The translations under genes were made by a program, and so were the position numbers. DNA of 64,000 bases. Source: Oscillospiraceae bacterium (GTDB lineage Bacteria; Bacillota; Clostridia; Oscillospirales; Oscillospiraceae). Shown here piece by piece: positions 1 through 64,000 of this stretch. Position 1 is the stretch's first letter, and the number at the start of each line of letters is the position of its first letter. Location: positions 1 to 64,000 of the forward strand of contig SVLJ01000001.1 of assembly GCA_015067995.1 (NCBI GenBank). The letters run 5' to 3'. Below the pieces are notes generated by a model. That model saw only the letters and a list, made by a program, of their open reading frames with translations, was not told the origin of the DNA and ran no database searches.

Positions 1-24
1 TCGGGTAAAACCGATGGATAAATA

Positions 25-140
<116 letters not shown>

Positions 141-142
141 CT

Positions 143-174
143 GCGACGGTCTTTTGACCGTCGCTTTTCTTTTC
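143..174 (+). terminator. Rho-independent terminator after 5S rRNA
   Basis: gcgacggtc-tttt-gaccgtcgc hairpin followed by ttttcttttc. Confidence 0.85.
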
Positions 175-176
175 AC

Positions 177-223
177 TTGACAAGCATCGGTCATCTATGT
201 ATAATAAGCATAGATGACCGATG
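177..223 (+). promoter_or_regulatory. Promoter with a 15-bp inverted repeat flanking the -10 (putative PadR operator)
   Basis: TTGACA (177-182), 17 nt, TATAAT (200-205); catcggtcatctatg (185-199) is the exact inverse of catagatgaccgatg (209-223). Confidence 0.75.
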
Positions 224-247
224 TATCTTTTGATAGGAGGTGTGCTG

Positions 248-1162
248 ATGAAAGAAGGTAACCAGACGTTTTCCACATGGTTTCAACATGTGCGGAAGCA
301 CATACGGTTCAAACCGGATCACGCTGCCATTGAACGGGAACTGTCGGCGCACTATGAGGATCACTGTCAGGATCTGCGCAGATTGGGCTATGAAGAGTTG
401 CTGGCACAGAAACGGGCGGTTCTTGCCATGGGTGACCCTGTACAGGTTGGAAAGGCGCTGGATGCAGCACATAAGCCGTGGCTGGGGTGGTTATGGGTGA
501 TTAGCAAAGTTTTGTGTATCGCTGCGGTTTTCGTAGCCGTTATGTATTCTCTGACAGCGGGACCGCTTTCCGGACCGATTACAGAGATATTCCAGAAGAA
601 TGATAGCAGAACATGGGATGGTGATTATACACGGGTTCGAGAGATCTTCTTTACTTATGAGGATGCGATTGCGGAACCGTGGTTTCATTCCGCGATACAA
701 ATCGCGACAGGAAAAGGCACACAATCAATAGAGCGTGCTGGTTATACGATAACGGTTCCCTATGCGGAGGTATGGGAAAGAACGATAGGGGATGGACGTA
801 CAGAGCGGTTCTATATCATGGTGCTGACGGCTAAGGATCGGTATTTCTGGGATGATCGACCAAAGTATCTAACTGATCACCTGACATTACAGGATGCCTG
901 CGGCCGCATCTTTGATAAAAATTACTACCACTATACTCTTGATGAAGAAGGGAAGGCGGTATGGCCGTCAGATGGCTATTTGCGCGCATATTCTGTAGAA
1001 AGGAATGCTTTTTCATCCACTTGGTTCATGGGAAGCAATGTGATTGTACAATCCGGTGACTTAGGAGAGAGCGCAGAACTGCAATATCCCTACGGGACAC
1101 CGTGGACGCTGCCAATTTGCTGGGAGGAGGTGCCGCATGTTTCATTGGAAGCTCTCGCGTAA
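248..1162 (+). CDS. HAAS/permease-prefix-domain-like membrane protein
   Basis: ATG at 248 after taggagg; N-terminus 'AIERELSAHYEDHCQDLRRLGYEELLAQKRAVLAMGDPVQVGKALDAAH' resembles HAAS domains found with PadR regulators; TM segment follows. Confidence 0.7.
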   Translation: MKEGNQTFSTWFQHVRKHIRFKPDHAAIERELSAHYEDHCQDLRRLGYEELLAQKRAVLAMGDPVQVGKALDAAHKPWLGWLWVISKVLCIAAVFVAVMYSLTAGPLSGPITEIFQKNDSRTWDGDYTRVREIFFTYEDAIAEPWFHSAIQIATGKGTQSIERAGYTITVPYAEVWERTIGDGRTERFYIMVLTAKDRYFWDDRPKYLTDHLTLQDACGRIFDKNYYHYTLDEEGKAVWPSDGYLRAYSVERNAFSSTWFMGSNVIVQSGDLGESAELQYPYGTPWTLPICWEEVPHVSLEALA

Positions 1163-1832
1163 GCAGAAGCTGCTTCGCAATATCGTCGTAACGCTGGCGG
1201 CGCTCGGCTCCCTTTGGTGGATGCTCGGCTTCCCGGCATTGACGACAAAAAGCTTGCTGCGCCGGGCCGAACAGGCGTATCTGCTGGATGAGCACGGAGA
1301 GATCCTTTATACATGTAGTTGGCTGGATAACGGACGGACTTTGAGTCGGCACGGTGACCGCCTGATGTCCATGAACTGGGAACGCACTCTGCTGGGACGC
1401 CGGTTTCTTGGAGCGAAACTCTTTGATCCGGAGGTACGGCATATCCTGTTTTACCATGCCGAGATAGTTAAGGAGGCCGGGAAGACCTACTTGTATCCCC
1501 GGCCGGAACTGTGGGGACTGGTAGAGGATGCTGCATCCGCTGAACTGGAGTGGACGGTAATCGCCAAGGACGGCGCACAGATGACATGGACGATGCCCGG
1601 CGTGCGGAAGGATGACCATTGCCTGTCGTTCTCATTCCGGCGTAACTACGCGCCAGGAACAGACGGCGAAGAGTCCGCGATAGAGGAACGGCTTCTGTTA
1701 GGTGATTATTTGCGGGAAGATTATTCGGCTCTGATCCGTTTTTACGATGCAGAAGGTATGCTGACGGAGACGCATTGGTTTGACAATGTAGGCTATGGCT
1801 ATAATATCAGTGCAGGAGGAGAAGAAACATGA
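1137..1832 (+). CDS. Membrane-anchored hypothetical protein
   Basis: 231-aa ORF overlapping the upstream CDS; N-terminal TM segment; operonic with the PadR gene. Confidence 0.65.
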   Translation: MFHWKLSRKQKLLRNIVVTLAALGSLWWMLGFPALTTKSLLRRAEQAYLLDEHGEILYTCSWLDNGRTLSRHGDRLMSMNWERTLLGRRFLGAKLFDPEVRHILFYHAEIVKEAGKTYLYPRPELWGLVEDAASAELEWTVIAKDGAQMTWTMPGVRKDDHCLSFSFRRNYAPGTDGEESAIEERLLLGDYLREDYSALIRFYDAEGMLTETHWFDNVGYGYNISAGGEET

Positions 1833-2167
1833 AAGTCGACAAAAGTCTGATGACGGGCAGTACCACGCTGCTGATTCTGTCCCTATTAAAAAATGAGGAG
1901 ATGTACGGCTATCAGATGATCACGGAGCTGGCGCGCCGCAGTGACCGTACATTTGAACTGAAGGAGGGGACCCTTTATCCTATCCTTCACACCCTGGAGG
2001 CAGAGAAGCTGGTAACGGCACAAGAGAAGACGGCTGAGAATGGACGGATGCGTAAATACTACCGCATCACGAAAAAAGGACTGAAAGCACTGGATGAGAA
2101 GAAGGAAGAGTGGCGCTTCTTTACGGAGAAAGTAAATGCTGTGGTGTCCGGTATTTCTCCTGCATGA
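1829..2167 (+). CDS. PadR family transcriptional regulator
   Basis: ATGA overlap with upstream CDS; 'LLILSLLKNEEMYGYQMITELARRSDRTFELKEGTLYPILHTLEAEKLV' is a typical PadR winged helix. Confidence 0.93.
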   Translation: MKVDKSLMTGSTTLLILSLLKNEEMYGYQMITELARRSDRTFELKEGTLYPILHTLEAEKLVTAQEKTAENGRMRKYYRITKKGLKALDEKKEEWRFFTEKVNAVVSGISPA

Positions 2168-2365
2168 ATTCTTTGTAAAAGTCCCAATTTGATTTTGTGT
2201 TCCCGATCAATGAAAACACACTTGACAAATAAGAATTTAATGAGACAACTATTGAAAAATGCGTTGTAATGCGACTGGCAACTTCAAGTTGCACAAACGC
2301 AAAAACAGGTTGGTCGTGTTTTGTGTTTTTTGTGTTAAAATAAAGGCACCAAAGGAGGTGTTCAT

Positions 2366-2908
2366 ATGAGTTTTTCAGAAAATCTAAAGCAAATCAGAAA
2401 AGAACACCATCTATCACAGGAAGAACTGGCAGAACTTCTGGATGTGAGCCGACAGGCTGTTTCCAAATGGGAGCAAGGCATGGGGTATCCGGAAGTGGAA
2501 AAACTATTGCTGCTTTCACATAAGTTGAACATTTCGCTGGATGCCCTTATGTCTACCGGGAATGTCAGTGACTCCGGATTAAACGATATCCATGTAACAG
2601 GTTCAATTGTGATAACTTCTCCCCATGAGAATGTTATTGTCACCTGCTATAAGGTATCGGCATCCGAGAAGATGAAAGGTGGTAAAAATTCACCCCAATA
2701 TGCTTTATTTGGTGTAAGCAATGGAGGTTCTTCTTTTTGGGGAGAGCCAACTACATTCTTAGCTTGGTATGCCAATCAAGAGTGTATATCAAAAGAAATT
2801 GAAGAAATCCACAAGGCTATTTCACAAGGCATTTCAACTTATACGCTGCAATATAGCGCAAAAACTAAGCGTCGATGGGCAAGTATAAAAGTGATTGAGG
2901 AGCAATGA
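2366..2908 (+). CDS. XRE-family HTH regulator with an uncharacterised C-terminal domain
   Basis: 'LKQIRKEHHLSQEELAELLDVSRQAVSKWEQGMGYPEVEKLLLLS' HTH_3; RBS aaaggaggtg. Confidence 0.92.
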   Translation: MSFSENLKQIRKEHHLSQEELAELLDVSRQAVSKWEQGMGYPEVEKLLLLSHKLNISLDALMSTGNVSDSGLNDIHVTGSIVITSPHENVIVTCYKVSASEKMKGGKNSPQYALFGVSNGGSSFWGEPTTFLAWYANQECISKEIEEIHKAISQGISTYTLQYSAKTKRRWASIKVIEEQ

Positions 2909-3001
2909 TTAACTTATCATGAGATAGACAAACTCCAATTTATCTTACTGTTTTTGATTGTAGTTTATAGGAACACAAAAGGTAATTGGGAGTTGTAAAA
3001 C

Positions 3002-3034
3002 AAAAGAACCTCCGGAAAAACCGGAGGTTCTTTT
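3002..3034 (-). terminator. Rho-independent terminator of the decarboxylase cluster
   Basis: aaaagaacctccgg-aaaaa-ccggaggttctttt; symmetric, could act on both strands. Confidence 0.85.
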
Positions 3035-3044
3035 CATGTAAATA

Positions 3045-4520
3045 TCAGCCTTTCCACTCAACGTACACGGTGCGAACCTCGCCGGAAGCAGCGGGGGCTG
3101 CAGCGGGAGCAGCGGGCTTTGCAGGAGCGGGAGCGGCTGCAGGAGCCGGCTGGCGCTTCTCGGGATGATCCCGGTAATCCAGGAACTTGGGAGCCACCTG
3201 GGGGAACAGAGCCAGGCTCAGGACGTCCTCGTCGGACTTTGCGATGTCCTTGAACTCCTCACGGTACTTGGGCAGTTCGGGCTCCAGCAGGTCGGCGGGA
3301 CGGCAGGTGATCACATCCTCGGGCTTGATGCCGGCCTTGGCGCGAACTTCCTCGTTCACCTTGCCGGGCAGCTGGCCGTACTCGCCCTTCAGCATGGCCT
3401 TGGATTCCTTGGTGAAGGTCTTGTAGCGCTCGCCCAGAACGATGTTCATAACGGCCTGAGTACCAACGATCTGGCTGGAAGGAGTGACCAGAGGAGGATA
3501 GCCATAGTCCTCGCGGACTCTGGGAATCTCGGCCAGCACGTCGTAATAACGGTCTTCCTTGCCAGCCTGCTTCAGCTGGGAAATCAGGTTGGACAGCATG
3601 CCGCCGGGAACCTGATACAGCAGAGTGTTGGTGTCCACGTTCAGGACCTTGGGATCCAGATTGCCCTCGGCCTTCAGCTTCTCAGCGACCTTACGGAAGT
3701 GAACGGCAGCATTGCTCATCTTGCCCAGATCCAGACCGGTGTCACGGGCGCTGCCCTTCAGGGTGGCGACCAGAGCCTCGGTGGCGGGCTGAGCGGTACC
3801 GTTGGCCAGGGGAGACAGAGCGCAGTCCACGATGTCAACGCCTGCATAGGCAGCCATCAGATAGACCATGTCGCCGGTGCCGGTGGTGTTGTGGGTATGC
3901 AGGTGGATGGGGACTTTGACGGTCTCTTTCAGCTTCTTCACCAGGGAATAAGCATCCAGAGGCAGCAGCAGGTTGGCCATATCCTTGATGCAGATGGCGT
4001 CAGCGCCCATCTGCTCCAGCTCAACAGCCATCTTCACGAAGTACTCTTCGCTGTGGATGGGGGAGATGGTATAGGACAGAGTGGCTTCGACTTCGCCGCC
4101 ATACTTTTTGGTGGACTTGATGGCCTGCTCCAGATTGCGGATATCATTGAGAGCATCGAAGATGCGGATGATATCAATGCCGTTCTCAATGGACTTGGCG
4201 CAGAATGCGTCAACTACGTCATCGGCATAGTGCTTGTAACCCAGAATATTCTGGCCGCGGAACAGCATCTGCAGTTTGGTATTGGGCATAGCCTTGCGGA
4301 TGGCACGCAGGCGCTCCCAGGGATCTTCATTCAGGAAACGCATGCAGGAGTCAAAGGTAGCGCCGCCCCAGCACTCCACGGAATAATAACCGATGGAATC
4401 CAGAATCTCACAGGCGGGGATCATATCCTCCAGACGCATGCGGGTAGCAGCCTGGGACTGATGTGCGTCACGCAGAATGGTGTCGGTGATCAGCAGAGGT
4501 TTATTGCTTAAGAATTCCAT
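3045..4520 (-). CDS. oadA: Carboxyltransferase (alpha) subunit, oxaloacetate decarboxylase / pyruvate carboxylase subunit B type
   Basis: 'ITDTILRDAHQSQAATRMRLEDMIPACEILDSIGYYSVECWGGATFDSCMRFLNEDPWERLR...LFRGQNILGYKHY' signature; the C-terminus stops after a P/A linker without a biotinyl domain. Confidence 0.93.
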   Translation of the reverse strand: MEFLSNKPLLITDTILRDAHQSQAATRMRLEDMIPACEILDSIGYYSVECWGGATFDSCMRFLNEDPWERLRAIRKAMPNTKLQMLFRGQNILGYKHYADDVVDAFCAKSIENGIDIIRIFDALNDIRNLEQAIKSTKKYGGEVEATLSYTISPIHSEEYFVKMAVELEQMGADAICIKDMANLLLPLDAYSLVKKLKETVKVPIHLHTHNTTGTGDMVYLMAAYAGVDIVDCALSPLANGTAQPATEALVATLKGSARDTGLDLGKMSNAAVHFRKVAEKLKAEGNLDPKVLNVDTNTLLYQVPGGMLSNLISQLKQAGKEDRYYDVLAEIPRVREDYGYPPLVTPSSQIVGTQAVMNIVLGERYKTFTKESKAMLKGEYGQLPGKVNEEVRAKAGIKPEDVITCRPADLLEPELPKYREEFKDIAKSDEDVLSLALFPQVAPKFLDYRDHPEKRQPAPAAAPAPAKPAAPAAAPAASGEVRTVYVEWKG

Positions 4521-4624
4521 ATCAGGAACCCCCTTTCAGAGGATTGGCCGGACTATGATATATGTCGGCCGCGATGAGAGTACCATGACGCCTAAACAGG
4601 AGGCCTCATGGGAAAAGTCCATTC

Positions 4625-4993
4625 TTACTGGATGGTGCACAGAGTGGCGCCGGCCTCAACAGCGGCACCCTTGGTAACGTTGATACCGGTAACGACGCCG
4701 TCCTTGGGAGCAACGATATCGTTCTCCATCTTCATGGCTTCCAGAACCAGCAGAACCTGACCAGCGCTGACCTTATCGCCAACGTTGACCTTGATGTTCA
4801 GCACGGTGCCAGGCAGGGGAGAAGCAACAGGCTCGCCGGCGGCAGCTGCGGGAGCGGGGGCGGCAACAGGAGCGGGAGCGGCGACAGGGGCGGGGGCAGC
4901 AACGGGAGCGGCTGCGACGGGAGCAGCGCCGGTCATCTCTTCCAGTTCGATCTCATAGGCGATGCCGTTGACGATAACCTTGTACTTTTTCAT
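4625..4993 (-). CDS. Biotinyl (acyl carrier) subunit of a decarboxylase
   Basis: Ala/Pro linker followed by the 'VLEAMKMENDIVAPKDGVV' biotinylation motif; MKKYKV start chosen. Confidence 0.93.
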   Translation of the reverse strand: MKKYKVIVNGIAYEIELEEMTGAAPVAAAPVAAPAPVAAPAPVAAPAPAAAAGEPVASPLPGTVLNIKVNVGDKVSAGQVLLVLEAMKMENDIVAPKDGVVTGINVTKGAAVEAGATLCTIQ

Positions 4994-5029
4994 GTGCGTA
5001 ATCTCCTTACACAAAAATTAATTGGATGA

Positions 5030-5782
5030 TCAGATTTGCTTGATAGAATGGATGCGGATACTGTTGACATGAGTACCAAGCAGCTCTGCCAGTGCGGCAG
5101 AGATGGCGGCCATCATGTCAGGACGGACGGGCGCGGGAACGCCGACGCCGGACAGCTGTCTGATGGAATGAATACGGATGTTGCTCACATGCGTACCCAA
5201 GTTTTCGGCCAGTGCGGCGGAAACAGCAGCAACCATACTGGGCTGTACAGGTGCTGCCATCTGGACGCTCTGCCCGGACAACTGTCTGATGGAGTGGATG
5301 CGAATGTTGGTAACATGAGTGCCCAGAGCCTCAGCCAGTGCAGCGGAAACAGCAGCCACAGTCTCAGGCAGTACGGGGGTGGCGACAGGCACGCTGACAG
5401 CGGCCTCTGCACCGGATAACTGCCGGATGGAGTGGATGCGAATGCTGCTGACCTGAGTGCCCAGAGCTTCCGCCAACGCAGCGGAAATGGCAGCTACGGT
5501 CTCGGGGCGGACCGGTGCGGCAGGTGCAGCTGTGGGAATGGCGGCAGGTGCGGCCACGGGGGTGGCGGCGGGTGCAGCCGAAGGCACGGCGGCAGGTGCG
5601 TAAGCAACCGGTGCAGCGGGAACAGGAACTGCCTCAGGAGCGGGGGCGGAGGTAGGGACTGGGGTCACGGGCGCTGCAGGAGTCGATGATGTATCTGCAG
5701 TCGTTTGCCGTCGATTCTTCAGCAAGAGATAGCAGACCAAAACGGCCATCACAATGCCCACAACCAGAATGGGACTATCCAT
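5030..5782 (-). CDS. Na+-pump decarboxylase delta/gamma-subunit-like membrane protein with four tandem C-terminal repeats
   Basis: N-terminal TM (MDSPILVVGIVMAVLVCYLLLK), A/P-rich linker, then four copies of '[RQL]P.xxAA[IV]SAALAExLGTxVxxIRIHSI[RK]Q[LI]'. Confidence 0.75.
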   Translation of the reverse strand: MDSPILVVGIVMAVLVCYLLLKNRRQTTADTSSTPAAPVTPVPTSAPAPEAVPVPAAPVAYAPAAVPSAAPAATPVAAPAAIPTAAPAAPVRPETVAAISAALAEALGTQVSSIRIHSIRQLSGAEAAVSVPVATPVLPETVAAVSAALAEALGTHVTNIRIHSIRQLSGQSVQMAAPVQPSMVAAVSAALAENLGTHVSNIRIHSIRQLSGVGVPAPVRPDMMAAISAALAELLGTHVNSIRIHSIKQI

Positions 5783-5824
5783 GGCGACCCTCCTTTAGGT
5801 AGTTGTAAATATTGTATCAATTCC

Positions 5825-5897
5825 GTTGCGTAAACGCAACAGGAAACCCAAAATTCATGCGGGGAATCTTGCATAAACAAACAGCTGATTTATGCAA
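5825..5897. promoter_or_regulatory. Operator-like inverted repeats between the decarboxylase cluster and sfsA
   Basis: GTTGCGT-aa-ACGCAAC (5825-5840) and TTGCATAAA-N11-TTTATGCAA (5869-5897). Confidence 0.5.
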
Positions 5898-5932
5898 AAA
5901 CTTTAGCGCAATAGAGCAAATAAACGTTTAGC

Positions 5933-5961
5933 TTGACATTTTATGAGTGGACGGATATTCT
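5933..5961 (+). promoter_or_regulatory. SigA-type promoter of sfsA
   Basis: TTGACA-17-TATTCT about 55 nt upstream of the sfsA start. Confidence 0.75.
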
Positions 5962-6014
5962 ATTAATGTCAACATAAGAAAAAACGAAAGAAAACATCTG
6001 GAGGATTAAGGGGA

Positions 6015-6698
6015 ATGCGATATAATCAGGTGCTTCCTGCAACTTTTCTTGCAAGACCCAATCGTTTTGTGGCAGAAGTGCTACTTCCTGATGGGAAACA
6101 AATTGTCTGTCACGTCAAAAACACAGGAAGATGCCGGGAACTGCTGATCCCCGGAGTGCGCGTTTGGCTGGAAAGATCTGAGAATCCTGCCAGAAAAACC
6201 GCATATGATCTCATTGCTGTGGAGAAGGGAACACGCTTAATCAACATGGATGCCCAGGCACCCAATCGCGTATTTCGTGAATGGGCGGAATCCTGTGGTG
6301 TGTTCGGACGAGACGTGTCTGTCAGACCAGAGTACCGATATGGAGAATCCAGACTGGATTTTTGCCTGACAACGGAGAATGGCCTGCATCTGATAGAGGT
6401 GAAAGGCGTTACATTGGAGGATCATGGTCATGCGAGATTTCCCGATGCACCCACAGAACGCGGCGTCCGCCATATCCGGGAATTGCAGCGGGCTGTGGAA
6501 AACGGTATTGACGCAACATTGTTCTTCGTGATACAAATGGAGAATATCCAGTCATTACGTCCCAACGATGAGACGCATCCGGCGTTTGGAGCAGCTATGA
6601 GGGAGGCTGCGGCAGCCGGTGTACGTATGATGGCTTGGGACTGCACGACAGCACCGGATATGCTGACGATTTGCCGTCAGGTGCCGGTGGTATTGTGA
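6015..6698 (+). CDS. sfsA: Sugar fermentation stimulation protein SfsA family
   Basis: 'FLARPNRFVAEVLLPDGKQIVCHVKNTGRCRELLIPGVRVWLE' and 'HLIEVKGVTLEDHGHARFPDAPTERGVRHIRELQ'. Confidence 0.95.
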   Translation: MRYNQVLPATFLARPNRFVAEVLLPDGKQIVCHVKNTGRCRELLIPGVRVWLERSENPARKTAYDLIAVEKGTRLINMDAQAPNRVFREWAESCGVFGRDVSVRPEYRYGESRLDFCLTTENGLHLIEVKGVTLEDHGHARFPDAPTERGVRHIRELQRAVENGIDATLFFVIQMENIQSLRPNDETHPAFGAAMREAAAAGVRMMAWDCTTAPDMLTICRQVPVVL

Positions 6699-6744
6699 CC
6701 TTAAAGAGAAATTGCGTGCTTTTCGGTGTGAAAGGAGAAACAGG

Positions 6745-7614
6745 ATGCATTATTCCGGCAGTGTTTATCGTCCGCCCAGCGAAGCGTACAGTCTGATCGT
6801 ACAGGTGACGCTGGGCTGCAGTCATAACAAATGCGCTTTCTGCAACATGTATAAGGATAAACAGTTTTCCATTGTAGACATTGAGCAGGTGATGGGAGAC
6901 CTTGCCTGGGCGCGGGAACGGTACAGCCGTATTGAGCGGATCTTTCTGGCAGATGGTGATGCTCTGATTTTGCCGATGGAGCACTTGCTGCGGATTTTGC
7001 ACTATATTCGCGAGAATATTCCGGAGTGTACCCGCGTTACGACCTATGCCAGCCCCAAAAGCATCCTGAGAAAGACTCCAGAGGAACTGCGCGCCCTGTA
7101 TGAGGCGGGATTGAGCATGGGGTATCTGGGTCTTGAGACCGGAAACGAGGCTTTGCTGCAGAAGATCAATAAAGGTGTCACAGTCACACAGCAGATTGAA
7201 GCGGCACAGAAATTGAAAGCCTCCGGTATGAAGCTGTCCGTTACAGCCATCAACGGTCTTGGCGGTACGGAGGATTGGGAATCTCATGCAGTGGATACAG
7301 CCAAGGCGCTCAGCGCTATGCGTGCAGACTATATTGCTTTGCTGACCTTGCGGATCTATACCGGCACGCCTATGGCGGAATGGGTCCGCGAAGGCAAGCT
7401 GACACAGCCGAATCCCATGGAGCTGATCCGTGAGACGCGTCTGCTTCTCAGTGAGATTGACAGCCCGGGAGCCGTGTTTCGATCCAACCACGCCAGCAAC
7501 TATCTGGTGTTGGCCGGTACGCTGAATCAGGATCGTCGTGCGCTCATTGAAAAGTGTGATGCCGCCCTGCAGGGAGATGTGGCACTGCGTAAATATGTAG
7601 AGCTTGGACGCTGA
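6745..7614 (+). CDS. Radical SAM protein (Elp3/HemN-like)
   Basis: CxxxCxxC in 'VTLGCSHNKCAFCNMYKD'; 'MGYLGLETGNEALLQKINKG'. Confidence 0.9.
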   Translation: MHYSGSVYRPPSEAYSLIVQVTLGCSHNKCAFCNMYKDKQFSIVDIEQVMGDLAWARERYSRIERIFLADGDALILPMEHLLRILHYIRENIPECTRVTTYASPKSILRKTPEELRALYEAGLSMGYLGLETGNEALLQKINKGVTVTQQIEAAQKLKASGMKLSVTAINGLGGTEDWESHAVDTAKALSAMRADYIALLTLRIYTGTPMAEWVREGKLTQPNPMELIRETRLLLSEIDSPGAVFRSNHASNYLVLAGTLNQDRRALIEKCDAALQGDVALRKYVELGR

Positions 7615-7624
7615 GCATTCAATT

Positions 7625-7663
7625 AAGAAGACATCCTGCCCAATCGTGACAGGATGTCTTCTT
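7625..7663. terminator. Bidirectional terminator
   Basis: aagaagacatcctg...caggatgtcttctt perfect 14-bp hairpin between convergent genes. Confidence 0.8.
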
Positions 7664-7665
7664 GT

Positions 7666-8157
7666 TTATTCATTCAGAAGTATGGTTTTTCCCTGTACCA
7701 GACTTTCGTGAACCTGAATCAGACGTTGGTTGCGGCTGGAGCGCCAGGGGAGATCCTGCGTCCATTCCTCCAGAACGAATGGACCGTCTACCAGTACGTC
7801 GATTTCCTGCAGCAGCTCGCGCTGTGCATCTGTACCGTTGGAAAGCAGTGCTTCAAAGGTATATCCTGTCCAGCACCAGACATTCAGACCGGCCTGACGC
7901 GCTGCTTTTGCCAGTGCAGTGCAGTTTGCGGCCTGGCCGAAGGGCTCGCCTCCGGAAAAACTCAGACCGTTTGTCAGCGGATCGGAAAGCATTTGTTCCA
8001 GCAGTTCTTCAATGGGAAAGTCCACACCACCGCCGGCGTCCTGCGCGTCGGGATTATAACATCCCGGACATTTATGTTCGCAGCCTTGCAGAAAGACAAC
8101 AAATCGCAGACCGGGACCGTATGCTGTGGAGTCGCGTTTCATACCTGCTATTCGCAT
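7666..8157 (-). CDS. nrdG: Anaerobic ribonucleotide reductase activating protein
   Basis: 'RFVVFLQGCEHKCPGCYNPDAQDAGGGVDF' and 'GLSFSGGEPFGQA'; start set at MRIAGMKRDS. Confidence 0.92.
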   Translation of the reverse strand: MRIAGMKRDSTAYGPGLRFVVFLQGCEHKCPGCYNPDAQDAGGGVDFPIEELLEQMLSDPLTNGLSFSGGEPFGQAANCTALAKAARQAGLNVWCWTGYTFEALLSNGTDAQRELLQEIDVLVDGPFVLEEWTQDLPWRSSRNQRLIQVHESLVQGKTILLNE

Positions 8158-8321
8158 AATGTCCTCCAGATGAAAATGATGTGAAGAAAATAACCTGATT
8201 CCCCTTACCATATCTTTCCCGGGAAATGTATGGAAGGGGAACATTTCAGCTCGAGAGTTTGCATTATGGTATCATGGGGCATCCGGGCTGTCAAGTGGTA
8301 CATGCAGCAGTGCGGTGACAG

Positions 8322-8357
8322 AAAAAGCGCCTCCCTGAACAGTTGTACAGGGAGGCG
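8322..8357 (-). terminator. Rho-independent terminator of the small Cys-rich ORF
   Basis: cgcctccctg-N10-cagggaggcg with an aaaaa run on the + strand (U-tract for the - strand). Confidence 0.8.
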
Positions 8358-8393
8358 TTGCTATGCTGTATGAAAGGCTGCTAATGCTTACAT

Positions 8394-8537
8394 TCAGCAG
8401 CAGGCGCTGTTGGAATTGCCGCAGCCCCAGTTGTTGTTGCCGCAGCTGCTGCCGTTGCCGCAGCAGAAGATCAGCAGCAGAATGACAATGATGATCCAGC
8501 AGCAGTTGCCGCCAAAGAAGCCGTTGTTATTGCACAT
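8394..8537 (-). CDS. 47-aa Cys/Asn/Gly-rich small protein with one hydrophobic helix
   Basis: Not in ORF track (too short). ATG preceded by ggaggttctgtt; translation MCNNNGFFGGNCCWIIIVILLLIFCCGNGSSCGNNNWGCGNSNSACC*; own terminator. Confidence 0.8.
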   Translation of the reverse strand: MCNNNGFFGGNCCWIIIVILLLIFCCGNGSSCGNNNWGCGNSNSACC

Positions 8538-8611
8538 AACAGAACCTCCAACGAGATTGTAGGCTGATGGATCAGCCTCGATCTATTATATGCAGGAGGA
8601 CGGCGCAGGTG

Positions 8612-9721
8612 TCAGGAAGGAGAGTTGGAATTGAATACAGAGACAGCGGCGTTGTAGTCATCTTCCGTGAAGATGCCCTTGGAGATCAGCTGTTCCCGAA
8701 GGAGAATGCCGCTGCCTGCGGTTGGAACATCCAGCGCATTGTAGGACAGATAAACCAGATGAGCGCGCAGAAACTGTTCTTTGATCATGGAGCTAATGTC
8801 CTCAGACGTCATCAGGCCGACAGCCTGCGCTCGCTGTGGAGCATCGGAGATGCTGTTGCCTACAACGCTGTATCCCAGTGCCCGCAGAAGGAACTCGGAA
8901 TACTGATACATATTGGTGGCACCGCCGGGACGCCATGTGCCGTCTTTATAGCCGTTTGTATAGCCCATTTTATAGGCATAACCGACATATCTGGCGGCAT
9001 TGGTATTGGGGGAAATGTCGCTGAAGGGAGGAAGCTCGGTGTTGGCCAAAGCCGCTTCTTCCTCGCCCAATACGCGGATAAACATGATCAGAGCCTGCAG
9101 GCGGGTGGGGGCGACTTCCAGATCGAATCCGCTGCCGTAGCCTGTGTAGCTGCCGCGGAACAGATTGATTTTTTTCAGGATGCTGGCCATTGCATTGTAA
9201 TCTACAGCATCGGAGAGGATGGTTCCGTACTGTCCCATATAATTGACAACGGCAGTCTTGGAAGCCACTGTAAAATATGCCGTGGTATCCTCGGCTACCA
9301 GATATCTGTGGTTGGTGAAGAGTGTGGCACCGCTGGCCACAGATTCACCGGAAGAGACATCCACGATTTCGCCGGACTCAAAGGTAACGGTTACGTCACC
9401 GGCCAATACCAGCAGCGACAGGCCGGTGGAGCCGTAGAGCGTATCGTCCTGTTTCAGGCGAGCCTCCATCCACGTATCTGCCCATTGACGATCGAGATAA
9501 AGCCCTGCTGCATTCATTTTATCAGCAGTATCCTGGCGGATGGTTTCGGTTGCTGTATCCAAAGCATCCTGTACTGCGAAATGGATGGAGTCACGATATG
9601 TACCGGTCAGATAGGAGAGGGAGATCAGCGGATCGGCGGCATCCCCGGCAGCTGCCAGTGCGGAAACAATGCTCAGTGCGGAGGCCAGAATAATCGTCAG
9701 AAAAATGGCGTATTTTTTCAT
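8612..9721 (-). CDS. Secreted S-layer homology (SLH) domain protein
   Basis: Signal peptide MKKYAIFLTIILASALSIVSALAAA; SLH motif 'FSDISPNTNAARYVGYAYKMGYTNGYKDGTWRPGGATNMYQYSEFLLRALGY'. Confidence 0.85.
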   Translation of the reverse strand: MKKYAIFLTIILASALSIVSALAAAGDAADPLISLSYLTGTYRDSIHFAVQDALDTATETIRQDTADKMNAAGLYLDRQWADTWMEARLKQDDTLYGSTGLSLLVLAGDVTVTFESGEIVDVSSGESVASGATLFTNHRYLVAEDTTAYFTVASKTAVVNYMGQYGTILSDAVDYNAMASILKKINLFRGSYTGYGSGFDLEVAPTRLQALIMFIRVLGEEEAALANTELPPFSDISPNTNAARYVGYAYKMGYTNGYKDGTWRPGGATNMYQYSEFLLRALGYSVVGNSISDAPQRAQAVGLMTSEDISSMIKEQFLRAHLVYLSYNALDVPTAGSGILLREQLISKGIFTEDDYNAAVSVFNSNSPS

Positions 9722-9743
9722 TGTGTCTCCTTAACACAGAAGA

Positions 9744-10373
9744 TCAGTGGTTGGATATCCGGTAGCTAAGAGTCAGGAGGCTGTCAGCAAAGTGGATGTT
9801 TTCAAATTTGACGTCAGGCCGACTGCTGGCAAGCTCTATATTGGTGAAGTTCCAGAATCCCTGAATTCCGGACGCGATCAGCTGATCCGCGGTAGACTGT
9901 GCCACAGACTGGGGGACGGTCAGAACGACCACGTCTACATGGTGCTGCCGGACATAGGCGTCCAATTCATTCATGGAATATACCGGTATTCCATTGATCT
10001 GCGTACCAATGATTGCCGGGCTGATATCAAATGCAGCACCGACAGTAAAGCCGTTTTGTGCAAAGGCGAAGTTTTTCAGTAAAGCGTGACCTAAATTACC
10101 AACGCCTACCAAAATAATATGATGGTCGTTATCCACGCCGAGGATGTGGCCGATTTCCGCTTTCAGTTCTTCTACATTGTATCCATATCCCTGCTGTCCG
10201 AACTCGCCGAAACAGCTAAAATCCTGACGAATCTGAGAAGCGGTAATTCCCATTTCCTGACCCAGTGAATGGGAAGAAATGCGTATAATGCCGCGATTCT
10301 GCAAATCAGTCAGCTGGCGGTAATACCGCGGAAGACGGCGGATGACAGCGTCTGAAATGTTATCCTTTTTCAT
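9744..10373 (-). CDS. rex: Redox-sensing transcriptional repressor Rex
   Basis: 'AVIRRLPRYYRQLTDLQNRGIIRISSHSLGQEMGITASQIRQDFSCFGEFGQQGYGYNVEELKAEIGHILG' and 'IILVGVGNLGHALL'. Confidence 0.97.
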   Translation of the reverse strand: MKKDNISDAVIRRLPRYYRQLTDLQNRGIIRISSHSLGQEMGITASQIRQDFSCFGEFGQQGYGYNVEELKAEIGHILGVDNDHHIILVGVGNLGHALLKNFAFAQNGFTVGAAFDISPAIIGTQINGIPVYSMNELDAYVRQHHVDVVVLTVPQSVAQSTADQLIASGIQGFWNFTNIELASSRPDVKFENIHFADSLLTLSYRISNH

Positions 10374-10422
10374 AAAGAAGTGCTCCTTGGAGAAAGGGCA
10401 AGCGCCCGCAGAATTTTATGGT

Positions 10423-10463
10423 AGTTTAACGCAAACAACGGGAATTGTCAATTTTTTTAACAA
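10423..10463 (-). promoter_or_regulatory. rex promoter with overlapping Rex-like site
   Basis: On the - strand TTGTTAAAAAAATTGACAA (10463-10445) overlaps -35 TTGACA; 17 nt; -10 TAAACT. Confidence 0.5.
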
Positions 10464-10585
10464 GCATTTCTATATGGCGAAAAATGTCGCAAAAATTTTC
10501 TGCAGGATGCTTTACAGATATTCTTTTTTCTGCTATACTAATTCAGCCGCTGCGAGAGAAGCTGAGGCAAAATGTTGTTTTCCAT

Positions 10586-10662
10586 GCGCCCGTAGCTCAG
10601 TTGGATAGAGTGTCAGACTCCGACTCTGAAGGTCGCTGGTTCGAATCCAGTCGGGCGTACCA
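10586..10662 (+). tRNA. tRNA-Arg(CCG)
   Basis: 77-nt cloverleaf GCGCCCGTAGCTCAGTTGGATAGAGTGTCAGACTCCGACTCTGAAGGTCGCTGGTTCGAATCCAGTCGGGCGTACCA; anticodon loop CTCCGAC; encoded CCA. Confidence 0.96.
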
Positions 10663-10673
10663 AAAAATAATCC

Positions 10674-10718
10674 AAACGGTTGATGCCACTGGCTAAAAGC
10701 CAGTGGCATCAACCGTTT
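10674..10718. repeat. Perfect 21-bp inverted repeat, 3-nt loop
   Basis: aaacggttgatgccactggct-aaa-agccagtggcatcaaccgttt. Confidence 0.9.
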
Positions 10719-10740
10719 CCGTACTTTTGTAAATCCATTA

Positions 10741-10791
10741 TTTTATGAGACACTGAATTGGACCGCAGGTGCAATTCGGCGTTTCATAAAA
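10741..10791. repeat. Imperfect 20-bp inverted repeat
   Basis: ttttatgagacactgaattg-N11-caattcggcgtttcataaaa (17 Watson-Crick pairs, 2 GU, 1 mismatch by eye). Confidence 0.8.
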
Positions 10792-10965
10792 ATGTGATAA
10801 AAAGGTTTTAAACACTTTGATCATGTTTTCGTATGAAACCATCCGCTTCAGGTGATTTTGTTATATAAAAAAGTTAGACCGTACAGCGAAAAAATGCATT
10901 TACAATCCTTTCCGCAGGCCATATAATAAACCCGCAGAAGTTGGCTGTAAAAGGGAGCTGATACC

Positions 10966-11886
10966 GTGCAAAATCAGGAAGAGACACTTCGGGAAGACCG
11001 CGGAGCCGTAGAAAGAGAATGGCTTCCCATCGCTGCGGCCGGACTGGGACACGCGATATGGGGAACGGGATATTTGTTTTCGCGTGTTGCACTTCAAATC
11101 GCAGGGACAGACATCTTGCTTTCCATGCGGTTTTTGCTGGCTGTTCTGCTGATGACGGTGCTGATCCTTTTTGGGAAAGCGCAGGTATCTTTTCGCGGGA
11201 AGAACCCCGGACCGTTGATCCTGTTGGCTGTAACGGAGTTGGCTTGTTTTTTCTTTGAAAGCTACGGTATTCTTTATACAAACGCTACCTTTGCTGGCGT
11301 GGTATCGGCGGTTTCGCCGGTGGTTGCAATCTGGCTGGCAGTATTGTTTCTGCGCGAGTATCCGACCAGACGTCAGGCGCTGTTTTGTTTGCTGCCGGTG
11401 GCCGGTGTTATCATGATGACGGTTTCGGGGAATTCGCTTGGCATAGTGCAGCCCATTGGCGTAGTGTGCATGATTTGCACCTGCATCGTATCTGCTGCGT
11501 ATAAAACAATAAATCGAAAGGCTGCGGAGGAATTCACACCATTTGAACGGACATATATTGTGCTGCTGATCTGCGCAATTGCGTTTACCTTGTCGGCGCT
11601 GCGGAAGGTGGGGGGAGATCTGGATGCTTATTTTGCTCCGCTGTCAGAACCGTCCTTCTGCGTATCTCTGATGGTTTTGAGTGTATTCTCCTCGGTGGCT
11701 GCCAATATGCTGATCAATTATGCTGCGGGAAAGATATCCGTGACGCAGCTGACGTCTATGGGATCTCTTACTACGCTTTGTTCTATGTTTGCCGGTGTTA
11801 TATTCCTGAAAGAGCCCATGTCTGCCGGATTGTTCCTGGGTGCTGTGCTGATTTTGGTAGGTATCCGTCAGGTGATCAGAAAATAG
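10966..11886 (+). CDS. EamA/DMT-family transporter
   Basis: GTG start after aagggagctg; ten hydrophobic segments; 'GLGHAIWGTGYLFSRVAL', 'VVSAVSPVVAIWLAVLFLREYPTRRQ'. Confidence 0.88.
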   Translation: MQNQEETLREDRGAVEREWLPIAAAGLGHAIWGTGYLFSRVALQIAGTDILLSMRFLLAVLLMTVLILFGKAQVSFRGKNPGPLILLAVTELACFFFESYGILYTNATFAGVVSAVSPVVAIWLAVLFLREYPTRRQALFCLLPVAGVIMMTVSGNSLGIVQPIGVVCMICTCIVSAAYKTINRKAAEEFTPFERTYIVLLICAIAFTLSALRKVGGDLDAYFAPLSEPSFCVSLMVLSVFSSVAANMLINYAAGKISVTQLTSMGSLTTLCSMFAGVIFLKEPMSAGLFLGAVLILVGIRQVIRK

Positions 11887-11889
11887 ATC

Positions 11890-11930
11890 AAAAGAGACGA
11901 TGTACTGTTTGAAGTGCATCGTCTCTTTTC
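11890..11930 (+). terminator. Rho-independent terminator
   Basis: aaaagagacgatg...catcgtctctttt directly after the EamA gene. Confidence 0.8.
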
Positions 11931-12001
11931 CGAAAAAACGCGCTGCAGGGAGGAATGATTGCTGTCATTGGTTCATAAGCTGTCCGCGGGTGATGTTTGC
12001 A

Positions 12002-12484
12002 ATGAGAAAACTGTCATGGAATACGTATGCGTCGTGGATATTGCTGGTGGAAGCGGTGGGAGCGTTGTCTGGTTGGCTGACAAGGGAGGGAATGCGGCGA
12101 TATCGTGCCGATTTATTCATCCAACAGCCGGCACTGTCGCCGCCGGGGTTCGTGTTTCCTGTCGTGTGGGTCATCCTGTATGCCCTGATGGGAATTGGCG
12201 CCGCCCGGATCTATGAGGCTGGGGCATCCAAAGAGCGGTCACGTGCACTGCTGATCTTTTTCCTACAGCTTGCGTTCAATTTCTTCTGGAGCATTCTTTT
12301 CTTTAATCTGCAGGCGTTTGGTTTGGCGCTGATCTGGCTGGTAATTCTATGGATTCTGATCTGTGGCATGATCATTTCTTTTTGGCATGTGGATAAAGCT
12401 GCCGCACTGCTGCAAATTCCCTATCTGCTTTGGGTGACGTTTGCGGCATATCTGAATTATGGAATCTGGAGTCTGAATCGCTGA
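12002..12484 (+). CDS. TspO/MBR family protein
   Basis: 'PALSPPGFVFPVVWVILYALMGIGAARIYEAG...FFWSILFFNLQAFGLALIWLVILW...LWVTFAAYLNYGIWSLN'. Confidence 0.92.
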   Translation: MRKLSWNTYASWILLVEAVGALSGWLTREGMRRYRADLFIQQPALSPPGFVFPVVWVILYALMGIGAARIYEAGASKERSRALLIFFLQLAFNFFWSILFFNLQAFGLALIWLVILWILICGMIISFWHVDKAAALLQIPYLLWVTFAAYLNYGIWSLNR

Positions 12485-12505
12485 AATGCACGATACACCC
12501 GCAAG

Positions 12506-13492
12506 TCATGGCCTTGCGGGTGTATTTTTGCGCTCTGATCCGGATAGATAGGTTTCCATTTCGGCAGCAGCCACAGCGCCGTCTGCCGCCGCTGTGATTA
12601 CCTGCCGCAGACGCTTTCTGCAGACGTCTCCGGCTGCGAACAATCCTGCCTGTTCGGTTTCCTGCGCGTCGCTGACAATGATATATCCCTTCTCATCCAG
12701 TGTCGTATGATCCTGCGCCAGCGCAGAATCAGGCATATAGCCTGCGAATACGAATACACCGAAGCTGTCTCCTTTTTCCGTGCGGTGTTCCGTAACCAGA
12801 CCGGTGAGGGTGTTGTGGTATCGGATATACTGCAGGCCGTTTTCACCGGATACCTCATCCAGAACGGTATGAGGAAGGACAGTGATTTTTTCGTGATTCT
12901 TAGTTCGTTCCGCTACCGATTCAGCGCAGGTGAAGTCGTCGCGGCGGATGAGGACGGTGACATGTCTTGCGAAACGGGTCAGAAATACGCTTTCCTCTGC
13001 GGCGGAATAACTGCCGCCTACAACAAAAAGCTCTTTTCCTTTGAAAAACTGGCCATCGCAGGTGGCGCAATAAGAGACGCCGCGGCCTGTATATTCTGTT
13101 TCTCCAAGGAAACCGACGGTTCTGGGGCGCGCTCCGGTAGCCAGAAGAACGGCGCGGCAATGATAATCGCCGGATGTGGTGTGTACCGTCTTGATATCGG
13201 TGTCGAGATGCAGCTGTGAGGCCTCTGCTGACAGGAATTCTGCGCCAAAGGACTCTGCCTGCCGACGCATGGTTTCTGCCAGTGCTGCGCCGCTGATGTT
13301 GTCCACACCGGGATAGTTCTTTACCTCGCTGGTAAGTGCGATCTGTCCTCCCAAAGTGCCTTTTTCTATCACCAATACGTGAAGCTTTGCACGAGCCAGA
13401 TAAATTGCGGCACTCAGACCGGCGGGGCCGCCGCCAATAATGATGGCATCATATTGTGTTCCGGAAAAGACGGAATGGTTCTTTTCTTGCAT
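12506..13492 (-). CDS. trxB: Thioredoxin reductase family FAD-dependent oxidoreductase
   Basis: 'DAIIIGGGPAGLSAAIYLARAKLHVLVIEKG', redox CxxC in 'GVSYCATCDGQFFKGKELFVVGGSYSAAEE'. Confidence 0.88.
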   Translation of the reverse strand: MQEKNHSVFSGTQYDAIIIGGGPAGLSAAIYLARAKLHVLVIEKGTLGGQIALTSEVKNYPGVDNISGAALAETMRRQAESFGAEFLSAEASQLHLDTDIKTVHTTSGDYHCRAVLLATGARPRTVGFLGETEYTGRGVSYCATCDGQFFKGKELFVVGGSYSAAEESVFLTRFARHVTVLIRRDDFTCAESVAERTKNHEKITVLPHTVLDEVSGENGLQYIRYHNTLTGLVTEHRTEKGDSFGVFVFAGYMPDSALAQDHTTLDEKGYIIVSDAQETEQAGLFAAGDVCRKRLRQVITAAADGAVAAAEMETYLSGSERKNTPARP

Positions 13493-13602
13493 GGCACGGA
13501 CTCCTCCTCTTCTGTATACCAAAAGTATGCCCCCAGAGTCAGAGATAATCCAAAGCTCTTGGGACATACTACAATGGAAAAGAAGGATTGGAAGAGGTGA
13601 CT

Positions 13603-15000
13603 ATGGAAAGAAAGTCTGCTTCGTATATGCGAGGTTTTTTGCCCTATGCACTGGCCGCGTTTATGGTGGGAATTGCCGGAGGCTTTTCTACTGTACTTGG
13701 ACCTGCTTTCGTGCAGGATCTGGATATCGGCTATCAAAATACCACCTGGACAGCGTTGGCGCAGGCGGTTTCCACCGCCACTTGTGCCCCTATTCTGGGA
13801 AAGCTGGGCGACGTTATCGGTCGCCGTCGGACGCTGCTGCTGGGGATCAGTGTATATACGATGGGCAGCGTTTTGACGTCATTGGCGGGTTCGCTGACAG
13901 CAATGCTGGCGGCCCGCTTCATCGTCGGTATTGGGACTGCGGCCATTGCTCCGATGGTTTTGGCGTATATCGTAACCGAATTTCCGGCGGATAAAGTGGC
14001 AAAGGGGTTTTCGCTGTATATGTTGATTTCCAGTGCGGCCGTCATTGTTGGACCGTCACTGGGCGGACTGATGGTTCAGTCCTATGGATGGCGGGGGATG
14101 ATCTGGCTGTGCACGGCTGTTTGCGCGGTCGTGTTTACCGCATGTCTGTTTCTGACAAACCTGCGGCATGATGTCCGGAATCCCGTGGTGGACTTTGATG
14201 GAGGCGGGGCTGTGCTGGTCATACTCTTTTTCGGCCTGTTTTTGTGCATCCCCTCTGTTGGGCAAAACTTCGGCTGGACTTCTGCGATGTTCGTTGTGGT
14301 GCTGATCTCTGCCATTGCCGCGCTGGCTGCGCTGGTTTTTGCAGAAAAAAGAGCTGCGGTGCCGATTTTGCCGGGAAGCTTCCTGCTGCGAAGACGGTTT
14401 TTCATTCCGGTACTGGCGATGTTTTTGACGCAGGGACTGATGCAGGCCAACATGACCAATGTCATTGTGTTTGTCAACGAAACTCGACCTGAAAACAGTG
14501 TCATTTCCGGCTATGCCGTTTCCATTATGTATCTGGGCATGTCTCTGGGGGCGGTTTTGCTGGGGCCGCTGGCAGATCGTTTCGATCCGAGGTGGGTTCT
14601 CAGTTTCTCGCTGCCGCTGACGGGGCTTGGCTGTGCTGTGATGCTGTGGTTTTCCGCGGAGTCCTCGCTTTTCTTATTGGCGCTTTCCCTGGGACTCCTT
14701 GGCCTTGGGCTGGGTGGGAACGGTACTATTTTTATGAAGGTAGTCCTTGCGGATCTGCCGCCGGGACAGGCGGGCAGCGGAACGGGGACGTACGGTTTGT
14801 TCCGTGATATTTCCGCACCCTTTGGCGTAGCGGTGTTTGTACCCATGTTTACCAATCTGATCACAGCATTGATGGAGGACGGAGTTTCCCGGGAGGCTGC
14901 TGCAGTTTATGCTGTGCGAAGGCTGTCTGTTGTGGAGCTTGTCTGCGTTGCTGTCAGTGTCTTGGTGGTCAGGATGCTTCCCAAAACACAGAAGAAATGA
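13603..15000 (+). CDS. MFS transporter (DHA2-like)
   Basis: 'GKLGDVIGRRRTLLLGISVYTMGSVLTSLAGS' MFS motif; 12-14 TM pattern. Confidence 0.88.
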   Translation: MERKSASYMRGFLPYALAAFMVGIAGGFSTVLGPAFVQDLDIGYQNTTWTALAQAVSTATCAPILGKLGDVIGRRRTLLLGISVYTMGSVLTSLAGSLTAMLAARFIVGIGTAAIAPMVLAYIVTEFPADKVAKGFSLYMLISSAAVIVGPSLGGLMVQSYGWRGMIWLCTAVCAVVFTACLFLTNLRHDVRNPVVDFDGGGAVLVILFFGLFLCIPSVGQNFGWTSAMFVVVLISAIAALAALVFAEKRAAVPILPGSFLLRRRFFIPVLAMFLTQGLMQANMTNVIVFVNETRPENSVISGYAVSIMYLGMSLGAVLLGPLADRFDPRWVLSFSLPLTGLGCAVMLWFSAESSLFLLALSLGLLGLGLGGNGTIFMKVVLADLPPGQAGSGTGTYGLFRDISAPFGVAVFVPMFTNLITALMEDGVSREAAAVYAVRRLSVVELVCVAVSVLVVRMLPKTQKK

Positions 15001-15015
15001 AGAAGGAGGATGTCC

Positions 15016-15810
15016 ATGCGACTGAAGGATAAGGTTGTTCTGATTACTGCCTCAACAAGAGGAATTGGTCTGGCCTGCGTTCAGGCCTGTGCCAGGGAAG
15101 GTGCGCAGGTTTATATGGCTGCCAGAAATCCAGAGCATGCCCGGCACGAGGCGAAAAAGCTGAATCAGGAAGGCTGCTGCGTCAAGTGTGTGTATCATGA
15201 TGCCACAAAACCGGAAACATTTGCCGCCATGGTAGAAGAGACCGTGAAGGATGCGGGACGCATTGATGTGCTGGTCAACAATTTCGGAGGGTCTGACCGA
15301 CAGAAGGATCTGGACTTTGCCAGTACCGATGCGGATGTGTTTCTGGATACGGTTTGTCTCAATTTGCGCAGCGTTTTTCTGGCAGGACAGGCTGCCGTTC
15401 CGTATATGCGGAGAAACGGCGGAGGAAGCATCATCAATATTTCGTCTGTAGGCGGGAGTGTTCCGGATGTTTCTCAGGTGGCTTACGGTGTCAGTAAAGC
15501 GGCAATCAACTATCTCACCAAAATGATCGCTGTGCATGAAGCAAGAAACGGAATTCGCTGCAATGCAATTCTGCCGGGGATGATTGCCACGGATGCGGTA
15601 GAAGAAAAGCTGACCGGTGAGTTTCGCAGCATGTTCCTGCGGCATATTCCGTTTGGTAGAATGGGACAGCCGGAAGAGATCGCTGCTGCAGCCGTCTATT
15701 TTGCTTCAGACGCTTCTGCTTACACGACAGGGCAACTGCTGGCGATTTCCGGTGGATTTGGTATCGCAACGCCGCTGTACAGCGATTTTTTGAACGGAAA
15801 AACCATATAA
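15016..15810 (+). CDS. SDR family oxidoreductase
   Basis: 'VVLITASTRGIGLACVQACAREGAQVYMAARN', 'VNNFGG', 'YGVSKAAINYLTKMIA'. Confidence 0.92.
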   Translation: MRLKDKVVLITASTRGIGLACVQACAREGAQVYMAARNPEHARHEAKKLNQEGCCVKCVYHDATKPETFAAMVEETVKDAGRIDVLVNNFGGSDRQKDLDFASTDADVFLDTVCLNLRSVFLAGQAAVPYMRRNGGGSIINISSVGGSVPDVSQVAYGVSKAAINYLTKMIAVHEARNGIRCNAILPGMIATDAVEEKLTGEFRSMFLRHIPFGRMGQPEEIAAAAVYFASDASAYTTGQLLAISGGFGIATPLYSDFLNGKTI

Positions 15811-15815
15811 AGCAC

Positions 15816-15844
15816 AAACCGCCTCTGTAAAGCAGAGGCGGTTT
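15816..15844. terminator. Terminator between convergent genes
   Basis: aaaccgcctctg-taaag-cagaggcggttt. Confidence 0.75.
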
Positions 15845-15851
15845 ACATACT

Positions 15852-17390
15852 TTATTTTGCAGTGGATTTTAAAAGATTGATATGGAGCGTATTCATTGAA
15901 TAGAAGGGGTTGCTGGCTGTGGGCATGAGATGCTCTGCCACGCCTGCCTCTGACAAAACCGTAGTGCGCTTGAAGCAAAGCGGCAGAATGGGTGCATTTG
16001 CCTGCAGATAGCGGCAGAGCTGACGCATAGAGGTTTCGCGTTTTTCGGAATTGGCAGACCGTGCCAGCAGGAAGTCCATGCCGTTGTCGGAATAGCCGCC
16101 GTAATTCATGCTGCCTCCGGTACCAACCAGCGGAGAAAGATCCCAGTCGGCGGTCAGACGCACTTCACCGTAGTAAAGGTCAAATGCACCGCTTTCCAGC
16201 GCGGCGATGTACTCGCCCCAGGGAAGTGCACTGACGGTGATTTTGATATCACAGAGGGATAGCATATCGGCGATATAGTGGGCGGCAGAGACCTTGTGCC
16301 GGTTGTCTGTGTTTACAAGAAGCGTGATCTCACGGGGCGTTCCGGTGCGGTATCCTGCATTTGCCATCGCATCCAGAAATGCCTCTTTGGAATAGACAGT
16401 GTCCAGAGAAGCCGGGTACAGGGGCGAGCACGGAGAGATGGGACTCTGCGCAGGAAGTGCGTGCCCGGCCAAATGTGCGGAGACCAGTGTTTGGCGGTCG
16501 ATGCCGAATCCCAGAGCATTGCGAAGTTCGGCGGAGGAAAAGAGGGGATTGCCGATGTTGAAACCGATGAATTGCAGGACAGTGGTATCTGCGTCTGTCA
16601 GATCGACGCTGCCGCTGGGAACATACGTGCTCTGCGCAGTCAGATCAGTGCTGATCAGCTGTATCTGGTGTGAGGAGAACTGGTGATGCAGTGCCGTTGC
16701 TCCGGAACAGGGGGAAAGGTAGATGCATTCCGCAGGAAGCGTGGAATGGCGATATTCGGAGGGCAGCAGCACGGCCCCACCTTCAGATTCAGAAAAGAAA
16801 TAGGGAGCCGTACCCAGCGGAACCAGTCTGGATTCTGTGCCTGCCTTTGTGATGGGAATATCCAGCAATGCCGGGAAGGCTGCGTTGGGAGAGAGAAGTG
16901 TTACAGTAATGGTGCTGCCGTCGTGGACGATCATATCCACATGGGAAAGGCGGGCACGGTAACGAGCAGTTTCCCGGGCCCGATCCAACGATGCGGCGGT
17001 ATCTGCAGCGGTCAAAGGGGAACCGTCGCTGAAACGTGCGTCTTCCCTGAGCTGAAAGGTCCATGTCGTTTTGGATTCGTCGCAGCTGTATGCGGCGCAA
17101 AGCAGCTTTTGCGGCTGCATGGACGTGTCCAGCATGAACAGACCTTCGTACAGCAGTGCACCTATGACCTGATGGGGGCCATCAGGACAGGTGAGAGGAT
17201 CCAGAGTGACCGCAGGGTCATAAGGCAGAGCGAAACGCTCCGGCAGTGTGACAATCGCAGGAACTGTCTCCTGTTCCGTAATGGTATCGTCGACAGTCAG
17301 ATCCTCAGGCGGTGTATCGGGGAGCTCCTGTCCACAGCCGGACAGTGTCAGAAGTGCAGACAGAAAAAAGGCGGTTAGTTGTTTTTTCAT
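15852..17390 (-). CDS. ABC-type peptide/solute-binding lipoprotein (SBP family 5)
   Basis: Lipobox LTLSGCGQ; 'WTFQLREDARFSDGSPLTAADTAASLDRAR'; 'LRNALGFGIDRQTLV'. Confidence 0.85.
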   Translation of the reverse strand: MKKQLTAFFLSALLTLSGCGQELPDTPPEDLTVDDTITEQETVPAIVTLPERFALPYDPAVTLDPLTCPDGPHQVIGALLYEGLFMLDTSMQPQKLLCAAYSCDESKTTWTFQLREDARFSDGSPLTAADTAASLDRARETARYRARLSHVDMIVHDGSTITVTLLSPNAAFPALLDIPITKAGTESRLVPLGTAPYFFSESEGGAVLLPSEYRHSTLPAECIYLSPCSGATALHHQFSSHQIQLISTDLTAQSTYVPSGSVDLTDADTTVLQFIGFNIGNPLFSSAELRNALGFGIDRQTLVSAHLAGHALPAQSPISPCSPLYPASLDTVYSKEAFLDAMANAGYRTGTPREITLLVNTDNRHKVSAAHYIADMLSLCDIKITVSALPWGEYIAALESGAFDLYYGEVRLTADWDLSPLVGTGGSMNYGGYSDNGMDFLLARSANSEKRETSMRQLCRYLQANAPILPLCFKRTTVLSEAGVAEHLMPTASNPFYSMNTLHINLLKSTAK

Positions 17391-17408
17391 ATAGCGTCCT
17401 TTTCCGGG

Positions 17409-18221
17409 TCAGCAGAGAGAAATGAGGGCAACCTGTGCGCCTCGCTGTTCACCCATCTTTCGGTGGGACCAGAATAGTTCGGGGTGGCAGGCAGTGCAAA
17501 GACCGCATGTGTCGATGTTGGCGGAAAGCAATCCGGCGCGCAGCAGCCATTGCCGGTTCAGTCCCTCCAGATCCACATGGAATTTGGGATCACGCCATTG
17601 CAGATACGGTTCCGCATCCTGCCCCAGCGCTGCCCGCATAGCCTCCGGTACATCGCTGTCTGTTTCAAAGCAGCACTGGCCGATACAGGGGCCGATGGCG
17701 GCCAGCAGCTGCGCGGGATCGGAACCGAAGGCTGCCTGCATGTCGGCAACGGCTTTTTCCGGAATCCCGTTGGCGCAGCCGCGCCAGCCGGCATGGACGG
17801 CGCCTGCAGCGTGATGCACCGGGTCATACAAAAGAACGATTCCGCAATCGGCAGAGAAGACCACAAGGGAAAGATTGGGTTCGTTGGTAATCAGACCGTC
17901 CACCTGCTGATAATCCCGCTGATGCCAGAGTCCTTTGCCGGCATCTGCGGCGGTGACGCGGCGGATATTGATGCTGTGGGTTTGCTGTGGCAGGACGACG
18001 TTTTTGGGGTTGACTCCCAGCACACAGCAAAAGCGGCGATAGTTTTCCTGGACAGCCTCCGAGCCGTCCGGACGACCGATGGCAAGATTCAGGGAGTCCC
18101 ATGGGGCGGGGGATACGCCGCCTCTGCGGGTAGAAAAGCCGTGTCGAATGGCTTTGCAGTCCTCCAGCTGTTGAGAGGTCAGCCAGACCAGCGTGTCTGC
18201 TTCGTGCATACGAAAGGCCAT
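17409..18221 (-). CDS. pgeF: Peptidoglycan editing factor PgeF (laccase-domain, YfiH family)
   Basis: 'GFSTRRGGVSPAPWDSLNLA', 'LPQQTHSINI', 'AVHAGWRGCANGIPEKAV', 'IGPCIGQCCFETDSDV'. Confidence 0.93.
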   Translation of the reverse strand: MAFRMHEADTLVWLTSQQLEDCKAIRHGFSTRRGGVSPAPWDSLNLAIGRPDGSEAVQENYRRFCCVLGVNPKNVVLPQQTHSINIRRVTAADAGKGLWHQRDYQQVDGLITNEPNLSLVVFSADCGIVLLYDPVHHAAGAVHAGWRGCANGIPEKAVADMQAAFGSDPAQLLAAIGPCIGQCCFETDSDVPEAMRAALGQDAEPYLQWRDPKFHVDLEGLNRQWLLRAGLLSANIDTCGLCTACHPELFWSHRKMGEQRGAQVALISLC

Positions 18222-18260
18222 AGTGCGCTCCTTTCTGATAGTGGTGAATGCGGGGGAAAT

Positions 18261-18293
18261 ACGCTCCTGCTCTGTATTTCAGAGCAGGAGCGT
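18261..18293 (-). terminator. Hairpin downstream of secA (weak U-tract)
   Basis: acgctcctgctctg-tattt-cagagcaggagcgt. Confidence 0.5.
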
Positions 18294-18344
18294 ACATGCT
18301 TTGGTGTAAAGGGTTTTTGCTTTCTGGTTATAGGAAGGATGGGG

Positions 18345-21083
18345 TTAAGCGTCTCTTCCGCAGCAGACTTTGTATTTCTTTCCGCTGCCGCAGGGACAGG
18401 GATCGTTACGGCCGATCTTGACCACCTTGCGGGGCTGGCGCTTGGGGCGGGAGCCGTCGCCGCCGACACCCTCCACCATGCCCTTGGCAACGCGTTCGCG
18501 CTTGACTTCCTGATCCTTTCTGAGCTGGACGGAGAACAGTCGGCGTACGGTCTCGCCCTGAATCGCTGCGATCATTTCCTCGAACATGTTCAGAGATTCC
18601 TGCTTGTAGGCAACTACGGGATCGGACTGGGCGTAGGCTCGCAGACGGATGCCTTGCTTGAGATCATCCATGGCGTCAATATGATCCATCCAGTACTCGT
18701 CCACCACACGCAGCATAATAACGCGCTCCAGCTCGCGCATGATGGTGGAAGAGATCTCGGCTTCCTTGGCCGCATAGGTTTTGTCAGCGGCATCACAAAA
18801 GAGGCCGGTCAGCTCCTCGGCAGACTTGTTCAGGTCTGCTTCTTCGTACCGGAAGGTGTACTTGGGGAAGAAGCGGCCTTCCAGATGACGCATCAGCTCA
18901 CGGTAACCTGCGGTATCCAGCCGCTGCTGTTCACTGAAGGCCAGATTTACCTCGTCGGCGATGGCGGCGTGCGTCATGTTCTGGATCTTTTCCTTCATGT
19001 CCAGACCGTCCAGCACCTGCTTGCGCTGAGAATAGATGATCTCACGCTGCTTGTTCATGACGTCGTCGTATTCCAGAACTGCCTTACGGGACTGGAAGTT
19101 TCTGGACTCCACAGTGGTCTGAGCATTTTCAATGCTCTTTGTCAGGATCTTGCTCTCAATGGGGGTGTCCTCATCCAGTGCCACCTTATCCATGATGTTT
19201 TGAATTTTTTCGCCGCCGAACAGACGCATAAGGTCATCCTCCAGCGACAGGTAGAAGCGGGACTCACCGGCGTCTCCCTGACGGCCTGCACGGCCACGGA
19301 GCTGGTTGTCGATACGGCGGGAGTCGTGGCGCTCGGTGCCGATGATGAACAGGCCGCCTGCGGCACGCACCTTTTCCGCCTCGTCGGCAATGGCGGCTTT
19401 GTGGAAGGCGAGGCGTTGGGCAAACAGCTTTCGGGCTTCCAGAATTTCCTCGTTGTCGGTATCCGCAAAACCGGTGGCTTCCGTAATCAGTTCGTCGCTG
19501 AAGCCCTGCTTGCGCAGATCGGCGGTGGCCAGATATTCGGCATTGCCGCCCAGCATGATATCGGTGCCGCGTCCGGCCATGTTGGTGGCCACGGTGACAG
19601 CGCCCAGCTTGCCGGCCTGTGCCACGATCTCTGCTTCGCGCTCGTGGTTTTTGGCGTTGAGGAGATTGTGGCGAATACCGGCACGGGTCAGCAGTCTGCT
19701 GAGGGTTTCGTTCTTCTCAATGGAAACCGTGCCCACCAGAACGGGCTGCCCCTTGGCGTTGCACTCCTTGATCTGCTCCACGACCGCACGGTACTTGCCT
19801 TCAACGGTCTTGTATACCACGTCGGCGTGATCCTGACGGGCGATGGGACGGTTGGTGGGGATCTCCACAATGTCCAGATTATAGATGGTGGCGAACTCTT
19901 CCTGCTCCGTCATGGCAGTACCGGTCATGCCGGACAGCTTGCTGTACAGGCGGAAATAATTCTGGAAGGTGATGGTGGCCAGCGTTCTGTTTTCATCGGC
20001 CACAGCCAGATGCTCCTTGGCTTCGATGGCCTGATGCAGACCCTGAGAATAGCGGCGGCCAAACATAAGGCGGCCGGTAAACTCGTCGACGATGATGACC
20101 TGACCGTCCTTGACCACATAGTCGATATCCCGCTTCATGATACCATGGGCTTTGATGGCCTGGTTAATATGATGGGAGATGGTGGAGTTTTCGGGATCAG
20201 ACAGGTTTTCCAGATGGAAGAACTGCTCGGCCTTGGCAATGCCATTGGCAGTGAGGGTGGCGCTGCGGGCTTTTTCGTCCACGATATAGTCGGCGGTTTC
20301 CTCGGAGGATTCCTCTTCTTTGGAGTCCAGCTCTGCCACCACACGCTTGCGCAGACGGGCAACAAACATCTCCGTCATATCATAGAGCTGGGTGGACTTT
20401 TCCCCTCGGCCGGAGATGATCAGGGGAGTGCGTGCCTCGTCGATGAGGATGGAGTCAACCTCGTCCACGATGGCGAAGTTATGACCGCGCTGTACCAGCT
20501 CGTTGGAGTAGATGCACATATTGTCACGGAGATAGTCGAAGCCCATCTCGTTGTTGGTGCCGTATGTGATGTCGGCTGCATAGGCTTCTTGACGCTGCTC
20601 CGTAGTCAGTCCGTGGACAATGAGGCCGACCTTCAGCCCAAGGAAACGATGGACCTTGCCCATCCATTCGGAGTCACGCTTGGCCAGATAGTCGTTGACG
20701 GTGACGATGTGAACGCCTTTTCCGGTAAGGGCGTTGAGATAAGCGGGAAGGGTAGCCACCAGAGTCTTGCCTTCACCGGTCTTCATCTCCGCGATACGGC
20801 CCTGATGCAGCACGATACCGCCCACCAGCTGCACCCGATAGGGACGCAGGCCCAGCACGCGGTCAGCCGCTTCGCGTACGGTGGCGAAGGCTTCCGGCAG
20901 GATGGCGTCCAGTGTTTCACCGTCAGCAAGACGGGCGCGGAATTCCTCGGTCTTGGCGCGGAGCTCGTCATCCGACTTGGTTTTATATTCATCCGCAAGA
21001 GCTTCGATCTTATCCACAATGGGATAGATGGACTTCAGCTCCCGGGAGCTGTAATCACCAAAGAGTTTTTGAAACAGACCCAT
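18345..21083 (-). CDS. secA: Preprotein translocase subunit SecA
   Basis: '[34 protein letters not shown]', '[25 protein letters not shown]', '[15 protein letters not shown]', C-terminal zinc motif '[19 protein letters not shown]'. Confidence 0.98.
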
Positions 21084-21241
21084 GTTATTTGAAACATCCT
21101 TTCTCAGCTTTTTCCGCTCCACTGCAGGCGGGCGAAAAGTGTGCATACGAAAACAAAATTAGCATATCACAACAGCGGGAGGAATGCAAAGGGAAAACTG
21201 TGCTTTCGAAGAAAGTTTACAACTCATGGGAGGTTTTCGGC

Positions 21242-21270
21242 TTGAGAGGGCAGGAAAAGCATGGTACAAT
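21242..21270 (+). promoter_or_regulatory. SigA-type promoter
   Basis: TTGAGA-17-TACAAT upstream of the MBL gene. Confidence 0.65.
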
Positions 21271-21327
21271 GATTGCAACAGGAATGTTCATTGCTTGTGC
21301 ATGACAGATCGGAGACAGAAAGGAGCT

Positions 21328-22938
21328 ATGCGTATGAAAATCAGCTTTTTTGGTGCAGATCAATGTGTGACCGGCAGCTGTCACTGTGTGGAGGCCAATG
21401 GGAAAAAGATTCTCATTGATTGTGGATTGCAGCAGGGAAGGGATGAAATTTCCAATGAAGAGCTTCCTTTTGAGGCGGGCGGCATCGACTGTGTGCTGAT
21501 TACCCATGCGCATATCGATCATTCCGGCCGTGTGCCCATGCTGCTCAGGCAGGGGTTTTCCGGAAAGATCATTACGACCCGCCTGACGGCGGCGCTGCTG
21601 AAAGTGATGCTGCAGGACTCCGCACACATTCAGGAGCAGGAGGCGGAGTGGCAGAGCCGCAAGGCAAAGCGCTCCGGAAGGGGGGCGGTGGAACCGCTCT
21701 ATACCGTGGCGGACGCCCTGACAACCATAGATCGCATCACCACCTGTGAGTATCATCAGCCGGTGGAGCTGTATCCCGGCATCGCGGCGGAATTCGTGGA
21801 TGCCGGACATCTGCTGGGAAGTGCGTGCATCATCCTTACGGTGACGGAAGGCGGCGAGACCAGAAAGATCGTATTCTCCGGTGATTTAGGCAATATTAAG
21901 CAGCCTATCATCCGCGATCCCTCCTACATTACCGGAGCAGATTATGTGGTAATGGAATCCACCTATGGAGACCGGAACCATGGCGAGGGCTGGAGCTATA
22001 CGGATGATCTGGCCGCGATCATCGACGAGACCATTGCCCGGGGCGGCAATGTCATCATTCCGTCCTTTGCTGTGGGTCGTACGCAGGAACTGCTGTATTT
22101 TATCCGTGAGATCAAGGATCTGGGATTGGTGAAATCCAATCCGGATTTCCCGGTCTATATCGATTCACCTTTGGCACGGGAGGCTACGGAGATCTTCGTG
22201 GGAGACCTCCGGGGATATCTGGACGAGGATGCGTTGGAGTTGGTGGCGGACGGCACCCACATGTTCAATTTCTCAAATCTGCGGATGACGGCCGGAGCGG
22301 AGGACTCCAAAGCACTGAATACCGACAGGACGCCGAAGGTCATTATCTCCGCCTCCGGCATGTGTGATGCCGGTCGTATTCGCCACCATCTGAAGCACAA
22401 CCTCTGGCGTCCGGAGTGTACTGTGGTGTTTGTTGGTTTCCAGGGAGAGGGTACACTGGGACGTCATCTGTTGGATGGCGCCAAAACTGTGAAGCTTTTT
22501 GGGGAAGAAATCGCGGTGAAGGCCAGACTGGTGAATTATAACGGCCTGTCCTCTCATGCGGATCGCGACCATCTCATCGAATGGGTGCAGGGTTTCACCC
22601 AGCAGAAGCCGCAGCACATTTTTGTTGTGCATGGCGACAGGGAAGTGGCTCCTTATTTTGCAAAGACCCTGACTGACATGGGATACTCCGCGCATGCGCC
22701 GCAGTATACAGAGGAGTATGATCTGATTGACTGCAGACAGCTGAAGACGGGTTATCTGCCGGAGCGCAGGCAGCGTGCCTTCGAAGGCGCACCCAGAACC
22801 GGCTCGGCGTATCAGCGTCTGGTGTCGGTGGGTCAGCTGATGACCGAGTTTATCCGCCGCAGCAAGGGGCGGGACAATAAGACCCTGGCAAAGTTTGCCG
22901 ATCAGCTGAAAGCACTGCTGGACAAATGGGAAGCGTAA
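21328..22938 (+). CDS. MBL-fold beta-CASP RNA-specificity metallohydrolase
   Basis: 'VLITHAHIDHSGRVPML', 'ESTYGDRNH', 'IIPSFAVGRTQELLY', 'ISASGMCDAGRIRHHLKHNL'. Confidence 0.9.
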   Translation: MRMKISFFGADQCVTGSCHCVEANGKKILIDCGLQQGRDEISNEELPFEAGGIDCVLITHAHIDHSGRVPMLLRQGFSGKIITTRLTAALLKVMLQDSAHIQEQEAEWQSRKAKRSGRGAVEPLYTVADALTTIDRITTCEYHQPVELYPGIAAEFVDAGHLLGSACIILTVTEGGETRKIVFSGDLGNIKQPIIRDPSYITGADYVVMESTYGDRNHGEGWSYTDDLAAIIDETIARGGNVIIPSFAVGRTQELLYFIREIKDLGLVKSNPDFPVYIDSPLAREATEIFVGDLRGYLDEDALELVADGTHMFNFSNLRMTAGAEDSKALNTDRTPKVIISASGMCDAGRIRHHLKHNLWRPECTVVFVGFQGEGTLGRHLLDGAKTVKLFGEEIAVKARLVNYNGLSSHADRDHLIEWVQGFTQQKPQHIFVVHGDREVAPYFAKTLTDMGYSAHAPQYTEEYDLIDCRQLKTGYLPERRQRAFEGAPRTGSAYQRLVSVGQLMTEFIRRSKGRDNKTLAKFADQLKALLDKWEA

Positions 22939-22953
22939 GTTACATATTTATCG

Positions 22954-22979
22954 AAAAGAGGGCTCAGTGCCCTCTTTTT
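22954..22979 (+). terminator. Rho-independent terminator
   Basis: aaaagagggc-tcagt-gccctcttttt. Confidence 0.85.
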
Positions 22980-23085
22980 GCTGTTTTGATGGGAACAAAG
23001 GCTTGCGGTAAGGGAAAAATCGAGATATGATATAATCGATAAAATACGGCCAATATTGACCGGAGACACTGGGAGCATGTACATG

Positions 23086-24705
23086 GAGAAATTGAAAGAG
23101 AACCAGATTTATACCGGCACGGTGGAAGGGTATTCCAGCGAAGGTCTTGGCATCATCAAGCTGGACGGAGCCGTGGTGTTTGTGCCGCATGCGATCCGCG
23201 GCGAAGAAATTGAACTGAAGATTACCAAGGTGATGAAGACCAGCGCGGCGGGAAAAATCGTAAAGATCCGCAAGGAATCACCGGAACGTATGAAACCGGA
23301 GTGCCCCTATTACGGGCAGTGCGGAGGCTGTGACTTCCAGCACCTGAGCTATACGGAGGAACTGTGGGCCAAGCGTCAGCGGGTGCAGGATGCCCTGACC
23401 CGGCTGGGCGGCACGGACATCATGGTGGAGGAGATCCTCGGAGCAAAGAATCCGCTCCACTACCGCAATAAGAGTCAGTATCCTGTGGGCGCAGACGGCT
23501 CTGTGGGATTCTACAAGGTGCGCAGCCATCAGGTGGTGGATGTGAAGCGCTGCCAGATACAGACGGAGGAGAGCGATGCCACAGCCCGCGCAGTGGCGGA
23601 ATGGATGCGCCGCTATCGTGTGGCGCCCTATGATGAGCATACCGGCAAGGGTCTGGTGCGCCATGTCTATGTGCGTACCAACCGGAAGGGGGAGACCCTG
23701 TGCTGTGTGCTGGTGAACGGAAAGGGACTGCCCCGTGAAGCAGAGCTGGTGGGGTATGTCCGGAAGGCTGCACCGAAGACTGTTGGTGTCGTGCTGGGGG
23801 TCAATACCAGCCGCAGCAACGTGATTCTGGGGGAGAGCTACCGTACCATCTGGGGTGAGGATTATCTGATGGACACCCTCTGCGGTCTGCAGTTTAAGCT
23901 GTCGGTACCCTCATTTTATCAGGTGAACCGTGATCAGGCGGAGGTGCTGTATAACAAGGCGCTGGAGTTTGCTGGACTCACCGGCACGGAGACAGTTCTG
24001 GATCTTTACTGCGGTACCGGCACCATTACCCTTTGCGTGGCAAAGCAGGCCGGCCGTGTCATCGGCGCGGAGATCGTACCGCCTGCCATCCGGGATGCCA
24101 GGGAAAACGCGGAACGCAACGGTATCGCCAATGCGGAGTTTTTCTGCGGCGACGCGGCAGACATTGCAGCAAAACTGGAATCCGAGGGCCTGCGTCCGGA
24201 TGTGATTGTGGTAGACCCACCCAGAAAGGGGCTTGCACCGGAGGTCATTGCCTCGGTCTGTGAAATGAAGCCGCAGCGAGTGGTGTATGTTTCCTGTGAT
24301 CCCGCCACTCTGGGCAGGGATGTGAAGATTTTTGCACGGCTGGGCTATACTGCTTCCCGTGCCGCGGCAGTGGATCTGTTCCCGGGAACCAAGCATGTCG
24401 AGACGGTATGTTTATTGTCCAAACTTAATGCAAAGCAACATATCGAGATTAACTTGGATATGGACGAGCTGGATTTGACCGATGCGGAGGAGAAAGCTAC
24501 CTACCAGGAAATCAAAGATTATGTGTTGGAGCATAGCGGCTTGAAAGTCAGCAGCTTGTATATCGCACAGGTGAAACAGAAGTGCGGCATCATCGAGCGA
24601 GAGAATTATAATAAGCCGAAGTCTGAGGACGCTAAACGGCCCCAATGCCCGCCGGATAAAGAAAAAGCAATCAAAGAGGCGTTGACGCACTTCGGTATGA
24701 TTTAA
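23086..24705 (+). CDS. rlmD: 23S rRNA (uracil-5)-methyltransferase RlmD/RumA family with a mobile-element-type C-terminal extension
   Basis: TRAM domain, 'CPYYGQCGGCDFQHL', 'LDLYCGTGTITL', 'VDPPRKGL', 'VYVSCDPATLGRD', then 'HVETVCLLSKLNAKQHIEINLDMDELDLTDAEEKATYQEIKDYV...FGMI' tail. Confidence 0.93.
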   Translation, partial: EKLKENQIYTGTVEGYSSEGLGIIKLDGAVVFVPHAIRGEEIELKITKVMKTSAAGKIVKIRKESPERMKPECPYYGQCGGCDFQHLSYTEELWAKRQRVQDALTRLGGTDIMVEEILGAKNPLHYRNKSQYPVGADGSVGFYKVRSHQVVDVKRCQIQTEESDATARAVAEWMRRYRVAPYDEHTGKGLVRHVYVRTNRKGETLCCVLVNGKGLPREAELVGYVRKAAPKTVGVVLGVNTSRSNVILGESYRTIWGEDYLMDTLCGLQFKLSVPSFYQVNRDQAEVLYNKALEFAGLTGTETVLDLYCGTGTITLCVAKQAGRVIGAEIVPPAIRDARENAERNGIANAEFFCGDAADIAAKLESEGLRPDVIVVDPPRKGLAPEVIASVCEMKPQRVVYVSCDPATLGRDVKIFARLGYTASRAAAVDLFPGTKHVETVCLLSKLNAKQHIEINLDMDELDLTDAEEKATYQEIKDYVLEHSGLKVSSLYIAQVKQKCGIIERENYNKPKSEDAKRPQCPPDKEKAIKEALTHFGMI

Positions 24706-24716
24706 GGAGGGCGGAT

Positions 24717-24965
24717 ATGACGCATTTGATTTCTTGTGAGTTCAACATGGATACTGCCTGCGTTGAACTGAAATTCACCGATGGCAGCATGATTGCGATT
24801 GATACTATCGCTGTGGAGAATGAAGTTGCCGATAATATGTATCAGAGGTCGGAACTGGATTATCTGATCTACAATGACCCGATAGCATATGCTGATCTGA
24901 TACTGAACGGCGATCCGGCAATATATTTGAAAACAGTAACTGAATATAAATCTCTTGATAAATAG
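24717..24965 (+). CDS. Small conserved protein (DUF6061-like) associated with mobile elements
   Basis: 82-aa 'MTHLISCEFNMDTACVELKFTDGSMIAIDTIAVENEVADNMYQRSELDYLIYNDPIAYADLILNGDP...'; gggagg-type RBS; family name from memory. Confidence 0.7.
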   Translation: MTHLISCEFNMDTACVELKFTDGSMIAIDTIAVENEVADNMYQRSELDYLIYNDPIAYADLILNGDPAIYLKTVTEYKSLDK

Positions 24966-24976
24966 AGAGTGGTTAA

Positions 24977-25011
24977 GCCGCCTGTACAAGCACTGTGCTT
25001 GTGCAGGCGGC
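24977..25011 (+). terminator. Terminator-like hairpin
   Basis: gccgcctgtacaagcac-tgt-gcttgtgcaggcggc, then attctttcgtctt. Confidence 0.7.
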
Positions 25012-25118
25012 ATTCTTTCGTCTTAATACAGATTTAATGCCAGTTTTTATACGCTAATACCCATTTCATGGATGAAGTGCGATAATAAATACAGAATACT
25101 CCCAATGGAGGGATGGGC

Positions 25119-26447
25119 ATGATTACGATAAAAAAACGCTTATCTTCATCACAAATTATTATTCTCGGGTTTGCCGGTGCTATTTTGTTTGGCAGCATTC
25201 TTCTGACGCTTCCTTTTTCTACTCGGGATGGGCATGGTGCTTTGTTTTCAGATGCTTTGTTTACCGCAACATCCGCTGTCTGTGTTACCGGACTGGTAGT
25301 ACAGGATACGGCAACCTATTGGAGCACATTCGGGCAGGCAGTAATTATTGCGTTGATTCAAATTGGCGGTATGGGTGTTGTCACCGTTGCTATTGCCATT
25401 TCATCCTTCTCTGGAAAGCAAATCAGTCTGAAACAGCGCAGCACAATGCAGGAAGCTATATCTGCCCATAAAGTGGGCGGGATCGTCCGACTAACCGGAT
25501 TTATCATTAAGATGACGATTATCTTTGAACTTCTTGGTGCTGTCATCATGGCTCCGACATTCTGTAAGGAGTTCGGCGTGCTGAAAGGAATATGGTATGC
25601 CGTATTCCACTCCATTTCCGCATTTTGTAATGCCGGATTTGATTTGATGGGCGTAAAAACACCGTATTCCTCTCTTGCATATTTTGTGGATAATCCGGTC
25701 ATCAATTTTGTAATCATGTCGTTAATCATAATCGGCGGTATTGGATTCATGACGTGGGATGACATTAAGGTAAATAAGCACCATGTTCGAAAATACAGGA
25801 TGCAAAGCAAGGTTATCCTGATAACTACTGTACTTCTGATTTCACTTCCAGCTCTGTACTTTTTCTTATTTGAGTTTGGAGACAAACCGATGGGCGAACG
25901 CATTTGGAGTTCCTTATTCCAGTCCGTTACGCCAAGGACTGCAGGATTCAACACCGCAGACTTGACGCAGATCAGCGAAACAGGTACAGCAATCACTATC
26001 ATGCTGATGCTCATCGGCGGTTCCCCCGGTTCAACGGCAGGCGGTATGAAAACCACAACACTCGCTGTTTTGTTTTCTACCGCAATCTCTGTATTCAGAC
26101 GCAGGGAGCATACACACTTTTTCGGGCGCAGAGTGAATGACGATACTATCAGAAATGCAGCAACAATTCTGATGATGTATGTCATCCTGTTCCTGACAGG
26201 CGGGTTCTTGATTAGTCACATTGAAAGTCTTCCGTTGCTTACCTGCTTGTACGAAACAGCGTCCGCAATCGGAACGGTCGGATTAACTCTCGGCATTACA
26301 CCAAATCTTGGAATTGCATCTCAGATCATTCTGATTGTCTTAATGTACATTGGCAGAGTGGGAGGACTAACACTGATCTTCTCGGCTCTCTCAGGGAATC
26401 AAGGAAATACGGCACGGCTGCCGCAGGAAAAGATAACGGTTGGCTAA
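25119..26447 (+). CDS. TrkH/KtrB-family potassium uptake protein
   Basis: 'ATSAVCVTGLVVQDTATYWSTFGQAVIIALIQIGGMGVVT', 'GGSPGSTAGGMKTTTLAVL', 'ASAIGTVGLTLGITP' selectivity-filter repeats. Confidence 0.94.
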   Translation: MITIKKRLSSSQIIILGFAGAILFGSILLTLPFSTRDGHGALFSDALFTATSAVCVTGLVVQDTATYWSTFGQAVIIALIQIGGMGVVTVAIAISSFSGKQISLKQRSTMQEAISAHKVGGIVRLTGFIIKMTIIFELLGAVIMAPTFCKEFGVLKGIWYAVFHSISAFCNAGFDLMGVKTPYSSLAYFVDNPVINFVIMSLIIIGGIGFMTWDDIKVNKHHVRKYRMQSKVILITTVLLISLPALYFFLFEFGDKPMGERIWSSLFQSVTPRTAGFNTADLTQISETGTAITIMLMLIGGSPGSTAGGMKTTTLAVLFSTAISVFRRREHTHFFGRRVNDDTIRNAATILMMYVILFLTGGFLISHIESLPLLTCLYETASAIGTVGLTLGITPNLGIASQIILIVLMYIGRVGGLTLIFSALSGNQGNTARLPQEKITVG

Positions 26448-26457
26448 GGAGGTACCT

Positions 26458-27105
26458 ATGAAATCCATATTATTAATTGGGCTTGGTCGTTTTGGCAGAC
26501 ACATCGCCCTAAAGCTGAACGCTTTGAACCATCAGGTGATGGCTATTGATCACAATGAGGAACGTGTAAATGCGTTGCTGCCCTTTGTAACAAATGCACA
26601 GATTGGTGACAGCACAAACGAAGAATTTCTTGCGGCTCTTGGCGTTGGAAACTACGATGCCTGTATCGTAGCGATTGGCGATAATTTTCAAAATTCGCTG
26701 GAAACTACATATCTTCTGAAAGAACTTGGCGCAAGAAAAATCATTGCCAGAGCATCAAAGGAAATGCAGGAGAAGTTTCTCCTGCGAAACGGTGCTGACG
26801 AAGTGGTTTATCCGGAGAAGCAGCTGGCAGCATGGACAGCGATCCGTTGTTCCTCTGAACATATTCTGGAGTACATCGAGCTGGATGATGAATATGCCAT
26901 TTTTGAGGTGGAGATACCATCCGATTGGAGCGGCAAAAGTATTCTGGAACTGGATATTCGAAAAAAACATGGTATCAACATCCTCGGAGTCAGAACAAAT
27001 GGAAAACTGAATATGAACATTACTCCAAACACAGTGTTTGGACATGGCACATCTGTTTTGGTACTTGGTCAAGAAAAAGCAGTTCACAAGTGTTTTCGCA
27101 TTTGA
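26458..27105 (+). CDS. TrkA/KtrA-family K+ channel regulatory subunit
   Basis: RCK fold 'MKSILLIGLGRFGRHIALKLNALNHQVMAIDHNEE'; 'GARKIIARASKEMQEKFLLRNGADEVVYPEK'. Confidence 0.94.
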   Translation: MKSILLIGLGRFGRHIALKLNALNHQVMAIDHNEERVNALLPFVTNAQIGDSTNEEFLAALGVGNYDACIVAIGDNFQNSLETTYLLKELGARKIIARASKEMQEKFLLRNGADEVVYPEKQLAAWTAIRCSSEHILEYIELDDEYAIFEVEIPSDWSGKSILELDIRKKHGINILGVRTNGKLNMNITPNTVFGHGTSVLVLGQEKAVHKCFRI

Positions 27106-27141
27106 TAAAAATCCCGATAAAAGGTGGAGGAGGTGTTCCTG

Positions 27142-27675
27142 ATGAAAGACTTATTCTTGATTCCCATCATGCTGGCAGTATTTGTCTTTGGTTATTTTGT
27201 GATGGCGAAGATTGACAGCTTCATAGAGGAAAACCGCCGCCTGATCCATGCGGAAAACAGACAAAACAGAGCGCACATCCGTATTGCCGCAGAGTCTCCG
27301 ATGCTTCTGGATTCGATTGCAGTACAGCTCACATCGTATTCTCGTGCCAACCCATTTGTCGAGTTTTTTCTGAGTTCGGGAAAAGCAGAGCGCATCTTGC
27401 AAAAACTCATGGACGGCACATTGGATATCGCAATTCTGGCAGAAGATAACAATCTTTCTTTGAATGAAAACCATTCAATGTTTCGCATTCCATGTCGAAC
27501 AGGAGAAGTTTTATCTACAGCACTTGGTTTATCTGTTGAAAGTATTGATGAAGAAAAATGGGCTTTCGTTGTATGGAATAAATCGATACAGTCCAAATCT
27601 CGTGACCGTGTATTATTTGCCATAGAAACAGAGTATTGTTCACTGAAATGCGGATATGCGGATTATCTGGAGTGA
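27142..27675 (+). CDS. TM-anchored hypothetical protein with LysR effector-domain-like segment
   Basis: TM 'DLFLIPIMLAVFVFGYFVMAKI' then 'HIRIAAESPMLLDSIAVQLTSYSRANPFVEFFLSSGKAERILQKLMDGTLDIAILAED'; no HTH. Confidence 0.6.
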   Translation: MKDLFLIPIMLAVFVFGYFVMAKIDSFIEENRRLIHAENRQNRAHIRIAAESPMLLDSIAVQLTSYSRANPFVEFFLSSGKAERILQKLMDGTLDIAILAEDNNLSLNENHSMFRIPCRTGEVLSTALGLSVESIDEEKWAFVVWNKSIQSKSRDRVLFAIETEYCSLKCGYADYLE

Positions 27676-27734
27676 TTGTTTACATCTGATCGGTGGAAAA
27701 AAGAAATTCTTTGTGATAAAATATTAAAAAGGAG

Positions 27735-29726
27735 GTGAGGATGATGACACAGAGCAAACAGGAACAAAAAAGAATGGATTCGAATGAGCACATCCTTGCT
27801 TGCCTTTCTTCCGCCCCTTCCAACGCAAAAATCATCCGAACTGCGGCACGAATGGCAAATGCCTTTGGCAGCCAGTTTACGGCTTTGTTTGTGGAAACAC
27901 CGGATTTTTCTGTTGCTTCGAAAGAAAACAAAGAACGTTTGCAGGAAAACCGGAAGCTGGCAGAACAGCTTGGAGCTAATATTGAAACCGTGTATGGCGA
28001 AGACATCCCATATCAGATTGCAGAGTTTGCACGCATTTCGGGTATTACAAGAATCGTTCTTGGACGTAGTGCTGTTACCCGCCGCCATCTGTTTGGAAAG
28101 CCGACTTTGACAGAATTGCTCCTGACCTACGCTCCGGATATCGACATACATATTATTCCGGATAAAACCGTTGACACCACATATTACCCCAAAAGAGCGA
28201 GAAAAAAGCATCATAATCTGCGTGTGCTGAAAAATGCATTCACAAGTCTGCTCATTTTGCTTTTTGCAACGCTATTAAGTCTGCTTTTTCATGAGGTCGG
28301 CTTTACGAACCCCAATATCATCATGGTCTACATTCTTGGGGTTCTCTTGACCTCTGTCGCCACATCACATCAGATATATAGTTTGATATCTTCTGTTGCC
28401 AGTGTGTTTGTTTTCAATTACCTGTTTACGGAGCCTCGTTTTTCACTGACGGCTTATGAAACCGGTTATCCGGTCACCTTTGTGGTTATGTTTCTGACCG
28501 CTTATATTACCGGTACGTTTGCCATTCGTTATAAGGAGCAGGCACGAGAGTCCACGAAGATCGCACGCCGCACAAAGGTTCTGTTTGATACGGATCAGAT
28601 GCTTTCCAAGGCACATGGACGAAATGAGATCATTCATGTGGCTGCTGAACAAGTTATGAAACTGTTGGGACGAAGCATTGTAATTTTTGACAATCTGAGC
28701 GGACGGTTGTCAGAGCCGATCCTATTCCATACAAAAACAGACAAGACATATGATTGGGGAAAAGAACAGAAGGCTGCGGAGTGGGCATTGAAAAACAATC
28801 ATGCTGCCGGTGCCACAACGGAATTGTTCCCTGAGAGTCACTATCTATATCTTGCGATTCGGGTTAATGAACGGGTATACGGTGTAATTGGAATTGATGC
28901 TTCTGCCGGGGAACTTGATGCGTCTGAGCATGATGTTCTTCTTTCAATCCTCGGTGAAACCGCACTGGCTTTGGAAAACAATCGAAATGCTCGTGAAAAA
29001 GAAGCCGCTGCCATTTTAGCGGAAAGTGAACAGCTTCGTGCAAATCTGCTCAGGACAATCTCCCACGATCTACGTACTCCGTTGACTACCATTTCCGGCA
29101 ATGCCAGTAATCTGCTCAATAATGCGGAATATTTCGATCAAGAGACAAAGCAACAGATATACGCTGATATTTATAATGATTCCATGTGGTTGACCGATCT
29201 GGTTGAAAACCTGTTATATGCCACACGAATCGAAGATGGGTGTATGATGCTGCAGACATCTACTGAGCTGCTCAGCGAAATGATAGAAGAAGCGATGCAG
29301 CACATCGGCAGGAAAGCAGCGGCCCGTCCGATCAGGGTAGTTCAAGAGAATGAGATCCTGCTGGTCAAAGCTGATCCCAAGCTGATTGTTCAAGTCATCA
29401 CTAATATTGTAGATAATGCGTTGAAATACACGCCTGCCGACACTGCTATTACGCTGACGGCAAAAAAGACAGACGACATGGCGGAGATCAGGATCGCAGA
29501 TACAGGCAGAGGTCTTTCAGATGAAGAAAAACGGAAAGTTTTTGATAAATTTTACTGTGGCAAAAATAAAATAGCGGATAACCGTCGCAGTCTTGGCTTG
29601 GGACTGTATCTCTGCAAGGCAATTGTCGAGGCGCATGGAGGAGCAATTCGTGTTGAAGACAATCAGCCGCAGGGTGCTGTCTTTAGCTTTACTCTTCCGC
29701 TGGAGGAGGTTGTTTACCATGAATAA
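27735..29726 (+). CDS. KdpD-like sensor histidine kinase lacking the N-terminal KdpD domain
   Basis: Usp-like N-terminus 'ILACLSSAPSNAKIIRTAARMANAFGSQFTALFVE', 4-TM DUF4118-like segment, 'RTISHDLRTPLTTISGNASNLL', HATPase_c 'DTGRGLSDEEKRKVFDKFY'. Confidence 0.9.
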   Translation: MRMMTQSKQEQKRMDSNEHILACLSSAPSNAKIIRTAARMANAFGSQFTALFVETPDFSVASKENKERLQENRKLAEQLGANIETVYGEDIPYQIAEFARISGITRIVLGRSAVTRRHLFGKPTLTELLLTYAPDIDIHIIPDKTVDTTYYPKRARKKHHNLRVLKNAFTSLLILLFATLLSLLFHEVGFTNPNIIMVYILGVLLTSVATSHQIYSLISSVASVFVFNYLFTEPRFSLTAYETGYPVTFVVMFLTAYITGTFAIRYKEQARESTKIARRTKVLFDTDQMLSKAHGRNEIIHVAAEQVMKLLGRSIVIFDNLSGRLSEPILFHTKTDKTYDWGKEQKAAEWALKNNHAAGATTELFPESHYLYLAIRVNERVYGVIGIDASAGELDASEHDVLLSILGETALALENNRNAREKEAAAILAESEQLRANLLRTISHDLRTPLTTISGNASNLLNNAEYFDQETKQQIYADIYNDSMWLTDLVENLLYATRIEDGCMMLQTSTELLSEMIEEAMQHIGRKAAARPIRVVQENEILLVKADPKLIVQVITNIVDNALKYTPADTAITLTAKKTDDMAEIRIADTGRGLSDEEKRKVFDKFYCGKNKIADNRRSLGLGLYLCKAIVEAHGGAIRVEDNQPQGAVFSFTLPLEEVVYHE

Positions 29727-30417
29727 ATTTCAAATATTGGTTGTTGAGGACGATGCGCCTGTACGCAACCTGATCACCACCACATTAAGGGCGAATAACT
29801 ATCGCTTTATTACTGCCGGAAGCGGTGAATCTGCTGTGTCAGAAACCGCATCACACAATCCGGATATTATTTTGCTGGACTTGGGGCTGCCTGATATTGA
29901 TGGCGTGGAGGTTATTCGGCGCATTCGCAGTTGGTCGAATGTCCCTATCATTGTAATCAGCGCCCGTAGTGAGGACAGTGACAAAATTGATGCATTGGAT
30001 GCCGGGGCGGATGACTATCTTACGAAACCATTTTCTGTTGATGAGCTTCTTGCCCGACTGCGTGTTACGCAGCGCAGGATCGCCTTGATGCAAAGCATCG
30101 GCAATGAGCAGGCGATCTATCAGAACGGCGCTCTAAAGATTGATTATTCTGCCGGATGCGCTTGGATGGGCGAAGAAGAATTGCGTATGACGCCCATGGA
30201 ATATAAGCTCCTATGTCTTTTGGCGAGAAACACAGGCAGAGTGCTTACTCACAAATTTATTTTACAGAATGTGTGGGGAAGCAGTTGGGAAAATGATGTT
30301 GGTACCCTTCGTGTGTTTATGGCAACACTGCGAAAAAAGCTGGAGACAGCACCCGGTTCTCCGCAATATATCCAAACCCACATTGGCGTGGGCTATCGGA
30401 TGCAGAAGGTGGAATGA
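29719..30417 (+). CDS. KdpE-like OmpR-family response regulator
   Basis: 'FQILVVEDDAPVRNLITTTLRANNYRFITAGSGESAVSE' and C-terminal winged helix 'MTPMEYKLLCLLARNTGRVLTHKFILQNVWG'. Confidence 0.93.
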   Translation: MNKFQILVVEDDAPVRNLITTTLRANNYRFITAGSGESAVSETASHNPDIILLDLGLPDIDGVEVIRRIRSWSNVPIIVISARSEDSDKIDALDAGADDYLTKPFSVDELLARLRVTQRRIALMQSIGNEQAIYQNGALKIDYSAGCAWMGEEELRMTPMEYKLLCLLARNTGRVLTHKFILQNVWGSSWENDVGTLRVFMATLRKKLETAPGSPQYIQTHIGVGYRMQKVE

Positions 30418-30463
30418 GAACGCAGGATACATTCTTGCATACGAGTAACTGTGTGGCACACGT

Positions 30464-30517
30464 AAAAACCGCTGCAATTTTCATCCCTGCAGGGATGGAG
30501 ATTACAGCGGTTTTGTA
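30464..30517 (+). terminator. Terminator-like hairpin after the response regulator
   Basis: aaaaccgctg...cagcggtttt with inner catccctgcagggatg. Confidence 0.65.
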
Positions 30518-30877
30518 TTTTCTGAGGAATGGTGTCAAACTGCATTTTTACAGTTTGGGTACCATTTTCGAGGAAAATATGTGGGTGTCCAGAGGGATGC
30601 AATCCCTCGGCTCTGGGTTTCCAATAGGGGCGAGAAGCATCCCTGTTGGCACACGATTTTGCTTGCAAAATCTAGTGTGTTATACCTTTTGCGACCGCTG
30701 ACGCTGGAAAGGGACTGTCCCACGCTCGACAGACACTTTCCGGCTGTTCGGGTGTAGTTGGCATAGGAAACCTTGCAGCGAAGCGGAAAGGTTTTCTGTG
30801 ACAACGGGGGCGCAAGAGGTATATAAAACCCGCCGCAGCATCCGTCTCTCCCGTCAGTGAAACCACCATGGCAACTC

Positions 30878-31177
30878 CAAGAAAAACTGAATATAAAAAC
30901 AATTTACGCTTTGCTCTCGTCTTTTGACAAAATCTATGCTATGATGACCAAAGAAGAGCGGCGATCGCTAATTAAGTATCTGATCTCCGATGTTCAGCTA
31001 TATATGCCGGAGGAACGCAAGATGAAGGCTCGTTTCTGTAAGTCCATAACATACAGATTCCCGATAGAGAAAGAAGTGCTGGCAGAATTTAGCGACAGCG
31101 GAGTACACGTGGAGAGCGTTGTGCTGCTGACAACAGGTGATCCCGTCGAAAATACGGCAGCTGAGGTTTGTGTATGA
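30878..31177 (+). pseudogene. C-terminal remnant of a large serine recombinase
   Basis: 'LNIKTIYALLSSFDKIYAMMTKEERRSLIKYLISDVQLYMPEERKMKARFCKSITYRFPI...HVESVVLLTTGD' resembles the C-terminal region of TnpX-type recombinases; no catalytic domain upstream. Confidence 0.65.
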
Positions 31178-32388
31178 AAAAAGGACACTCGTTTTTTCAG
31201 GCAAAAAATGCCTTTCAGGAGGATTCCGGATTCCGGACATTCCTGCTTTCTATTCTGATCGCCGGTCTCGCCTATGGCCTTTATAAGGGCATGCTGGACA
31301 ATTTCCTGGCAGAAGTTGTAGGGATGGGTGAGATGGGCCGCGGTGTCACGGAGTTTTTCCGGGAACTGCCGGGGATTCTGCTGATTTTTATTCTGGCGGC
31401 ATTTTACATGCTATCTGCGGAGACACTGTACAAGGCCGGCGCGGTGATCATGCTGGTTGGTATGGGTATGCATGCCGTGCTGCCGCCTACCAAAGTGCTG
31501 GCGACGCTGGCAATTTGCGTATATTCTCTGGGCGAGCACATTCAGATCGGCATGAAGAGCACTTTGGCACTGAAGTATGCCAGACCCGGCTGCGGAGGCC
31601 TTGCGTTGGGTGCGCAGAGTGCTGCGAATCAGGTGGGTACACTGGCGGGTTACCTGGTGATCGTCTTTGTATTCACTGTGTTTGCGGCGCAGTCGCCCTA
31701 TACACTGTTTTTCGGCATTGCCACTGTGCTGGTGGGCGTGAGTATGATCTGCGCGCTGCGGATTCGCGGCAAGAGCGAAACGGATTCCAACAAACGGCGC
31801 TTTTACTTCCACCGGAAATATTATAAATACTACATGCTGGAGATGTTCTACGGCGCCCGGAAGCAGGTGTTCTTCACCTTTGGCCCCTATGTGCTGATCC
31901 TGTTTTACGGTGCCAATGCAGCCACCATCAGCCTGCTGTTTGCTGTTTCGGCCATTGCCTGTTTCTTTGCCTCTCCGGTGGTGGGAAGAATCATTGACCG
32001 GCTGGGCTACAAGATCGTCATGATCTCCGATACGTTGATTCTGGTGATTGTTTGCTTCTTCTATGGCTTTGCGCACCATCTGTTTCCCAGAGATGTTGCC
32101 TTTGTGGTGTGCTGCATCAACTATGTGCTGGATTCCGTGATCTCTCTGGCATCCATGGCGTCCAATCTGTACGTGCAGGATCTTTCTGACAATGAGGCGG
32201 AGGTGAAAGCCACCATTTCCACGGGTGTTTCCATCAATCATCTGATTACCATTTTCATTGCCTTGTTCGGCGGCTGGATCTGGAAGACACTGGGGATTGA
32301 ACTGCTGTTTATCATCTCAGCAATTCTGGGACTTTGCAACAGCGCCTACGCTGCGACCATCAAAACGAAAGCGAGGAAAAATACATGA
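31174..32388 (+). CDS. MFS transporter
   Basis: 12-TM pattern; MKKGHSFFQAKNAFQED start; ATG overlaps the stop of the recombinase remnant. Confidence 0.82.
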   Translation: MKKGHSFFQAKNAFQEDSGFRTFLLSILIAGLAYGLYKGMLDNFLAEVVGMGEMGRGVTEFFRELPGILLIFILAAFYMLSAETLYKAGAVIMLVGMGMHAVLPPTKVLATLAICVYSLGEHIQIGMKSTLALKYARPGCGGLALGAQSAANQVGTLAGYLVIVFVFTVFAAQSPYTLFFGIATVLVGVSMICALRIRGKSETDSNKRRFYFHRKYYKYYMLEMFYGARKQVFFTFGPYVLILFYGANAATISLLFAVSAIACFFASPVVGRIIDRLGYKIVMISDTLILVIVCFFYGFAHHLFPRDVAFVVCCINYVLDSVISLASMASNLYVQDLSDNEAEVKATISTGVSINHLITIFIALFGGWIWKTLGIELLFIISAILGLCNSAYAATIKTKARKNT

Positions 32389-33521
32389 GTAACGGCGGTT
32401 CCGGCGTGCCGGAGGTACATGCAGCTCCGGGAAAAACACGGAATTATGGCATTGATCTTCTCAGAATACTGGCCATGCTTTACGTGGTGATCCTGCACGC
32501 GGTAGGCCCCGGCGGCATTCTGGAGGCTGCGGCTGTGGGAACGGCTCAATACAAGGTCGCCTGGTTTCTGGAGACGTGGACTTATTGCGCGGTGAACATT
32601 TTTGCCCTTGTCAGCGGCTATGTTTCCTATACAGATCAGGATAGGCGGACAAACTGGTCCGGCTACGTGATGCTTTGGCTCCAGGTGGTGGTATACGGCG
32701 TGGCCGTGACACTGGTGTTCAATGCGTTCCATCCGGAACTGGTGACGAAAGCCGATTTGATTCGGATGTTCCTGCCGGTGACCGGTGGACTGTATTGGTA
32801 TCTGAATGCTTATACAGGCCTGTTTGTTGTGATGCCGCTGCTGGATGCAGGGGTACGCAAATGCTCCGCGGAAACGGCACGCAAGGTTTTTGTGCTGCTG
32901 TTTGTGATATTCTCCGTGTACGAAGCGGTTGTGTGGAGAATGGCGCTGTCCGGCGGATATTCGTTTGCCTGGGTGATGATTCTGTATTTGCTGGGCGCTA
33001 TTATCAAAAAATGCGAAATTGGCAAAGGATTGACAGCCTCTCAGGCGTGGATCGGGACTGCAGTTCTGTGCTTTATGGCGTGGTTCTGGAAAATGTATGT
33101 GCCGGAATTCAGCGTGCGCGGAATCTGGGTGGGCAAGGATGTGTGGATTTCCTATCTGTCGCCCATGGTACTGGGAGCGGCTGTTCTTCAGCTGATCGCG
33201 TTTTCCAAGCTGAAGGTAGGTAACGGCTTGCGGAAGGTTGTTGCTTTTGCTGCGCCGGGTTCTTTTGCGGTATATATCCTGAACTGCCATTGGGTGATCT
33301 GGAGACACATGATGACTGCGAAATTTGCGTCTCTTGCATCACGGCCTGTCTATGTTCTGGTATTCTGGGTGCTGGCGTTTTCGTGTGCATTTGTCGTGAT
33401 CTCGATCCTGATCGATCGTGTGCGCATATTCTTCTTTGAGCTGTTCCGTGTTCGAAAGATCGTGGACAGGCTTGTAGGTGTTGCCGGAAGAGCGGTAACC
33501 GCCGTGGCAGACCGACTCTGA
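32385..33521 (+). CDS. Acyltransferase family membrane protein (acyltransferase_3)
   Basis: 'NYGIDLLRILAMLYVVILHAVGPGG', multi-TM, overlaps upstream gene by 4 nt. Confidence 0.85.
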   Translation: MSNGGSGVPEVHAAPGKTRNYGIDLLRILAMLYVVILHAVGPGGILEAAAVGTAQYKVAWFLETWTYCAVNIFALVSGYVSYTDQDRRTNWSGYVMLWLQVVVYGVAVTLVFNAFHPELVTKADLIRMFLPVTGGLYWYLNAYTGLFVVMPLLDAGVRKCSAETARKVFVLLFVIFSVYEAVVWRMALSGGYSFAWVMILYLLGAIIKKCEIGKGLTASQAWIGTAVLCFMAWFWKMYVPEFSVRGIWVGKDVWISYLSPMVLGAAVLQLIAFSKLKVGNGLRKVVAFAAPGSFAVYILNCHWVIWRHMMTAKFASLASRPVYVLVFWVLAFSCAFVVISILIDRVRIFFFELFRVRKIVDRLVGVAGRAVTAVADRL

Positions 33522-33541
33522 GAGAGGAGGAGGACGATGGG

Positions 33542-34168
33542 ATGATCCAACCGGGAAAAATCAATCTGAGGAATATTCTTGTGGCGGCCGTGGGCGTCTT
33601 CTTTACCGCTACGGGCGCGGTGTTCAACATGTGCGCCGGACTGGGCAATGACTGTATTGGTATTGTCTATGATGGTATGCGCTGCTTTTTCGGCCTGAGT
33701 CAGGAGCAGCTGGGTACGGCCTCCAATATTGTGAATGTCGTGCTTGTGATTCTGCTGCTGATCATTGGCAGGCGATACATCAGCGTGGGTACACTGGTGT
33801 ATTTTATCCCCTACGGACTCTATGCCAATATCGCTACGAACCTTTACGGCCTTCTGTCGTTTTCCGACGGTCTGGTCAACAACATTCTGTTTTCGGTCAT
33901 TGGCTGCCTGTCGCTGTATTTCGGCGTGGCTACGTACATAACCGTGGACATCGGTGTGGACCCCTTCACAGGAATCGTTCTTTGGCTGACGGATAAGCTG
34001 AAGAAGGAGTACCGGTATGTCAAAATCGTATTTGACATCGTGATGATCGCTCTGGGCTGGGCGCTGGGCGGAAAAGCCGGTGTGGTGACGCTGCTGACCG
34101 CGTTTACGGCAGGCCCCTGCATCCAGTTCTTCCATCAGAAGATCCGCAGAGTGCTGGTAGGTGAATAA
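33542..34168 (+). CDS. YczE/YitT-like membrane protein
   Basis: 'GVFFTATGAVFNMCAGLGNDCIGIVYDGMRCFFGLSQEQLGTASNIVNVVLVILLLIIGRRYISVGTLVYFIPYGLYANI'. Confidence 0.78.
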   Translation: MIQPGKINLRNILVAAVGVFFTATGAVFNMCAGLGNDCIGIVYDGMRCFFGLSQEQLGTASNIVNVVLVILLLIIGRRYISVGTLVYFIPYGLYANIATNLYGLLSFSDGLVNNILFSVIGCLSLYFGVATYITVDIGVDPFTGIVLWLTDKLKKEYRYVKIVFDIVMIALGWALGGKAGVVTLLTAFTAGPCIQFFHQKIRRVLVGE

Positions 34169-34172
34169 ACAA

Positions 34173-34214
34173 CATCGCCCCCGTTGGTATTTCCTGATAC
34201 CAACGGGGGCGATG
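34173..34214. terminator. Bidirectional terminator
   Basis: catcgcccccgttggtat-ttcctg-ataccaacgggggcgatg perfect hairpin between convergent genes. Confidence 0.8.
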
Positions 34215-34218
34215 ATTG

Positions 34219-34944
34219 TCAGCGGAAAATTTTGGCTGCCGCGGCGGTGCTGCCGTCCTGTTGAAGAACACCGATCTCCATGCCGTCCGATACATCTCTG
34301 CGGCAAATGGAGAGAAGGTCGCCCTCGTAACAAGGGGAGCGGAACAGAATGTCCACTTCCCGTATGGGCATGTCGGCCATCTCCCGGCAGGAGAATGCAC
34401 CAAAAATCGCGTGTACATAGGCTGCATTGTTCATATGCTGCCCCAGATCGATGTCTGTGGAGCGTACCGTGTAGCGACCGATCTCCGGACATGCGGAAAA
34501 ATCATCCGGGATTTTGGCATAAGCGCCTTCGCAGGCAGTGCGTTCACAATGCTCCAGCGATGGTGGATAGTTGTCGGCAATGCGCGCCAGTCTGCCGGTT
34601 TTTACCTCCAGCATGGCCCATTCAGTTTTTCCGGCAGCCACAAGCTCACCGTTGTGGGTCAGCTGGTAGGAGCGGTCACACCGGATTCGCCCTGGAACCT
34701 CCGGCCATGTAACGGCGTTGAGCGTCTGTAAAAGTCTTGGCCGCTGATAGATGCATATTTTGGTTTTGACGGTCAGCCAGAACAGTCCTTTATTGGACAG
34801 GACATCCATGCCAACGCCAATGGCGTCTCCGTGTTCTGCGGCCAGATCCATAAAAAGAGAAAAAATGTGGGGAATGGCAAGCCTGCCGGTGTTGTCGCAC
34901 ATGCTGAGCGCCACAGATACTTGTTTTTCCAGTTTACATTCCAT
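34219..34944 (-). CDS. Acyl-ACP thioesterase (FatA/FatB family)
   Basis: 'AEHGDAIGVGMDVLSNKGLFWLTVKTKICIYQRP', 'DIDLGQHMNNAAYVHAIF' hot-dog fold motifs. Confidence 0.85.
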   Translation of the reverse strand: MECKLEKQVSVALSMCDNTGRLAIPHIFSLFMDLAAEHGDAIGVGMDVLSNKGLFWLTVKTKICIYQRPRLLQTLNAVTWPEVPGRIRCDRSYQLTHNGELVAAGKTEWAMLEVKTGRLARIADNYPPSLEHCERTACEGAYAKIPDDFSACPEIGRYTVRSTDIDLGQHMNNAAYVHAIFGAFSCREMADMPIREVDILFRSPCYEGDLLSICRRDVSDGMEIGVLQQDGSTAAAAKIFR

Positions 34945-35098
34945 TGTTGCCGTCCTTTGCTTCGTGTTCTATTTTGAAATCATATCACCCGGAGAGAAAA
35001 AGTTCAAAGAGTTTTTGCCGGAAGCTGTTTTTTTCGCATAGAATCTGTTATGCTGTCAGTGAATAAACAGGGCGAATGAGGCCGGAACGGAGGAGTGT

Positions 35099-35269
35099 AT
35101 GGATCCCATTTTGTATGTTGTTAAGAAGATTGACGGAGATTATGCCTGGCTGGAGAACGCAGAGCATCCTGAGCGTGAGCCGGTATTTATAGCGCGGGCG
35201 CTGCTGCCGGATACCGTGTTTGAAGGCGCACGGCTTCGATTTGAAAATTTTGAATATACGCAGCTGTAA
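35099..35269 (+). CDS. 56-aa small acidic protein
   Basis: Not in ORF track. RBS ggaggagtgt; MDPILYVVKKIDGDYAWLENAEHPEREPVFIARALLPDTVFEGARLRFENFEYTQL*. Confidence 0.7.
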   Translation: MDPILYVVKKIDGDYAWLENAEHPEREPVFIARALLPDTVFEGARLRFENFEYTQL

Positions 35270-35298
35270 GTATGCGCCATGTATATGAAAAACCGGAA

Positions 35299-35327
35299 TT
35301 GCACCGGGCGAATGGTTGAGATATAAT
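35299..35327 (+). promoter_or_regulatory. SigA-type promoter of the MoxR cluster
   Basis: TTGCAC-17-TATAAT. Confidence 0.65.
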
Positions 35328-35387
35328 TAATAAAAAATATTTAAAATGGGACGATGTACCCGGTTGACACAGGAAAGGACTGCCAAT

Positions 35388-36332
35388 ATGGATATTTCTC
35401 GCTTTACAGAGTATCGCAGCAAAGTGCTGGAGAATTGCTCACGGGTCATTGTGGGTAAGGAAGACGCTATCTCTTTGGTCTTGACGTGTTTTATTTGCTC
35501 CGGCCATGTTCTGCTGGAGGATGTGCCAGGTACAGGCAAAACGATGCTTCTGCGCGCATTTGCCAAAACCATCGGCGGTGATTTTAAGCGAATTCAATTC
35601 ACACCGGATCTGCTGCCGTCAGATTTGACCGGCATTCATTTCTTCAGTCAGAAGAGCAGTGAGTTTGAGTTCCGCCCCGGTCCGTTGTTTTCCAACATTG
35701 TGCTGGCAGACGAGATCAACCGTGCTACGCCCCGTACGCAGTCCAGCCTGCTGGAGGCTATGGAGGAGCGTCAGATTACCGTGGATGGTGTTACCACGCG
35801 TCTGGCGGAGCCGTTCATGGTTATGGCTACACAGAACCCGCTGGAGTCCTATGGTACGTTCCCACTGCCGGATGCGCAGATTGACCGCTTCTTTATGCGG
35901 CTGTCTTTGGGATACATGACCCGCGAACAGGAGATGAGCGTTATTTCTCGCCGTTCTGCTGTGGATATTATTGAATCTCTGGAGCGGCGTGTGACGGATG
36001 AGGATACCGCATACGTCCGCAGCGCCTATGCCGAAGTAACGGTGCCGCGGGATGTTCTTGGGTACATGATGGATATTGTGGAAGGCACCCGCAATGGCGG
36101 CAGCTTTGTCAGTGGCGTGTCTACCCGCGGTGCCATTGCGCTCTATAAAGCGTCTCAGGTAACGGCGGCACTGCATGGCCGAGACTATGTGATTCCGGAA
36201 GACGTCAAATATGTGGCGCCCCATGTGCTGGTCCACCGCATTTCTGCCGGCAGCGGTTCCAGAAGCGGAGCGGCGGCAAGCTTTCTGGATGATATCCTGA
36301 AGAGTATTCAGGTTCCGCTGGAAACGGTATGA
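35388..36332 (+). CDS. MoxR-family AAA+ ATPase
   Basis: 'GHVLLEDVPGTGKTMLLRAFAKTIGGDFKRIQFTPDLLPSDLTG', 'ADEINRATPRTQSSLLEAMEERQITVDG'. Confidence 0.96.
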   Translation: MDISRFTEYRSKVLENCSRVIVGKEDAISLVLTCFICSGHVLLEDVPGTGKTMLLRAFAKTIGGDFKRIQFTPDLLPSDLTGIHFFSQKSSEFEFRPGPLFSNIVLADEINRATPRTQSSLLEAMEERQITVDGVTTRLAEPFMVMATQNPLESYGTFPLPDAQIDRFFMRLSLGYMTREQEMSVISRRSAVDIIESLERRVTDEDTAYVRSAYAEVTVPRDVLGYMMDIVEGTRNGGSFVSGVSTRGAIALYKASQVTAALHGRDYVIPEDVKYVAPHVLVHRISAGSGSRSGAAASFLDDILKSIQVPLETV

Positions 36333-37405
36333 TCGTATTTTTTGTTGTATTTCTGGCTGCGCTGGCGCTGTATATGCAGAATCGCTCCATAACGAAAGGA
36401 TTGGATTCTGTAAAGGAAGACCATTGGATGGACGCCGCGATTGTTGAGCCGGATGAAGAATTTCATATCGTGATTTCCCTGAAGAACACCGGTCGGGGGC
36501 TGATCCCGTTTCTGCGGGTCAGCGAGAGCATTCCCTACCGCATGGATTTGCTGATGGAAAGCGGATATATCATCAAGGACTCCCGGGGCGGTAAGCAGGT
36601 GAGTTATACCACCTGGCTTCGTCCACGGCAGGAGGTGCGGAAGTATTTGCCGGTGTCAGCGCCGCAGCGCGGACGGTATTTTTTGCAGGAACTGGTGCTG
36701 GGTGGCGGCGATTTTCTGGGGCTGAGTGAACGTACCCGGCATTACAATGGCTTCCGCGAGGTTGTGTCCGTTCCCAAAGCTGCCCCGGAGCAGGCGATAG
36801 GTGAGGTGCTGGGTGGATTTATGGGTGATGTGTCGGTGCGGCGCTTCATTCTGGAGGATCCGGTGCTGACGCTGGGGTACAGAGAATATACCGGCCGTGA
36901 GCCTATGAAGATGATCTCCTGGACACAGAGCGCCAGGGGAATGGGGCTCATGGTAAAGAAGTATGATTACACGCTGGAGCCTGCCGTTTCTGTGCTGTTG
37001 AATATCGAGAGTATATCAGACGGCTGCGACGAGGAACTTGAGCGCTGTTTCTCTTTGGCCAGAACCGTCTGCAGCACGCTGGAAGAACGGGGGATCCAGT
37101 ATGATTTTGCCACCAATGCCGTGATAGCGGGTGCCATGTCGGATCTGTCCACCATGAGTGAGGGCCTTGGCCAACGGCATTTTGAAGGCATCCTGGAGGC
37201 TTTGGGTCGTGCCACCTATTCCGTTTCCCGTTCTGCAGATAAGCTGCTGTCAGGGGCTGCGTCTGCCGGTTATGGCTCTGCAAGGGGGCGAATCCTCATC
37301 ACACCGGATCGTACTGCGCTTCATCCGCAAATACTAAACCGGCTGAGAGAGGTTTCCGGCGGAAATCTGCTGGTGATTGCTGCATCGGAGGTGGAACCAT
37401 GGTGA
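36329..37405 (+). CDS. DUF58-domain protein
   Basis: 'EPMKMISWTQSARGMGLMVKKYDYTLEPAVSVLLNIES'; ATGA overlap with the MoxR gene. Confidence 0.9.
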   Translation: MIVFFVVFLAALALYMQNRSITKGLDSVKEDHWMDAAIVEPDEEFHIVISLKNTGRGLIPFLRVSESIPYRMDLLMESGYIIKDSRGGKQVSYTTWLRPRQEVRKYLPVSAPQRGRYFLQELVLGGGDFLGLSERTRHYNGFREVVSVPKAAPEQAIGEVLGGFMGDVSVRRFILEDPVLTLGYREYTGREPMKMISWTQSARGMGLMVKKYDYTLEPAVSVLLNIESISDGCDEELERCFSLARTVCSTLEERGIQYDFATNAVIAGAMSDLSTMSEGLGQRHFEGILEALGRATYSVSRSADKLLSGAASAGYGSARGRILITPDRTALHPQILNRLREVSGGNLLVIAASEVEPW

Positions 37406-38619
37406 TGATGCATGGCCTTCGCGGCCTAACGGAGCTGGCTTTTTACTATGCTTTTGCATCCTTTGTGGCTGTCTGCGGCGGCAGTCGGTATGCGTTGGCG
37501 GGGCTGATGCTTCAGACGATCTGCTTCACGCTCTCGGCAATGCTGAAGAAGCGCCGATGGCTGCGCATGGCTGCATTGACACCCATGATGCTTTTTTGGC
37601 TGCTGCCGGGTATTCGGATGGCAGATACGCTGCTGTTTCTTCCGCCGGCGGTTTATGTGATCTGGTTGGTATATAGCGGTTCGTATTCGCTGGATTGGGG
37701 CCGTCATGTGGAACTGTTTTCTGTTTTTTGGAAATCGTATGCCATATTTGCCTTTATTCTGCTGCTGATCGGAATGCTTCCGGAAATGTCGCAGGCGTCC
37801 ATTCCCATTGCGCTGATCATGCTGGTGGGATCTGTTTTGCTCATGCGTTCTTTGCGGCATGAACCGGAAACGTATTGCCGGAAATCGTACCAGCTGGCCA
37901 ATGCGGCCACTGTGGCGGTTGTGATGATGGTGGCGGCTTTAATGAGCACCAGGGCGTTTTTGGAAACATGTGCATCTGCTTTCGCAGCAGCGTACAGGAT
38001 GTTTGTGCTGCCGATGCTGATGCTGGCTCTGACGGGCTTTATTTACATTCTGCGAGTGGTGGCGTGGCTGGCATCCTTGCTGAATATCCATCTGCCGGAA
38101 AATCGGGAGGAGCCTCCCAAACTTCAGCTGGACGGATTCGTTGAGGATCTGGGGCTGGATCAGCTGGGCGGAGAGACGGTGGGGGAGGAGTTCCTGATCC
38201 TGCTGTGCGTTTTGTTGGCTGCGGCTGTGCTGTACCTGTTTTTCCGCTGGATGATGCGGCTTGGCTGGGGTGAGCGGCGGCCACCTGAGACACGTGAGGA
38301 ACGGTTTGATATATCCGGAGATACCGGCGAGAAGATGCGGCCTGCACGGCCAGGAAACGCTGTGCAGCGTGTAAGAGCACAGTACCGGAAATTCCTGAAG
38401 CTGTATCTTTCTGCGGGCGGTGAACTGGACAAAACGCACACCAGTCTGGATGTGGAACAGGGAGCCAAACGGTGTCGTTTTCCGCAGGAGGATGTTGAGG
38501 AATTGCGGTCTGTCTATATTCGTGCCCGCTATGCAGAGCGCGCGGAGGCAAAGGATGTTTTCCGGGCGAAAGAGCTGTATGCTGCTATGAAGAGAGCACA
38601 TCGTACCGAGGGAAAATAG
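37399..38619 (+). CDS. Multi-TM protein, C-terminal DUF4129-like segment
   Basis: 6+ TM segments; C-terminus 'VQRVRAQYRKFLKLYLSAGGELDKTHTSLDVEQ...EELRSVYIRARYAERAEAKDVFRAKELYAAMK'; last gene of the MoxR-DUF58 operon. Confidence 0.7.
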   Translation: MVMMHGLRGLTELAFYYAFASFVAVCGGSRYALAGLMLQTICFTLSAMLKKRRWLRMAALTPMMLFWLLPGIRMADTLLFLPPAVYVIWLVYSGSYSLDWGRHVELFSVFWKSYAIFAFILLLIGMLPEMSQASIPIALIMLVGSVLLMRSLRHEPETYCRKSYQLANAATVAVVMMVAALMSTRAFLETCASAFAAAYRMFVLPMLMLALTGFIYILRVVAWLASLLNIHLPENREEPPKLQLDGFVEDLGLDQLGGETVGEEFLILLCVLLAAAVLYLFFRWMMRLGWGERRPPETREERFDISGDTGEKMRPARPGNAVQRVRAQYRKFLKLYLSAGGELDKTHTSLDVEQGAKRCRFPQEDVEELRSVYIRARYAERAEAKDVFRAKELYAAMKRAHRTEGK

Positions 38620-38684
38620 TTGTATTTTTCTCTGAAACAGTGTATGATAAAATTCAGTAAGGACAATGTACAGGAGGAATCGCA

Positions 38685-38867
38685 ATGGGTAAGACTGCAC
38701 GTATGGTCATGAAAATTGTTGGAGCAAGCCTGGCACTGGCAGCCGTGATTTGTTTGCTGATCGGCGGCTGGCATGACCTGGTTGTGGCCAAGGAAGGCCT
38801 GAAGGCTCGTATGTCTGGTAAACGGTCTGAGTATGATGACTACAACGACAGCGAGCTGTACGGATAA
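38685..38867 (+). CDS. 60-aa small membrane protein
   Basis: RBS caggaggaatcgc; one TM helix (IVGASLALAAVICLLIGGW) and charged C-terminus. Confidence 0.75.
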   Translation: MGKTARMVMKIVGASLALAAVICLLIGGWHDLVVAKEGLKARMSGKRSEYDDYNDSELYG

Positions 38868-38885
38868 ACAAGCTTACAAAGAGTA

Positions 38886-38922
38886 AAAAGAGCAGAAGCG
38901 GTACGCCGCTTCTGCTCTTTTG
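38886..38922 (+). terminator. Rho-independent terminator
   Basis: aaaagagcagaagcgg-tacg-ccgcttctgctctttt. Confidence 0.85.
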
Positions 38923-38977
38923 TTTACAAAAGGAGAAATAAAAAATGGATGAATCCCATTCATCCCCAAAACATGTA

Positions 38978-39006
38978 TTGACATTAAAAAAAATATATGG
39001 TAGAAT
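38978..39006 (+). promoter_or_regulatory. rpoBC promoter
   Basis: TTGACA-17-TAGAAT. Confidence 0.8.
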
Positions 39007-39096
39007 AAATCGCTTGCAATAACGGGATTGAAAAATAACTTCCCCTGCCATTGCAAGATAAAGATAGCATATCTTACTGCGAAAAGCAATAGCTGA

Positions 39097-39167
39097 CATT
39101 TGCGATTTTAACAACACCTCCGTGTGTGTCGGAAGCGGAGATGCATCGGCGTTGCTCATCGCAAATG
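39097..39167 (+). ncRNA. Candidate structured 5' leader of rpoB
   Basis: CATTTGCGAT (39097-39106) pairs perfectly with ATCGCAAATG (39158-39167) and encloses a smaller ctccg...cggag stem. Confidence 0.4.
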
Positions 39168-39236
39168 AAAATACTCTGCTTCAGGGAAGAGGGGCAGCTC
39201 ATTCCTGCGGCAAAAGAAAGGTTGCGTGAATTACAG

Positions 39237-42953
<3,717 letters not shown>

Positions 42954-43018
42954 TTTGGAATTGATCCACTCAAATGATGTCGTTTGATTCTAAATCATCT
43001 AAGGAGGAATACAGCCAT

Positions 43019-46000
43019 ATGACTGATACTAATACTGGCAACAACATCACATTTGATGCCATCAAAATCGGCATGGCATCTCCGATGCAGATCAGCGAGT
43101 GGTCCTACGGTGAAGTCAGAAAGCCGGAGACCATTAACTACCGTACCCTGAAGCCCGAACGGGATGGCCTGTTCTGTGAACGGATATTTGGACCCACCAA
43201 GGACTGGGAGTGCCACTGCGGTAAGTTCAAGAAGATCCGCTATAAGGGTAAGATCTGTGATCGCTGCGGTGTCGAGGTGACCCGCGCAAAGGTGCGCCGT
43301 GAGCGCATGGGCCATATCAATCTGGCCACCCCCGTTTCTCATATCTGGTATTTCAAGGGCATTCCTTCCCGCATGGGTCTGCTGCTGGACATCAGTCCTC
43401 GTATTCTGGAGAAGGTTCTGTACTTCGCCAACTATATTGTTACCGATCCCGGCGAAACACCCCTGAGCCGCAACCAGATTCTTTCCGAGAAGGAATATCG
43501 CGACTATCGTGAGAAGTATGAGGACGACTTCAGCGCCGGAATGGGTGCTGAGGCTGTCAAGAAGCTGCTGGCTACCGTGGGCCTGAGTTCTGAGGATGGT
43601 GCACGCAAGCTGCAGCTGATGGCAGAGTATGACGAGCTGAAGGCCAAGCGCGACATTCTGCAGGAAAAGGGCATGGATCTGAAGGAAGACGAGCTGGAGA
43701 AGATGAAGGCTCTGGATTCCGAGATCGATACCTTCCATGGCCTGGACGCTCTGTCTGAGCAGCTGCATGCCGAGCTGCGCGGCGCTGCCGGTCAGAAGAA
43801 GGCGCGCATTGTCAAGCGCCTGGAGGTAGTGGATGCCTTCCGCATTTCCCACAATCGTCCTGAGTGGATGATCATTGACGTTCTGCCGGTGATCCCGCCC
43901 GAACTGCGCCCCATGGTGCAGCTGGACGGCGGCCGCTTCGCTACTTCCGATCTGAACGATCTGTATCGCCGTGTTATCAACCGCAACAACCGTCTGAAGA
44001 GACTGATCCAGCTGAAGGCGCCTGACATCATCGTGCGCAATGAGAAGCGCATGCTGCAGGAGGCTGTGGACGCTCTGATCGACAACGGCCGCCGTGGCCG
44101 TGCCGTTACCGGTGCCAACAATCGCGCTCTGAAGTCTCTCAGCGATCTGCTGAAGGGCAAGCAGGGACGCTTCCGTCAGAACCTGCTGGGCAAGCGTGTT
44201 GACTACTCTGGCCGAAGCGTTATCGTTGTCGGTCCTGAGCTGAAGATCTATCAGTGCGGTGTGCCCAAGGAAATGGCCGTGGAGCTGTTCCGCCCCTTCA
44301 TCATGAAGAAGCTGGTGGAGGACGGCACCGCCAACAACATCAAGTCTGCCAAGAAGATGGTGGATAAGGGCGTCACCGAGGTCTGGGATGCTCTGGACTT
44401 CATCATCAAGGACCATCCTGTTATGCTCAACCGCGCACCCACCCTGCACCGTCTGGGTATCCAGGCCTTTGAGCCTGTGCTGGTGGATGGCCGCGCACTG
44501 AAGCTGCATCCTCTGACCTGTACCGCTTTCAACGCCGACTTCGACGGTGACCAGATGGCCATCCATGTGCCTCTGTCTGCGGAAGCACAGGCTGAGGCAC
44601 GTCTGCTGATGCTCTCTGCCAATAACTTGCTGCGTCCTCAGGATGGCGGCCCTGTTACCGTTCCCACACAGGACATGGTGCTGGGTTCCTACTACCTGAC
44701 CATGGATCGCATGGGCAAGAACGAGACTGGTGCGGAGACCATCTGGTGTGATGATGCTGGTGAGACCGATCTGCCCGCGCAGAGCATCGTGGACGCGGAT
44801 GAGTTCCTGGCCGCCAATGCGGCTGCCAAGGCGGCGGGGAAGAAGCAGGCTACCTACAAGCCTCTGCACGTTTATGCCAGCGAGGAAGAGGCTATCATGG
44901 CCTACAATGCCCACATCATCGGCATGCATTGTCCCATTGGTGTCCGTGTGACTCGTTCCATCAATGGCGTAGACTATACCCGCGTTGTGGAAATTACTCC
45001 CGGTCGTATCATCTTTAACCAGAACGTGCCTCAGGATCTGGGTTTTGTGGATCGTACCGATCCCGAGCATGTGTGCGACTATGAGATCACCTTTACCTGC
45101 GGCAAGAAGCAGCTGGGCAAAATCGTTGACAAGACCATCCGCAACCACGGCTTCACCGTTGCTGCCGAGGTGCTGGATGCCATCAAGGCCACCGGCTACA
45201 AATACTCCACGGTGGCTGCCATCACCGTCTCCATCGCTGACATGACCGTGCCTCCCAAGAAGTATGAGCTGGTCAGCCAGACGGAGAACCGTGTTCTGGC
45301 CATTGAAAACCAGTATAAGATGGGCTTCATGACGGATCAGGAGCGCTATAAGCAGGTGGTTCAGGAGTGGGAGAAGACTACCAATGAAGTCTCTGATGCT
45401 CTGCAGGATAACCTGGACCGCTACAACCCCATCTATATGATGGCTGACTCCGGCGCTCGTGGTTCTATGAAGCAGATTCGTCAGCTGGCTGGTATGCGCG
45501 GCCTGATCGCAAACACTGCTGGTAAGACCATTGAGATTCCCATCAAGGCAAACTACCGTGAAGGCCTGACCGCTCTGGAGTACTTTATCTCCAGCCGTGG
45601 CGCCCGTAAGGGCTTGGCGGACACCGCTCTTCGTACCGCTGACTCCGGCTATCTGACTCGTCGAATGGTTGACGTTTCTCAGGAAGTCATCATCCGTGAG
45701 CAGGACTGCGGCATCAGCCATGGCATCACTGTTCGCGAGATCAGCGAGAACGGCCAGGTGATTGAAAAGTTCTCTGACCGCATTTTCGGCCGTTATCCCA
45801 TCACCGATGTGGTGGATCCCGCTACCGGTGAGCTGCTGTGCAGCGCCGATCAGATGATCGGTGAGGACGAGGTCAAGAAGATCGAGAAGGCCGGCATTAC
45901 CGAGCTGGGCATCCGTACTGTTCTGACCTGTAAGGCACGCCGCGGCGTCTGTGCCAAGTGCTACGGTATGAACCTGGCTACCCGTCAGCCTGTCGGCCCC

Positions 46001-46909
46001 GGCGAGGCGGTCGGCATCATTGCCGCACAGTCCATCGGTGAACCCGGTACTCAGCTGACCATGCGTACCTTCCATACCGGCGGTCTGGCCGGCGGCGATA
46101 TCACCCAGGGCCTTCCCCGAGTGGAGGAGCTGTTCGAGGCGCGCAAGCCCAAGAGAATGGCTCAGCTGGCTGAAATCGGCGGTAAGGTCAAGTTCGAGGA
46201 GACCGGCAAGAGCCTCCTGAACATTGTCATTACTGCAGATGACGGCGATACCCGCACGTATTCTGTGCCCCACACCGGCCTGCAGGTGCGGGACGGCGAG
46301 ATCGTCGAGAAGGGCGTTGCTCTGACTTATGGTGCATTGAATCCCCACGATGTTCTGCGTATCCGCGGCAACGACGCCGTGTACAACTACCTGATTCAGG
46401 AAGTTCTGCGCGTGTACCGTCAGCAAGGCGTTGACATCAACGATAAGCATATCGAGGTTATCGTTCGCCAGATGATGCGCAAGGTTCGTCTGGAGGATGC
46501 CGGCGATACCAAGCTGCTGGATGGTTCCATGGTGGATGTGCTGGAGCTGGATGCCGCCAACGAGGAGATCGACCGCCGCAACGCTGCGGGCGAGCGCCGC
46601 GAGGATGGCGAGCCCCTGCGCCACGCAGAAGGCACTCAGCTGCTGATGGGTATCACCAAGGCCTCTCTGGCCACGGATTCCTTCCTGTCTGCCGCATCCT
46701 TCCAGGAGACTACCAAGGTTCTCACGGAGGCTGCCATCAAGGGCAAGGTGGACCGCCTGGAAGGTCTGAAGGAGAATGTCATTATCGGTAAGCTGATCCC
46801 CGCCGGTACCGGCCTGACTGCTTACAAGGCGTTTGCTGAGGAGATCGTCCCCGATGTAGTCCATGAGACTGAGGAACCTCTTGCCGAAGCTGCTGATTTC
46901 ACAGAGTAA
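43019..46909 (+). CDS. rpoC: DNA-directed RNA polymerase subunit beta'
   Basis: '[58 protein letters not shown]', '[16 protein letters not shown]'; RBS aaggagg. Confidence 0.98.
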
Positions 46910-46923
46910 TTTCTGATTTTTTT

Positions 46924-46957
46924 GAAAGGATGCTGCCTGAAAAGGCAGCATCCTTTT
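46924..46957 (+). terminator. Terminator after rpoC
   Basis: aaaggatgctgcct-gaaa-aggcagcatccttt. Confidence 0.9.
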
Positions 46958-47037
46958 GTATATGAAAAGTGACAGGGAAAGGGATGAAAAAGTGCCAAAA
47001 AATCACAAAAAAAGCAGTAGGTTTTCACAAAGAGTAC

Positions 47038-47066
47038 TTGACTAACCAGAATGCTGGTGCTATAAT
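47038..47066 (+). promoter_or_regulatory. Promoter of the L7Ae-like/rpsL/rpsG/fusA/tuf operon
   Basis: TTGACT-17-TATAAT. Confidence 0.8.
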
Positions 47067-47123
47067 TTATAACCGCGCGGGAATGTCCTGCGAATTTTTC
47101 CATGCGTTTCAGGAGGGACTCCC

Positions 47124-47366
47124 GTGCTGAATGAACTTGCTTCATCCAACAAAGTCGCCGGCGTGAAGCAGTCCAGAAAAGCCGTTAAGGAGGGCCGCGC
47201 CGCCAAGGTGTTTCTGGCTCGTGATGCGGATCCGGCCATCACGGAACCTCTGGAACAAGAGTGCACCGCTCTTGGCGTTCCGGTGGAGTGGGGATTCACT
47301 CTCAATGAGCTGGGACGAGCCTGCCGGATTTCGGTGGGTGCCGCAGTGGCTGTGATTCTGCGATAA
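47124..47366 (+). CDS. L7Ae-like K-turn-binding ribosomal protein
   Basis: 'NKVAGVKQSRKAVKEGRAAKVFLARDADPAITEPLEQECTALGVPVEW...LGRACRISVGAAVAVIL'; canonical position before rpsL. Confidence 0.9.
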   Translation: MLNELASSNKVAGVKQSRKAVKEGRAAKVFLARDADPAITEPLEQECTALGVPVEWGFTLNELGRACRISVGAAVAVILR

Positions 47367-47457
47367 TTTTTGGTTTTTTCAGAATAACCGCAAGGTTTTC
47401 TGTAAAAAATAAACAGGACTGGCAAACAGTTCAGAATTTTAAAGAAAGGAGAAACAC

Positions 47458-47874
47458 ATGCCTACTTTTAATCAGTTGGTCCGTAAAGGAAGACAGCAGG
47501 TTACTTTCAAGTCCGCTTCTCCCGCAATGCAGTTTGGTCTGAACACTCTGAAGAACAAGGAGACCGATCTGCCTTCTCCCCAGAAGAGAGGCGTCTGCAC
47601 TGCAGTCAGAACCGCGACCCCCAAGAAGCCCAACTCCGCACTGCGTAAGATCGCTCGTGTGCGCCTGACCAATGGCTATGAAGTCACCGCTTATATCCCC
47701 GGTGTTGGCCACTCCCTGCAGGAGCACTCTGTGGTTATGATCCGTGGCGGCCGTGTCAAGGACTTGCCCGGCGTTCGTTATCACATCATTCGCGGCGCTC
47801 TGGATGCTCAGGGTGTTTCCGGCCGTATGCAGTCTCGTTCCAAGTACGGTGCCAAGCGTCCCAAGCAGAAGTAA
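47458..47874 (+). CDS. rpsL: 30S ribosomal protein S12
   Basis: '[12 protein letters not shown]', '[38 protein letters not shown]'. Confidence 0.98.
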
Positions 47875-48022
47875 GAGCTGCTTGAAAATTCTGAAAGCTT
47901 TGCCGAATAGGTTTAATATATATTTTAATGTATTACCTCTTTGGCAGGCATTCACGGAAGGCTGAAATAACGCCTTTTGAGTACCTATGAGATCATAAAA
48001 TATTATGAAGGAGGGAAGTACA

Positions 48023-48493
48023 GTGCCCAGAAGAGGTAATGTTCCCAAGAGAGAAGTTCTGCCCGATCCCGTATATGGCTCCATCCTGGTGACCAAGCTG
48101 GTTAACAGTGTCATGCTGGATGGCAAGAAGGGCGTGGCACAGAAGGTTGTCTACGGCGCCTTCGATCTGATTAAGGAAAAGACCGAGAAGGATCCCGTCG
48201 AGGTCTTTGCACAGGCTATGGAGAATGTGATGCCCAGCCTGGAAGTCAAGGCTCGCCGCGTTGGCGGTGCCAACTATCAGGTTCCTATGGAAGTCCGTCC
48301 CGCACGTCGCCAGACCCTGGCTCTGCGTTGGCTGACCGTGTATTCTCGTTCCCGTGGTGAGCGTACCATGGCTGAGCGTCTGGCTGGTGAGCTGATGGAT
48401 GCTGCCAACAACACTGGCAACGCCGTCAAGAAGCGCGAAGATATGCACAAGCAGGCTGAGGCCAACAAGGCTTTCGCACACTTCCGCTGGTAA
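48023..48493 (+). CDS. rpsG: 30S ribosomal protein S7
   Basis: GTG start after gaaggaggg; '[20 protein letters not shown]', '[27 protein letters not shown]'. Confidence 0.98.
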
Positions 48494-48508
48494 GTTAAGG
48501 AGTTTAAT

Positions 48509-50611
48509 ATGCCGAGAAAGACAAGCCTGGAAAACACCCGTAATATTGGTATCATGGCTCACATCGATGCTGGTAAGACCACGACCAGTGAGCGTATCCT
48601 GTACTACACCGGTGTTAACTATAAGCTGGGTGAGACCCATGATGGCACTGCCACCATGGACTGGATGGCTCAGGAACAGGAGCGCGGCATCACCATCACT
48701 TCCGCAGCGACCACTTGCTTTTGGTCTGGTTCTCAGCAGCAGTTCCCCCAGACCCGTATCAATTTGATTGATACTCCGGGCCACGTGGACTTCACCGTTG
48801 AGGTCCAGCGCTCTCTGCGCGTTCTGGACGGCAGTGTTACCGTTCTGTGCGCCAAGGGCGGCGTCGAGCCCCAGTCTGAGACCGTTTGGCGTCAGGCTGA
48901 TAACTATCGCGTTCCCCGCATGATCTACGTCAACAAGATGGATATCATGGGCGCAGACTTCTACAACGTTCTGCGCATGGTGGAGGAGCGTCTGAAGTGC
49001 AATGCAGTGCCCATTCAGCTGCCCATTGGTGCCGAGGATACCTTCTGTGGTATGGTCGACCTGGTGAAGATGGAAGCTGACGTCTATTATGACGACAAGG
49101 GTCAGGACATGCGCGTTGAGCCCATCCCCGAAGATATGGTGGATCTGGCCGAGGAGTATCGTGAGAAGCTGCTGGATGCTGTTTCCATGTTCGACGAAGA
49201 GATCATGGAGCTGTATCTGGAGGGTGAGGAGATCTCCGAGGAGCGTATCCGCACTGCTATCCGTAAGGCTACTATCGCCAACGAAATGGTTCCCGTTGTC
49301 TGCGGCACCTCTTATCGTAATAAGGGTGTTCAGAAGATGCTGGATGCCGTTGTTGATTATATGCCTTCTCCCCTGGACGTTGAGGCCATCAAGGGCATCA
49401 ACCCCAAGACCGAGGAAGAGGAAGATCGTCCTTCCGACGATAACGGCCCCTTCTCCGCTCTGGCATTCAAGATCATGACCGACCCCTATGTGGGCCGTCT
49501 GAGCTTCTTCCGCGTGTATTCCGGTACTCTGACTGCCGGTTCTACTGTGCTGAACGCCACCAAGAACCAGCGCGAGCGTATCGGCCGCATTCTGCAGATG
49601 CACGCAAACCATCGTGAGGATATCGAGCAGGTTTACTCCGGCGATATCGCTGCCGCTGTTGGCCTGAAGAACACCACCACCGGTGATACCCTCTGCGATG
49701 ACAAGGCTCCTATCATTCTGGAGTCCATGGAGTTCCCTGAGCCCGTTATCCGCGTTGCCATCGAGCCCAAGACCAAGGCTGGTCAGGAGAAGATGGGCGT
49801 TGCGCTGGTGAAGCTGGCTGAGGAGGATCCTACCTTCAAGACCTACACTGATGAAGAGACAGGTCAGACCATCATCGCCGGTATGGGCGAGCTGCATCTG
49901 GAGATCATCGTGGACCGCCTGCTGCGCGAGTTCAAGGTGGAAGCCAATGTCGGTGCTCCCCAGGTCGCCTACAAGGAGACCATTAAGAAGTACGTTGAGC
50001 AGGACACCAAGTACAAGCGCCAGAGCGGTGGCTCCGGTCAGTACGGTCATGTCAAGATCAAGGTTGAGCCCAACGAGTCCGGCAAGGGTTACGAGTTTGT
50101 CAACGCCACTGTTGGCGGCTCCATCCCCAAGGAGTATATCCCCGCAGTCGACGCCGGTATCAAGGGTGCTCTGCAGTCCGGTGTTGTTGCCGGCTTCCCC
50201 GTGGTTGACGTCAAGGTTACGCTGTACGATGGTTCCTATCATGAGGTTGACTCCTCTGAAATGGCATTTAAGATCGCCGGCTCCATGGCCTTCAAGGAGG
50301 CCTGCCGCAAGGCTGATCCCGTGCTGCTGGAGCCCATCATGAAGGTTTCCGTCATTGCTCCCGATGAGTATCTGGGCAGCGTCATTGGCGACCTGACCGC
50401 ACGCCGTGGTCAGATTCTGGGTCAGGAAGCTCGTTCCGGTGCCCAGCAGGTGGATGCTCTGGTGCCTCTGGCAAACATGTTCGGTTACGCAACCGATCTG
50501 CGCTCCAGCACTCAGGGCCGTGGCCAGTATACCATGGAACCCCACAGCTACAGCGAGCTGCCCAAGAGCATTCGTGAGAAGATCATGGCAGAGCGCGGCA
50601 AGGCAGAGTAA
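48509..50611 (+). CDS. fusA: Elongation factor G
   Basis: '[24 protein letters not shown]', '[14 protein letters not shown]', '[23 protein letters not shown]'. Confidence 0.98.
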
Positions 50612-50712
50612 TTATTTACTTGCTTTTCTGTGGATTATACGATACAATAAGCAATGTTGGTTATTGCATTGCATAAAAACGGATTTTGTAATTAAAATAG
50701 GAGGATTTTCAA

Positions 50713-51915
50713 ATGGCTAAGCAGAAATTTGAAAGAACTAAGCCCCATGTTAACATCGGCACCATCGGTCACGTCGACCATGGCAAGACCACTCTGACCG
50801 CTGCTATCACCAAGTACCTGGCAATGCAGGGCAAGGCCGAGATGCAGGACTACGCTTCCATCGATAAGGCTCCCGAAGAGCGCGAGCGTGGTATCACCAT
50901 CAACACCGCTCACGTTGAGTATGAGACTGACGCTCGTCACTATGCTCACGTTGACTGCCCGGGCCATGCTGACTATATCAAGAACATGATCACCGGTGCT
51001 GCCCAGATGGACGGCGCTATCCTGGTCATCGCTTCTACCGACGGCCCCATGGCTCAGACCAAGGAGCACATCCTGCTGGCCCGTCAGGTCGGCGTGCCCG
51101 CAATGGTCGTCTTCATGAACAAGGCTGACCTGGTTGACGACGAGGAGCTGCTGGAGCTGGTCGAGATGGAGATCCGCGAGACTCTGTCCTTCTATGAGTT
51201 CCCCGGTGATGACATCCCCGTCATCAAGGGTTCTGCTCTGAATGCTCTGATCTCCGAGTCCACCGATCCCAACGCTCCCGAGTATGCTTGCATCAAGGAG
51301 CTGATGGACAACGTTGACGAGTATATCCCCACTCCCGACCGTAAGGCCGACATGCCCTTCCTGATGCCCGTCGAGGACGTCTTCACCATCTCTGGCCGCG
51401 GCACCGTCGCTACCGGCCGTGTTGAGCGTGGCCAGCTGAACCTGGGCGACAAGGTCCAGATCGTCGGCCTGCAGGAGGAGCTGAAGGAGACCACCATCAC
51501 CGGTATCGAGATGTTCCACAAGCTGCTGGACTACGCTGAGGCTGGCGACAACATCGGCGCCCTGCTGCGTGGTATCGAGCGTACCGGCATTGAGCGCGGC
51601 CAGGTTCTGTGCAAGCCCGGCTCCATCAAGCCCCACACCAAGTTCGTTGGCCAGGTTTACGTCCTGTCCAAGGAAGAAGGCGGCCGTCATACTCCCTTCT
51701 TCAACAACTATCGTCCTCAGTTCTACTTCCGTACCACCGACGTTACCGGCGTCATCACTCTGCCCGAGGGCACTGAGATGTGCATGCCCGGCGACAACGT
51801 CGATATGAACGTTGAGCTGATCACCCCCATCGCCATCGAGAAGGGTCTGCGCTTCGCTATCCGCGAGGGCGGCCGTACCGTTGGTTCCGGCGTTGTTATC
51901 GACATCGCTGAGTAA
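50713..51915 (+). CDS. tuf: Elongation factor Tu
   Basis: '[24 protein letters not shown]', '[25 protein letters not shown]'. Confidence 0.99.
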
Positions 51916-51926
51916 TTTGCTCCATT

Positions 51927-51960
51927 GAAAGAGACCGGACGAAAGTCCGGTCTCTTTTTT
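51927..51960 (+). terminator. Terminator after tuf
   Basis: aaagagaccggac-gaaa-gtccggtctctttttt. Confidence 0.9.
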
Positions 51961-51970
51961 GTTATTTCCG

Positions 51971-51998
51971 GGAACCTTTTGCCGTTCTGGTTCGTGTT
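51971..51998 (+). promoter_or_regulatory. Putative ECF-type promoter
   Basis: GGAACC (51971-51976), 16 nt, CGTGTT (51993-51998), directly upstream of a sigma-factor gene. Confidence 0.45.
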
Positions 51999-52040
51999 AT
52001 TATCGGAAAGCTTTCTAAGAACTTGCAAGGAGGAGTGCTT

Positions 52041-52523
52041 ATGACGGAACAGAAGCTTCGTGACGCTATGGAATTATATGGCGACACGGTCTTTCGTCTG
52101 GCGCTTTGCCGTTTGCAGAACACTGCAGACGCGGAGGATGTTTATCAGGATGTGTTTCTGAAGCTGTTTCAGCAGGAACACCTGAGTAACAGCGATCCGG
52201 AGCATATCAAGGCGTGGCTGATTCGATCAACTGTAAACCGCTGCACAGATTTGATGCGTTTCCATTTTCGCCGCAGTACTATTTCATTAGATACGCTCGG
52301 TGAAGCTGCGGCGATGGTGGAAGAATCTGCGGCAGAACTCTGGACAGCGGTAAACGATCTGCCTGCAAAATTTCGGGTCGTTGTACATCTCCATTATGCA
52401 GAGGGGTATTCCACAGAGGAGATTGCCGCTTTGCTGGAGATCCCGGTTGTCACGGTAAGGACGCGTATGCGCCGTGCACGAATGAGATTAAAGGATGTGC
52501 TTGGAGGTAACGAAGATGGATAA
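52041..52523 (+). CDS. ECF-type RNA polymerase sigma factor
   Basis: 'AMELYGDTVFRLALCRLQNTADAEDVYQDVFLKLFQQ', 'YAEGYSTEEIAALLEIPVVTVRTRMRRARMRLKDVLGG'. Confidence 0.94.
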   Translation: MTEQKLRDAMELYGDTVFRLALCRLQNTADAEDVYQDVFLKLFQQEHLSNSDPEHIKAWLIRSTVNRCTDLMRFHFRRSTISLDTLGEAAAMVEESAAELWTAVNDLPAKFRVVVHLHYAEGYSTEEIAALLEIPVVTVRTRMRRARMRLKDVLGGNEDG

Positions 52524-53619
52524 ATATCAAGAGATGGAAGCATGCATCCATGTACCGGATGGGTTAAATGAACGCGTCATAAGAGCTGCCCGTGAAGGAA
52601 ACCGCAGAGAGCGTGGGCGTATGGTTTTTCGCAGTGCGGTGTGTGCAGCTTGTGCGTTGGCGTTGGTATTGGGAACCGTCTCTCTGGGTGAGTTAGCTGT
52701 GCCTGCACCGGAACAGCCCGGAAGCACTGTGGAGCATTTGTACAGTCCCCTGGTTTTAAATTACTCCTTTGGAATTACAGCGGGTGCTGTAGAGAATGCA
52801 GCGAACGGAGGCCTAATTTTTCGCTGGGAAAACGGCAGTGGCAGCTTTCGGATCAGTGGTGAGAATATTCGTGAGATTTTTCTGCAGACAAGTAAGGGCA
52901 CTTTGATGAAAGAAGGTGAAGAACATGGCAGCTGTATCCGAGAACCCTTTTGTTCTGATGCGGTATATCGTCTTGCAGCGACAGAGGGGGATCGGGTAGA
53001 GACTGTGGATCAGGCAGAACTGCTGCTGGAGGTCACGTTTGTCGACGGTACGGTGAAGGAGGAGCGGTACACTCTGCACGCGGAAAAACTCAGAGCATTT
53101 TTCAACGAGGACGGTGGGGAAGTGCTTGTGCCGGCGCTGAAAGGTGACAGGGATGGAAATATTCCGGCTCTTTATTTGGAAGGAAAAGATGCCAGATGGC
53201 TTGTGTGGCCTGTGGCGGACAGCCAGACGGTTAGCCTGAGTATGAGCTATGGATTTCAGAAAAGAATTAACGCAGATAACAGTGCATTTCATACAGGGAT
53301 TGATATTCCCGGTGCAGGTGGTATGAAAATTGCCGCGGCAGAAGCCGGCTGCGTAGTTGAGACTGGATATGATTCCCGTCAGGGAAACTATCTGGTTATT
53401 GATCACGGAGATGGACTGACCACGCGATATGCCCATTGTCAGGAAGTGATGACAGCTCAGGGAGCTGTAGTGGAGAAGGGGCAGGCGATCGCACTTATGG
53501 GCAGCACGGGTATGTCTACAGGCCCGCATCTTCATTTTGAAGTACGGCAAGATGGTGCAGCACAGAATCCAGTGGCATATTTTACGGGAGAGATTCGTGA
53601 TACGCTGCATGCGCAATAA
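52516..53619 (+). CDS. Membrane-anchored M23 (LytM) metallopeptidase, putative anti-sigma-like partner
   Basis: Short cytosolic N-terminus, TM, then 'HTGIDIPGAGGMKIAAAEAGCVVETGYDSRQGNYLVIDHGDGLTTRYAHC...GSTGMSTGPHLHFEV'; overlaps the sigma gene. Confidence 0.85.
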   Translation: MDKYQEMEACIHVPDGLNERVIRAAREGNRRERGRMVFRSAVCAACALALVLGTVSLGELAVPAPEQPGSTVEHLYSPLVLNYSFGITAGAVENAANGGLIFRWENGSGSFRISGENIREIFLQTSKGTLMKEGEEHGSCIREPFCSDAVYRLAATEGDRVETVDQAELLLEVTFVDGTVKEERYTLHAEKLRAFFNEDGGEVLVPALKGDRDGNIPALYLEGKDARWLVWPVADSQTVSLSMSYGFQKRINADNSAFHTGIDIPGAGGMKIAAAEAGCVVETGYDSRQGNYLVIDHGDGLTTRYAHCQEVMTAQGAVVEKGQAIALMGSTGMSTGPHLHFEVRQDGAAQNPVAYFTGEIRDTLHAQ

Positions 53620-53625
53620 AATGCA

Positions 53626-53660
53626 AAATCCCCACAGGTACAAACGGCCTGTGGGGATTT
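53626..53660. terminator. Terminator between convergent genes
   Basis: aaatccccacagg...cctgtggggattt. Confidence 0.8.
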
Positions 53661-53666
53661 GTATAT

Positions 53667-54143
53667 TCAGGGTTCTGCTGCCTGACGCGGGAAATGGATT
53701 CCTGCCTGAAAACCATTTGCACCGGTGGCGATGATGTCACCGGCGGCAACCCTGTCGCTGCAGATATACAGATTCAGTTGTACGCCTTTTGGATAATTGG
53801 GATAGTTATTCACCGTGTATGTGTACCTTGTCAGTTGTTTTCCGCAGCAGGTATTCAGATCAAAACCCTGTGCCAGCTGAATCTGATTATAAGCTATGTA
53901 GTTGTCGGGTAGCGTCTCCGGAAGGAGCAGCTGCAAAGATTCTGTGGGTTCCGGCTCTACATCCCAGCCCAGTGACTGGAGATATGCAATCCGATCGGCG
54001 TTGTTTTTCAGAACAGGCTCCGCCTCGGTATCTTCTGACGCGCGCGGCATAAAACACAGCAGTAGGATCAATGGTATTGTCAATGTGATCAGCAGAATAC
54101 GGAATATTTTTTTCCTGGATAAGCGTGCAGTAAGAATGAACAT
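53667..54143 (-). CDS. DUF4830-like membrane-anchored protein
   Basis: TM then 'RIAYLQSLGWDVEPEPTESLQLLLPETLPDNYIAYNQIQLAQGFDLNTCCGKQLTRYTYTVNNYP'. Confidence 0.7.
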   Translation of the reverse strand: MFILTARLSRKKIFRILLITLTIPLILLLCFMPRASEDTEAEPVLKNNADRIAYLQSLGWDVEPEPTESLQLLLPETLPDNYIAYNQIQLAQGFDLNTCCGKQLTRYTYTVNNYPNYPKGVQLNLYICSDRVAAGDIIATGANGFQAGIHFPRQAAEP

Positions 54144-54252
54144 GATAATCCCTCCCAAGAGGTTAGTATTCCCATTCAAGCGTTTTTATGCTAAGATGAC
54201 ATATATTCCAAAAGACAGCCGTAGTTCCGGCAGTGGAAATACAGGAGGAATT

Positions 54253-54969
54253 ATGGAAAAACAGCGGTTGGACAAGATTATTGCATCTACAGGAAAGTGG
54301 TCTCGAAAGGATGTCAAGCTTCTGATAAAACAAGGTAGGGTGCTGGTGAATGGCGTTCCTGCCGGATCCGGTGATGAAAAATGTGATCCTTCGGAAGCAA
54401 TCATTGCTGTGGATGGCGAAGATATCGGATACCGTAAGGTTACCTGGCTGATGATGAATAAACCGGTCGGATATCTCTCAGCCACGGAGGATGGCAGGGG
54501 AGAAACCGTGTTGGATCTGCTGCCTCAGGAACTGCAGCGTCAGAATCTTTTTCCGGTGGGGCGCTTGGACAAGGACACCGAGGGTTTGCTGCTGCTGACC
54601 AATGACGGAGTACTTGCGCATAAGCTGCTTTCGCCTAAATATCATATAGATAAGGTTTATTATACCAGGGTGCAAGGACAGCTGGAGGAGGCGGACTGCC
54701 GGGCGTTCCGCGAAGGAATTGTTCTGGGGGATGGATTGCACTGTATGCCGGCTGAGTTGGAGATTTTGTCGGTGGGAGAGGTCAGCGAGGCACATGTAAC
54801 GCTGCGTGAAGGAAAGTTCCATCAGGTCAAGCGAATGTTGGCAAGCCGCGGAAAACCTGTACGATATTTGCGAAGAATCAAAATGGGCAAAATGACATTA
54901 GATCCGGACTTGTTGCCGGGAAAATACCGTTTTTTGAGTGAAGACGAAGTGGAAAAATTGAGGGAATAA
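54253..54969 (+). CDS. rsuA: RsuA-type 16S rRNA pseudouridine synthase
   Basis: S4 domain 'QRLDKIIASTGKWSRKDVKLLIKQGRVLVNG', 'LMMNKPVGYLSATEDGRGETVLDLLPQ', 'PVGRLDKDTEGLLLLTNDG'. Confidence 0.92.
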   Translation: MEKQRLDKIIASTGKWSRKDVKLLIKQGRVLVNGVPAGSGDEKCDPSEAIIAVDGEDIGYRKVTWLMMNKPVGYLSATEDGRGETVLDLLPQELQRQNLFPVGRLDKDTEGLLLLTNDGVLAHKLLSPKYHIDKVYYTRVQGQLEEADCRAFREGIVLGDGLHCMPAELEILSVGEVSEAHVTLREGKFHQVKRMLASRGKPVRYLRRIKMGKMTLDPDLLPGKYRFLSEDEVEKLRE

Positions 54970-54994
54970 GTATAAACTGAATGTGAAATTCAAA

Positions 54995-55030
54995 TTTTCC
55001 ACAAAAACAGAGGGTGATTTTTGTGGAAAA
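54995..55030. repeat. Perfect 13-bp inverted repeat containing DnaA-box-like ends
   Basis: ttttccacaaaaa-N10-tttttgtggaaaa. Confidence 0.8.
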
Positions 55031-55043
55031 AGGAAATAACATC

Positions 55044-55071
55044 TTGCATTTCGACAAAATATCAGTATAAT
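55044..55071 (+). promoter_or_regulatory. SigA-type promoter
   Basis: TTGCAT-16-TATAAT. Confidence 0.6.
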
Positions 55072-55127
55072 TATGGATGTTGACAGATTGCACAAAAGAT
55101 TGACATTTCTTCTTTGGGAGGCCAGCT

Positions 55128-56222
55128 ATGTCGGGAAGAATTTTTCAGAATGTAGTTCTTCAACTGAAAGATAATACTGATCGGACCATTGGCGTTATTG
55201 ATAGTGAAGGCGTTATCATTGCCTGCAGTGAGCTTTCGATGATTGGCCAGAGATGGGCGGAATATGTACCCGCTGTTAATGGAGCTGCTGGCGCCATGTT
55301 CTGCACGGACGGCAAGACGTTTAAGGCCTTGAACGGCTGGGGCTTCCAGTATGATTATACTGTGTTTGTGTATGGTGACAATGAGATCAGCAAAACGGTT
55401 TGCTCCTTGGCCACAGTGACCTTAAATGCAGCCAAGGCCTATTATGAGGAAAAGCATGACCGGGGTTCCTTTATTAAGGATATTATTTCGGACAATATCA
55501 TGCTGGGAGATATCTATGTGCGGGCAAAGGAATTGCGCGTGGCAGCAGATGTATCCCGCGGAGTGTTTGTGATTCGCTCCCTGAAAAAAGGTGAGTCTGT
55601 TCCCACGGAAGCCATTCAGACGCTGTTCCCTGATCGCCGCAACGACTTTGTGCTGTCGATTGGAGAAGGCGATGTGGTTCTGATCCGTCAGTTGACGGAG
55701 GCAACCGCCACTTCCAAGGAACTGAACCGCATTGCCGGGTTTATTGAGGAAACTCTGCGGGTGAATGGCAGCAGCACCGTGGTGGTTGGTATCGGTACTG
55801 CGGCACAGCATCTGCGAGATCTTGCCAAATCCTATAAGGAAGCACAGATCGCTATTGAGGTTGGCAAGGTCTTTGATACGGAGAAGTACGTTATCAACTA
55901 TGAGAATCTGGGTATCGGCCGCCTGATCTACCAGCTGCCGACAACCCTGTGCGAGATGTTTCTGCAGGAGGTTTTCAAAAAGAACCCCATCGATGCGTTG
56001 GATAAGGAGACTCTGTTTACGATCCATAAGTTCTTTGAGAACAATCTGAACGTGTCAGAGACGGCGCGAAAGCTGTTTGTGCACCGGAACACGCTGGTGT
56101 ATCGGCTTGAGAAGATCAAAAAGCTTACCGGTCTGGATCTTCGGGAGTTTGATGATGCCATCACCTTTAAGGTGGCGCTGATGGTTAAGAAATACCTTAC
56201 CTCGCGGGGAATTGAGGCCTGA
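55128..56222 (+). CDS. CdaR/PucR-family helix-turn-helix regulator
   Basis: C-terminal 'LFTIHKFFENNLNVSETARKLFVHRNTLVYRLEKIKKLTGLDLREFDDAITFKVALMV'. Confidence 0.9.
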   Translation: MSGRIFQNVVLQLKDNTDRTIGVIDSEGVIIACSELSMIGQRWAEYVPAVNGAAGAMFCTDGKTFKALNGWGFQYDYTVFVYGDNEISKTVCSLATVTLNAAKAYYEEKHDRGSFIKDIISDNIMLGDIYVRAKELRVAADVSRGVFVIRSLKKGESVPTEAIQTLFPDRRNDFVLSIGEGDVVLIRQLTEATATSKELNRIAGFIEETLRVNGSSTVVVGIGTAAQHLRDLAKSYKEAQIAIEVGKVFDTEKYVINYENLGIGRLIYQLPTTLCEMFLQEVFKKNPIDALDKETLFTIHKFFENNLNVSETARKLFVHRNTLVYRLEKIKKLTGLDLREFDDAITFKVALMVKKYLTSRGIEA

Positions 56223-56238
56223 TGATTGTTTAACAGAG

Positions 56239-56268
56239 AAGAGACGGAGGCATCTCCGTCTCTTTTTC
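56239..56268 (+). terminator. Rho-independent terminator
   Basis: agagacggag-gcat-ctccgtctctttttcc. Confidence 0.85.
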
Positions 56269-56383
56269 CGTTTTGGGAACGATTATGGAGGATGAAACGT
56301 GTTTATATCGGGGGAGAACTATATCTTGCGGTAAAGTATGGGTTATTCTCCAAAAAATAGTTATGAATTCTTTGGATTAAAGG

Positions 56384-56412
56384 TTGCGTCTGCCTGTAAA
56401 ATCTACTATAAT
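56384..56412 (+). promoter_or_regulatory. SigA-type promoter of ftsEX
   Basis: TTGCGT-17-TATAAT. Confidence 0.65.
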
Positions 56413-56498
56413 TTTGATGTATGACGAATTATGTCGACTATGGTTTTTTGATGAACCGAGTTGAATGACACAACAGATATCTGACAAGAGGTGTTCCC

Positions 56499-57191
56499 AT
56501 GATCCGAATGACAGACGTGGAAATGGAATATGGCAATGGCACGGAAGCGATCCGCGGCCTTTCGATGGATGTAGAAGATGGAGAATTTGTGTTTCTGGTA
56601 GGCCCCTCCGGCTCCGGAAAGTCGACCCTTACAAAACTGCTGACCGGCGAGGTTACGCCGTCTGCGGGACGGATTATGGTCAATGGCTTTGCTGTTAGCA
56701 GCATTACTGATCGTAAGCTGCCGCTGATGCGGAGGACGCTGGGTGTCATTTTTCAGGACTTCCGCCTGATTGAGAAGAAGACGGTCTATGACAATCTGGC
56801 TTTTGTAATGCGCGCTGTGGGTGCCAGTGGTAAGGATATCCGTCATCGGATTCCCTATGTGCTGAAGCTGGTGGGACTTGAGGATAAGGCGCGCAGTTTC
56901 CCCAATGAGTTGTCCGGTGGTGAGCAGCAGCGTGTGGCCATTGCGCGGGCGTTGGTAAACAACCCGGAAACCATCATTGCGGACGAGCCCACCGGCAATC
57001 TGGATCCGGAACGCTCCTGGGAACTGATGGAACTGCTGGTGCGCATTAATGAACTGGGAACTACAGTACTGGTGGTTACCCATGAAAAAGATCTGGTCAA
57101 CCAGTTCAGCAAGCGGGTTGTCACCATCGACCAGGGCCGCATCATCAGCGATCAGATTGGCGGCTATGTGGGAGGTAGTATCCATGCGTAA
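56499..57191 (+). CDS. ftsE: Cell division ATP-binding protein FtsE
   Basis: 'VGPSGSGKSTLTKLLTGE', 'LSGGEQQRVAIARALVNNPETIIADEPTGNLDPE'; followed by ftsX. Confidence 0.95.
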   Translation: MIRMTDVEMEYGNGTEAIRGLSMDVEDGEFVFLVGPSGSGKSTLTKLLTGEVTPSAGRIMVNGFAVSSITDRKLPLMRRTLGVIFQDFRLIEKKTVYDNLAFVMRAVGASGKDIRHRIPYVLKLVGLEDKARSFPNELSGGEQQRVAIARALVNNPETIIADEPTGNLDPERSWELMELLVRINELGTTVLVVTHEKDLVNQFSKRVVTIDQGRIISDQIGGYVGGSIHA

Positions 57192-58065
57192 TATTGGCTA
57201 TTACATCCGGGAAGGAATCCGGAATATGTTCAGCCATGGTTTTATGTCTTTTGCGGCTGTTGGCATTACGGTAGCATGCCTCGTCATTATGGGTACGTTT
57301 ACGCTGGTGGCGGTGAATTTGAACGAGAATCTGAAGGATCTGGAACGCGAAAATGAGATCATGGCTTTCGTGGATGACTCCTATACGGAAGACGAGGCCA
57401 GAGCCCTTCAGGAAACTCTTGAAAAAATCGACAATGTACGGTTGGTGAACTTCATTACTCGTGCAGAGGCTTTGAAAATCTTCCAGTCGGAGCATCCGGA
57501 TCAGGAATTGTATCAGGATCTGGATCCCCAGATTTTGCGGGATCGGTTCGCGATCCGTGTAGAGTCTTTGGAGGAACTCCGGGAGACCAAGGAAAAGATA
57601 AAGGCTGTCACCGGTATTGCGGATGTGAATGCCTATGAGAATATCTCTGACGGTTTCATCACTCTGCGCAATGTAGCGACGGTTCTGTGTGTGTCATTGA
57701 TCCTGATCCTGTTTGTTGTGTCTGTGTTCATCATTGCCAATACCATCAAGCTGACTACCTTTGACCGCCGCGAGGAAATTGCCATCATGCGTATGGTGGG
57801 TGCAAGGAACAGCTTTATCAGCTGGCCGTTTGTGTACGAGGGTTTCCTGCTGGGTATTTTCAGTGCAGTGGTTGCATTTTTGCTGCAATGGGCACTTTAT
57901 GAGGGTGTTACCCGCGGCGTGGCAGAGAGCCAGTCTCTGCAGTTGTTCCGGATTCTGGCATTTTCTGAATTCTGGAAGCCTGTGGCGGGCTCTTTCCTGG
58001 CTGCCGGCATGCTGATGGGTGTCGGAGGCAGTCTTTCTGCGATTCGGAAATTCCTGGATGTGTAA
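57184..58065 (+). CDS. ftsX: Cell division permease FtsX
   Basis: 'MRNIGYYIREGIRNMFSHGFMSFAAVGITVACLVIMGTF', 'KLTTFDRREEIAIMRMVGARNSFISWPFVYEGFLLG'. Confidence 0.95.
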   Translation: MRNIGYYIREGIRNMFSHGFMSFAAVGITVACLVIMGTFTLVAVNLNENLKDLERENEIMAFVDDSYTEDEARALQETLEKIDNVRLVNFITRAEALKIFQSEHPDQELYQDLDPQILRDRFAIRVESLEELRETKEKIKAVTGIADVNAYENISDGFITLRNVATVLCVSLILILFVVSVFIIANTIKLTTFDRREEIAIMRMVGARNSFISWPFVYEGFLLGIFSAVVAFLLQWALYEGVTRGVAESQSLQLFRILAFSEFWKPVAGSFLAAGMLMGVGGSLSAIRKFLDV

Positions 58066-58106
58066 TGTGATTGTGCTTTACGAAGTTTGTTGTATAAGGA
58101 GATATC

Positions 58107-59357
58107 ATGCGTATAACTGACAGAAAGTACAGATGGCGCAAGCTTTCCTGCTCTGTGGCTGCTATGTTGCTGGTGGTCATGATGATCTTGCCGGAAATGG
58201 TGGTTCCTGCAGCTGGTGCCCGTATTTCTCAGGCAGATATTGACAAGCTGGAAAAGGAATCTGACAAGCTGGCGGATGAAAAAGCGGATCTGGAGCGGCA
58301 GCTTTCGCAGCTGGCGAAAGATAAGTCTAAAGCGCTTGAGAGGAAAAGACTTCTGGATCAGCGAATCGGAGTTGTTGTCAATGAGATTGCCAACACAGAA
58401 GAACTGATTGCCAATTATGAGCAGCTGATCGCACAGCGCCAGGAGGAATTGTCTGAGGCACAGGGACTGGAAGCGGAGCAGTATGCTTTGTTTTGTCGTC
58501 GTGTGCGAAATATGGAGGAGCGTGGTACCATCAGTTACTGGTCGGTGCTGTTTGACTCCAGCAGCTTCAGTGCGATGCTGTCGGCGCTGGATTCCATCTA
58601 TGAGATCATGTCCTCCGATCAGAAAGTGATTGATAATCTGAAAGCAACGCAGGCGGATATCTCCCAGCGAAAAGCAGAGCTGGAGACGAATAAAGCCGGT
58701 GCGGAACAGGCACGAAAGGATCTGGTCAGCAAAAAGGCGGATCTGACCAATCAGTATGCCGAGGCGGAAGCACTGGTGTATGAGATTCAGAACAATCAGG
58801 CAGAGTATAAGGAAGTTCTTGCTGAACTGGACGCGGAAGAAGAGCGAATCCGCAAGGAGATTGTGGAGATGTCCAAGAAGCTGGCGGAGCAGCAGGCGGC
58901 GGATGCAGCCAAGGCGGGCGGCTATATCTGGCCGACAGACAGCCGCTACATCACCTCTACCATTGGCGGGCGGGAATCTCCGGGCGGCATTGGTTCCACC
59001 AACCATAAGGGAACGGATATCGGCCGCGTGGGCTATACCTCGCCCATTTATGCATCCAAGGCCGGCACGGTTATCGTGTCCCAGTATTCCAGTTCCTACG
59101 GTCACTATGTGGTCATTGCTCATGGCAGCGGAAATACCACGCTGTATGCACATATGAGCAGCCGCAAAGTGAAGGTTGGTGACGTTGTGAAGCAGGGACA
59201 GACCATCGGCATCAGCGGTTCCACAGGAAACTCCACCGGACCGCACCTGCATTTTGAGATCATGGAAAACGGTGTGATCATCAATCCGCTGGATAAGAAC
59301 GGTGCGCATCCCAGAAAAGGGTATCTCACAGGATATACCTTGTCCAGTTCGGCCTGA
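58107..59357 (+). CDS. EnvC/PcsB-like murein hydrolase activator (coiled coil + M23)
   Basis: Signal peptide, long coiled coil, LytM domain 'HKGTDIGRVGYTSPIYASKAGTVIVSQYSSSYGHYVVIAHGSGNTTLYAHMS...STGPHLHFEIM'. Confidence 0.92.
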   Translation: MRITDRKYRWRKLSCSVAAMLLVVMMILPEMVVPAAGARISQADIDKLEKESDKLADEKADLERQLSQLAKDKSKALERKRLLDQRIGVVVNEIANTEELIANYEQLIAQRQEELSEAQGLEAEQYALFCRRVRNMEERGTISYWSVLFDSSSFSAMLSALDSIYEIMSSDQKVIDNLKATQADISQRKAELETNKAGAEQARKDLVSKKADLTNQYAEAEALVYEIQNNQAEYKEVLAELDAEEERIRKEIVEMSKKLAEQQAADAAKAGGYIWPTDSRYITSTIGGRESPGGIGSTNHKGTDIGRVGYTSPIYASKAGTVIVSQYSSSYGHYVVIAHGSGNTTLYAHMSSRKVKVGDVVKQGQTIGISGSTGNSTGPHLHFEIMENGVIINPLDKNGAHPRKGYLTGYTLSSSA

Positions 59358-59368
59358 GATACATAAAT

Positions 59369-59405
59369 ATCCCCTCCTGTCCCATACCATGGAACAGGAG
59401 GGGAT
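59369..59405 (+). terminator. Terminator-like hairpin
   Basis: atcccctcctgt...acaggaggggat. Confidence 0.6.
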
Positions 59406-59411
59406 CATGCT

Positions 59412-60146
59412 ATGTATGGTTATATCGTGTGGACGAAAGAGTTGCGGCGTCCTGTCGTTACAGAATGGGAAATTCAGCAGCTGCGTTTTCGATGTGTTGC
59501 GATTCCGCTGCGGAAGGGGATCCCGCAGTTTATTCAGCGTCGGCTGGTGTCTCGCGCAGCTGGACTTCTGCATAAAGAGGGCGTTACCAGAGCGGTTTTT
59601 CCAAAGGCTTTTCCATGGCTGGATATCTTTGCGGAGTATCATGTTTTTCCGGCAGATCCCATGGTTCTGTGCCGTGCACTGGCAGCGGAGCTGGTCCAGA
59701 CGAGGCTGCATGCGCGGGGGCAAACAGGGAAAGGCGTATTGGTGGCTGTATGTACCCACCGCATCACGGAAGAGGTGCGTAGAACGGTTACGGAGCTCTG
59801 CATCCGAAATCGTTATGTGATACTGGCAGCTGCGGAAAGGGATGACGGGTTTTGCCGGAGACTGCGCAGGGAGTATGGGATTCCTCTGGTGCAGACAGAG
59901 AATCCGGAGCAGTTGGCAAAAGCAGCGGTGCTGGTACGTTTTTCTCCGGAGATGCAGTATACGAAAGGGCAGGATGTGATTGATTTGTTCCATGGCGGGA
60001 TACCGCTGAGAGAGACACTAATCCTTTCTTCAGAAGTGCAGCTTCCTGATGAGTGTGATCGCATGCAGCTGCTGGCTGCTTTGTATGGAGCGGGAGCCAT
60101 TCGCCTGAATCAGGTTCGGATTCTGCAGGAGCAGGAGCGGAAATGA
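59412..60146 (+). CDS. Hypothetical protein, 244 aa
   Basis: Long ORF between the EnvC-like gene and greA; ends before a greA promoter; no family recognised. Confidence 0.6.
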   Translation: MYGYIVWTKELRRPVVTEWEIQQLRFRCVAIPLRKGIPQFIQRRLVSRAAGLLHKEGVTRAVFPKAFPWLDIFAEYHVFPADPMVLCRALAAELVQTRLHARGQTGKGVLVAVCTHRITEEVRRTVTELCIRNRYVILAAAERDDGFCRRLRREYGIPLVQTENPEQLAKAAVLVRFSPEMQYTKGQDVIDLFHGGIPLRETLILSSEVQLPDECDRMQLLAALYGAGAIRLNQVRILQEQERK

Positions 60147-60202
60147 TCGCTTCTTCTACACGAAAAGCCTCAGAAAACTCGAAAAGGCCGTAAAAACGCG
60201 GC

Positions 60203-60231
60203 TTGACATTCCGGAGAGCAATCCCTATAAT
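60203..60231 (+). promoter_or_regulatory. greA promoter
   Basis: TTGACA-17-TATAAT. Confidence 0.8.
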
Positions 60232-60316
60232 ACTATAGCATGGTATAAAATAGTATAGGTATGTGCATCTCCGGATTTTCGGGTGCATAGCCGTGAATAT
60301 GAAAGGACGAACCGCA

Positions 60317-60790
60317 ATGGAAAAAGAATTCCGGATGAGCCAAGCACGCTTCGATGAACTGAGTCAGGAGCTGAACTATCTGAAAACAACCCGCAGTGAC
60401 GAAGTGGCTGAGCAGATCAAAATTGCCCGCGGCTTCGGCGATCTTTCCGAGAATAGCGAGTATGACGAAGCAAAGAACGAACAGGGTAAGCTGTACTCCA
60501 GAATCGCTGAGCTTGAGAATATCATCCAGCATACTGTGATCGTGGACGAAGCCAATGCGCCAACCAATGTGGTGACCATTGGTAGCATTGTGATTGTAGA
60601 AGACGTGGCCGGGAATGAACTGCCTGCTTATAAAATCGTGGGATCTCAGGAGGCTGATCCCATGAACAATGCAATTTCTGAGGAATCTCCCTTTGGTAAG
60701 GCTCTGTTGGGAGCGCAGGAAGGACAGAAGGTTACCGTGGAGGCCCCTCGCGGTACCATCGTGTATACCCTAAAAAGAATTGAGCGCTAA
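60317..60790 (+). CDS. greA: Transcription elongation factor GreA
   Basis: 'ELSQELNYLKTTRSDEVAEQIKIARGFGDLSENSEYDEAKNEQG', 'SPFGKALLGAQEGQKVTVEAPRGTIVYTLKRIE'. Confidence 0.97.
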   Translation: MEKEFRMSQARFDELSQELNYLKTTRSDEVAEQIKIARGFGDLSENSEYDEAKNEQGKLYSRIAELENIIQHTVIVDEANAPTNVVTIGSIVIVEDVAGNELPAYKIVGSQEADPMNNAISEESPFGKALLGAQEGQKVTVEAPRGTIVYTLKRIER

Positions 60791-60800
60791 GGAGGCTGCC

Positions 60801-62300
60801 ATGTCTGAACAGAAGAATGCCAATCAGTCCCAGCAGGAACTGGGCGATCAGCTGAAGATTCGCCGGGAAAAGCTGGCCGCACTTCAGGCAGAAGGGAAGG
60901 ACCCCTTCCGACAGACCCGTTATCAGTGGAATGCTACCTCCCAGCAGATCAAGGATAATTATGATGAGTTGGAGGGCAAGTCCGTCAAGGTTGCCGGTCG
61001 GCTTATGAGCAAGCGCGGCATGGGCAAGGTCAGTTTCTGCGATCTGCAGGATCGCGATGGCCGCATCCAGCTCTTCGTCAAGATTGACGAGGTAGGCGAA
61101 GAGACCATGGCAGCCTTTAAGAAGTATGATATCGGTGATATCGTGGGCGTTGAGGGTGAGGTCTTCCGCACAAAGATGGGTGAGATATCTGTGCGCGCCA
61201 AAAGCATCGTACTGCTGAGCAAGTCTCTGTTGCCTCTGCCTGAGAAGTTCCACGGCCTGCAGGACAAGGAACTGCGTTTCCGTCAGCGCTATGTGGATCT
61301 GATGGTGAACCCCGATGTGAAGCGCAACTTTGTGATTCGCTCCCGCTTCATCAAGTATATGCGCAATTATCTGGACAACATGGGCTATATCGAAGTGGAG
61401 ACTCCGGTGCTGAATACCATTGCCGGCGGCGCTTCCGCCCGTCCGTTCATTACCCACCACAATACGCTGGACATTGATATGTTCATGCGCATTGCCACCG
61501 AGCTGCCTCTGAAGCGCCTGATCGTGGGCGGCATGGACCGTGTGTATGAGATTGGCCGCATTTTCCGCAATGAAGGCATGGATCCCAAGCATAACCCTGA
61601 GTTCACCACCGTGGAGCTGTATCAGGCCTATGCCGATTTCCATGACATGATGGATATCGCTGAGGGAATTATCTCTGGTGCAGCCAAGGAGATTCTGGGC
61701 ACCTATGAGATTGAGTGGATGGGTGAGAAGATCGACCTGACGCCCGGTTGGCGCCGTCTGACCATGGTGGATGCCGTCAAGGAATATGTGGGCATTGATT
61801 TCAGCGCCATCACCGATGACGCTGAAGCTGTGGCCGCTGCCAAGGCCATTGGCGTGGAACTGGCCGACGCCGCCGAGAAGACATGGGGCAACGCTCTGTA
61901 CGCCTGCTTTGACCAGCGGGTGGAGGAGAAGCTGATCCAGCCCACCTTCATCACCATGTATCCTGTGGAAGTCAGTCCCCTGACCAAGCGCAGCCCCGTT
62001 GATCCCCGCCTGACGGAGCGCTTTGAGCTCTTCGTCTGCCACAGCGAGCTGGCCAATGCCTACTCTGAGCTGAACGATCCCATCGATCAGCGTCAGCGCT
62101 TTGAGAAGCAGGTGGAGCAGCGTGAGCGCGGCGACGATGAGACGGAGATGATGGACGAGGACTTCCTCACTGCACTGGAGTACGGCATGGCGCCTACCGG
62201 CGGCATGGGTATGGGCATCGACCGCTGCGTCATGATGCTCACCGGTCAGGATACCATCCGCGAGGTCATTTTGTTCCCCACAATGAAACCTCTGGATTAA
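60801..62300 (+). CDS. lysS: Lysyl-tRNA synthetase (class II)
   Basis: 'YVDLMVNPDVKRNFVIRSRFIKYMRNYLDNMGYIEVETPVLNTIAGGASARPFITHHN', 'GMGIDRCVMMLTGQDTIREVILFPTMKP'. Confidence 0.97.
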   Translation: MSEQKNANQSQQELGDQLKIRREKLAALQAEGKDPFRQTRYQWNATSQQIKDNYDELEGKSVKVAGRLMSKRGMGKVSFCDLQDRDGRIQLFVKIDEVGEETMAAFKKYDIGDIVGVEGEVFRTKMGEISVRAKSIVLLSKSLLPLPEKFHGLQDKELRFRQRYVDLMVNPDVKRNFVIRSRFIKYMRNYLDNMGYIEVETPVLNTIAGGASARPFITHHNTLDIDMFMRIATELPLKRLIVGGMDRVYEIGRIFRNEGMDPKHNPEFTTVELYQAYADFHDMMDIAEGIISGAAKEILGTYEIEWMGEKIDLTPGWRRLTMVDAVKEYVGIDFSAITDDAEAVAAAKAIGVELADAAEKTWGNALYACFDQRVEEKLIQPTFITMYPVEVSPLTKRSPVDPRLTERFELFVCHSELANAYSELNDPIDQRQRFEKQVEQRERGDDETEMMDEDFLTALEYGMAPTGGMGMGIDRCVMMLTGQDTIREVILFPTMKPLD

Positions 62301-62309
62301 ACACGATCA

Positions 62310-62352
62310 AACGAGTCTGCATGTGCGCTCAGCGTATATGCAGACTCGTTTC
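62310..62352 (+). terminator. Terminator after lysS
   Basis: aaacgagtctgcat...atgcagactcgttt. Confidence 0.8.
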
Positions 62353-62432
62353 TGTTAATGAGACTGTAGAGTATTTGCATCTGCATGTTCTGACAGGTTT
62401 TATATTTTAATAAGTATATGCGTACTATTTTC

Positions 62433-62461
62433 TTGACAATCAGAAAAGATACCTTTATTAT
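62433..62461 (+). promoter_or_regulatory. SigA-type promoter
   Basis: TTGACA-17-TATTAT. Confidence 0.75.
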
Positions 62462-62581
62462 ATAGGCGTTTAGACTGCAGAATTATGCACATTTGTTGCA
62501 AGAATGGCATCAGGATGCGGAAAATGTTATGTTGCGGTGCTGCCGACAACAGATCCATGGCGAAACAGGAGGCGATCAGCG

Positions 62582-63346
62582 GTGGAGAGAATTACAAGTC
62601 GGACAAATCCATTGTGTACCCATCTTCGCAAGCTGGGCGCTTCAGCTTCTTACCGGCACAGAGAAGGGCAGTTACTTTGTGACAGTCCCAAATTGGTTGC
62701 AGAGGCTGTTCGGTGGTGTCCTGAATCGATCAAAACTGTGGTTTGCACGCAGGGAATGGAAGTGCCTGCGCTTCCGAAGAGTGTCCGCGTGGTAGAGGTA
62801 CCTGGCGATGTGATGGAGAGCATTTCGCCGGCGAAGACACCTCAGGGCGTGCTGGCGGTATGCTCCATTCCGGATCGGCCTATGCCTGCCAAGCTGGATG
62901 GAAGTCATTATGTACTTCTGGATGGTGTGCAGGATCCTGGCAACGTGGGAACCATCCTGCGGACGGCAGATGCTTTCTGGGCAGACGGTTTGTTTCTGGT
63001 GAACGGCTGCGCGGATATCTGGAGTCCCAAAACTGTACGCGCGTCCATGGGAGCGGTATTCCGCTGCCCGGTATGGAATGCGGAGGCGGGGGATGTGATG
63101 GCGCTGTTCCGTGACAGTGGGATTCCTCTGTACGGAGCGGCGCTTCGGGATGACACTCTGGATGCAAGAGAAGTGGATTATACCCGTGCGGCAGTTGCCA
63201 TCGGCAGTGAGGGAAGCGGCCTTTCACGGCAGGTTCTTGAACTTTGTGACAGAACGATCCGAATCCCCATGCGGGATCGCTGCGAATCTCTGAATGCGGC
63301 TGCGGCGGCTACTGTGCTGCTGTGGGAAATGTCCAACAGCCGTTGA
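62582..63346 (+). CDS. TrmH/SpoU-family RNA methyltransferase
   Basis: GTG start after caggagg; 'ERITSRTNPLCTHLRKLGASASYRHREGQLLCDSPKLVAEAV', 'LLDGVQDPGNVGTILRTADAF', 'IGSEGSGLS', 'IPMRDRCESLNAAAAATVLLWE'. Confidence 0.92.
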   Translation: MERITSRTNPLCTHLRKLGASASYRHREGQLLCDSPKLVAEAVRWCPESIKTVVCTQGMEVPALPKSVRVVEVPGDVMESISPAKTPQGVLAVCSIPDRPMPAKLDGSHYVLLDGVQDPGNVGTILRTADAFWADGLFLVNGCADIWSPKTVRASMGAVFRCPVWNAEAGDVMALFRDSGIPLYGAALRDDTLDAREVDYTRAAVAIGSEGSGLSRQVLELCDRTIRIPMRDRCESLNAAAAATVLLWEMSNSR

Positions 63347-63365
63347 ATACAAAAGGGGGAAGAGA

Positions 63366-64000
63366 ATGTCTGGCTTGAAATATTGGATCTGGCTGGCAGA
63401 ACTGCCGGGCCTGCGCAGTCAGACACGCTTGTCGCTTTTGGAGTATTTTGGAGACCCGGAGAATATTTATTGTGCAGATGCCGGAGAAATTTTTCTGGTA
63501 GAGAATATGACCCGGGAACAGGCTGCGGTGCTGGAGAACAAATCTCTGTCCAATGCGGAAAGAATTCTGGGCGAATGCCGCAGGCTGCGGCTGCGGATTC
63601 TGACACTGCAGGATGCGGATTATCCGGATCGTCTGAGGAATATTTACGATCCGCCCTGCGTGTTGTATGTAAAGGGGCACATGCCTGCGTTTGATGAAGA
63701 GGTAGCCGTGGCGGTGGTAGGGACCAGAGACGCTACGCCATATGGTGTCCAGTGTGCGGATAAGATCGCCGGACAGCTGGCTGCAGGCGGCGCGGTAGTG
63801 GTTTCCGGTCTTGCTCGCGGTATTGACACCATGGCGATTCGTGCGGCTCTGCGCTCCGGCGGTGTGACTGTGGGCGTTCTTGGCGGCGGTGTTGATGTGA
63901 TCTATCCGCCGGAGAACCGTTATCTTTACGAGGATGTCGCAGCTTCCGGTGCGTTGATCAGCGAGTATCCGCCAGGCACGGAAGCCAAAGGAAAACACTT
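63366..64000 (+). CDS. dprA: DNA processing protein DprA (partial, runs off window)
   Basis: 'LQDADYPDRLRNIYDPPCVLYVKGHM', 'AVVGTRDATPYGVQCADKIAGQLAAGGAVVVSGLARGIDTMAIRAAL', 'GGGVDVIYPPENRYLY'. Confidence 0.95.
   Translation, partial: MSGLKYWIWLAELPGLRSQTRLSLLEYFGDPENIYCADAGEIFLVENMTREQAAVLENKSLSNAERILGECRRLRLRILTLQDADYPDRLRNIYDPPCVLYVKGHMPAFDEEVAVAVVGTRDATPYGVQCADKIAGQLAAGGAVVVSGLARGIDTMAIRAALRSGGVTVGVLGGGVDVIYPPENRYLYEDVAASGALISEYPPGTEAKGKH

Follow-up and report, generated by a model that had tools for sequence, protein, structure and literature searches.

Four tandem docking units on one gamma/delta-type scaffold subunit of a putative biotin-dependent decarboxylase

A gene at 5030-5782 of the window (the whole 64,000-nucleotide stretch of DNA analysed here, from a gut bacterium of the Oscillospiraceae, in which the scaffold, carrier and carboxyltransferase features described below all lie on the reverse (-) strand) encodes a 250-aa gamma/delta-type scaffold subunit with four docking units, and stands first in an operon that continues with a biotin carrier and a 5S/OadA-type carboxyltransferase. 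On balance, we favor a model where the product is a multivalent gamma/delta-type scaffold of a biotin-dependent decarboxylase, its docking module amplified to four, probably paired with a beta subunit encoded outside the operon. Each module would be the nucleus of a small domain shared with two partner peptides, the hairpin at the carrier N-terminus and the conserved tail that closes the transferase; a single membrane anchor would hold several transferase/carrier sets if all four modules are bound simultaneously, and the complex would operate with a distinct beta encoded elsewhere in the same genome (G000:C23:43104-44141). Judging from the transferase family, the decarboxylase substrate is probably of the oxaloacetate type.

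The scaffold gene and its four docking units

The scaffold open reading frame is intact and an AGGAGGG ribosome-binding site lies closely 5' of its ATG. The protein starts with a predicted single membrane anchor (aa 3-21, positions 5720-5776, SPILVVGIVMAVLVCYLLL, then KNRR), and its description as a membrane protein in an earlier note made from the DNA letters rests on this single hydrophobic stretch, which spans about 19 aa and averages 2.69 on the Kyte-Doolittle scale. In the translation, an Ala/Pro/Val-rich linker follows (aa 27-91, positions 5510-5704), containing a low-complexity 24-bp repeat at 5517-5599; this interval and 4851-4911, both reported as short tandem repeats by Tandem Repeats Finder, correspond to the Ala/Pro-linker codons of the scaffold and of the carrier, respectively. 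The remainder of the chain comprises docking unit 1 (aa 92-124, 5411-5509), unit 2 (aa 138-170, 5273-5371), unit 3 (aa 180-212, 5147-5245) and unit 4 (aa 220-250, 5033-5125), with intervening linkers of 13, 9 and 7 aa between units 1-2, 2-3 and 3-4. Both the four tandem units and linkers of 7-13 aa had been claimed in the earlier note, and the array was also detected independently by Tandem Repeats Finder (period 126, score 317). The same note had assigned the units to the C-terminal docking motif of Na+-pump decarboxylase gamma and delta subunits, an assignment borne out by comparison with 99 units from 87 proteins: the invariant or near-invariant residues defined from this set (A5, A6, S8, A9, A10, A12, E13, G16, R23, I24 and S26) are kept in 4/4 units, so that the scaffold holds four copies of an OAD_gamma-type motif.

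The units had further been called near-identical, which is apt for the protein (68-85% aa identity among the four) and not for the DNA (65-81% nt identity). Unit pairs feature pS values of 0.51-0.84 against pN values of 0.07-0.20, with dN/dS at about 0.09 where computable, and such near-saturation of synonymous sites combined with low protein change indicates that the units are old and constrained. The DNA divergence also excludes duplication or collapse during assembly, as an artefact of this kind would leave near-identical DNA. An assembly or gene-prediction error is thus scarcely credible, despite the draft state of the assembly (40 contigs, 91.6% complete): the copies are 19-35% divergent in DNA, the reading frame is intact and preceded by a ribosome-binding site, and the gene neighborhood is conserved. 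We conclude that the four-unit array is real, old and constrained.

In profile searches the scaffold gave no match at E<=1 to either PF04277 (OAD_gamma) or TIGR01195 (oadG), while relatives with a canonical anchor, be they single- or two-unit, match PF04277 above the cut-off. The match is lost because the membrane segment, which is the beta-binding part, differs: a GxGTVFFGLICLI pattern typical of beta-keeping operons is missing from the scaffold anchor. The scaffold is therefore a real, if unusual, member of the gamma/delta group that goes unmatched by the formal OAD_gamma profile through its anchor, and it is reasonably likely to work like a gamma subunit with extra docking sites. Among solved structures no convincing relative of the scaffold was found.

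Operon partners of the scaffold

The biotin carrier protein (4625-4993; PF00364, E=4.7e-21) carries an EAMKM biotin site and starts at an ATG at 4993, the ORF finder beginning at a TTG at 5014. Its N-terminal beta-hairpin (4934-4993, MKKYKVIVNGIAYEIELEEM) is conserved in relatives, is modeled as a hairpin by AF2 and is our proposed partner of the docking unit. The carboxyltransferase (3045-4520, 491 aa) features both an HMGL-like domain (E=3e-17) and a PYC_OADA domain (E=7.8e-52), and scores 704.7 bits against PRK09282. It falls just under the OadA cut-off of PRK12331 (703.5 vs 718 bits) and below that of TIGR01108 (658.8 vs 756.5 bits). Its C-terminal tail (3048-3086, SGEVRTVYVEWKG), set behind an Ala/Pro linker, is proposed as a second partner; a tail of VR.L.VE form on a flexible linker ends nearly all transferases of the relatives.

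Together, carrier and transferase align along OadA, with carrier aa 7-125 corresponding to oadA 471-582 and transferase aa 11-475 to oadA 1-465. In this split enzyme it is thus the N-terminus of the carrier that corresponds to the OadA segment bound by gamma, and the carrier hairpin appears no less likely than the transferase to be what the docking units bind. The earlier suggestion of a scaffold for several carboxyltransferase or biotin subunits is still the most economical reading of the array, and the statement in the earlier note that the motif docks the carboxyltransferase needs to be widened accordingly to the carrier.

We also considered the operon as a pyruvate carboxylase and rejected this assignment, as no biotin carboxylase C-domain (PF02785, Biotin_carb_C) was found across the G000 assembly of the window's genome, rated 91.6% complete. 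There is no sign of an acetyl-CoA or pyruvate carboxylase in this assembly, and such genes may sit in its missing part.

Predicted structure of the docking unit

For structure prediction with AF2, unit 4 and the carrier, without the transferase tail, were joined in one chain by reading through the stop codons between the two genes, a device to connect two neighboring products that makes no claim about the organism. This single-chain proxy was modeled with moderate confidence as helix, strand and hairpin, in a block with pLDDT of about 72-83, and the 74-aa docking part alone gave a pTM of 0.52 and a mean pLDDT of 69.6. Each unit is predicted to consist of an Ala-rich helix and then a strand. 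Foldseek returned no match in the PDB for the 74-aa docking part at E<=0.001, and the matches of the longer construct are headed by the biotinyl domain; neither result speaks for or against a BT/PT-like fold.

A precedent for such an arrangement is provided by MfPC, in which the sheets of two CT-BCCP subunits wrap a single Ala-rich C-terminal helix and an A465R substitution abolishes the holoenzyme (PMC5059739). Taken together, the OadA-aligned N-terminus of the carrier, the conserved transferase tail and, by analogy, the MfPC helix core suggest that a hairpin from the carrier and a tail from the transferase come together on each unit. In oxaloacetate decarboxylase (OAD), deletion of the gamma C-tail severely reduces copurification of alpha (PMC7274780), and the tail is reported to bind alpha in a 1:2 molar ratio and to promote alpha tetramers (Balsera 2011, as summarized in PMC7274780).

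How many sets could be bound at once may be limited by the linkers: with 7-13 aa between units there may not be room for four bulky sets simultaneously, which weighs against multivalency. An alternative that we regard as possible, though improbable, is that one or at most two sets are held at any moment and the additional units increase local affinity or act as spares, ordinary stoichiometry being kept. The shortness of the linkers is consistent with this, as are the 1:2 gamma-tail:alpha ratio reported, in the part of the work summarized in PMC7274780, for a single-unit enzyme, and the sufficiency of one unit in two relatives, G015 and G016; conservation of the key residues in 4/4 units at a dN/dS of about 0.09 argues in the other direction, decay being expected of spare copies.

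Missing beta gene, changed anchor and unlinked beta

The usual gene order in relatives is scaffold, carrier, beta, transferase. In most relatives the beta gene, for the membrane decarboxylase, lies between those for carrier and transferase; the window operon lacks it, an absence that the earlier note did not mention. Beta-less operons are also found in G015, G016 (where the operon is split across two contigs) and G241, each with a single-unit scaffold, so that beta loss and unit multiplication are separable. G338 features a carrier-transferase pair beside sfsA with neither beta nor scaffold, and a three-unit scaffold at another locus; in the window sfsA (6015-6698) is likewise a neighbor, divergent from the operon.

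The GxGTVFFGLICLI-type anchor sequence is missing in 5/5 of these genomes (the window's own, G015, G016, G241 and G338), and a distinct beta lineage is carried by the same 5/5. This lineage is deeply separate from operon beta, as judged from a tree for the window's genome, G015 and G016 and from similarity scores for G241 and G338. In the window's genome, which has two full OAD_beta genes, one in a Gcd operon and one unlinked, the distinct copy is the unlinked gene on contig C23, beside aspS as in G016; in G338 it is the only beta. Within the genus, at least eight genomes carry the distinct lineage, including 3/3 beta-less ones, and a simple exact test by hand of the beta-less state against the distinct beta gives p ~0.0005, a value that overstates the evidence because G015 and G016 are sisters.

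As the gamma membrane helix of OAD makes extensive contacts with beta (PMC7274780), the loss of the operon beta together with an anchor lacking the usual beta-binding sequence points to the unlinked beta as partner, with which the scaffold complex is probably paired. The distinct beta is also present where the operon beta is kept (G014, G031, G001, G029 and G030), and may consequently have another partner. The absence of beta from the operon and of its binding sequence from the anchor could instead place the operon outside the Na+ pumps, as a membrane-tethered carboxyl-transfer or decarboxylase complex without any beta, which the lack of a detectable biotin carboxylase would separate from pyruvate carboxylase; we consider this unlikely, given the distinct beta lineage in 5/5 changed-anchor genomes and the fact that carboxybiotin would have no obvious outlet with neither beta nor another acceptor.

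There is also a stronger proposal that we advance tentatively and would not ourselves bet on: the four-unit anchor would hold at least four transferase/carrier sets and feed carboxybiotin to a beta pump that is encoded apart from the operon and has evolved separately, valency and pump identity having been re-matched in several gut lineages.

Copy number among relatives

The genus set comprises 86 genomes, of which 56 match, and 30 loci were read (29 relatives and the window's own). One unit is present at 28/30 loci, in line with the earlier claim that a single copy is the norm; the exceptions are G031 (Dysosmobacter sp. SUG973), with two, and the window, with four. Loci named Dysosmobacter and Oscillibacter group within one clade in this set. 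A scan of species genomes revealed eight two-unit proteins in other Clostridia (L035, Dysosmobacter sp. SUG973; L036; L037; L038, E. aggregans; L039; L040, Eubacterium barkeri; L041; and L096), and a two-unit profile run against 401 genomes of the family and 392 of the class matched only the window's genome, G338 and G740 (an E. aggregans locus). G338, from the same family as the window, encodes the sole three-unit protein found, and its best unit pairs are 91-93% identical in DNA, which indicates recent multiplication. The count of copies in relatives, proposed in the earlier note as a check, is therefore variable, at 1, 2, 3 or 4. Four units occur in the window's genome alone among the genomes searched, and on the carboxyltransferase tree the multi-unit copy state has changed at least five times: the two-unit state is recurrent yet rare, and the four-unit state was seen once. 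No description of tandem OadG units was found within the limited literature searched.

The transferase of the window is sister to that of two-unit G031 (support 99/97, identity 90%), suggesting that the four-unit scaffold may have grown out of a two-unit one. By protein identity in a nearest-unit comparison, the closest outside match of unit 4 lies in the two-unit protein of G031. A candidate covariation between Asp18 of the unit and the threonine of the carrier NGT, found in the window and G031, was absent in L096 and was dropped.

The prevalence of even counts (2 and 4) among multi-unit proteins would fit units that pair mutually, helix-strand with helix-strand, into a rigid rod or an oligomer of anchors rather than offering separate docking sites. 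We give this little credence, as a three-unit protein exists, single-unit relatives are the rule, and conserved partner peptides persist on both carrier and transferase.

A further parallel comes from loci L167-L170 and L127: the sister genus (g86) has an additional, stand-alone gamma gene close to liv-type transporter genes, and in G338 the gene for three near-identical units has a similar setting, with liv-type genes coming after it.

Relation to known systems

OadG (OAD_gamma; PF04277, TIGR01195), the gamma subunit of the Na+-pumping oxaloacetate decarboxylase, has the same N-terminal anchor, Ala/Pro linker and C-terminal unit as the scaffold, whose gene likewise adjoins those for a biotin carrier and an OadA-type transferase. 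The scaffold differs from it by four units instead of one, an anchor too divergent for either profile, and an operon without a beta gene. The two-unit gamma subunits (L035-L041 and L096) share tandem docking units with short linkers, but unlike the window combine them with a canonical anchor and an operon beta (the L041 operon was not readable). GcdD and MmdD, the delta subunits of glutaconyl-CoA and methylmalonyl-CoA decarboxylases, show the same layout and a separate biotin carrier subunit as in the window, but have a single unit. The transferase in these systems is of the crotonase type and not of the 5S type. In MfPC, a short Ala-rich helix forms the core for the sheets of other subunits, as proposed here for the units, but it sits in single copy at the alpha C-terminus, on the biotin carboxylase of a soluble enzyme, and its likeness to the docking units is an analogy (PMC5059739).

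It is unsettled how biotin-dependent Na+ pumps hold their soluble and membrane parts together, and in what numbers: Gcd is reported to contain 4 GcdA, 2 GcdB, GcdC1, GcdC2 and 2 GcdD (PMC7145394), and for OAD a beta-gamma hexamer with variable alpha is reported (PMC7274780). The natural one-, two-, three- and four-unit proteins provide a ready series for stoichiometry tests, and the association of anchor with beta type amounts to a testable pairing rule.

The window's genome also has a Gcd operon of the ordinary kind, located on contig 37 (L110). In addition, a biotin carrier gene that looks intact precedes a 101-aa Gcd-type beta remnant (L109:5701-6411, G000:C23:39700-40410); the pair sits 3' of gyrase and RNase H genes and represents a decayed partial copy of a Gcd operon.
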